From positions 1 through 31,551 of the IMG/VR virus record IMGVR_UViG_3300011440_000048: a DNA stretch of 31,551 nucleotides. One strand, written 5' to 3'. The position numbers and the translations under genes are program-made. Below the pieces are notes generated by a model that worked only from the letters and a program-made list of their open reading frames with translations, made no database searches and had not been told where the DNA came from. Positions 1-31,551 of this stretch are shown one piece after another (the first letter of the stretch is position 1; each line of letters starts with the position of its first letter). Source of the DNA: a virus.

Positions 1-50
1 AAGCTAGCATCGTAGTGCAAGATATTGGACCGTCAGGAGCACCAGTATGA
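1..50 (+). CDS. C-terminal end of an upstream gene (partial)
   Basis: A frame open from the window edge ends in TGA at 48-50 and reads ...QDIGPSGAPV-stop. The stop overlaps the ATG of the next gene as ATGA, the same coupling used throughout this operon. This makes a real upstream gene likely, probably another tail or appendage protein given its position. Only about 15 residues are visible, so no function can be assigned. Confidence 0.5.
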   Translation, partial: ASIVVQDIGPSGAPV

Positions 51-2197
51 CAACTAAAACTGTCGGTGGAACTGTCAGGGATATTACCGGGACTCCAATT
101 GAGAACGCTGAAATCAGAATTCACCTGCTTACGCAGGTCGCGTTCAGGACGGTAGATGATTCTTCAGTTGTTACTGATTTGACACTCTTTACGGCCGCGG
201 ATGGAACTTGGTCGGCCACGATAGAATGCAACGATACAATCACGCCTACCGGGACGTTGTATGAAGTCAAGGAAGATTACGCTTTCGGCGGATGGAAGAC
301 ATATCTAATTCAAGTTCTAAGCTCTCTCCCTGTAGGAACTAATCAGGTTCTAGATCTAATTATTCCTGAAATGTCCCCTGTAGGGATTGTTAACGCATTT
401 CTTACACAAGCATTAGCAGACACTTTATACGAACCCCTCGGAGGAGGTGGAGGAGGTGGTCCAGTCGTGACTGAATACACTGAAGACGATGTTGCCCCAG
501 CAAATCCAACTGGGCCAACAGTTATAGCAATTCGAGCAGATTCTTTATCTGCTCAAGGTTCTGATGGTGACTGGGTTGCGCTACGGGCAACAGCTAATGG
601 AGAACTTTATGTCAAGGTCGTTGATTCTATCAATGTTCTTGGCCCATTAACAGATGCTCAGCTTAGAGCTACGCCTATACCTATTTCTGGAGCTTTGACC
701 GACGCACAACTAAGGGCTACGCCAGTACCAGTTACGGGCGGCGGCGGAGGTACTGAATACACAGAAGGTGCTACAGATGCAACTATTACTGGGCAAGCAA
801 TGCTCTGGGAAGATACAGCAGACACTCTTCGAGCAATTTCCGCAGCAAAACCCCTCCCTGTAGGAATTATAGGTACTGTTCCGACTTCTGGTCCTCTAAC
901 AGATGCTCAACTTCGAGCAGTAGCGGTTCCAGTATCATTAGCATCTATTCCCTCCCATTCAATTGATGAGCTTCCCACAGCAGCGGCTCTTGCAGATAAT
1001 ACTGCAAACCCGACAACTACATCTATTGGAGCGCTTCAATTAGTTTTTGATGGAGCAACTTGGGATCGTGCAACTCAAGCATTAACTGATACTCAGTTGC
1101 GTGCTACTGCTGTTCCAGTATCCGGTCCACTTACGGATATACAATTAAGAGCAACCCCAGTTCCTGTAACTGGTGGCGGTGGCGGAACTGAATATACAGA
1201 GGATGCAGTAACTCCTGCTGATCCTGTTGGAACAACAGTTATGATGCGTAGAGATGATTCTCGCACCGCTGCTGTTTCAGCGAATGGTGATTGGATTGCA
1301 TCTCATGGAACTTCAAGTGGTTCATTGTGGGTTGCTGGTGATCCTGATTTTCCATTTAGTGTTGCTGGCCAGCTTGAAGGGTACGAAAATACTGACCTTC
1401 CGCAAGCCGCTGGCCTGGTCGGGATTTCTGCGAGAGCTTCTGCGGCGGCTCCTGCTGATGTTTCGGCTGACGGGGATCAAATTCAAATCTGGACCACAAG
1501 AAAGGGTGCTGTAAATATTGCAGACGCCGGTGGCTCTATTACAGTTGATGGAACTGTTGCAGTTTCCGGTGCTATTGATACTGAACTTCCAACAGCGGCC
1601 GCTCTTGCAGATAATATGGCTAATCCAACTGCTCCCGCAGTTGCCGGGCATAATATGGTTTGGGATGGAGCAACTTGGGATAGACAAGTCCCGCCCCTTA
1701 CAGATACGCAACTGCGTGCTTCGGCAGTTCCGGTTTCTTTAGCATCGGTTCCATCTCACGCTATTGATGAGTTACCCGCTGCCGCAGCATTAGCTGATGC
1801 TACAGCAAACCCGACTACAACTTCAGTTGGTGTAGAGAATCTTCTCTTCAATGGAACAACTTGGGACCGCGTGCGAGGAAGCATTGCTAATGGGATGCTG
1901 GTCGATATTTCTCGTCAACCAAGTTCTACTTCTGCCACAGTTACTCAGGTTGCGGTTTCTACTACAAGCGCTCAGTTGCAAGCTTCTAATGCTGCCCGAA
2001 AGGGATTGGCTATTTTCAACGATGCTGCTACGGTTCTTTTTGTGAAGTTTGGAACAACCGCATCTGGAACATCGTTGACAGTAAAGATTCCAGCGGCAGC
2101 AGTTTATGAAATTCCAGGAGCAGCAGGAATGTATACTGGACGAGTGGATGGAATCCTTGCTTCTGGAACTGGTAATGCATATGTCACGGAGTGGTAA
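47..2197 (+). CDS. Repeat-containing tail fibre/appendage protein
   Basis: 716 residues. Residues 1-90 (VGGTVRDITGTPIENAEI...) look like a carboxypeptidase-regulatory/Ig-like beta-sandwich. After a poly-Gly linker near residue 132, the protein is built from a recurring unit LTD[ATI]QLRA[TSV]xVPV[ST], present six times (DNA near 647, 691, 897, 1081, 1131, 1696). The units are separated by GGGGG-TEYTE segments and by a second repeat of the form IDELPxAAALAD.xANPT...WDR. The last ~85 residues are a beta-rich domain without repeats (AARKGLAIFNDAATVLFVKF...). LTDAQLRA-type repeats are known from virion-associated tail proteins of many phages, and the function here is inferred from that. It is the first complete gene of the late block and is coupled to genes on both sides (ATGA before, TAATG after). 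The repeat number may vary between relatives. Confidence 0.75.
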   Translation: MTTKTVGGTVRDITGTPIENAEIRIHLLTQVAFRTVDDSSVVTDLTLFTAADGTWSATIECNDTITPTGTLYEVKEDYAFGGWKTYLIQVLSSLPVGTNQVLDLIIPEMSPVGIVNAFLTQALADTLYEPLGGGGGGGPVVTEYTEDDVAPANPTGPTVIAIRADSLSAQGSDGDWVALRATANGELYVKVVDSINVLGPLTDAQLRATPIPISGALTDAQLRATPVPVTGGGGGTEYTEGATDATITGQAMLWEDTADTLRAISAAKPLPVGIIGTVPTSGPLTDAQLRAVAVPVSLASIPSHSIDELPTAAALADNTANPTTTSIGALQLVFDGATWDRATQALTDTQLRATAVPVSGPLTDIQLRATPVPVTGGGGGTEYTEDAVTPADPVGTTVMMRRDDSRTAAVSANGDWIASHGTSSGSLWVAGDPDFPFSVAGQLEGYENTDLPQAAGLVGISARASAAAPADVSADGDQIQIWTTRKGAVNIADAGGSITVDGTVAVSGAIDTELPTAAALADNMANPTAPAVAGHNMVWDGATWDRQVPPLTDTQLRASAVPVSLASVPSHAIDELPAAAALADATANPTTTSVGVENLLFNGTTWDRVRGSIANGMLVDISRQPSSTSATVTQVAVSTTSAQLQASNAARKGLAIFNDAATVLFVKFGTTASGTSLTVKIPAAAVYEIPGAAGMYTGRVDGILASGTGNAYVTEW

Positions 2198-2382
2198 TGC
2201 CCCGATTAGATACTCAACATTGGCTCACAGCCCCAGGAGATACTTGGGCCAATGTAGCTAGTCAGGTAGGAGTCTCCCACCAACAATTAGGTCGAGCTAA
2301 CAACATTACTGTTACAGGACCTAATACTCCTGCCTTAAGTACGAATGACCGAGTAATCCATATCCCTTTAGTGGGTCCGTGA
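2197..2382 (+). CDS. LysM-domain-only small protein
   Basis: 61 residues from the ATG at 2197, which overlaps the upstream stop as TAATG. A GTG two codons earlier is possible but less attractive. Residues ~9-59 are a near-complete LysM fold: HWLTAPGDTWANVAS, then VGVSHQQLGRANNI, ending L.TNDRVIHIP. LysM domains bind N-acetylglucosamine-containing polymers such as peptidoglycan. There is no catalytic domain, signal peptide or membrane segment, so it could be a virion wall-binding tip or a separate targeting subunit for the lysins encoded just downstream. The LysM call is fairly firm. The role is inference from its place between fibre and lysin genes. Confidence 0.7.
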   Translation: MPRLDTQHWLTAPGDTWANVASQVGVSHQQLGRANNITVTGPNTPALSTNDRVIHIPLVGP

Positions 2383-3092
2383 TGACGGTAGCGGTAGCTG
2401 AACAAACACGAGGATATAACCCTGCCGATGCGACAGTTTATGCTGTTGGGTCTAATACTCCACCTGCTAGTTCTTTTCTAGTTCTATTTACTGCTACTCG
2501 TCACGCTACAACTGCTCCTGCCAGTACGCCTGTTAATGCTTACGGTGGAACCTGGGTAGAATTAATTGGAGAGCAAGTTGATGGAATTACAGCAATTGGC
2601 GCCTGGGGGTTACAATGTTCGGCTTCACCCGGAACTGCCGGGTTTAACGTTAATATTGATGGCGGAATCACTGCAATTGGTTTTTCTCATTCTCTACTCG
2701 CTTGTACCGGACACGATCCATCGGGAACAGTTGTTCAAGCAGTTGTAGGGCCTACAGGAACAACCTCGGGGACTTCTTCTATTACATTCCCCTCTCTAGG
2801 TTCTGCTACAGATGCTCTCTTAACGTATCATATTCACAGAGGTAATACTGCTTCTACTTCAGAAGCCGGTTGGACAGGTGGAACATCTCATCAGGACACT
2901 GGACCTAATCATGGGGGCCGGGCAGAGTGGCGAACAGATAGATCCGATTTAACTGCCACGATGACTTTTACTTCTGTTCGTTGGCAGACGATTGGAGTCC
3001 AAATTAAAGAACTAGTCTCTGGCGTAGCACCCAAGTTATATGTTCCTCTTGTTCGCAGAAACCACCTAGGACAAATGACAGGGAGGGCTTAG
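2382..3092 (+). CDS. Beta-rich virion/appendage protein, unknown
   Basis: 236 residues from ATG 2382, overlapping the previous stop by one base; GTG 2379 directly before it is an alternative. The composition is rich in Thr, Ser, Gly and Ala with alternating hydrophobic stretches (PPASSFLVLFTATRH, GFSHSLLACTGHDPSG, SVRWQTIGVQIKEL), typical of an all-beta phage surface protein. No signal peptide or membrane segment. The C-terminus is basic (VPLVRRNHLGQMTGRA). I do not recognise a named family. Its position inside the tail/lysis segment suggests a virion component or carbohydrate-contacting accessory. Confidence 0.6.
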   Translation: MTVAVAEQTRGYNPADATVYAVGSNTPPASSFLVLFTATRHATTAPASTPVNAYGGTWVELIGEQVDGITAIGAWGLQCSASPGTAGFNVNIDGGITAIGFSHSLLACTGHDPSGTVVQAVVGPTGTTSGTSSITFPSLGSATDALLTYHIHRGNTASTSEAGWTGGTSHQDTGPNHGGRAEWRTDRSDLTATMTFTSVRWQTIGVQIKELVSGVAPKLYVPLVRRNHLGQMTGRA

Positions 3093-3227
3093 ATGGACCC
3101 CACTCATAAAGAACTCGAAGCCGAATTGGAAGAGATGTGGACGCAAGTGACAGAACTTGCTTCTACGCCCGAAGGGCTTCAAATGATGGAAGAAGAGCGG
3201 GATAAATATCAGGAGCATGATCAATAA
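3093..3227 (+). CDS. Small acidic helical protein (44 aa)
   Basis: The ATG at 3093 follows the upstream TAG immediately, and the TAA at 3225-3227 overlaps the next ATG as TAATG. The 44-residue product (MDPTHKELEAELEEMWTQV..., ending EEERDKYQEHDQ) is strongly acidic and predicted helical or coiled-coil. Exact tiling between two genes, with no gap on either side, is the main argument that it is translated. Function unknown. Confidence 0.65.
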   Translation: MDPTHKELEAELEEMWTQVTELASTPEGLQMMEEERDKYQEHDQ

Positions 3228-3841
3228 TGCCCCGAATAATTACTAGACAAGAGGGCGGTATTGTCCCCCTCACGCATACAACTGCAAGAGTTCAGCGTCC
3301 TTCGATGTGGCTGTTAGTTCACCATGTAGGAGAATGTTCTGGAACTCCCCGCTCGGGTTGGTCTGATGCTCAACATATGGCAGCATTACAATCGTATGCT
3401 AAGAATGTTGGGAAGACTTGGGAATACAATTATGTCATAACCGCTCCGAATTATTACATTTGGGAGATGGGCGGCGAATTTCAGGCTGCTCATTGCTTGA
3501 ATGCTAATTCTTGGTCCTATGGCGTGCAGTTCAATATTACGAACTGTAATCAACCAACTCAGGGTTGGATGGATTCATTCAGGTGGCTGAGACAAGAATT
3601 GGTGAATAGGGGGCAGCTTCACCCAAATCATCAAGTTGCTCCCCATTATCGTATGCGCTCTACAGGATGCTGCGCTCCTGAATTAGCGGAGAATCCGCGT
3701 GGAGGTTGGAATTCGCCTACCGGACAGGGAGCATTAGGAAATGTTCGGCCAGAACTCTTAGTTCCTTGGACTGAATTTCCTCCGCCCCCTGTTCCTGAGC
3801 CAAAGAAGCCACACGAAGATGATGACGGTGGTGGATGGTAA
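3227..3841 (+). CDS. Endolysin: N-acetylmuramoyl-L-alanine amidase (Amidase_2/PGRP fold)
   Basis: 204 residues. The predicted role is to cleave the amide bond between N-acetylmuramic acid and L-Ala of peptidoglycan. The Amidase_2 core is visible: LLVHHVG with zinc-ligand candidate H32 or H33, then YNYVITAPNYYIWEMG (residues 67-82), AAHCLNANSWSYGVQF (87-102), and APHYRMRSTGCCAP with ligand candidates H140 and C148. A Pro-rich segment and an acidic/Gly tail (PEPKKPHEDDDGGGW) end the protein. It has no wall-binding domain of its own; a LysM-only protein and a second lysin are encoded next door. There is no signal peptide, so export depends on a holin. The family call is strong and substrate details are inferred. 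Confidence 0.85.
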   Translation: MPRIITRQEGGIVPLTHTTARVQRPSMWLLVHHVGECSGTPRSGWSDAQHMAALQSYAKNVGKTWEYNYVITAPNYYIWEMGGEFQAAHCLNANSWSYGVQFNITNCNQPTQGWMDSFRWLRQELVNRGQLHPNHQVAPHYRMRSTGCCAPELAENPRGGWNSPTGQGALGNVRPELLVPWTEFPPPPVPEPKKPHEDDDGGGW

Positions 3842-3842
3842 T

Positions 3843-4823
3843 ATGCCCCACGTCTTTGATTATTCAACGGGTCGCCCAAATCATGCAACACTTGTTTTAG
3901 TTGGAGCACTTGGTGTCTGCCGTTATTTGTCGAAGCACGGAGTCGATCAATCACGATGGGCGTTTAACGACGCAAAACGTATTCGCCCACCCGAATATGA
4001 ATCTCTTGAAGCGCACAGAATTCCTATCACACTTAATTGTCAGGTAGACAAAGCTGATTGGCAGGGTGGTTATTCACGGGGAGTAGAACACGGCCGAATG
4101 GCTTTGGCACAATGTCGTGAATTAGGTCATCCTCTTTCTCGGCCAGTTATTTTCACTGTGCAGGATTCAGGAATTCCATCTAGTAGTCTTCATCTGGCCG
4201 TCGAATATATGCACGGATGTATGGACGGCAACGAACGTGGACCGCAGCCTCTCTATGGCGGCACCACAGTTATCAATGCGTGTGTTGAAGCAGGATACGC
4301 AACATGGGGATGGTTACCCGAGGATGCAACATCGTGGTCACCAAAACCAAGCCCCTATATAAGACTTGTTCAGCACGGTAGTAAGTCTTACCCGCAACTA
4401 GGTGTCCCTTATGATGAAAACACCCCACTTCACGAAGATTGGGGACAGTACCCACTACCATCAATCCCTCCGAAGGAGGAAATAATGGCATTCCTATCAA
4501 AGAACGTAGCAGGTTCGCCTATTGTTGTGGCGGCAGATTGCAGTAGCTGGTTTTACGCTTCTGCTGAATTAGCCGGTGCGCTGACAAAGGCAGGCTACGA
4601 GACAGTTCCGATGCTGCAATCAGACATTGATCGAATTCCTTATGTTCATAGTCTTACGCACGCTCTAATCGCTGCCGTACTACACGCTGCGGACAATGTA
4701 GACTTTACACTTACTCCTGAACAAATTCAGGTAATTGCGGATAGTGTCCAGATTGGAGATGCACAACTGGCAGCAATCGCTAAGGCAGTAGCGGACGAAG
4801 ATCACAGGAGGTCGTCAGAATAA
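3843..4823 (+). CDS. Second lysin: Rv2525c-like (DUF1906) glycoside-hydrolase-like protein
   Basis: 326 residues from ATG 3843, one base after the amidase stop; an in-frame ATG at 3819 would overlap the amidase and is less likely. Residues ~3-200 match the DUF1906/Rv2525c TIM-barrel pattern: HVFDYSTGRPN with D6, GVCRYLS, the strand VIFTVQDSG (102-110), PLYGGTTVI (137-145) and the late RLVQHG (174-179). This family is GH25-like and occurs in actinobacterial secreted proteins and phage lysins. Hydrolysis of a wall glycan is inferred, not shown. Residues ~215-326 are a distinct C-terminal region with its own strong ribosome-binding site and start (see 4485-4823). The amidase/DUF1906 pair replaces the usual single modular lysin. 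Confidence 0.75.
   Translation: MPHVFDYSTGRPNHATLVLVGALGVCRYLSKHGVDQSRWAFNDAKRIRPPEYESLEAHRIPITLNCQVDKADWQGGYSRGVEHGRMALAQCRELGHPLSRPVIFTVQDSGIPSSSLHLAVEYMHGCMDGNERGPQPLYGGTTVINACVEAGYATWGWLPEDATSWSPKPSPYIRLVQHGSKSYPQLGVPYDENTPLHEDWGQYPLPSIPPKEEIMAFLSKNVAGSPIVVAADCSSWFYASAELAGALTKAGYETVPMLQSDIDRIPYVHSLTHALIAAVLHAADNVDFTLTPEQIQVIADSVQIGDAQLAAIAKAVADEDHRRSSE
4473..4479 (+). promoter_or_regulatory. Internal Shine-Dalgarno AAGGAGG inside the lysin gene
   Basis: AAGGAGG lies five bases before an in-frame ATG at 4485 within the DUF1906 lysin. Both the match to anti-SD and the spacing are close to ideal and better than those of most true gene starts in this window. It probably directs internal initiation. 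Confidence 0.6.
4485..4823 (+). CDS. Internal-start product: C-terminal domain of the DUF1906 lysin
   Basis: An in-frame ATG at 4485 (codon 215 of the 326-codon lysin) follows an excellent SD and would yield a 112-residue protein starting MAFLSKNVAGSP. It contains an N-terminal half with alternating hydrophobic segments (IVVAADCSSWFYASAELAGAL) and a C-terminal helical part (FTLTPEQIQVIADS, then AIAKAVADE). Secondary in-frame translation of the binding domain is documented for some other phage endolysins, where the short product assembles with the full-length enzyme. That analogy is inference here. Alternatively, the site is a relic of a gene fusion. The next gene's SD (4806-4811) sits within the last codons. 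Confidence 0.5.
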   Translation: MAFLSKNVAGSPIVVAADCSSWFYASAELAGALTKAGYETVPMLQSDIDRIPYVHSLTHALIAAVLHAADNVDFTLTPEQIQVIADSVQIGDAQLAAIAKAVADEDHRRSSE

Positions 4824-5363
4824 ATGGCAGAAATGGCGGAAGGGTTAACGGGTTTAACCCCTGTACCTGATCCTACTGTTCTTACAACTCAGCAACTCCT
4901 TCGAGAGATGGCGAAGCAGGATGCTTCTCTTCAAAAAGAATTGACTGCTTTCCATCAGCTGATGGATGAGAAGTTTAGATCAGTAGATCAGCAACTTCAA
5001 CTTGTTGAACGGCAAAGAGTTGAACAAAAATCAGATACGAAGGCGGCTGTTGATGCCGCCTTGACGGCTCAGAAGGAAGCTGTTAAAGAACAGACTACAG
5101 CTACAGACAAGGCGATTGAGAAGACGGAGAAGGGAACAAACGAGCAACTGAAACAAATTACAATCAATTTCAATGCTAGTATGACTAATCTTCAAGATAT
5201 TATTAATGATGTGAAGGAGAGATTAACTAAGATAGAATCTTTCAGAATCGGTGATTCTGAAAACAAATCTGGTAATCAAGCGACAGCGGCAATTGCTGTC
5301 TTAGGGGCATCTCTATTAGTTTCTATTGTCGCAGTAGTTATCACTTTAATTTTAAGGGGGTGA
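4824..5363 (+). CDS. Coiled-coil protein with C-terminal membrane anchor (lysis cassette)
   Basis: 179 residues, starting directly after the lysin stop with SD AGGAGG at 4806-4811. Residues ~20-140 are highly charged, Gln-rich heptad-like helix (LLREMAKQDASLQKEL, VDQQLQLVERQRVEQKSD, LQDIINDVKERLTKIESF). Residues 153-177 form one hydrophobic transmembrane helix (AAIAVLGASLLVSIVAVVIT) followed by LILRG. No signal peptide. The topology (long cytoplasmic coiled coil, C-terminal anchor) and the position between lysins and holin-like genes suggest a lysis accessory such as a holin partner or spanin-like protein. The sequence does not identify a family. Confidence 0.7.
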   Translation: MAEMAEGLTGLTPVPDPTVLTTQQLLREMAKQDASLQKELTAFHQLMDEKFRSVDQQLQLVERQRVEQKSDTKAAVDAALTAQKEAVKEQTTATDKAIEKTEKGTNEQLKQITINFNASMTNLQDIINDVKERLTKIESFRIGDSENKSGNQATAAIAVLGASLLVSIVAVVITLILRG

Positions 5364-5364
5364 A

Positions 5365-5499
5365 ATGCGTAGTGTTCCGTCAGCAGTATGGATCGTTCTT
5401 GCTGTAATCGTAGCTCTGATCCTGTTCTTCTGGTTCCTTCCGATGGTTTTCGGAGGGGACGGAATCAACAATGGTACAGTAACAACACTTCTACTTTAA
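5365..5499 (+). CDS. Small single-pass membrane protein (44 aa), holin-like candidate
   Basis: ATG 5365 is preceded by a purine-rich AAGGGGG site, and the TAA is at 5497-5499. The product begins MRSVPSAVWIVLAVIVALIL and continues as one long transmembrane helix (residues 7-29), followed by a short Gly/Asn/Thr tail. It sits between two other membrane-protein genes and its stop overlaps the SD of the next gene. Size and topology fit a small holin or antiholin. No family is recognisable. Confidence 0.7.
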   Translation: MRSVPSAVWIVLAVIVALILFFWFLPMVFGGDGINNGTVTTLLL

Positions 5500-5508
5500 G
5501 GAGAGCAA

Positions 5509-5706
5509 ATGTTTAGTGCATATTGGAAAGCCATTGCCGCAGCAGTAGTCGCTGCTGCCGGTACAATTGCCGCTGTTTGGCAGGCTGCTCTTAGTGATGA
5601 CACGATTTCTTCGGACGAGTGGGGACTGATTGTTTCCGCTGTGATTACCGGAGTTGTTTCGGTCGTTGCTGTTTGGGCCGCTAGGAATAAGCCTGTAACT
5701 GAATAA
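5509..5706 (+). CDS. Holin-like protein with two membrane segments
   Basis: 65 residues, SD AAGGAG at 5498-5503. Two hydrophobic helices, residues ~6-26 (WKAIAAAVVAAAGTIAAVWQA) and ~40-58 (LIVSAVITGVVSVVAVWAA), are joined by a short acidic loop (LSDDTISSDEW). The tail is basic. This arrangement resembles the small two-TM holins found next to lysins in actinobacteriophages. It would form membrane lesions that let the amidase and DUF1906 lysin reach the wall. The stop overlaps the terminase start (TAATG). Confidence 0.75.
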   Translation: MFSAYWKAIAAAVVAAAGTIAAVWQAALSDDTISSDEWGLIVSAVITGVVSVVAVWAARNKPVTE

Positions 5707-7202
5707 TGCCTAGAAAAGCAGCCCCCATAACATTTGAGACAGTAGCCGCTTCGCTCGTTCAAAGTTTGCGGAATGCTGTTCAACGTCCATCAATATTTGG
5801 ATATCATCCGATGGATCACCAGATTCAGTTCCATAAGTCTCCTGCTAAGGGCAGAAGCTTCATTGGAGGTAACCGATCTGGGAAAACTGTCGGCGGGGCT
5901 ACTGAGAGTACCTGGTTCTTGACCGGGAAGCATCCATATCAAGAAACACCGGAACCCCCTGTTCGTTTACGGGGGGTTTCGGCTGACTGGCCCCATGGTT
6001 TGCTTCAAATCATGCTTCCAGAACTAGCGAAATGGATCCCGCCATCTTTTCTTGTTAACGGATCTTGGGAAGATTCCTATAATAAGGCGGAAAAGGTCTT
6101 GACCCTAGATAATGGGTCCACAATGGACTTCCCTACGCACGAAATGCCTCTAATCAAGCACGCTGGGACAAGTAGGCACGCTATTTGGTTCGACGAAGAG
6201 CCGCCGAAGGCGATATTTAACGAAAATATGGCTCGTCTGATTGATACCGGTGGAAAATGGTGGCTAACAGAAACTCCGGTGGAAGGTATGACCTGGGTAT
6301 ATGACGACATTTACTTAAAGGCCCGAACGGACCCTAATATGTTCGTCATTGAAGTCTCAATGGACGACAATACGTATCTTTCGACGAACGAAATTGATAT
6401 GCTTGTCAGTCTTATGGATGATGAAGAGAAACAAGCTCGGCGAGCAGGCAAGTTCGTTCAGATAGGCGGATTGATCTACAAGCAGTTCGGTCCGGGGTGT
6501 ATTATTCCTCCCCTCCCTGTAGAAAGTGAAGAATTTACGTCCATGCTTAAGCATTGGACCTTCTTTAACGGAGTTGACCATGGGTACAATAATCCTACCG
6601 CTTGGTTATGGGCTGCGGTATCAGGAGATGGTGTTGTTATTGTGTTTGACGAGCACTACGCTAGCGGTATGTTGGTTAAGGACCACGCTGAAATCGTCAA
6701 AGAAACGAACCGAAAGTGGGGAATAGAGCCTCTCTATAATGTAGGCGATCCTTCAATGTCTCAGACGAATCCCCTCACAGGAACTTCGGTGCAAATTGAA
6801 TATACGCTCGCAGGTGTTCCGGTCATCTCAGGAAATAACGATGTTGATGTGGGACTGCAAGTCGTGGCGTCAGCTTTCAAGAATCATCAATTGTTCTTCA
6901 CACAAAATTGTGAGAAAGCCATTTGGGAACATGGCCGTTACAGATGGGCGACTTACTCTAACAAGGTGCTCGCGGAAAAGCGGAATGTGCAAGAGAAGCC
7001 CAACAAAAAGGACGATCATTGCTGTGACACGCTCCGTTATATGATGTGTTCTCGTCCTGAGCATATAGAGAAAGTTAAGCAGAACCTAGACAATCTTCGT
7101 GGACTTGCCCCATCTTTACCTCCCGACGGGGTTAGATATGACAACGTCCATGAAGAAGAGCTAGTTAGTTATTCAGACCCTTGGGTCGGATCGGAGTTTT
7201 AA
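5706..7202 (+). CDS. terL: Terminase large subunit (packaging ATPase/nuclease)
   Basis: 498 residues, normal length for TerL. ATPase domain: Walker A GGNRSGKT at residues 54-61, Walker B IWFDEEP at 160-166, and a coupling-motif-like LTETP at 187-191. RNase H-like nuclease domain: GVDHGYNNPTAW (D291), IVFDEHY (acidic pair 315-316), VGDPS (D348) and KKDDHCCDTLRYMM (D436, D437, D441), giving a full set of acidic residues for metal binding. It motors DNA into the prohead through the portal encoded at 7984-9936. No recognisable small subunit lies beside it. Start ATG 5706 overlaps the holin stop. Confidence 0.93.
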   Translation: MPRKAAPITFETVAASLVQSLRNAVQRPSIFGYHPMDHQIQFHKSPAKGRSFIGGNRSGKTVGGATESTWFLTGKHPYQETPEPPVRLRGVSADWPHGLLQIMLPELAKWIPPSFLVNGSWEDSYNKAEKVLTLDNGSTMDFPTHEMPLIKHAGTSRHAIWFDEEPPKAIFNENMARLIDTGGKWWLTETPVEGMTWVYDDIYLKARTDPNMFVIEVSMDDNTYLSTNEIDMLVSLMDDEEKQARRAGKFVQIGGLIYKQFGPGCIIPPLPVESEEFTSMLKHWTFFNGVDHGYNNPTAWLWAAVSGDGVVIVFDEHYASGMLVKDHAEIVKETNRKWGIEPLYNVGDPSMSQTNPLTGTSVQIEYTLAGVPVISGNNDVDVGLQVVASAFKNHQLFFTQNCEKAIWEHGRYRWATYSNKVLAEKRNVQEKPNKKDDHCCDTLRYMMCSRPEHIEKVKQNLDNLRGLAPSLPPDGVRYDNVHEEELVSYSDPWVGSEF

Positions 7203-7412
7203 ATGTCGAAGGTTGTTCTTGTAGTAAATGGTAAAGAGACAAAGGTTGGAGATTTTGATACTCTCCAGCGAGTTCTTGTTGCTGGTTCTACGGGCCAGGC
7301 TCAGTATCGACTTGATCCTTTGCAGGATTCTCTTGTGAAGATTGTTGTTGATGGCGAAGAGGGCGTAGTCGATCGAGACCGTGAGGCAGTAGAGGCGGCT
7401 GCGAAGAAGTGA
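7203..7412 (+). CDS. Small protein between terminase and portal, unknown
   Basis: 69 residues, ATG directly after the terminase stop with GGAG upstream. It starts MSKVVLVVNGKETKVGDF and ends in an acidic/Ala helix (DRDREAVEAAAKK). An alternating beta pattern (KVVLVVNG, LVKIVVDGEEGVV) suggests a small beta-sheet protein. The stop overlaps the next start as GTGA. No family recognised. Confidence 0.65.
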   Translation: MSKVVLVVNGKETKVGDFDTLQRVLVAGSTGQAQYRLDPLQDSLVKIVVDGEEGVVDRDREAVEAAAKK

Positions 7413-7924
7413 TTACTAATCCCGTAGTCGAACAAATCCCCACTAGGCTGCCGGGAACCTGTGCAAGTTGCGGAGCGGCTAGTTCTTCTCCAAGAGAATG
7501 GTTCCTAGATACAGATATCGATTATTTTGATACGCCGTTATACGCTATCATTCTTTGCGATATCTGTTTTGACCTCCTGGCTAACACTTGTGGGTATATC
7601 AAGAAGGGCGAAGAAGTAGAGCAGTACCACAAGAGAATTGCCGAATTGGAGGCAGAACTACATGAACACAGAGACGCTAGTCGTGCTATTGATTTGCTCG
7701 GTTTTGATAGCGAGCGTATCAATAACCTCCTTGCTGACTGTGCGGACGATGTACCGCAAGTCGATGGAAATGCTGACGAATCTGGCCCAAAGAAGCGAGC
7801 AAGAACGAGAGCGACTTCTCAATCGTCAGGACGAAAGGGAGAAGGACTTTCTGAATCGTCTGATGACGAAGGAATGGCAATCGTACGCTCAACTAGGGAC
7901 GAACCAGTCAGGCTCAATCTCTGA
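7409..7924 (+). CDS. Zinc-ribbon-like protein with coiled coil; 3' half shared with another frame
   Basis: GTG start at 7409 overlaps the upstream stop (GTGA). 171 residues if read to the TGA at 7922-7924. Residues ~17-56 contain two Cys pairs (CASCG and CDIC), a typical four-cysteine zinc site. A coiled coil follows (EVEQYHKRIAELEAELHEH), then a polar Ser/Arg/Gly-rich tail with little predicted structure (KKRARTRATSQSSGRKGEG). The tail coincides with the overlapping +1-frame gene at 7662-7991. The N-terminal zinc site looks real. The C-terminal 87 residues may be tolerated overprint. Function unknown; genomic position suggests a packaging or head-assembly accessory. Confidence 0.55.
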   Translation: MITNPVVEQIPTRLPGTCASCGAASSSPREWFLDTDIDYFDTPLYAIILCDICFDLLANTCGYIKKGEEVEQYHKRIAELEAELHEHRDASRAIDLLGFDSERINNLLADCADDVPQVDGNADESGPKKRARTRATSQSSGRKGEGLSESSDDEGMAIVRSTRDEPVRLNL

Positions 7925-7991
7925 CTTTGTTAGTCCGACAGAATCAGATCATGGTACAGGAGAGGTATTGATAGACCTTGACAATGACTGA
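7662..7991 (+). CDS. Membrane-anchored small protein upstream of portal
   Basis: 109 residues from ATG 7662, with SD GGAGG at 7648-7652 and a nine-base spacer. It starts MNTETLVVLLICSVLIASVS (one N-terminal transmembrane helix), followed by a charged helix (NLAQRSEQERERLLNRQ, then EKDFLNRLMTKEWQSYAQLG). This TM-plus-charged-helix arrangement just before the portal is common in actinobacteriophages. I take it as a real gene although 263 nt of it overlap the previous gene in another frame. Its TGA at 7989-7991 overlaps the portal start region. Confidence 0.65.
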   Translation: MNTETLVVLLICSVLIASVSITSLLTVRTMYRKSMEMLTNLAQRSEQERERLLNRQDEREKDFLNRLMTKEWQSYAQLGTNQSGSISDFVSPTESDHGTGEVLIDLDND

Positions 7992-9936
7992 AATGCCTTC
8001 CAATTTAATGGCAGCAATGGGATCTGAGCCGGCCCAAGTTCAGCCTGCTCCTGCACCAAAGAAGCAGAAAGTTCTCTCTGCTAGAGATACTCAGAAAGTT
8101 GTTGAGTGGGCTCAAAAGCAAGTTGATATGTGCGTTCAGCCTCGGCTTGCTTTTGAGCAACAATGGTATCTCAACATGGCTTTCTACTTTGGTCGTCATT
8201 ACGTCGCCTGGGTTCCAGGTGGATCTTCAACTTCGCTGACGAAACTATACGAGCCTGCGGCTCCCCCGTATCGAGTTCGTATGATCGTCAATAGGTGCCG
8301 ACGAATTGTCCGCACCGAACTTACAAAGGTGACTCGGCAAGTTCCTCAATTCTATGTCCTTCCGAATACTACAGATGAGAAGGATAGAATGGGAGCACAG
8401 GCGGCTAGAGAAATTGCCGAGTATGAACTTCGAGAACTGAATTTCAATAAGAAGCTTCGTTCGGCTGCTCACTGGATGACTCTCTGTGGCACAGCCTTCA
8501 TGAAGACTTATTGGGATGCTGAAAAGATTGACCCTTCGGGAGTTCCTGGGACAACTCAATTTGATCCTGTAACTCCTTTCCATATCTACGTGCCTGATAT
8601 TCAGGAGGAAGATATCGAAGGGCAGCCGCATGTTATCCATACGATGCTTCTAGAGTCTAGTGCTATTGAACAGACTTATGGCGTAAAGATGGAGCCAAAC
8701 GCGGAAGTTCGAGGCGGAGCATTAGAGCAGCGATTCTTCTCGGCTATGGGAATTAAGAGTAACCAGTCGACGAAGAACAAGGTTCAATGCTATGAGATCT
8801 GGGTAAAGCCCTGCCTTAAGTATCCAGAGGGCGCTCTAATTGTTTGGGCAGGCAAGACGCTTCTCTCTTTCCAAGAGACTTGGCCTTATGTCCGAACGGA
8901 CTTCCCGTTCGCTAAGATTGACCATATTCCTACAGGGAGGTTCTATGGAGAATCAACTCTGGTTGACCTGATTCCTCTGCAAAGAGAACTGAACAGGTCC
9001 CATTCGCAGGTAATCGAAGCCAAGAATAAGATGGCGAAACCACAATGGACCGCTCAAAAGGGTTCTGTGGATGCCAACAAAATGACATCGGAGCCAGGTC
9101 TTGTTATTCAATTCACCCCAGGATTCCAGGAACCAAAGCCGGTCCAACCTCCTTCCCTTCCGACTTACGTCATTGATGAACTTGAACGTATCGGTCGGGA
9201 AATGGACGATCTCGCTGCAACTGGCGAAATTACAAAGGGATCGGTCCCTCCCGGCATTACGGCTGCAAGTGCAATTTCTTACCTACAGGAAGAGAATGAC
9301 AATAGATTTGCGCCGACTGTTGCCTCAATCGAAGAAGCAACTGCAAAGGTTGGCAAGTGGATTCTCTCCTTCGTTAACGAATACTGGGTCGAATCGAGGA
9401 AGGTCAAGGTAGTCGGCGAGAATCGCCTCACTGCCATTCGAGAATTCTCCAAGCAAGACATTGCTGGAAATACAGACTTCACAGTGGAAACTGGAAGCGC
9501 TGCACCGAGAAGTCGGGCGGCACGGCAAGCCTTTATTATTGAGCTTGTCAAGATGGGCATGGTTGATCAGATGCAGGGATTGAAATACCTAGATATGGTC
9601 GAGACCACGAAGCTTTACCAGGATATGCAGGTTGACCAACATCAGGTTCAGCGTGAAAACGTTATGATGAGTCAGGGTCAGCCGGTTGTTCCTAATGAGT
9701 TTGACAATATCCCGGCCCATCTGCAAGGCCATGCCGATTATATGAAGACGGAGGAATTCAGTTCTCTTCCGCCTGAAATTCAGCAGATACACCTTATGCA
9801 CTATCAAGGGACCAAGCAGCAATTGCTTATGCAAGCGCAAGAGCAAATGATGCAGTCGATGATGATGCAACCTCCGCAAGAAGAACAGGCTCCGCCTGGA
9901 CAACCTGTTTCACAAAGAAATGGACAATCACAATGA
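7984..9936 (+). CDS. Portal protein
   Basis: 650 residues from ATG 7984; ATG 7993 is a close alternative. The pattern fits the P22/T7-type portal family: an amphipathic N-terminal stretch (VVEWAQKQVDMCVQPRLAFE), RVRMIVNRCRRIVRTEL near residue 98, a wing/stem core (HWMTLCGTAFMKTYWDAE, GESTLVDLIPLQRELNRSHS), and KGSVPPGITAASAISYLQEE before a long helical region. A Met/Gln-rich barrel-like tail (LLMQAQEQMMQSMMMQPPQE) closes the protein. Twelve copies would form the DNA channel, terminase docking site and attachment point for the connector. It overlaps the scaffold gene (ATGA). Confidence 0.85.
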   Translation: MTEMPSNLMAAMGSEPAQVQPAPAPKKQKVLSARDTQKVVEWAQKQVDMCVQPRLAFEQQWYLNMAFYFGRHYVAWVPGGSSTSLTKLYEPAAPPYRVRMIVNRCRRIVRTELTKVTRQVPQFYVLPNTTDEKDRMGAQAAREIAEYELRELNFNKKLRSAAHWMTLCGTAFMKTYWDAEKIDPSGVPGTTQFDPVTPFHIYVPDIQEEDIEGQPHVIHTMLLESSAIEQTYGVKMEPNAEVRGGALEQRFFSAMGIKSNQSTKNKVQCYEIWVKPCLKYPEGALIVWAGKTLLSFQETWPYVRTDFPFAKIDHIPTGRFYGESTLVDLIPLQRELNRSHSQVIEAKNKMAKPQWTAQKGSVDANKMTSEPGLVIQFTPGFQEPKPVQPPSLPTYVIDELERIGREMDDLAATGEITKGSVPPGITAASAISYLQEENDNRFAPTVASIEEATAKVGKWILSFVNEYWVESRKVKVVGENRLTAIREFSKQDIAGNTDFTVETGSAAPRSRAARQAFIIELVKMGMVDQMQGLKYLDMVETTKLYQDMQVDQHQVQRENVMMSQGQPVVPNEFDNIPAHLQGHADYMKTEEFSSLPPEIQQIHLMHYQGTKQQLLMQAQEQMMQSMMMQPPQEEQAPPGQPVSQRNGQSQ

Positions 9937-10736
9937 GTGACACGGCTCCCGATTCGGGACAACCTCCTGTAGAAATCAATTTTGGTCCGGCCGGAGAACC
10001 TGATGCTCCGAGTCCTGATGATCTTGCTAATCCCTATCTGTCGAGTATTCCTGAGGTAGATCGTAACGTTGTTGCGAAATACATCAAGGGCTGGCAGGGA
10101 GAGGTTACTAAGCGTTTCCAGTCGATCCACGATCAATATCGTCCGTACAAAGAACTTGGCGATCCCCAGGAACTTTCTCAGGCACGCGCTTTGTATAATC
10201 TGATGAATGAGCGCCCGGAGGAAGTCTTCCGAGTTCTTGCGGAATCTGACCTTCCCGAAGTTCAGCAATACTTCCAAGGTCCGCAACAGTATCAGCAATC
10301 GCACCAGGGGGAATTCCAGAACCCCTGGGAAGGTGAAGTCCCCGATGACTTTGCAGAGATGATGGTCAAGCAGCAGGAAGTTATCGCCGCGCTTGCCGAC
10401 AAAGTCCTAGGGTTCGATAGTAGCCGACAAGAGGAACAAGAAGCTGCTGAACTCGATAATGTTCTAGGGCAGCTTCATTCCCAGTTTGGTGAGTTTGATG
10501 AGGAAGCAGTTCTCCTCAAAATGTATCACGGAATGGACCCCGTTCAGGCAGTTCAAGAATGGGAACAGTCTATTCAGCAGGCAATCGACGGTCGTCAGAG
10601 CATTAAACCACCTCCGAGAGTTCTTGGAGGAAATGGTTCTGTTGCACACGGCGGGGTTGATCCCTCTAAGATGGGGGATAAGGAAAGACGAGCATATATT
10701 GCTCAGCAACTCCAGGCCACAATCGACAACTCATAG
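9933..10736 (+). CDS. Scaffolding protein
   Basis: 267 residues, ATGA overlap with the portal gene. Strongly acidic, Pro/Gln-rich N-terminus (SGQPPVEINFGPAGEPDAPS), helical Gln/Glu-rich middle (QQYQQSHQGEFQNPWEGEV, SRQEEQEAAELDNVLGQLHS) and a short basic C-terminal helix (MGDKERRAYIAQQLQATI), the usual coat-binding end of scaffolds. Placement between portal and major capsid and lack of any protease motif support a P22/T7-like non-cleaved scaffold. The sequence itself is poorly conserved in this family, so context carries weight. Confidence 0.75.
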   Translation: MSDTAPDSGQPPVEINFGPAGEPDAPSPDDLANPYLSSIPEVDRNVVAKYIKGWQGEVTKRFQSIHDQYRPYKELGDPQELSQARALYNLMNERPEEVFRVLAESDLPEVQQYFQGPQQYQQSHQGEFQNPWEGEVPDDFAEMMVKQQEVIAALADKVLGFDSSRQEEQEAAELDNVLGQLHSQFGEFDEEAVLLKMYHGMDPVQAVQEWEQSIQQAIDGRQSIKPPPRVLGGNGSVAHGGVDPSKMGDKERRAYIAQQLQATIDNS

Positions 10737-10740
10737 GAGG
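10735..10740 (+). promoter_or_regulatory. Strong ribosome-binding site of the capsid gene
   Basis: AGGAGG overlaps the scaffold stop (TAG 10734-10736) and lies six bases before the capsid ATG. This is the cleanest anti-SD match among the head genes and fits the very high expression needed for coat protein. Confidence 0.7.
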
Positions 10741-10746
10741 TTTTAA

Positions 10747-11964
10747 ATGCCTGGCGCAACAATGACAACGGTCAACTCCATGCTCAAAGAGATTTATGAG
10801 GGCAAGATCGAAGATCAGAAGAACGAGGAAGTCATCGCTGTAAAGCGAATCGAAAGTTCCTCGGAGAATGTGGTCGATACGGTTGGTGGCAAGTATGTCA
10901 CTTTCCCGATTCGCACTCGTCGTAACACTGGTGTTTCCTACCGTGCAGAAGATACGGCACTTGGCGCTGCCGGCCAGCAAGGTTATGCGGCGGTCCAGGT
11001 TCCTCTTAAGTACGGATATGGTCGATTCCGTGTTACTGGTCAGGTAATGGAACTTGCGGAAACAAACCCGCAGGCTTTCTCGTCTGCCCTCGATGAGGAA
11101 ATGGACGGACTTAAGACTGACGTTGTTAAGGATGAGAACCGAATCGCTTATGGTGTTTACCAGGGCGAGAACGCTGCTCTTGCTAAGGTTATTGCAGCTT
11201 TCACGGCTACCACAACGATTAACGTTGATACTGTTCAGTTCCTTTCGATTGGTGAGCAGATTGACATTAGGAACGTAACAACGGGGTCTGTGGCAACTGG
11301 TGTTGCCAACGTGACGATTACTGATATCGTTTCGCCTACCCAGATTACGATTTCTGCGGCAACAGCCCTGACGGATGCGAACTCTCGTATCTATCGTGAA
11401 GGTAACCGACTCTTGGAGCCGACTTCCTTCTCTGATATTACTTCTGCAACTTCTGTTCTGCATGGTCTTGATCCTGCTGTCCAGAAGGTGTGGAAGGGAA
11501 ACACTGTTGCAATTGCAGGTGCTTTGTCTGAGCTTAATATGATTAAGGCTTGTGACCTGGGTCGTGTGAATGGTGGAAAGATTTCGGTTATTTTCACTAC
11601 GCTCGGTGTTCGCCGTTCCTACTTCGTACTGCTTACTCAGCAGCGCCGCTATGTTGATACGAAGGCTTTCCCTGGTGGTTTCCAGGGGCTTCCGTTCAAC
11701 TACGGAACTGAGATTCCGGTGGTCGAAGATCCTGATTGCCCGTCCAATGGAACCGCTCCTAATACTGGACAGATGTTCTACATGGATGAGACAAAGATCA
11801 AGAAGTACCGCAAGCGTCCTTGGTACTTCTCGGATGTTGATGGTTCTATCTTCAAGTGGGTTTCTGGCTTCGATGCCTGGGAAGGCATGATGAAGTGCTA
11901 CTTTGAATATGGGACTTCTCAGCGTAACGCTCACGTCCTGCATACAGGCGTACTGGAATCGTAA
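10747..11964 (+). CDS. Major capsid protein (HK97-fold candidate)
   Basis: 405 residues, start fixed by the AGGAGG site. Visible elements: N-terminal helix (MLKEIYEGKIEDQKNEEVI), an E-loop-like beta region (TVGGKYVTFPIRTRRNTGVS), the spine-helix region (MDGLKTDVVKDENRIAYGV), an inserted Val/Thr-rich beta segment at ~157-213 (TINVDTVQFLSIGEQIDIRN), and a P-domain/C-terminal part ending EGMMKCYFEYGTSQRN. The order scaffold-coat without protease and the 405-residue length match short-tailed phage coats. Codon choice avoids TTA, CTA and TCA so consistently that a 453-codon antisense frame stays open across the gene, a sign of strong bias rather than a second gene. Confidence 0.85.
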   Translation: MPGATMTTVNSMLKEIYEGKIEDQKNEEVIAVKRIESSSENVVDTVGGKYVTFPIRTRRNTGVSYRAEDTALGAAGQQGYAAVQVPLKYGYGRFRVTGQVMELAETNPQAFSSALDEEMDGLKTDVVKDENRIAYGVYQGENAALAKVIAAFTATTTINVDTVQFLSIGEQIDIRNVTTGSVATGVANVTITDIVSPTQITISAATALTDANSRIYREGNRLLEPTSFSDITSATSVLHGLDPAVQKVWKGNTVAIAGALSELNMIKACDLGRVNGGKISVIFTTLGVRRSYFVLLTQQRRYVDTKAFPGGFQGLPFNYGTEIPVVEDPDCPSNGTAPNTGQMFYMDETKIKKYRKRPWYFSDVDGSIFKWVSGFDAWEGMMKCYFEYGTSQRNAHVLHTGVLES

Positions 11965-11968
11965 ACTT

Positions 11969-12001
11969 GTGGGGGGAGTGATGGTGGATTGCTCCCCCCA
12001 C
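11969..12001 (+). terminator. Perfect GC hairpin after the capsid gene
   Basis: GTGGGGGGAG (11969-11978) pairs perfectly with CTCCCCCCAC (11992-12001) across a 13-base loop, starting four bases after the capsid stop. There is no U-tract, so it is more likely a partial terminator, pause site or mRNA 3'-end stabiliser that separates abundant capsid mRNA from downstream genes. Confidence 0.65.
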
Positions 12002-12020
12002 TCAATCGGAAAGGAACTTA

Positions 12021-12290
12021 ATGCCAACTGGAAACAACATTCCTTTCATGCCTGGCGATTATCCTGCCCCTCGGGGCGGAACCCCTAAGCAGAGTTTCAA
12101 CAAGCATCGAAATGGAGTAGGCGCTAGACTTTCTGATGGCGCACCAGATTTTAAAATGGGTCTTGCATCCGGTGGTGGTCAGGGAGATGGTTCTGCTGCA
12201 CTACAAAGGGCTGCTGGGAAAAGATTGATGCACGGTAAGCCCGGAGCATTCGCAGCTAATTACGCTCGGAATTCTAACAATTCCTCGTAA
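12021..12290 (+). CDS. Small basic protein with RAAGKRL motif (1 of 4)
   Basis: 89 residues, with a GGAAAGGAA site upstream. Gly/Pro/Asn-rich, basic and apparently disordered (MPTGNNIPFMPGDYPAPRGG at the start). RAAGKRL lies at residues 63-69, followed by MHGKPGAF. The motif recurs in the next two genes and in 16585-16833. No known family. The position just after the capsid suggests a head-associated or DNA-associated protein. Its stop overlaps the next start (TAATG). Confidence 0.65.
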   Translation: MPTGNNIPFMPGDYPAPRGGTPKQSFNKHRNGVGARLSDGAPDFKMGLASGGGQGDGSAALQRAAGKRLMHGKPGAFAANYARNSNNSS

Positions 12291-12601
12291 TGCCGTTCAA
12301 GTCGGAATCACAGCGTAGATATCTCTGGGCTAATCACCCAGAGATAGCTAAGCGCTGGACTAAAGAGTATGGAGGTAAAGTGCCGAAGGGTCGAGGAAGA
12401 GGGAAATATTCTAGGGCTGCCGGTCGTCGCCTTGGGTTGGATGGTGGTAAAGGTCCAAGAGGGGAAAAAGTGGGCGGACCATCAGAAGATGATGGCTATG
12501 CTGATTTTGTAGACGCTCAAACTGGTGGAAACCGTCGTCAGCCGATGCACAGAGCAGTTCCCGGTGATGTTAGGAAAAAGAAGGGACAAAGATATGGCTG
12601 A
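12290..12601 (+). CDS. Small basic protein with SQRRYLWANHPEIAKRW and RAAGRRL motifs (2 of 4)
   Basis: 103 residues, TAATG-coupled. The N-terminus MPFKSESQRRYLWANHPEIA followed by KRW is a signature found at the N-terminus of small proteins in many phage and prophage structural clusters. RAAGRRL follows at residues 42-48, then a Gly/Lys/Arg-rich tail. Net charge is strongly positive, consistent with nucleic-acid or capsid-interior contact. The biochemical role of the widespread N-terminal motif is, to my knowledge, unassigned. Confidence 0.7.
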   Translation: MPFKSESQRRYLWANHPEIAKRWTKEYGGKVPKGRGRGKYSRAAGRRLGLDGGKGPRGEKVGGPSEDDGYADFVDAQTGGNRRQPMHRAVPGDVRKKKGQRYG

Positions 12602-13022
12602 TAGGGATACGAAAGGAGCTTCTGGTCCGAATAAGGGAACTGCTTATGTAGATAATACTGTTTGGAAACCGGGAACTCCACAGTCCCCTGCGTCGAAAAA
12701 AGCACAACGCGAAAGGATTAATGTGACTAATGATCAAAGGACGGGATTTCGTCGCCCTGGAATTATTTCCAAAGGCGCCGCTGGTCCTGGTAAGGGGGCA
12801 ACAGTAATTTCTTCAATGGCTAGTGATAGAGATCCTGGGGCTGGAACGGATAGAACTAAATATCTTGGTGGAGCGGCCGCTAAGAGTGGTAATTCAATGA
12901 TGAGAAGGGCTGCTGGTAAGCGTCTTGGATTTGCTAAGGCAGAGGATTCTGCTAAGGGACAACTTAGTGGACTTGGCCCGAGAAGGCCAAAGCCTAATGC
13001 CGGTGCCAAGCGAAAGGGCTAG
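12594..13022 (+). CDS. Small basic protein with RAAGKRL motif (3 of 4)
   Basis: 142 residues from ATG 12594, overlapping the previous gene by eight bases; an earlier in-frame ATG at 12525 would overlap by 77 bases and reads a non-typical leader. Gly/Lys/Pro-rich low-complexity sequence (SGPNKGTAYVDNT, KGAAGPGKGATVISSM), with RAAGKRL at residues 105-111 and a basic C-terminus (RPKPNAGAKRKG). Predicted largely disordered. It ends the three-gene motif cluster and is followed by a strong hairpin. Confidence 0.65.
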   Translation: MADRDTKGASGPNKGTAYVDNTVWKPGTPQSPASKKAQRERINVTNDQRTGFRRPGIISKGAAGPGKGATVISSMASDRDPGAGTDRTKYLGGAAAKSGNSMMRRAAGKRLGFAKAEDSAKGQLSGLGPRRPKPNAGAKRKG

Positions 13023-13066
13023 ATCGTTGTACCCATCAAACCTCCCAGATGGGGCAGCGGGGAAGA

Positions 13067-13109
13067 CGAAAGGGGACTAGGAGTTGTGGGGGCTTTTAGT
13101 CCCCTTTCG
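13067..13109 (+). terminator. Perfect 13-bp hairpin after the small basic gene cluster
   Basis: CGAAAGGGGACTA (13067-13079) pairs with TAGTCCCCTTTCG (13097-13109) across a 17-base loop. There is no following U-tract. It sits in the only sizeable intergenic gap of the head region, between 13022 and 13124, and probably ends or attenuates the capsid/small-protein transcript. Confidence 0.7.
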
Positions 13110-13123
13110 CATTTAGGAGAGAA

Positions 13124-13648
13124 ATGATAGTGCATGAAGGTAGAACAACTAGAACAGAAACCGGGAGCATTTTAACAGCTACGGATCTTCTTCAAGCCAC
13201 CCCCGAAGCGTTAATGCGGGAACAGAGTGACGTCTTTCGTATCGTGGAAAAAATTCGAGCATACGATTCTAATCTAGATATTGCCTATCTAGAGCCAGGC
13301 AAGGGAGAATTGGCGGACGCTCCTTATATCATCTTTGAACGTTGTCGAGATGGAAAAGCTCGAGTTGTTTTCTCTGTCTGGAAACTTGACGATTCTGTAA
13401 TGGATAGGGTCAAGGCCGCCGATACTACGATCTTCGATGTTGAGGGCGCCATTGATCTAGCCAACGCTCGGGCAAGAAAGGCCCAGAAGGATAAGCAGGC
13501 GGAATCGTTTGGCGAAGCTAAGGACGTTGTTAAGCATATCGTGGCGAATCCGAAGGGAACTTATTCATTCCCCAACTCTGCGGGCGAAGTTGTAACTCTG
13601 CGGGATGATGAGGGAATTACAAAGCGTAATGGAAAGTCGGTGACGTGA
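13124..13648 (+). CDS. Head-to-tail region protein, unknown (174 aa)
   Basis: 174 residues, SD AGGAGAG at 13115-13121. Mixed alpha/beta: helical N-terminal half (TDLLQATPEALMREQSDVFR), then two strands (APYIIFERC, KARVVFSVWKL) and a helical Ala/Lys segment (AIDLANARARKAQKDKQAES). It is the first gene after the 13067 hairpin and sits before the connector genes, so a head-completion or connector-associated role is plausible. I do not recognise a family. Confidence 0.6.
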   Translation: MIVHEGRTTRTETGSILTATDLLQATPEALMREQSDVFRIVEKIRAYDSNLDIAYLEPGKGELADAPYIIFERCRDGKARVVFSVWKLDDSVMDRVKAADTTIFDVEGAIDLANARARKAQKDKQAESFGEAKDVVKHIVANPKGTYSFPNSAGEVVTLRDDEGITKRNGKSVT

Positions 13649-13848
13649 AACTCTTTGAACTCAGACGAGAAGAAGATATAACAGGTGTTTCTGGTACAGG
13701 AACTGTCGCAGGTGGAGTTATTTGGCCTGACGGTCGAGTCGCTATGCGCTGGTTTACTGATATCAATTCCACTGTTCTATACGACAATATTGAAGCCGTG
13801 AACCATATTCATGGTCATGATGGTCGTACGAAAGTGGTACTCCTTTGA
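13645..13848 (+). CDS. Small conserved-type actinophage protein (67 aa)
   Basis: GTG start overlaps the upstream stop (GTGA). The pattern DITGVSGTGTVAGGVIWPDG, RVAMRWFTDINSTVLYDNIE and VNHIHGHDGRTKVVLL is one I associate with a very common small actinobacteriophage protein of unknown function (VSGTG..A.GV...DG.V..RW...ST..Y..I..V..IHGH.G). It is all-beta and compact. In this genome it sits inside the structural block and is coupled to the connector gene by its own stop (TTGA). Confidence 0.7.
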   Translation: MKLFELRREEDITGVSGTGTVAGGVIWPDGRVAMRWFTDINSTVLYDNIEAVNHIHGHDGRTKVVLL

Positions 13849-14474
13849 ATCTTGGAGATGTGATTCGTCAGGTACAACGTCTATTCGGTGACTCTTTCGA
13901 GGTTCAGATCGAAGTAGGCGATATAAAAGACTGGGCCAACGAAGCAATCATGCAGGTTGTTCGTCAGGCGGAAACTGCACAGGCTGAGTTTCAAGCCACT
14001 TATGGCCCGACTACTGACGGAGTCACTCTGCCGACACAGTTCATCGGTGAGAAGCGCGTAACTTTTGATGGGGTTCCTTTGGAACGGGTCACCATCAATG
14101 AACTGGACGATATTGGAGTTCTCCCGTCAGACATTGCTGGTAGCCCCTGCAAGTTTTATGTCTGGGGGGATAAAATCTACCTTTGGCCTTTGCCCGCAAC
14201 GAGTGTTACCAACGGGTTGAAGGTTTGGTATGTTCAGGCTCCGGCTAGAATAGATGATCCGAACGTTCCATTGCCCCTCCCTGTAGTATTCCATATGGAC
14301 GTAGTCCGAATGTGTATGGTTCGTGCTCGTGAACTAAACGAGGATTATGAACAGGCCCGAGTATTGAAGCAGGAAGTGGATGCTAATCTCGGTGCTGTAC
14401 GGCATGATCAAGAGAATAGGATGCGAGAGACATTCCCCGTAGTGCGGGATGACCCGGCAGATTGGTGGGGGTAA
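13845..14474 (+). CDS. Head-tail adaptor / tail tubular protein A-like connector
   Basis: 209 residues from a TTG start that overlaps the upstream stop; GTG 13860, with GGAG just upstream, is an alternative start. N-terminal helical bundle (NLGDVIRQVQRLFGDSF, IKDWANEAIMQVVRQAE), a beta middle (KFYVWGDKIYLWPLPATS) and C-terminal helices (VVRMCMVRARELNEDYEQAR). This helical/beta/helical organisation before a beta-propeller-like gene matches the adaptor proteins of short-tailed phages (P22 gp4 or T7 gp11 type). It would form the ring between portal and nozzle. Confidence 0.7.
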   Translation: MNLGDVIRQVQRLFGDSFEVQIEVGDIKDWANEAIMQVVRQAETAQAEFQATYGPTTDGVTLPTQFIGEKRVTFDGVPLERVTINELDDIGVLPSDIAGSPCKFYVWGDKIYLWPLPATSVTNGLKVWYVQAPARIDDPNVPLPLPVVFHMDVVRMCMVRARELNEDYEQARVLKQEVDANLGAVRHDQENRMRETFPVVRDDPADWWG

Positions 14475-16037
14475 ATGCCTATTCCTCGTGAAGATCACAA
14501 GACTATCAGCACCTTCAAGGGTGTTAATGTTTCTGATCCAAATCATGTAATTGATGACAAAGAATTCGAGACTGTCGAGAACTTGATCATTTCTGACACT
14601 GGTGATTTGGTTAGAAGGAAGCCACTGAGATATTTCGCCCTCCCTCCTGATGCTCCGGCAGGTCATGTAGGAATGCTTGGAATCTTCTTTAGCCGAATTC
14701 TATACACTTCTGGTGATACTATCTATCTCACTCCGGTAGACACCGATCTGTCTAATACGGACTTTGCTTTCTCCGGCGCAGGGGAAGATGCTCACTCGGC
14801 TGTTCTTTACAACAAGAACGTCTACGTCTGGTCTAATTCATCGGCTCCATCATTAACAGGCTTTACTGTTTCTGACTGGACGGTTGATGCTCCTACAATT
14901 GGAGCAGCTACCCTAACGGGAACCCCTCCCGATGATATTATTAAGTCAGTGATTTTCAAGGATCGTTGCTTTGCAATTAAAAACCCTCAGGCACAATCTA
15001 GCCGAGTGTTCTTCTCGGAAATTACTGATCCAGGAAACTGGCAGGCGAATGGTTTCTTTGACGTTGTTCCTGGTGACGGAGATTACATTACAGACATTCT
15101 TCCATTTGGAGAACGCCTATTCATCTTTAAGAGGAACGCAACATACTACCTAATCCCGGCCGCTTTGCCTGCTTCCTGGATTGTGAAGCTTTTCGATAAT
15201 GGAATTGGTGCAGCAATTCCCTATGCAGTTCTTGAATATCGTGGACTAATCTATACGCTGAGTCTGCGAGGGTTGTATAGATCAGATGGAGTTGTTTACG
15301 ATTATGCTGGATATTCTATTCAGAAACGTTGGGAAACACACCCCATTAATATCGATTTGGCTGGTGCTTCTCCTAATTTCTTTATCACTCTGGTTGATGA
15401 TTATCTCTTTATTTATACTGGAACAAGTGGGATTGGGCATTGGTTCTATAACCCAGTTCAAAATGCCTGGACTGAATGCATTTTTCCTTCCACCCAGATT
15501 GCTGAGGGTGCTCTAGCTTACGGTATCCAGGGATATCTTAAGAACGGGACAAGAGGAACTTGGTTTGGCTGGTTGCATGGAACCAATGCAAATGTGCTGT
15601 GGTTTGGATTGCAAGATCCAGACCATCCCGCTAATGCAGACTATTCTGATTATGTCCTGCACCATGCTACTCCCGGTTCTAGAGTGATTACTCCTATTCA
15701 TACTACGTTTAAGTCGAAATCTTGGGATAATGGTGCTTTCTATCGAGTGAAGCGTCACAAGTATTCCACCCTTGAAATGACAGTTCCTGCCCAAGAGGTA
15801 GTAGGAAATGGTGAGTTTAGAACCCACCATAATTTTGATTTAGACCAGGTTACTAATCAGCACGAGTTCCTGGTTCTGCCTAATCAGAGGGGGACACTGG
15901 CGCACAAGATTCCTGGCTGCGGTTATAATAGAAGACTCCAATTGGAATTTGATTCCGATACTGTTCTGGAATATATTATAACCGGCTATGACTTAGACTT
16001 CTTTAATAAGCGCACGCTGTCGGAGAATCCGCAATGA
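14475..16037 (+). CDS. Tail nozzle / tail tubular protein B-like (beta-propeller candidate)
   Basis: 520 residues, ATG directly after the adaptor stop. Almost entirely beta with repeated Trp/Tyr/Phe blades. It contains a segment typical of nozzle/stabilisation proteins: VVPGDGDYITDILPFGERLF followed by IFKRNATYYLI (residues ~197-228), and SLRGLYRSDG soon after. The gene order portal, coat, adaptor, propeller is the P22 gp10/T7 gp12 arrangement. It would form the distal nozzle that closes the DNA channel and carries fibres. Homology is inferred from pattern and context. Confidence 0.75.
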   Translation: MPIPREDHKTISTFKGVNVSDPNHVIDDKEFETVENLIISDTGDLVRRKPLRYFALPPDAPAGHVGMLGIFFSRILYTSGDTIYLTPVDTDLSNTDFAFSGAGEDAHSAVLYNKNVYVWSNSSAPSLTGFTVSDWTVDAPTIGAATLTGTPPDDIIKSVIFKDRCFAIKNPQAQSSRVFFSEITDPGNWQANGFFDVVPGDGDYITDILPFGERLFIFKRNATYYLIPAALPASWIVKLFDNGIGAAIPYAVLEYRGLIYTLSLRGLYRSDGVVYDYAGYSIQKRWETHPINIDLAGASPNFFITLVDDYLFIYTGTSGIGHWFYNPVQNAWTECIFPSTQIAEGALAYGIQGYLKNGTRGTWFGWLHGTNANVLWFGLQDPDHPANADYSDYVLHHATPGSRVITPIHTTFKSKSWDNGAFYRVKRHKYSTLEMTVPAQEVVGNGEFRTHHNFDLDQVTNQHEFLVLPNQRGTLAHKIPGCGYNRRLQLEFDSDTVLEYIITGYDLDFFNKRTLSENPQ

Positions 16038-16588
16038 GTGATTTCGACCCAAATCAGAATGAGCGTGAGGGTCACTCTCATAGAACTCAGGAAGAACGCC
16101 GTGCATTAGCCCTTCTATCCGATTTATCTAAAGCATTAGATGTCCAGCACCATGATACTTCGTTACGTCATACTTTCGGTGGAGCGTTTGATTCTCCTGT
16201 GGCAGTATCAGATATGGCTTCGATCGGATCTATAGGTATGGCGGACAGTCCGGCACGGTCAGATCATAGCCATGGACCAGAGATACCGGTTTGGATAACA
16301 CCTACATTTCTTAACTCATGGACAGATTTCGGCGGAGGAACTCGAACGGCCCGATATACAAAAATTGGTGGAGTTGTTCATATTCAAGGTACAATTAAAA
16401 GTGGAACGATGACACTTCCTGCTTTCGTACTTGATGTGGGTTATAGACCTTCCGGTCAAATGCTTTTTTCTCAACTTGATGGGCTTAACTTAACTGGTCG
16501 ATTGGACGTTACTTCTGTCGGTGCAGTTGTGCCTGTCACGGGGAATAACGCTCTTTTCACTATTAACTGTTCATTTGTTCCAGGATGA
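16034..16588 (+). CDS. Tail appendage protein with C-terminal beta domain
   Basis: 184 residues, ATGA overlap with the nozzle gene. A polar, His/Arg-rich N-terminal half (NQNEREGHSHRTQEERRAL) contains a short helix. Residues ~88-184 form a beta domain (WTDFGGGTRTARYTKIGGVV, then VHIQGTIKSG and VPVTGNNALFTINCSFVPG) of a type frequently seen at the distal end of phage fibres and baseplate proteins. A receptor- or glycan-contacting role is plausible. Confidence 0.65.
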   Translation: MSDFDPNQNEREGHSHRTQEERRALALLSDLSKALDVQHHDTSLRHTFGGAFDSPVAVSDMASIGSIGMADSPARSDHSHGPEIPVWITPTFLNSWTDFGGGTRTARYTKIGGVVHIQGTIKSGTMTLPAFVLDVGYRPSGQMLFSQLDGLNLTGRLDVTSVGAVVPVTGNNALFTINCSFVPG

Positions 16589-16833
16589 TTAGGAACTTGA
16601 CGATGTATCAACCTATGAAGTCAAATACACTCCGACAAGGGAAGAGACTCTATGGGTTTAGTGGCACGAACTCCCCTAATTTTAAGGGGGCAACTGCTGT
16701 TAGACCCGACGATTCTTTTAAAGACCTTCAACGAACTTTAGGTCCTATTAAATACGAACCCAAGAAGCTCCACAGAGCTATTGGGAGGAGGCTAGATAAT
16801 GGCTCTACAGGACGTTCTGGCAGGATTTACTAA
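16585..16833 (+). CDS. Small basic protein with RAIGRRL motif (4 of 4)
   Basis: 82 residues, ATGA overlap. Asn/Gly/Lys/Arg-rich with an N-terminal RQGKRLYGF (residues 17-25) and a C-terminal RAIGRRL at 64-70. The latter matches RAAG[KR]RL in the three genes after the capsid, more than 3.5 kb upstream. It overlaps the following gene by 35 bases and carries that gene's GGGAGGAGG ribosome site in its last codons. Function unknown. The shared motif suggests a common partner. Confidence 0.65.
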   Translation: MIRNLTMYQPMKSNTLRQGKRLYGFSGTNSPNFKGATAVRPDDSFKDLQRTLGPIKYEPKKLHRAIGRRLDNGSTGRSGRIY

Positions 16834-17551
16834 TCCCGCTTCTCAAAGATCTGCAATCCTACAGCGGTTGGGTATTGATTCTAACCGAGCCGCAGGGTTC
16901 GGAGGAAACACGCAGTTTGATCAGTCTATGTCGGACTTGTATCGGCAGGGACTTCAATCATCTGCTCAGTATGATACAGAAGAAGGAAACCTGAATCGGA
17001 CTTATGAGCAGAACTTCGCTCAGTCCGCAATTGATCGAGATAGGGCTTTGGAAGCCCTTAAGGGCAGCTTTGCTCAGAGGGGGCAGAGTTTCTCTGGCGC
17101 CCATGTTGATGAAGTCGGTCGTACTAACGCAGACTTCGATCGTTACATTGCAAACCTCGGCGCAAATCGTGATTCCGGTATTCAAGGGATTGGAAGGAAT
17201 CGTCTCAATTTGGAGCAGGGTTTGACTTCTGGTCGAATGGCTGCGGAATCGGGTTATGGAACTGATTTGCAGGCGTTCCTTCATCAACAGGCAATTGATC
17301 TGTGGAACTCTGTAATGCAACAGAATGCAATGCAGCAGCCACAAGGTGGTGGAGGTGGATATTCTGCTCCCCGTCCTGCACCTTCTAGGAGTTCGCCTAC
17401 TTCGGCTCCCGCTAGATCATCTGCTCCCGCTCCATATAATCCTATGCCAGCACCGGCTCCTGCTCCGGCAATTCCAATGCGTCCCGCTCCAACTAGTATT
17501 CCTCCGAAGCCTGTGCTTAAGGGACAAGGTTATGGAGGGCGGCAATTCTAA
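16799..17551 (+). CDS. Putative internal virion/ejection protein 1
   Basis: 250 residues, SD GGGAGGAGG. Residues 1-175 are helical, Gln/Asn/Arg-rich (FDQSMSDLYRQGLQSSAQYD, AIDLWNSVMQQNAMQQ). Residues ~180-240 are a Pro/Ala/Ser-rich disordered tail with repeated PAPAPA. This is the first of three consecutive genes of rising size (250, 277, 1442 residues) after the nozzle, resembling the gp14-gp15-gp16 order of ejection proteins in T7-like phages. There is no clear sequence match, so the assignment rests on order and composition. Confidence 0.55.
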   Translation: MALQDVLAGFTNPASQRSAILQRLGIDSNRAAGFGGNTQFDQSMSDLYRQGLQSSAQYDTEEGNLNRTYEQNFAQSAIDRDRALEALKGSFAQRGQSFSGAHVDEVGRTNADFDRYIANLGANRDSGIQGIGRNRLNLEQGLTSGRMAAESGYGTDLQAFLHQQAIDLWNSVMQQNAMQQPQGGGGGYSAPRPAPSRSSPTSAPARSSAPAPYNPMPAPAPAPAIPMRPAPTSIPPKPVLKGQGYGGRQF

Positions 17552-18385
17552 ATGGCAGAGATTTCTCAATGGGTTAAAGACGCTAGAGCTTGGACGTCTG
17601 CAACAAAGGGTAATGCAGCTAAGGCTGCTTTTGGTGGTTTGCCGCCCGAAGTTCAAGACGTGGCTGGAAAGATTTCCGATCTGTACGAAGGACTTAGGTA
17701 TGGAGCGGAAGATGCAGTAGATCAGTATGATGCTCGGTCAAATGCTGCCCGAGAGCAAATGATGAGCCAGTTTGCTAATACTGATGCTACTGTTCAAGCT
17801 GGTTATCAGAACTCTCAGAACTATCAATCTGAGATTGCTAAGCGTCTTGGGCTAGAAGATGCCCTAAAGGGTCCTGGTGTTGAGAGTACGAATCAACAGA
17901 TGAATCAGATTCTCAACATGAACAAAGCCAATCGTACTAATCAGATGGCTTCATATGATCTTCTAAAGGGCGGTTACGGAGAACTTCTTAGGGATCGTCT
18001 TGGTTCCTTTGACGTTCAAGCGGGAACATCTCTAGCTAATCTTCTCGCTCAAATGCAAGGGCTACAAGCACAAGCCGGTGGAGGTTCTGGTGGCGGTGGC
18101 GGTGGAGGGGGCGGGGGAAGAAGTGGCGGACGAGGAAGGAGTGGAAAGAAGAGTGGAAGTTCTAGTGGAAGTTCGCCAGGAATGCCTGCGGAACAAATGG
18201 CTTTTATTGCAATTAATCCTTACAATCCCCCTTCTGGTTCTACTTACTCGTCAGATTATGTCCGCCCAGAAAGACGAGGCGGGATGGCTCCAGTAAAGAC
18301 TTCAAAGAAGACGAGTAACGCTAAGAAGATTACCGCCACTAAGGGCGGAGCGAGGCGCCCTATGCTCCTAAAAGGAAGGCGCTAA
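17552..18385 (+). CDS. Putative internal virion/ejection protein 2, Gly/Arg-rich
   Basis: 277 residues, starting the base after the previous stop with GGAGGG upstream. Helical Gln/Asn/Met-rich N-terminal 165 residues (YQNSQNYQSEIAKRLGLE, MNQILNMNKANRTNQMAS). These are followed by a Gly run (~170-195) that passes into an RGG/SGS-type basic segment (GGRSGGRGRSGKKSG) and a Lys/Arg-rich C-terminus (GGARRPMLLKGRR). The basic low-complexity tail suggests nucleic-acid contact inside the head. Second of the three ejection-type genes. Confidence 0.55.
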   Translation: MAEISQWVKDARAWTSATKGNAAKAAFGGLPPEVQDVAGKISDLYEGLRYGAEDAVDQYDARSNAAREQMMSQFANTDATVQAGYQNSQNYQSEIAKRLGLEDALKGPGVESTNQQMNQILNMNKANRTNQMASYDLLKGGYGELLRDRLGSFDVQAGTSLANLLAQMQGLQAQAGGGSGGGGGGGGGGRSGGRGRSGKKSGSSSGSSPGMPAEQMAFIAINPYNPPSGSTYSSDYVRPERRGGMAPVKTSKKTSNAKKITATKGGARRPMLLKGRR

Positions 18386-21300
18386 ATGCCCAAGCCAGAA
18401 GCTAAAGAATCTGGCGCTCCTATTCAATATTTCACATACAAGAAGTATGCGAAAGAGCCTGATAGTCGAGCAGCCAATGAACGGGCGTTGGCCAAGGCTA
18501 ACGAACAGATTTTGCTGTGGCGGGCGCAATACAAGCGGGATAAGGGTGTTGACGTTCCCCAATACTCTAAGGCTTCTACTCCTATACCCCAAATTAAGGC
18601 TCCCTATCGTCCTTCTAAGCCTGGCGAAACTCGTAGGGCTAGAGGGAGTGGAGTGGAAGTTGGCGGTGTAAATACATCGACTCGGAAGCCTACTACTGAG
18701 CGCGAAGAAACTGAATCTCTTAAGCAACGACAAGAGATGATTAAGGGGATCATCTCTCAGCTAGAAGCCGACTTCAAAACGGGCGTAGCACCTGATCTTG
18801 ACCGCTTCAAGCCAAAGAGTTTCTGGCAGAGGAACATTGCGGACAAAGCAAAAGCAGTTGGAGAATCTGTTGTCGGAGATGTTGCTGGTAGGGCGCTTGA
18901 TTTAATTGGTCGTCCAGGGAATGCAGCTGTTGGTGGAATGACGGCACTTGTTGAAATGGCGCAAGGTCGTCCAAGCACCGTAGCAGAACTTCGTGCAGAA
19001 GGAAAGAAACTCTCTCCGGCTCAGGCTGCTGCCGCTCAGGCCGAATACGATTATTGGGAAAAGGCGAAGAAACAAGGCCCCATTAATCGTATATGGCAGG
19101 GATTGCAGGGTAGAGAAATCTATTCCTTCATGGAACCCTTCACGCAGGAGTACGTTAGGGCTAATGATTATCAGCCTCTAACGGGTCCTCAGAAGATAGT
19201 TCCTACTGCCGCTGGTTTCGCAACAGATGTTGCAATTGATCCGCTAAATGCTGTAACCGCGGGAGTTGTAGCCAAAGGCGCAAACGTTTTGCGTGCTCCT
19301 AGAAATGCAGAGCATGTTCTTGAATCTGCTAGGGCTACTTCACTTGCAACCAAGGCCGCAAGAGATACACAAGATGCGGTTAAGGGTGCAAAGATTGCTG
19401 ATAACGTATTAGCTCGCCTGGCGGATGAAACCCCCCATGATTGGGCGGCACCGAGAGAACTTATGCCTGGTCCGAGAGTAAAGGAACTCGGTACTGGACT
19501 TCCTGGGCGTGGATTTGAATTGACAGATGAAGTTCAATCCGCAGCAAGGGTAGAAGAAGTTACGGCTAAAGCTTCCCAAGCCGCAAGAATTACTGATGCT
19601 TCCGAGCCGGGATTCCGTGCGCTCCGAAACGAAACTGCAAAAGCCGCTCGGCAGGTTCAATCCGCTAAGTCTTTGCTTAAGAAGGGCAAAGGCTCCGAGG
19701 ACAATTTGGCCGCAACAGTCGCTAAGCATGACGAACTTCTTAATAGGATGACGGCTGCTCAACACCTTAGAGATGTTGCAAGGGCCACCCCTGTAGGATT
19801 AGGTAAAATTGCCGGGCTTGAAAAGCGAGTTGAGCGTTTGAACAAACTCGTACAAAAGAATCCTGGGAACGAAGCTTTAGCTCGAAGAATGACTGCTGTT
19901 CATAGTGAGTTGCAGGCGGCTAGGGTTGCCGCTATTCCAGATAATAGTGCTCAGATTCTGACATTTGCAGAGAAGATTGCCAGAGGCGAAGCAGTAAGCA
20001 CTATTCCAAAGGCCACTAAGGAAGCTATTGGTAATGCATCTCCTACAATCCAAGAGCAAATCATCGCTCTAATGAAAGAAGCAGAGGCTAGTGGCCCTAA
20101 AGTTGCCGATGGGGTTGGGGAATCACTAAAGGGTGCAACTCCGCCTAAACTTTCTGATGAAATCTCACGTATGATTGTAGAGAAAGAGAACGCCACTACT
20201 CATGCCGTTGCGGATACTGCTACTGTTAAGCAGGCCGCACAACAAGTTCTAGCCGATCCGGTTAATGCTCAGCAAACCGCCATTGACATTCTAAACGAAG
20301 CGGGAATTTTTGGCCGCCCGCTTACCAAGGCAGGGATCAGATCTAGAGTTGCACAAACAGCGCTAAGAATGGTCGGAGAGGAGGGAGTTCAGGAAGCTGC
20401 ACTTGTCCGAACTCAGGCAAAGGTTGGCGAGCTAAAGAAGGCTGGTAAGGTTCTAACTGGTGCAGAGCAGAGAGCTAAACTATTCGATGAGTCTTTGCTC
20501 GAAGAAATTCTGCCCACTACAGAGGCGATGACTAAGATTCTCGAAGAGGGTATTGGAAAGCGCTTTGCTATTCGGTTCAATGGGAAGGACTTAGGAGACT
20601 TTGCCCCTATCGGGGCTGCTTTGCGAGGAATGTATGTCCCCTTTGAACTGGTAGGTAGATTAGGTGCTACAGGGCCGGGCGGGACTTTTGCGAAGGCTTT
20701 CAGAATGGGTTCTCACTTCCCGGACGAGACTAATTACATCCGGCAAGCGGCTGAGAACAATGGATCTGCCACACATATTGAGTTTGCTAACAATGTGATG
20801 AAGACTTTCACTAACACCATCACTCATGCTGAGTCTAAGCAAATCCGGCGGGCGATAGAAGGTGGCTACACTCTAGAGAATCCTCATTTAGATGCACTTA
20901 GAGTCCAGGCTATGAAAATGTCTCAGGATATTTTCGATCAACAGGCTGCTCTGGGTAAGTATGTGCCTGGGGAGAAGGTGGAGAACTATCTCTATCACTA
21001 CTATCACTCCCGGAATAAGAAGGCTATCAAAGCTTTCAAGGACGCTCGTAATGTTGACATAAAGGCTGGGCGAAAGGGAGCTACGGTAGATACTGCCGCT
21101 AAGGCAGGACTTAAGCCAGAGGATCGTATTGACCGAATCCTTATCATGCAGCACCGAGATTATGTCCGTGATCTCCAAAGAGCGAACTTTCGCCAGGGAG
21201 TTATCTCTAACTTCGGAGTTAAGACAGATAACGCTGCACTAGCTAATGGACTTGGATTGGAAGAGGTTTCCGGCAAGTCCATGAACAAGCCCTTTCAAGA

Positions 21301-22714
21301 TGTAGCAGCAGCAGAGAACGCTAAGTGGTATCTTGCTCCTGAAATCCATGACACTTTCAAGACTATGGATAACCTCATGGGTATCGGGCATAACGTGGAA
21401 GCTGATGGATTCCTTGGCGCCTACGATGCAATGGTTAGAATGTTCAAGACTTCTGCCACAATTGCCAACCCTGGGAACTGGGTCAACAATACTATCGGTG
21501 ACTTCTTTCTAAACTATATGGACGGTGTGCGTAGTCCGTCCTGGTATAAAAAGGCCGCTGGGATTCTCCATGTTCAGGAACAAGCGCCGCTTCGTTCTGT
21601 TAGTATTGCGAGGAGAAATGTTGATGCGGGACAGATCTTGGATGACTTCAAGCGTAAGGCTCCGTCCGGAGGGTTTATCCGATCCGAAGGAATGGGACAC
21701 ATTTCACGACTTGGTTCTAAGGGCCTACGAGGAATACCGGGCCGCTTCGTTAGAGGAGGTCAGAATCTTTATGAAACACGAGAAGAGTGGGTAAGGTTTG
21801 CTCACTATCTCCATGCTGTAGATGATGAAGCTCGGAGACTTGTTGGTCGTGGATATAAGTGGGACAAGGCGTATGAAGGTGCCACAGAATTAGCGGCTAA
21901 GCGAGTAGCCAAGTGGAACATTGACTACACAGCGATTACTCCCTTTGAACGAAACATTCGTAAGCGGTTTGTTCCGTTCTATACCTTCATGCGTAAGGCT
22001 ACCCCACTCATGCTAGAAGGCATGATCACTCGTCCCGGTAGAATGGCTCACTATGATCGTTCCAAGAGAGCCGTTGAGCAGTTATTGGGAGTCCCTAAGG
22101 AAGAGGATGACGGAACGATTTGGCCGTTCTGGGCGAAGCAGCAAGGAGTTACTAGACTCACTGACGAAGCTGAGCCTTTGTATCTTCGTGATCCAACTCC
22201 GTTGAACGTAGTTAACCGTTTACTCGGAGGGGAGTCTATGCGGGCACCCTTCACTAACGCATTGAATCAATTCGCTCCACCAATTCGCGGCGGAATCGAA
22301 CTTGCTTCTGGTAAGACTCTGTTCAACGATAGAAAGATTGACCAGTGGGGGGATTGGATCTTAGGCCAGGTTCCTACTGTATCTATTGGTGCAAGAATGG
22401 CGGGTCATCCTCTTTCGCCACAAAAAACTAGCGCTTCGGAAGGACCGGGCACCGCTATTCTTGAACGGCTTGGAACAATTGGAATTCCGATCGGTCGAAT
22501 GACTGAGCAGAGACAACAAGCTGCTCTCCAAGGACAGATTGATCCGATCGAAGGAGTCTTTAAGGAAGTCAACGACGCTATCGCTCCGTACAAGATTACT
22601 AAGACTACATCGAAGAAGAACGGAACGTACTATCTCGTGAAAGATCCTTCGGGAGAAATCATTGCGAGAGAGCATGACTTCATCACGGCTGTCCGCAAGG
22701 CCAGCGGAGGCTGA
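18386..22714 (+). CDS. Giant internal virion/DNA-ejection protein (1442 aa)
   Basis: 1442 residues, the largest gene. Basic N-terminus; hydrophobic Ala/Gly-rich helices near 153-193 (SVVGDVAGRALDLIGRPGNA) and 270-300 (AAGFATDVAIDPLNAVTAGV) that could insert in a membrane. Long Ala/Lys/Glu helical regions run to ~700. The last ~450 residues include TSATIANPGNWVNNTIGDFF and, near residue 1180, the pattern DYTAITPFERNIRKRFVPFY followed by TFMRKATP. I associate this with the C-terminal region of large 'polyvalent' or ejectosome proteins in actinophages. The size and the two preceding genes fit a T7 gp16-like role. No lytic transglycosylase motif was visible. Confidence 0.7.
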   Translation: MPKPEAKESGAPIQYFTYKKYAKEPDSRAANERALAKANEQILLWRAQYKRDKGVDVPQYSKASTPIPQIKAPYRPSKPGETRRARGSGVEVGGVNTSTRKPTTEREETESLKQRQEMIKGIISQLEADFKTGVAPDLDRFKPKSFWQRNIADKAKAVGESVVGDVAGRALDLIGRPGNAAVGGMTALVEMAQGRPSTVAELRAEGKKLSPAQAAAAQAEYDYWEKAKKQGPINRIWQGLQGREIYSFMEPFTQEYVRANDYQPLTGPQKIVPTAAGFATDVAIDPLNAVTAGVVAKGANVLRAPRNAEHVLESARATSLATKAARDTQDAVKGAKIADNVLARLADETPHDWAAPRELMPGPRVKELGTGLPGRGFELTDEVQSAARVEEVTAKASQAARITDASEPGFRALRNETAKAARQVQSAKSLLKKGKGSEDNLAATVAKHDELLNRMTAAQHLRDVARATPVGLGKIAGLEKRVERLNKLVQKNPGNEALARRMTAVHSELQAARVAAIPDNSAQILTFAEKIARGEAVSTIPKATKEAIGNASPTIQEQIIALMKEAEASGPKVADGVGESLKGATPPKLSDEISRMIVEKENATTHAVADTATVKQAAQQVLADPVNAQQTAIDILNEAGIFGRPLTKAGIRSRVAQTALRMVGEEGVQEAALVRTQAKVGELKKAGKVLTGAEQRAKLFDESLLEEILPTTEAMTKILEEGIGKRFAIRFNGKDLGDFAPIGAALRGMYVPFELVGRLGATGPGGTFAKAFRMGSHFPDETNYIRQAAENNGSATHIEFANNVMKTFTNTITHAESKQIRRAIEGGYTLENPHLDALRVQAMKMSQDIFDQQAALGKYVPGEKVENYLYHYYHSRNKKAIKAFKDARNVDIKAGRKGATVDTAAKAGLKPEDRIDRILIMQHRDYVRDLQRANFRQGVISNFGVKTDNAALANGLGLEEVSGKSMNKPFQDVAAAENAKWYLAPEIHDTFKTMDNLMGIGHNVEADGFLGAYDAMVRMFKTSATIANPGNWVNNTIGDFFLNYMDGVRSPSWYKKAAGILHVQEQAPLRSVSIARRNVDAGQILDDFKRKAPSGGFIRSEGMGHISRLGSKGLRGIPGRFVRGGQNLYETREEWVRFAHYLHAVDDEARRLVGRGYKWDKAYEGATELAAKRVAKWNIDYTAITPFERNIRKRFVPFYTFMRKATPLMLEGMITRPGRMAHYDRSKRAVEQLLGVPKEEDDGTIWPFWAKQQGVTRLTDEAEPLYLRDPTPLNVVNRLLGGESMRAPFTNALNQFAPPIRGGIELASGKTLFNDRKIDQWGDWILGQVPTVSIGARMAGHPLSPQKTSASEGPGTAILERLGTIGIPIGRMTEQRQQAALQGQIDPIEGVFKEVNDAIAPYKITKTTSKKNGTYYLVKDPSGEIIAREHDFITAVRKASGG

Positions 22715-22725
22715 GGATCTCAGTC
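22709..22725 (+). terminator. Possible intrinsic terminator of the late operon
   Basis: GGCTGAG-GAT-CTCAGTC forms a seven-pair stem (one G-T pair) with a three-base loop. It overlaps the stop of the 1442-residue gene and is followed by a T-rich stretch (22726-22743). The stem is short, so termination may be partial. Confidence 0.4.
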
Positions 22726-22762
22726 TATGTTAAATTCGTTTTAGCCTCTCGTCAGAATGCAC

Positions 22763-22792
22763 TTGTGGGGGAAGTGGCCGGGGTGCTAGGCT
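22763..22792 (+). promoter_or_regulatory. Candidate promoter for whiB
   Basis: TTGTGG (22763-22768) and TAGGCT (22787-22792) are separated by 18 bases in the 123-base gap before whiB. The -10 box resembles the actinobacterial TAgnnT type. A near-identical -35 with the same spacing occurs on the minus strand at 26995-27024, which strengthens both calls. Confidence 0.45.
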
Positions 22793-22837
22793 CAACCCAA
22801 CAGGGAGCCACACAGACGGCAACGGGAGGCTTGTACG

Positions 22838-23329
22838 ATGAGCACGGATGGCGAGGGATGGTCCCCGCCTTGCTTGCATAATACGGATCTTTTCTTTGTG
22901 GGGGAAGATAAGGTCAAGGAAATAGCCAAAGCTAAAGCCATTTGTATGAAATGCGCTAGGCGGAAGGATTGCGAGGCTGGCGCCATAAGGCGTGATGAAC
23001 AATACGGGGTTTGGGGCGGTTACTCGTATTCTGAGAGATTGGCTCGGGCGCCTTTTCTGGAATATCAGGAACCCACAATTTATGCTTCACCCCGTAGAAC
23101 GCTAGATGCGCTACAGCGTCAAACGTATGACGTCCCTTTGCCCCCCGCTTATACTGTGCCCCTAGAAATCCGTATCCTGCCGGTTTCCGAGTATTCGGCT
23201 GCGCCTCAAACGTCCAATTATTCACCAGACACAGAAGCCGTAGTGCTCCAATTTGCCGCAAGGAAATCCCTTTATCCCATTGATGATCATAGCCAGAACC
23301 TCCCCGATTCTTCGGCCGCGGGTCAATGA
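22838..23329 (+). CDS. whiB: WhiB-family Fe-S transcription regulator with extended tail
   Basis: 163 residues, SD GGGAGG at 22824-22829. The four cluster cysteines are present as C12-X23-C36-X2-C39-X5-C45, and the diagnostic turn GVWGG lies at ~57-61 followed by a basic patch (YSERLARA). WhiB proteins bind a [4Fe-4S] cluster and act on sigma-A-containing RNA polymerase, so this gene may reprogram host or phage transcription. Residues ~83-163 exceed the usual family length (phage versions are mostly about 80-100 residues) and are encoded opposite the catalytic part of the resolvase gene on the other strand. The tail is Pro/Ser/Tyr-rich with no recognised domain. Confidence 0.85.
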   Translation: MSTDGEGWSPPCLHNTDLFFVGEDKVKEIAKAKAICMKCARRKDCEAGAIRRDEQYGVWGGYSYSERLARAPFLEYQEPTIYASPRRTLDALQRQTYDVPLPPAYTVPLEIRILPVSEYSAAPQTSNYSPDTEAVVLQFAARKSLYPIDDHSQNLPDSSAAGQ

Positions 23330-23504
23330 TGTAATCCTCGCAGACTAAAGTTGCTTCGTAACTAACACCCATTCGAGAAACACACCACTCATCAAATGAT
23401 TTCTGACTCATCTCCTGAACCTCAGTGATGGTAAAAGTTCCATCCTCGATTGAGCCGGCCGCGAAACCGATGTGCTCTCCTGGATCAAAGCCATAAAGAA
23501 TCAT
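22956..23504 (-). CDS. RuvC-like Holliday-junction/branched-DNA resolvase
   Basis: 182 residues from the ATG at 23504, which overlaps the polymerase stop as ATGA; an earlier in-frame ATG at 23522 would extend into the polymerase gene. RNase H-fold motifs: MILYGFDPGEHIGFAAG with D7, LVCEDYII with E56, and RHTFDAVAHLAFY with H126 and D129 at the spacing of the last two RuvC catalytic positions. The predicted role is to resolve branched replication/recombination intermediates before packaging, acting with the nearby polymerase, ATPase and Cas4-like nuclease. Residues 141-182 form a Pro/Arg-rich tail lying opposite the whiB core. Last gene of the leftward operon. Confidence 0.8.
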   Translation of the reverse strand: MILYGFDPGEHIGFAAGSIEDGTFTITEVQEMSQKSFDEWCVSRMGVSYEATLVCEDYIIDPRPKNRGGSGYDHQWDKGISLRQIGALRLLCLVNNWTFEAQPNTRKPAGYGFLGAQYKRGAKGRHTFDAVAHLAFYGVKHKLWVPDIPEKAPEPISQNTSNRPKPRIVHHALWRQPRNPSA

Positions 23505-25189
23505 GCGTGCAACACCTTCCACTCAACATGGAATGGAATGCCGAATTGTTCGACAGTCCAGTTAGTCATTACGTCACAGACCTTCTGTGGATCTTCTCCT
23601 TTAGGGTAATTGATCCAGATAGAGTCGTGAACCTGGTTACGAATATCAATGCCTTGCTCTGCTAACGTCAGCATAGAGCGCTTAATGATCTGGAAAGATC
23701 CGCCCTGAATCAAGGAGTTCCACGCATCCTTACATTCCCACTTGTTCTTAAAGATTCTCAGCCGCCCATCCCAATAGCGAATCCACCCACGAGATTCTGC
23801 TAGTTGTTGGCATCTCTTAGCCATCGCAAAGATTTCATGGTACTCCTTCTTATAGTCATTGATGATCCGCTGACCTTCCTTGCGAGGGATTCCGTACTTG
23901 TGGTAGAGAACTTCGACACCACCTAAGTAAATGATGGTGAAGTTCACGTTCTTCGCAATTGGACGAGAGATATTGAGTCTCTGAGCAACTTCTGCATGAA
24001 GGTCGCCATTATTTCTAAAGATTTCCAACAGACCCTTCTGGTCAGCATAGACAGCACCTAGTCTGAACTCGACAGTTCGATAGTCAAATTCGATTAAATC
24101 ATGCCCTTTCTCTGGCATAAACAATTTCTTCACGTCGCCATCTCGGGGGAACTGCTGAGGGTTGGGGTTCTCCGCAGACAGCCTATGAGTGACGGTGCCG
24201 TGCTGCTTAAATGACGGGTGAACGTATCCGCCCTGGTCAGCCTTGTCGGGCAGTCCTTGAAACCATGTTGACGTAGCCTTAGCCAATCCTCTATACTCTA
24301 GTAAGAGACCTGCCTCGGGATGGTTGATGCCTTCGAGCACCGACTCATCGACACTTGGCAATTGACTAGGAGTTTTCTTCGATGGCTGCAAACCTAAACC
24401 TAATGGAGCGTCCCCAAAGAAACGCTTCCGCGCTTGTGAATCTTTCGCTGGATCAAATGGTAGATATGTACGAATCTGATCCATGCGAACTTTGGATTCG
24501 GCTGCAAGCCGCAGAGACTCGGATTGATCTAACAGAAGTCCGACTTCTTCGATCCGCACTAGGAGTCGCATAAACTCCAAATCGATTTCCCAAATAGAAA
24601 GCAAAAGCCATTCCTCCATTTGTGGAAGGAACAACTCATAGAGTTGGTAGGTGGAAACTACGTCGTTGGAAGCGTAGCCAGCCATCACAAATGGGGGAAC
24701 GGCTTCCATTCCATAGTCTTTGCGGATCACCTTAATCTGTTTGACAAGCGCTGCCTTAGTGTCTTTCTTTAGAAGGGCCTTCTCTAAGGCTTCTAGCGTA
24801 TGTCCAGGCCATCCCTTCGGGGGATGGTAAGAGTCTAGCAGATGATGCCAGAGCATCGTATCTATAATGTTCCAGGAGAGAAGATCAATTCCTGTCTTGC
24901 GTAGAACCTTCAAGTCGAACTTAGCGTTGTGAAAGATCAGGGTACAGTCAGGATGAATGTCCTTGGAGAAATCCCAGAGGGGTACATTTTCTACAGGGAT
25001 GAAGGGATGTTCATGGCCGAACGGAACATACCAAGGATCGTCACCTTTAGCGTAGAAAGAGGCACCGACTAAGAATCTCTCGTGATCCAAGTCAGTCATA
25101 TTTGTCTCGGTATCTATGGCCAAGATTCTTTGGCGGCGCAACCAGGTCCGGAAGATTTCAACGTCAGCGTCATCTTGTACGAGAGTCAC
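23501..25189 (-). CDS. DNA polymerase, family A, with 3'-5' exonuclease domain
   Basis: 562 residues, GTG start overlapping the upstream stop (GTGA). Exonuclease motifs: LAIDTETN (D26, E28), IFHNAKFD (D92) and YASNDVV (Y172, D176). Polymerase motif A DYRTVEFR (D369, E374), motif B RPIAKNVNFTIIYLGG (R409, K413, F417, Y421) and motif C VHDSIW (H521, D522). Motif C has Ser523 where family A enzymes usually have Glu (HDE). F417 corresponds to E. coli Phe762. Length is close to other phage enzymes that lack the 5'-3' exonuclease. It should be the replicative polymerase, coupled to the prim-pol/helicase directly upstream. Confidence 0.93.
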   Translation of the reverse strand: MTLVQDDADVEIFRTWLRRQRILAIDTETNMTDLDHERFLVGASFYAKGDDPWYVPFGHEHPFIPVENVPLWDFSKDIHPDCTLIFHNAKFDLKVLRKTGIDLLSWNIIDTMLWHHLLDSYHPPKGWPGHTLEALEKALLKKDTKAALVKQIKVIRKDYGMEAVPPFVMAGYASNDVVSTYQLYELFLPQMEEWLLLSIWEIDLEFMRLLVRIEEVGLLLDQSESLRLAAESKVRMDQIRTYLPFDPAKDSQARKRFFGDAPLGLGLQPSKKTPSQLPSVDESVLEGINHPEAGLLLEYRGLAKATSTWFQGLPDKADQGGYVHPSFKQHGTVTHRLSAENPNPQQFPRDGDVKKLFMPEKGHDLIEFDYRTVEFRLGAVYADQKGLLEIFRNNGDLHAEVAQRLNISRPIAKNVNFTIIYLGGVEVLYHKYGIPRKEGQRIINDYKKEYHEIFAMAKRCQQLAESRGWIRYWDGRLRIFKNKWECKDAWNSLIQGGSFQIIKRSMLTLAEQGIDIRNQVHDSIWINYPKGEDPQKVCDVMTNWTVEQFGIPFHVEWKVLHA

Positions 25190-26892
25190 ACGGTCACCCC
25201 TTTTTCTCCCATCTTTATCTGCTCTCCCTGTTTATCCTGGGACTTCGATTCGCCGGTCACTAGTGAGTAGTGACTCGTATCGTAATCTTTAAACACACGA
25301 AACTCATCTCCAAGTTCACCGGACCTATCCTTGTTGACGTGAATGATCGTCTCTTTGCCCTTCCCCTGATCTTCAAGGATGATGCAGGTGTCAGGAGTAA
25401 TTGACCAGTGACGGGAACCGTATAGGTCATCGAGTTTATAGGCAGCTTTGTTTCCTACAGGGACCTTCCTCGTATGAGTTACTAGAAGGAAGGAAACCTG
25501 GTAATCATTGACCAGATCTTGTGCCCAGTTTAGAAAGATCTGGGCCGGAACATCTTCATTCAACGTGGGAACAGCCCGGCCGATAACATCAATGCAGATT
25601 ACGGCGGCACCTGACTCAACCAGATCTGATTGAACCTGCTCTTGAATTCGTGTATCGGTCATATCCATACCAGAGCCACGAATCAATAGCGTCATGTTCT
25701 CGTTAATAAGATCTTGCTGTTCTTTCGTATACGCATTTGACTGTTGCATACGAATTGAGCGAACTCGGCGTGCAGGCATATCCAATCCGAGGTAAGCGCA
25801 TTTCCTCGGCTCGCCTACTTCCTTGCCAATAAAGTCGGCCCCACAGGAAATACTGTCTAGTATGTCCAGAGCGAATCTAGATTTGCCCGATCCAGGTTCT
25901 CCCCCGACTACAAGGATGCCTTCCTCGAAGAAGATATGCTGCACAAGGAACTTATCTTCTTCGGTAGCGAGGAAGAATTCCTTGTTACCGCGCCAGATCT
26001 GATAGAGAGGCTTCTCTTGACGGATTGGTTCAACTGTGCCGGTCTTTTTCCGAGCGGCTTCGATTACTCCCTGTAGAACACTAACTTGATCGTGACGATC
26101 GGTGAATTTGTGGAGCCTAGCATCTTGATACTGTAAAAGTTGAAGGATTTGATCATCCCTCAACCTCATTCCAACCAGTTCACAGGCGGTATGATAGATA
26201 AGTCCGGAGCGTTTTTCTTTTGTCCCTTCGCCGGTGGCAGAGAAGATAAGGTCCCGAACTCTCTGCGTAAATACAAGTTCTGCGAAGAGAGATTCAATGC
26301 TTCCCCCGCCTCCATCTGTCTTTCTATCGTGGCTCTTGTAATCGTCAACGTGGACTTCTGAGAAGGTGAAGGTATTACTCGTATCACTTCGTCGTATTTG
26401 CGTCTGATGATTACTTCGCCTTCGATTATAAGATCCAGGGGGACGTAGAAGTTGAGTGCAATCCCATCCTGATTTGTCAGTATTATATTGATACGCAAGG
26501 GTTCGGTTGATCGCTTCGATTTCCTCGGCTGGACGAAATCGCTCCAATATCCAATAGGCATGGTATCTCTCCGGGCTTGTTTCTAACAGGAAGTTTGGTT
26601 CTTGCTCGAACTCAGGTAGGCCGTCGTCACAATCTACCCACACACAACCAGCGCCAGCAACATTAGACTTGATAGCCTTAGTCTGTCGCTTATAAAAGGC
26701 GGGCGAGAAATAGAAATCGGCTTGATCGTTCTCTTGATGCTCTTTGATCGCCGCAATTAGTTGGTTGGGATCAGAGTAGAACTTAGGGTAAGCCTTCTTA
26801 ACAGGCTTAAGAATTCTCGCCCCATAATACAATGTCCCGGGGGGAGCGTACTGAAAGAGAAGGCTGAAAAAGCCTTCAATGTTTGACTCCAT
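25186..26892 (-). CDS. Primase-helicase: archaeo-eukaryotic-type primase domain fused to RecA-fold helicase
   Basis: 568 residues from ATG 26892; an in-frame ATG at 26961 would add 23 residues of atypical leader. N-terminal primase-like domain: WVDCDDG (residues 85-91, metal-binding acids), SPERYHAYW (106-114) and LLRPPGSYN (148-156), the RepB/PriCT-like AEP pattern. C-terminal motor: Walker A GGEPGSGKSR (330-339), Walker B VICIDVIG (431-438) and VTHTRKVP (471-478), similar to RepA/DnaB-type hexameric helicases. One protein can thus unwind and prime for the adjacent polymerase. GTGA coupling to the polymerase suggests matched synthesis. Confidence 0.8.
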   Translation of the reverse strand: MESNIEGFFSLLFQYAPPGTLYYGARILKPVKKAYPKFYSDPNQLIAAIKEHQENDQADFYFSPAFYKRQTKAIKSNVAGAGCVWVDCDDGLPEFEQEPNFLLETSPERYHAYWILERFRPAEEIEAINRTLAYQYNTDKSGWDCTQLLRPPGSYNRRRSNHQTQIRRSDTSNTFTFSEVHVDDYKSHDRKTDGGGGSIESLFAELVFTQRVRDLIFSATGEGTKEKRSGLIYHTACELVGMRLRDDQILQLLQYQDARLHKFTDRHDQVSVLQGVIEAARKKTGTVEPIRQEKPLYQIWRGNKEFFLATEEDKFLVQHIFFEEGILVVGGEPGSGKSRFALDILDSISCGADFIGKEVGEPRKCAYLGLDMPARRVRSIRMQQSNAYTKEQQDLINENMTLLIRGSGMDMTDTRIQEQVQSDLVESGAAVICIDVIGRAVPTLNEDVPAQIFLNWAQDLVNDYQVSFLLVTHTRKVPVGNKAAYKLDDLYGSRHWSITPDTCIILEDQGKGKETIIHVNKDRSGELGDEFRVFKDYDTSHYSLVTGESKSQDKQGEQIKMGEKGVTV

Positions 26893-26915
26893 CACCCTAC
26901 CCTTTCTCAGACAGA

Positions 26916-27022
26916 GTGGGGAGAGAAGAAGTGCCCTTGCTGATGTTGTTGTAGCAACCATCGCAACTAATGAGAGTGGACTAAGCCGCTTCCATTGTTA
27001 GGGGTTTTCCCTCTCTCCCCAC
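26916..27022. repeat. Inverted repeat around the prim-pol leader
   Basis: GTGGGGAGAGA (26916-26926) and TCTCTCCCCAC (27012-27022) are exact 11-base inverted copies flanking an 85-base segment between the SSB-like gene and the primase-helicase. The upstream arm overlaps the candidate minus-strand -35 box. An RNA stem of this size could act in the primase leader, and the arms could equally be protein-binding half-sites. Confidence 0.5.
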
Positions 27023-27024
27023 AA
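26995..27024 (-). promoter_or_regulatory. Candidate leftward promoter for primase-polymerase-resolvase
   Basis: On the minus strand TTGTGG (27024-27019) is followed after 18 bases by TAACAA (27000-26995). This is the largest non-coding gap in the interior of the leftward block. The same -35 box and spacing occur before whiB. Confidence 0.45.
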
Positions 27025-27028
27025 CTTG

Positions 27029-27457
27029 TCAGATGGACGAAGCCACAGGAGAGTCAGAGAGAGCGTAGTATTCTACGATCGTTGACTTAATTCCCTCAGT
27101 AGGTCCACCAGGCTTTGGGTCTTTCAAGGGGTAGGATTCTGTGGTAGTGGTAACCATTGCTTCAAGTCCGATCCACTCATCCGAATCGAAACTGAAATCT
27201 TCGTCATCAAGACTCTGACCGGCAAAGGCTTCCATCTTGGGCTTAGTCCGCCACAGGCCAGATTCCATGAACATCCAGTTATCGGTAAGCTGCCGAGACT
27301 CGGCGAACTCTCCGTCACTGATCATCATATCAACCCTGGACCACGGACCCTTACCGGAATCTTCATCGGTGAATCCGGTAATCCTTACTCGGTAAAGACC
27401 ATCAGGAACCGGCTCAAACAGGTTCTTGATGTTCTTCATGTCAAGATTTAGTTGCAC
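27029..27457 (-). CDS. SSB-like protein (DUF669-type)
   Basis: 142 residues from GTG 27457, chosen because GGAGAG lies seven bases upstream; a TTG at 27472 lacks this spacing. The start MQLNLDMKNIKNLFEPVPDG and following LYRVRITGFT, then SRVDMMISDGEF and WIGLEAMVTTT, match the beta-barrel layout of phage DUF669 proteins, which are proposed ssDNA-binding proteins. The position between a RecA-like ATPase and the prim-pol supports that role. Acidic middle and polar tail (ALSDSPVASSI). Confidence 0.65.
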   Translation of the reverse strand: MQLNLDMKNIKNLFEPVPDGLYRVRITGFTDEDSGKGPWSRVDMMISDGEFAESRQLTDNWMFMESGLWRTKPKMEAFAGQSLDDEDFSFDSDEWIGLEAMVTTTTESYPLKDPKPGGPTEGIKSTIVEYYALSDSPVASSI

Positions 27458-28187
27458 TTTTCTTCTCTCCAATCAATTTCCACAAATCGGAAGCGGGGAA
27501 TTCGGCGGGCAAATCAAACCTGTTCTTAGCTTCAATGATGTTGGTAGGTCTTGCCCGAACAGTTCTTATCTCGGTCTTTAGAAGCTGGTTAACTTCCAGC
27601 GTCATAAAGAGTTGTGCGTTTACCTTACCCGTAAGTTGGTTGGACAACTTTGGCGGGAGGTCTGGTCTGATGGTTGTTCGTTTAGTTTTCTCGTTGGTTT
27701 CCTCCAATCGGTGAGCGAGTACCACGACATTACACGGATAGGCTTCCGCTTCAAAGTCGAGGAAGAAGTTTCGCTCAAAGGTAGTGGCTATCAGGTAATC
27801 TTCCTGAATGGGAATTGTGACTCCCGCCCGATCACGTCCAGTCTTAAGTTTCGTTGCCGAATCTCTAAGCTGAGCATGAGTCAGGTCAGAAAGATTATCC
27901 AGAACTAGAGTAGCTGGCTTAAGCTTCTTCGCCTTAACATCGAGAAGAACAGAAGCCACATCTTGCGGTTCCGGGCAGAAATGAACTGCTTCCGGCTGAG
28001 GAATGTCTCCCATATCAGGGAGTGAACTAGTGTAGGCGAGAATCATTGTCTCGCTACCAGTGTCTATCCAGTGAACAGGAGGCGGAGCATACGCACAAAG
28101 CGAAGTCTTTCCAACTCCCGGCTCACCAAATAAACAGATGAACCAGTTGCCTACTAGAGCTTTAGGTTGACCTGTCTTATAGGTCAT
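27441..28187 (-). CDS. RecA-fold ATPase, Sak4-like recombination protein
   Basis: 248 residues. Walker A GEPGVGKTS (21-29), Walker B TLVLDNLSD (93-101) and a later hydrophobic strand with polar end (NVVVLAHRLEE). Single-domain RecA-like ATPases next to SSB-like genes are the Sak4/AAA_24 type, implicated in phage single-strand annealing or replication-linked recombination. The gene overlaps both neighbours: 11 bases with the upstream 58-residue gene and 17 bases with the SSB-like gene. The ATPase fold is certain; the Sak4 label is by size and context. Confidence 0.75.
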   Translation of the reverse strand: MTYKTGQPKALVGNWFICLFGEPGVGKTSLCAYAPPPVHWIDTGSETMILAYTSSLPDMGDIPQPEAVHFCPEPQDVASVLLDVKAKKLKPATLVLDNLSDLTHAQLRDSATKLKTGRDRAGVTIPIQEDYLIATTFERNFFLDFEAEAYPCNVVVLAHRLEETNEKTKRTTIRPDLPPKLSNQLTGKVNAQLFMTLEVNQLLKTEIRTVRARPTNIIEAKNRFDLPAEFPASDLWKLIGEKKSATKS

Positions 28188-28353
28188 AAGTAGTCAGCGC
28201 CTGACCAGTAACTTCTAGACGGACACCTTCCTTAATCCAGATACGAGTCATATCTTGATCGGGAGGATCTTCTACAACAGGCATTGCCTTGGCGTTATAT
28301 ACCTCACTAGCAATGTCGTTAAGCAGCTTACTAACCTGCTGAGTCGTCAGCAT
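28177..28353 (-). CDS. Small protein (58 aa), unknown
   Basis: Start placed at ATG 28353 because AAGGA lies five bases before it; an upstream in-frame start at 28395 would overlap the previous gene further and has no SD. The product begins MLTTQQVSKLLNDIASEVYN and ends RLEVTGQALTTYDL, a small alpha-beta protein with an acidic centre. It overlaps both neighbours. Function unknown; translationally linked to the RecA-like ATPase. Confidence 0.6.
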   Translation of the reverse strand: MLTTQQVSKLLNDIASEVYNAKAMPVVEDPPDQDMTRIWIKEGVRLEVTGQALTTYDL

Positions 28354-28546
28354 CTCTGTCCTTTCGTTCTGTCCAGAATATTTCATGGGTTTCAATTCGG
28401 CCCCCCCATTTACTAAGTCCCTCTTTATCGGTAGCCTCGTAAGTGTAGGATTCCCTATAGTATCCGGCCCCCTCCTGTAGTGTAAAGGTATCTACCGTGC
28501 CGTCGGCAAAGATTAGGGTGACACTATGGACGGGGCGTATTTGCAT
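28331..28546 (-). CDS. Small beta-rich protein (71 aa), unknown
   Basis: Start placed at ATG 28546, with GGAG eight bases upstream, rather than the in-frame ATG at 28606. The product starts MQIRPVHSVTLIFADGTVDT, followed by FTLQEGAGYYRESYTYE and a charged C-terminus (TERKDRDADDSAG). The alternating pattern suggests a small beta-sheet protein. It overlaps the nuclease gene by 23 bases. No known family. Confidence 0.6.
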   Translation of the reverse strand: MQIRPVHSVTLIFADGTVDTFTLQEGAGYYRESYTYEATDKEGLSKWGGRIETHEIFWTERKDRDADDSAG

Positions 28547-29405
28547 GGTATTCACTCCATCCATCTTTTTTCTTGAAGGCGAGGTCAAGGATAGGTCCAT
28601 CATCAATCCCCTGTTGAGACATTAAACAAGGCTCCCGGAAGTTACAATACCGACAACCCGGATCGAGTGAGCGAAGGAATACTTGTTCTTCGATCATCTG
28701 ATCTACTACTTGTCCATACCAATCCATTGCTGCTTGGATTTGTAGATCGGTTCGGTAAGTAGGAGTGACTCTCATCAACTTATCAATTGGTTCCTGCATG
28801 TAATTCTTATATGGATAAGTGATGAGTTCATTAACTTCTCCCCGGAATACCGGGATGCCTACGGTTCTCAGCCCGCCTATATACGTAGGCTGCTGTTGAT
28901 CATACTCGGTCACGCCTTGCTTGCGAAAGTTGTTGGGTTTACCTGTTGTCTTATGGTCACGAACTCTAATCTGTCCGCCGATTGAGTATAGCAGATCAAC
29001 GTATCCTTCAAGGATAAAGTCTCGACCCTTAGGTGTTCTAAGGGGAGCCTCGAAGTGCATTTCAGACTCGATGATTTCAATGTCTACGTCTACCCCAGGG
29101 GAATGCTCTCGAATGTATCGAGTCATCATTTGAATACAGCGGGAAACTATCTCTCCATTGGAACCATCTTCAAGAATATCCTCTAGGATATTGGTTTGCA
29201 ATGCGTCTAACAGTTCCTCCGGGTCCTGAGTTTGGCGGAGCAACTGATAGTATATGTCTAGCTTACCATGACAATAGTCGCCCAACTCCATTGCTTTGTT
29301 CCGCTCTTTGGGCATCCACTTATCAATGTAGGCGTATTGCCAATTCTTCCTACAGCGGAGGAAGGTTTGGACTTGTGAGTGGGAGACTTTGGGTACATCA
29401 TTCAT
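28524..29405 (-). CDS. Cas4-type PD-(D/E)XK nuclease with Fe-S cluster ligands
   Basis: 293 residues. N-terminal FLRCRKNWQYAY provides C18, LGDYCHGKLD gives H46, GYVDLLY gives D137, RVRDHKTTG gives D150 and K152 (the D-x-K core), and QQPTYIG gives the Q/Y motif. C-terminal CRYCNFREPC supplies C251, C254 and C260, so a [4Fe-4S] cluster with C18 is expected, as in Cas4/AddB-like exonucleases. No cas genes or arrays are nearby; it belongs to the phage replication/recombination set with the RecA-like ATPase and resolvase. The SD-like GGGGA before its ATG is inside a hairpin (29410-29450). Confidence 0.85.
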   Translation of the reverse strand: MNDVPKVSHSQVQTFLRCRKNWQYAYIDKWMPKERNKAMELGDYCHGKLDIYYQLLRQTQDPEELLDALQTNILEDILEDGSNGEIVSRCIQMMTRYIREHSPGVDVDIEIIESEMHFEAPLRTPKGRDFILEGYVDLLYSIGGQIRVRDHKTTGKPNNFRKQGVTEYDQQQPTYIGGLRTVGIPVFRGEVNELITYPYKNYMQEPIDKLMRVTPTYRTDLQIQAAMDWYGQVVDQMIEEQVFLRSLDPGCRYCNFREPCLMSQQGIDDGPILDLAFKKKDGWSEYHANTPRP

Positions 29406-29409
29406 AGTT

Positions 29410-29450
29410 CCCCGGACTGGATTCGATCCTACCTCTTTCAGGGTCCGGGG
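29410..29450 (-). promoter_or_regulatory. Hairpin covering the RBS of the Cas4-like gene
   Basis: CCCCGGAC (29410-29417) and GTCCGGGG (29443-29450) are exact complements with a 25-base interior, which itself contains a small GGAT/ATCC stem. On the minus strand the 3' arm carries the GGGGA that would serve as Shine-Dalgarno for the ATG at 29405. The hairpin also follows the stop of the secreted-protein gene at once. It may act as a partial terminator, as translational control, or both. Confidence 0.55.
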
Positions 29451-29459
29451 AGTTATTAC

Positions 29460-29837
29460 TTATGGCCGCTTAGGCCAGGCCGTGCCAGAATAAATAGGGC
29501 TGAGGCAGTACGGGTACAGGTTGCCAGGCGAACCCGATGAACCCCACGGATCAGGATTCCACTCCCATTTCCAAGAACCACTAATGTTGTCCTTCAAAGA
29601 ACACATCACCAGGACGTAACCAAGTTGTCCAGCGAAGTGTGCCCACGGGCCTTGCATGATGGCGCCGTTTTGAAGAATCCAACGGTAACAGTTGGTGGTC
29701 GTACACCCCGGATTAGTAAGGTGAGTATGGGGTGGTCCTTGTGCTCCAAATGAATGAGCTTCTGCGGGAGAAGTAACTCCCAATGTTCCTGCTGTAATTG
29801 CACCAGCGAGAAGAATTCCCGCCATTCGCTTCCTCAT
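29460..29837 (-). CDS. Secreted small four-cysteine protein
   Basis: 125 residues from ATG 29837, with AAGGAA upstream; the longer frame from 29861 lacks a sensible signal peptide. Residues 1-27 form a classical Sec signal (basic MRKR, hydrophobic MAGILLAGAITAGTLGV, then SPAEA) with predicted cleavage after AEA-27. The mature part has four cysteines (45, 50, 79, 111) that could form two disulfides, and is rich in Trp, Pro, Gly and Tyr (WKWEWNPDPWGSSGS). No membrane anchor or lipobox. An exported host-surface or medium protein is unusual within a replication operon; superinfection exclusion or envelope modification is possible but unproven. Confidence 0.75.
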   Translation of the reverse strand: MRKRMAGILLAGAITAGTLGVTSPAEAHSFGAQGPPHTHLTNPGCTTTNCYRWILQNGAIMQGPWAHFAGQLGYVLVMCSLKDNISGSWKWEWNPDPWGSSGSPGNLYPYCLSPIYSGTAWPKRP

Positions 29838-29857
29838 ATGTTTCCTTTCGTTGAGGA

Positions 29858-30166
29858 TCATTCTAGACTCGTTGCTTCGGCAGGCATTGCCTCGAAGTAA
29901 GCGTCAGGAAAAGAGGGACGCAGGTATTCAATGATTGCGAAGTTAGCCACGTCCAGAAGATACTCCCTGTTATGAGTGTTCTCATAACGAGCTAATCTTG
30001 CTCGGGCATTTCGTCGAGCATGATGAGGAACAGGATAGTTGCTTTCGAGCGGTCCATATTTCTGCTCGCTAAACGCCATCCTGTTCAGCATCATTTGTAG
30101 GGCATCTGCGAAGTCTTGATTATCATAGACTCGACGCAGAACTAATGGGCCGGCTTGTCTAGCCAT
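29858..30166 (-). CDS. Small helical protein with LDVANFAIIEYLRP motif
   Basis: 102 residues from ATG 30166, which overlaps the end of the previous small gene by eight bases and has GTGAGG upstream. Helical throughout: FADALQMMLNRMAFSEQKYG, ARARLARYENTHNREYLLDV and ANFAIIEYLRPSFPDAYFEA. This last pattern (YL.DVANFA..E...P..P.A.F) occurs, to my recollection, in a common actinophage protein family of unknown function. It lies in the early operon before the secreted protein. Confidence 0.65.
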   Translation of the reverse strand: MARQAGPLVLRRVYDNQDFADALQMMLNRMAFSEQKYGPLESNYPVPHHARRNARARLARYENTHNREYLLDVANFAIIEYLRPSFPDAYFEAMPAEATSLE

Positions 30167-30338
30167 TGAAAGCCTCACAAGCAGCAGCCATTGTTAGATG
30201 AGCAGCGGACAAAGTAGCAAGAGCATGAACTTGTGCCCATTGAGCTTTAGAGGGATTGGGGTGTTTAAAATCTGCTACTTTATCTGCCTGATCGAGATAC
30301 TCTGCTGCCTTCTTAAGATGGCCCTGAGTGTCAGACAA
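30159..30338 (-). CDS. Small alanine-rich helical protein (59 aa) with TTG start
   Basis: Begins at TTG 30338 with AAGGAA (30351-30346) seven bases upstream and ends at TAG 30161-30159. The product starts MSDTQGHLKKAAEYLDQADK and ends LTMAAACEAFNG. It fills the gap between its neighbours exactly, overlapping the upstream gene's stop by eight bases and the downstream ATG by eight. The rare start codon would make it easy to miss. Amphipathic helices; function unknown. Confidence 0.7.
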   Translation of the reverse strand: MSDTQGHLKKAAEYLDQADKVADFKHPNPSKAQWAQVHALATLSAAHLTMAAACEAFNG

Positions 30339-30831
30339 AGCAGAGTTCCTTCATCTCTTCGACAATGTTATCGAAGGCACCGGCTTCAATCTCTGCCCGA
30401 AGTTCCTCAACCATCTTAGTTTCCTTAGAGGTAAAGATCCGTACACGATAAATCTTCGCCGTGGAAACTTCCTTGGGAGAAGCTTCGACAAGACCAGTCC
30501 GTTCGAGAATAGTCTTAAGAGTTCGAGTTGCCGTTTCCCTAGAGGGAGAAATAGCAGCAAATCTATCCCAAGCAATGATGAAATTCGTAACGTCGTATTC
30601 TAATTCACCGAAATACTCTGCCGCTGCCTGGTGTGAACGAACTTGTCCACCGGAAGCAGCATTCATCACGCAACCATCCCAAGAAGCGTAGTTGAATATT
30701 CCGCCTCGCTGAATGTAGGCATAGATCTTCTGCCGGGTGGCTATTGAGAACTTACTTACGGTTCGGCGTAGATCATTGGGAATAGAGAATGGTTGCTCGA
30801 AACCGGGCTTTCCCCAGCGACTTTCAGCCAT
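30331..30831 (-). CDS. Unknown early protein (166 aa), possible DNA-binding winged-helix-like
   Basis: 166 residues, overlapping the upstream gene by eight bases. Helical N-terminal half (LRRTVSKFSIATRQKIYAYI) with QVRSHQAAAEYFGELEYDVT. The middle segment ISPSRETATRTLKTILERTG, then LVEASPKEVSTAKIYRVRIF, reads like a recognition helix plus wing (treated as a weak pattern only). The C-terminus is an acidic helix (VEELRAEIEAGAFDNIVEEM). A regulator or replication-initiation accessory is possible; no family recognised. Confidence 0.6.
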   Translation of the reverse strand: MAESRWGKPGFEQPFSIPNDLRRTVSKFSIATRQKIYAYIQRGGIFNYASWDGCVMNAASGGQVRSHQAAAEYFGELEYDVTNFIIAWDRFAAISPSRETATRTLKTILERTGLVEASPKEVSTAKIYRVRIFTSKETKMVEELRAEIEAGAFDNIVEEMKELCFV

Positions 30832-31222
30832 CAGAATCCTTCTTTCTGCCGATTAGATCGGCCAGTGTTCTTGCAATTTCTTGGGGTGGCTTAGCCTTTA
30901 TTTCTTCCTTGATCTTCTTAGCGACATCTATTACTTTCTCGAAGTCTTCGCCTTGCCGCTTCCATTCTACTGGATCAGAGAAAGTCTTTATCATGGAGGA
31001 AATAGTTCCCCACATTACACTTATCTCTTGAATTGCTACCCCTCTAATGTAAGCCATGCCTATTTCATTTGGATCGTGGGGCTTGGTGAGAAGTTCAATG
31101 AGACGATGCAATTCTAAAATCATCTGAGTCTTTCCATCCCATAAAGAAACGCATGAACTATGCCAATCTTCATGAAATTCCGACCCAGGATCTAGTCCGC
31201 ATTCGCAAGTGGGGGTTGCCAT
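30824..31222 (-). CDS. First gene of leftward block: Cys/His N-terminal motif protein (132 aa)
   Basis: 132 residues, with AGAGGAAAG before ATG 31222. The N-terminus MATPTCECGLDPGSEFHEDW followed by HSSC offers C6, C8, H17, H21 and C24 as zinc ligands. The rest is helical and Lys/Glu-rich (VIDVAKKIKEEIKAKPPQEI, then ARTLADLIGRKK). The stop overlaps the next gene. As the first gene behind the structured leader at 31250-31340 it should be among the earliest expressed. No family recognised. Confidence 0.65.
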   Translation of the reverse strand: MATPTCECGLDPGSEFHEDWHSSCVSLWDGKTQMILELHRLIELLTKPHDPNEIGMAYIRGVAIQEISVMWGTISSMIKTFSDPVEWKRQGEDFEKVIDVAKKIKEEIKAKPPQEIARTLADLIGRKKDSDG

Positions 31223-31249
31223 ATTCTTTCCTCTCGTTAGAAATATTCA

Positions 31250-31340
31250 GGAGAGATAAAAGCTTAGCGGCCTCAACATCGGTTGAGGGATTGGCTAAGG
31301 GTACCCCTTCTATCTCTCCCGCCGGTCTATCGACCGATGT
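31250..31340 (-). promoter_or_regulatory. Structured leader / nested hairpin with alternative pairing
   Basis: Three stems nest on one axis: GGAGAGATA (31250-31258) with TATCTCTCC (31311-31319); CTTAGC (31263-31268) with GCTAAG (31294-31299); and CCTCAAC (31271-31277) with GTTGAGG (31282-31288) around a four-base loop. ACATCGGT (31276-31283) at the apex is also exactly complementary to ACCGATGT (31333-31340) outside the structure, and CGGTC/GACCG (31323-31335) makes a further local stem. The two states exclude each other, as in attenuators. It lies just upstream of the first leftward gene; orientation is inferred. Confidence 0.55.
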
Positions 31341-31551
31341 TCCTTAGAAGATACAGGCGTACCTGTCCTCTTTGGCATCCCAGGGTTGTTACGGATATCT
31401 CCGCTTTTTGTCCTGGTTCTTTAGTCCTTGATGGGCCGGGCGGTATGTCCGTTGTGGCCGTTACTCCCGATTACTTCCCGGACGTGGAACCCATCACGAT
31501 TCCCCGGAGAGAAAGACTAGCATCTAACTCTCCGGTTAAGTACCTCTACAC
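31337..31551 (+). CDS. Possible rightward gene running off the window (partial)
   Basis: From ATG 31337 a frame stays open to the window end (71 codons); a second in-frame ATG is at 31445. The product includes GGMSVVAVTPDYFPDVEP and then ITIPRRERLASNSPVKYLYT, which reads like protein with ordinary codons. There is no good SD before either ATG, and the upstream ATG lies inside the ACCGATGT pairing element. If real it diverges from the leftward block. Alternatively the whole end is a non-coding control region. Confidence 0.35.
   Translation, partial: MFLRRYRRTCPLWHPRVVTDISAFCPGSLVLDGPGGMSVVAVTPDYFPDVEPITIPRRERLASNSPVKYLY
31504..31535. repeat. Inverted repeat near the right end
   Basis: CCGGAGAG (31504-31511) and CTCTCCGG (31528-31535) are exact complements with a 16-base loop. 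The GGAGAG arm echoes the arms of the stems at 31250-31319 and 26916-27022. Hairpin or protein-binding site; role unknown. Confidence 0.4.

Follow-up and report, generated by a model that had tools for sequence, protein, structure and literature searches.

Short N-terminal sequences, exemplified by the capsid-targeting sequence of phage T4 IPIII and the packaging signal of phage P1 DarB, route proteins into the phage head (PMC9024508). In phage T7, the ejected virion proteins gp6.7 and gp7.3, resolved only recently, are small, basic, and mostly extended; gp6.7 connects gp14 and gp15 with the portal barrel, and bundles through short helices with gp14, an ejection protein (PMC11784390). Beyond T7, how podoviruses choose the small proteins that they carry and inject is little understood.

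Here we analyze a 31,551-nucleotide stretch of viral DNA (IMG/VR record IMGVR_UViG_3300011440_000048; the window), in which an initial annotation had pointed out a heptapeptide, RAAG[KR]RL or RAIGRRL, in four otherwise different small basic proteins, termed P1 to P4. A six-frame search of the window found four strict instances, one per small protein. The annotated positions and motif strings proved exact, each inside a plausible gene, and the described placement, with P1–P3 immediately following the gene for the major capsid protein and P4 immediately preceding the first presumed ejection gene, was also correct. The features are as follows:

10747..11964, + strand: major capsid protein (phrog_14242, E = 1e-76), the query for finding relatives
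12021..12290, + strand: P1, 89 amino acids, disordered
12207..12227, + strand: motif copy 1, RAAGKRL, P1 residues 63–69, full context ALQRAAGKRLM
12290..12601, + strand: P2, 103 amino acids, basic, an MPFKSE domain plus a motif-bearing module; its start is coupled to the P1 stop (TAATG)
12413..12433, + strand: motif copy 2, RAAGRRL, in P2
12594..13022, + strand: P3, 142 amino acids, basic; best start ATG 12594, overlapping the P2 stop
12906..12926, + strand: motif copy 3, RAAGKRL, in P3
16585..16833, + strand: P4, 82 amino acids, basic; alternative start 16603; overlaps the ej1 start
16774..16794, + strand: motif copy 4, RAIGRRL, P4 residues 64–70
16799..17551, + strand: ej1, 250 amino acids, presumed first ejection protein by synteny
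16841..16873, + strand: weaker motif copy in ej1, SQRSAILQRLG, residues 15–25 (10.3 bits, shuffle p = 0.02)
17819..17851, + strand: weaker motif-like stretch in ej2, NYQSEIAKRLG, residues 90–100 (12.2 bits)

The label "ejection protein" is a presumption from synteny and size. Pfam and PHROG searches returned no match for P1, P3, P4, or ej1, and P2 matched the phrog_1375 profile weakly (E = 0.016). Matches of P2 in the PDB were chance matches to designed propellers and were discarded, and a search of solved structures gave none for the capsid protein.

The locus resembles both described systems in part. As with the T4 and P1 signals, a short sequence is common to several otherwise different proteins, but it is usually C-terminal or internal rather than N-terminal. 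Like T7 gp6.7 and gp7.3, the proteins are small, basic, mostly disordered, and encoded in the structural gene cluster, although the T7 genes lie upstream of the portal gene. T7 gp6.7 and gp7.3 did not match a P4 profile (−2.4 and 0.4 bits), which gives no sign of a sequence relationship; T7 gp14 yielded a single match, AAQTAAGRRQA, of borderline strength (p = 0.04 in a series of 27 tests). Phages P22, LUZ24, BPP-1, and P-SSP7 have comparable small genes among their portal, capsid, tail, and ejection genes, and the small structural-cluster proteins tested from these phages gave no convincing motif match. Arthrobacter phage Jasmine, Microbacterium phage Shocker, Cellulosimicrobium phage DS1, and the uncultured ctEqG8 share the capsid family (36–43% identity) and a similar gene order with the window, but have no P1–P3 cassette downstream of the capsid gene. 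DS1 (positions 4309–4488) and Shocker (gp34) encode P4 orthologues (ARQDALTRRLM and ARKNALLRW, respectively), and ctEqG8 a related helix, LKAAARAKL; the P4 helices of Jasmine and Shocker are degenerate. Literature searches found no description of the motif, and no virion proteomics, binding, or genetic work on these proteins was found.

The number of RA[AI]G[KR]RL instances expected from each protein's own composition is 7e-6 to 3e-5, for a pattern that was picked post hoc; this bias is smaller in profiles built from other proteins. A profile of P1 homologues identified the reported sites in P2, P3, and P4 (0 of 1000 shuffles in each case), and a profile built solely from distant orthologues of P4 identified those in P1, P2, P3, and P4 (shuffle p = 0.0005, 0.0005, 0.02, and 0.0025, respectively). 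When the four proteins were searched against each other, no convincing similarity was found outside the motif, and the best P1–P3 and P2–P3 alignments pass through it (E about 0.001–0.003). Equal residues are encoded by unlike codons (AGG GCT GCT GGG AAA AGA TTG in P1, AGG GCT GCT GGT AAG CGT CTT in P3), and the motif is therefore not a copied DNA repeat. A short DNA stretch, AGGGCTGCYGG, is common to P1–P3.

The refined motif spans about 11 residues rather than 7 and reads approximately hQxA[AI]xx[RK]R[LIM], its G being variable and its most conserved positions including Ala (63 of 64), Ala/Ile, and Leu. The sole predicted secondary structure of P1 is a helix over the motif (residues 57–69). 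In P4, helices are predicted at residues 41–52 and 59–72 (pLDDT about 72–74), with the motif inside the second. Apart from the motif helix, both proteins are predicted to be mostly disordered, at low AlphaFold confidence (mean pLDDT 56–60). The motif is looser and longer than first described, and predicted to be a short helix. The order of its conserved positions on a helical wheel is suggestive but not significant (permutation p about 0.26).

We examined the distribution of the motif in about 100 related loci of actinophage-type podoviruses, a family of short-tailed phages with kin among isolates from soil actinobacteria. Three slots were distinguished: A, from portal to scaffold; B, from capsid to adaptor; and C, just before the ejection genes. 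Of the small proteins encoded in these slots, 46 of 314 scored at least 8 against the P1 profile, and elsewhere 10 of 629 did so (Fisher p = 1e-14, with homologues kept in); at the level of clusters, with the P4 profile and the P4 family excluded, the figures are 17 of 131 and 8 of 456 (p = 7e-7). The motif matches 31 small slot proteins, its reversed version 1, and its column-permuted versions a mean of 1.6, so composition does not explain it. A refined, broader profile gave 306 matches against 123 in shuffles and drifts to generic basic helices, which makes the borders of the motif fuzzy; iterated refinement, which drifted in this way and also to a capsid-adjacent 174-amino-acid gene, was not used for any claim. 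Nearly all of the 34 loci spanning the portal to the ejection genes encode at least one motif protein; Jasmine has a degenerate version only, and L132 and L135 have none that is recognizable. The motif ends no more than 13 residues from the C-terminus in 29 of the 46 proteins, and is internal or C-terminal in most and N-terminal in some.

The domains that carry the motif are diverse. The P1 cassette downstream of the capsid gene is found in the nearest relatives only (L001–L006), and different motif proteins occupy the same slot in L097, L114, L118, and others. P1 has six homologues, in which Q62, A64, A65, and L69 of the motif are invariant. The N-terminus of P2 (about residues 1–28, MPFKSExQRRYLWxxHPEIAKRW) carries the signature MPFKSExQRR(Y/W)(L/M)xxxxPEIAxxW of a phrog_1375-type small domain present in many phages; the motif accompanies this domain in 7 of 13 proteins within the family, compared to 1 of 22 in unrelated phages. 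The motif-bearing module of P2 is a separate 70-amino-acid gene in L002, and P2 of L003 and a 91-amino-acid gene of L002 share another module. Furthermore, the motif occurs on MPWTAKxF-type and HPGFK-type small domains and in the P1, P3, and P4 families. P4 itself is a divergent member of a family-wide slot C protein (E = 0.012), linked via L006 (55% identical) and L005 (53%); with this family it shares its position directly upstream of the first ejection gene, an N-terminal RGxxxYxG..AP signature, and a C-terminal A[AI]xRRL helix. In these loci, the motif is a portable module on unrelated small domains, confined to structural-cluster slots, and some modules have spread by recombination. The core of the initial annotation, a protein-level short motif common to otherwise different small basic proteins, is upheld by the cross-family profiles and the wide occurrence in relatives, and conservation in homologues, whose absence it had named as a refutation, is observed for P1 and P4.

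The motif is also enriched in ej1: 18 of 35 family members match, where shuffled sequences give 1.8 matches and the reversed motif gives 6, and as the 18 matches are partly homologous among themselves, they amount to about six independent sites. The enrichment does not clearly extend to the portal, scaffold, capsid, or tail proteins (scaffold 0 of 71, portal 1 of 76, capsid 0 of 84, adaptor 2 of 62 with 1.2 in shuffles, and nozzle 0 of 58), and that of the ej2 family is not convincing (5 of 14 versus 2.2). The C-terminal helix of the scaffold, considered as a partner that the motif might imitate, was rejected, as its alignment ends in VDPSKxxxxxxRxLVAxML and none of the 71 proteins matches.

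We propose, at a probability of roughly 0.45, that the motif is a tag by which a group of proteins of the virion interior is docked or packaged. Its conservation, its portability, its restriction to structural-cluster slots, and its presence in the presumed ejection protein are observed, and its helix is predicted; binding, partner, packaging, and injection are inferred. The tag would be an amphipathic helix of about 11 residues, found on the first ejection protein and on a changing complement of small, basic, mostly disordered proteins. It would bind a common internal surface while the procapsid assembles, and the bound small proteins would join the ejection-protein core, either loaded together with it or attached to it, to be carried in the virion and presumably injected. 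The motif would thus work like the capsid-targeting sequences of T4 and P1, to which it is likened by description, with no known kinship. The favored binding site is the portal-barrel/ejection-core complex, because ej1 has the motif and T7 gp6.7 bridges these parts comparably; a mutual bundle of motif helices would fit equally well. The earlier suggestion of a set of co-packaged peptides is favored by the confinement to structural slots and the enrichment in ej1.

Alternatively, the motif may be the nucleic-acid-binding helix of protamine-like proteins that neutralize or organize DNA at packaging or after entry, with a common chemistry and no common protein partner. The motif proteins are indeed strongly basic, with a median pI of 11.0 compared to 7.7 for the small proteins encoded elsewhere, and mostly disordered, and R is conserved and K/R frequent in the motif. 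However, charge alone does not need the conserved Ala, Ala/Ile, and Leu, the signal is lost in composition-preserving shuffles and in the reversed motif, and ej1 is also marked, by a stretch that is just mildly basic in the window; we consider this explanation unlikely. Another alternative is that the peptides bind a host factor after infection, for takeover or counter-defense, and are encoded in the late cluster because they are injected. The variable mosaic cassette, exchanged rapidly in some lineages (L002–L006), is what injected accessory proteins would display and is compatible with co-packaging, but small genes outside the structural slots seldom carry the motif, and its presence in ej1 and in P4, which is nearly universal, would be expected of a structural rather than host-specific partner; we regard this option as improbable.

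Similarly improbable is descent from one duplicated ancestral small gene, with the flanks diverged or swapped and the motif merely the most conserved run. The annotation had held that duplication does not explain the motif, and the dissimilar flanks and differing codons bear this out; in relatives, however, exchange of modules has joined the motif to different tails, as in P2 of the window and of L003 and their counterparts in L002, and the DNA stretch common to P1–P3 also speaks for shared origin. Set against this, several N-terminal domains that are unrelated to each other bear the helix, as does ej1, its position being N-terminal, internal, or C-terminal, and the survival of these residues alone would still demand selection. 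An artefact of embedded Shine-Dalgarno sequences (AGGAGG, read as Arg-Arg) near gene ends, combined with generic basic helices, is very improbable. The AGG AGG codons of P4 (16786–16791) are indeed also the Shine-Dalgarno of ej1 (ATG 16799), and AGG AGG lies just upstream of the next start in P4 of the window and its two nearest orthologues, which indicates that in this clade the RR codons are under a double constraint, from the protein motif and the Shine-Dalgarno. Such codons, however, occur in 7 of 82 motif instances, only 6 of them near the next start; the P1–P3 copies are far from any start, and the reversed and permuted motifs fail, so that the artefact is largely refuted.

The docking tag could be taken further, to a podovirus cargo-loading code in which one helix, mobile among unrelated small domains and present in ej1, sets core loading and co-injection, the injected set being swappable via tagged modules; this extension is speculative, and we consider it rather doubtful. 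A recognizable tag would allow small genes so far without a name, in a phage family that is large and for the most part uncultured, to be predicted as virion proteins. If true, the model would provide a sequence rule for co-injected peptides and a compact candidate targeting helix.

All four copies of RAAG[KR]RL that the initial annotation had reported, the last of them in the form RAIGRRL, are present, and they are the only strict copies in the six frames of the window. Their carriers and the first presumed ejection gene (ej1) are:

12021-12290 (+), small basic protein P1, motif at 12207-12227
12290-12601 (+), small basic protein P2, motif at 12413-12433
12594-13022 (+), small basic protein P3, motif at 12906-12926
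16585-16833 (+), small basic protein P4, motif at 16774-16794
16799-17551 (+), ej1

As codon usage differs among the copies, the repeat is one of protein and not of DNA. A profile built from six P1 homologues only, all of which keep the motif (6/6), scored higher at the sites in P2, P3, and P4 than all 1000 shuffles, and no other tested protein of the portal-to-ej3 region was significant. A second profile, made of P4 orthologues from distant genomes with the window's clade left out, provided an independent and stronger test, in which the sites in P1 to P4 were recovered with shuffle p values of 0.0005, 0.0005, 0.02, and 0.0025. AlphaFold2 predicts a single helix in P1 (residues 57-69, spanning the motif at 63-69) and coil elsewhere (mean pLDDT ~56), and the P4 motif lies within a predicted helix (59-72), in the part of the protein predicted best (pLDDT ~72-74). 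Conserved positions A4, A/I5, R8, L9, h1, and Q2 share one face of a helical wheel, with a moment that is not significant.

The 31.5-kb record carries the following genes:

terminase
portal, P22-like (PF16510)
scaffold
major capsid protein (phrog_14242)
adaptor, SU10-type
nozzle
three large genes at the podovirus ejection-gene position
WhiB gene
DNA polymerase A

Isolates with a related capsid are Arthrobacter phage Jasmine, Microbacterium phage Shocker, and Cellulosimicrobium phage DS1. The WhiB-like gene (22838-23329, +; PF02467, E 3.5e-14) overlaps a 188-aa ORF (22956-23522, -) by ~370 bp; likewise, the WhiB gene of Jasmine (29525-30070) overlaps an opposite-strand gene (29736-30413). Pfam gave no match for the large protein encoded at 47-2197, presumably of fibre type, in which LTDAQLRA(T/V)PVPVS-like units recur. 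Nor did it for a 155-175-aa gene (13124-13648, 75 matches) that most relatives keep between the capsid and adaptor genes and whose product is a candidate partner or head-completion protein.

Among ~100 loci with the capsid gene, from IMG/VR and genomes, the P1 profile matched 64 small proteins at >= 8 bits, versus 10.4 in shuffles; proteins of > 200 residues gave 25 matches versus 28. On gene maps, the small matches occupy three slots:

portal to scaffold
capsid to a conserved 174-aa gene and the adaptor
nozzle/tail to the first ejection gene

Matches were found in 46/314 slot proteins versus 10/629 other small proteins and, by the P4 profile with homologues clustered and the P4 family removed, in 17/131 versus 8/456 (p 7e-7). 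In specificity controls the motif gave 31 matches, its reverse 1, and column-permuted motifs a mean of 1.6. Further small domains with a motif version (HFGLTERA..., YGKKRFAAL...) occur in L008, L092, and related loci, N-terminally in L092 (AIQRRI/AVQRRI), some encoded upstream of the terminase gene. In L022, L024, L100, and L103, iterating the capsid-protein search retrieved a 163-189-aa protein from the portal-scaffold slot; the match could be spurious, or the protein could be a small relative of the capsid protein.

The slot before the ejection genes is occupied across the clade by the P4 family (51 matches by iterated HMM search, of which the few weakest do not exceed chance; DS1, Shocker, and Jasmine are represented). 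Its alignment shows an N-terminal signature, DxRGxxGIxSRGxxxYxGxSxAP, and a C-terminal helix, whose first motif alanine is kept in > 90%. The window's P4 diverges from the rest of the family (E 0.012) and is joined to it via L006 and L005. Its AGG AGG codons (16786-16799 region) also serve as the Shine-Dalgarno sequence for ej1, which overlaps P4 and whose ATG follows 7 nt later, an arrangement shared by L005 and L006; such dual coding is rare (7/82 motif instances, 6 of them near the next start). The protein at the ej1 position of L101 (389 aa) has a P4-like N-terminus fused to it, a hint that P4 and ej1 work together.

Ejection genes are named by synteny only. The P4 profile matches 18/35 distinct ej1 members, compared with 1.8 in shuffles, 6 for the reversed motif, and 4.2 for permuted ones. 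The matches lie towards the N-terminus, in the middle, or towards the C-terminus and, given partial homology, amount to about six independent sites; the window's copy is SQRSAILQRLG (p 0.02). Matches were at or modestly above chance in the adaptor (2/62 versus 1.2), ej2 (5/14 versus 2.2), ej3 (8/21 versus 4.4), and the 174-aa gene (4/64 versus 2.4), and not above chance in scaffold (0/71), portal (1/76), capsid (0/84), or nozzle (0/58). A borderline match also lies near the N-terminus of gp14, the internal core protein of T7 (L143; AAQTAAGRRQA, p 0.04, one of 27 tests).

Considering that small, disordered, basic carriers share one helix, that they sit in structural slots by the portal, scaffold, capsid, and ejection genes, and that the same helix recurs in the first ejection protein (assigned by synteny), the data fit a tag for docking or packaging inside the virion, by which carriers would bind a partner, be packaged, and be injected. 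T7 gp6.7, which joins the portal barrel, gp14, and gp15 and packs its short helices with gp14 into three-helix bundles (PMC11784390), offers a precedent for the mode of action of such small proteins. The comparison is functional only, as is that with the short packaging signals of phages T4 and P1 (PMC9024508): T7 gp6.7 and gp7.3 lack the motif by profile, and the signals of T4 and P1 sit at the N-terminus, whereas in this family the motif often lies near the C-terminus (it ends <= 13 residues from it in 29/46 matches). The helix could instead bind DNA or be the ligand of a host factor, or its recurrence could reflect residual homology among the carriers; a coding artefact is largely excluded.

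The helix is carried by unrelated small domains: MPFKSExQRR, found on P2 and other proteins (with the motif in 7/13 within the phage family and 1/22 in unrelated phages), an MPWTAKxF type (L100, L103), and an HPGFK type (L115, L116); some carriers have no recognisable domain. Module exchange is visible among the window's nearest relatives: L002 has the C-terminal part of the window's P2 as a 70-aa gene of its own, and a separate L002 gene has the motif and tail of the L003 P2. These patterns indicate that recombination spreads motif modules and selection retains the helix.
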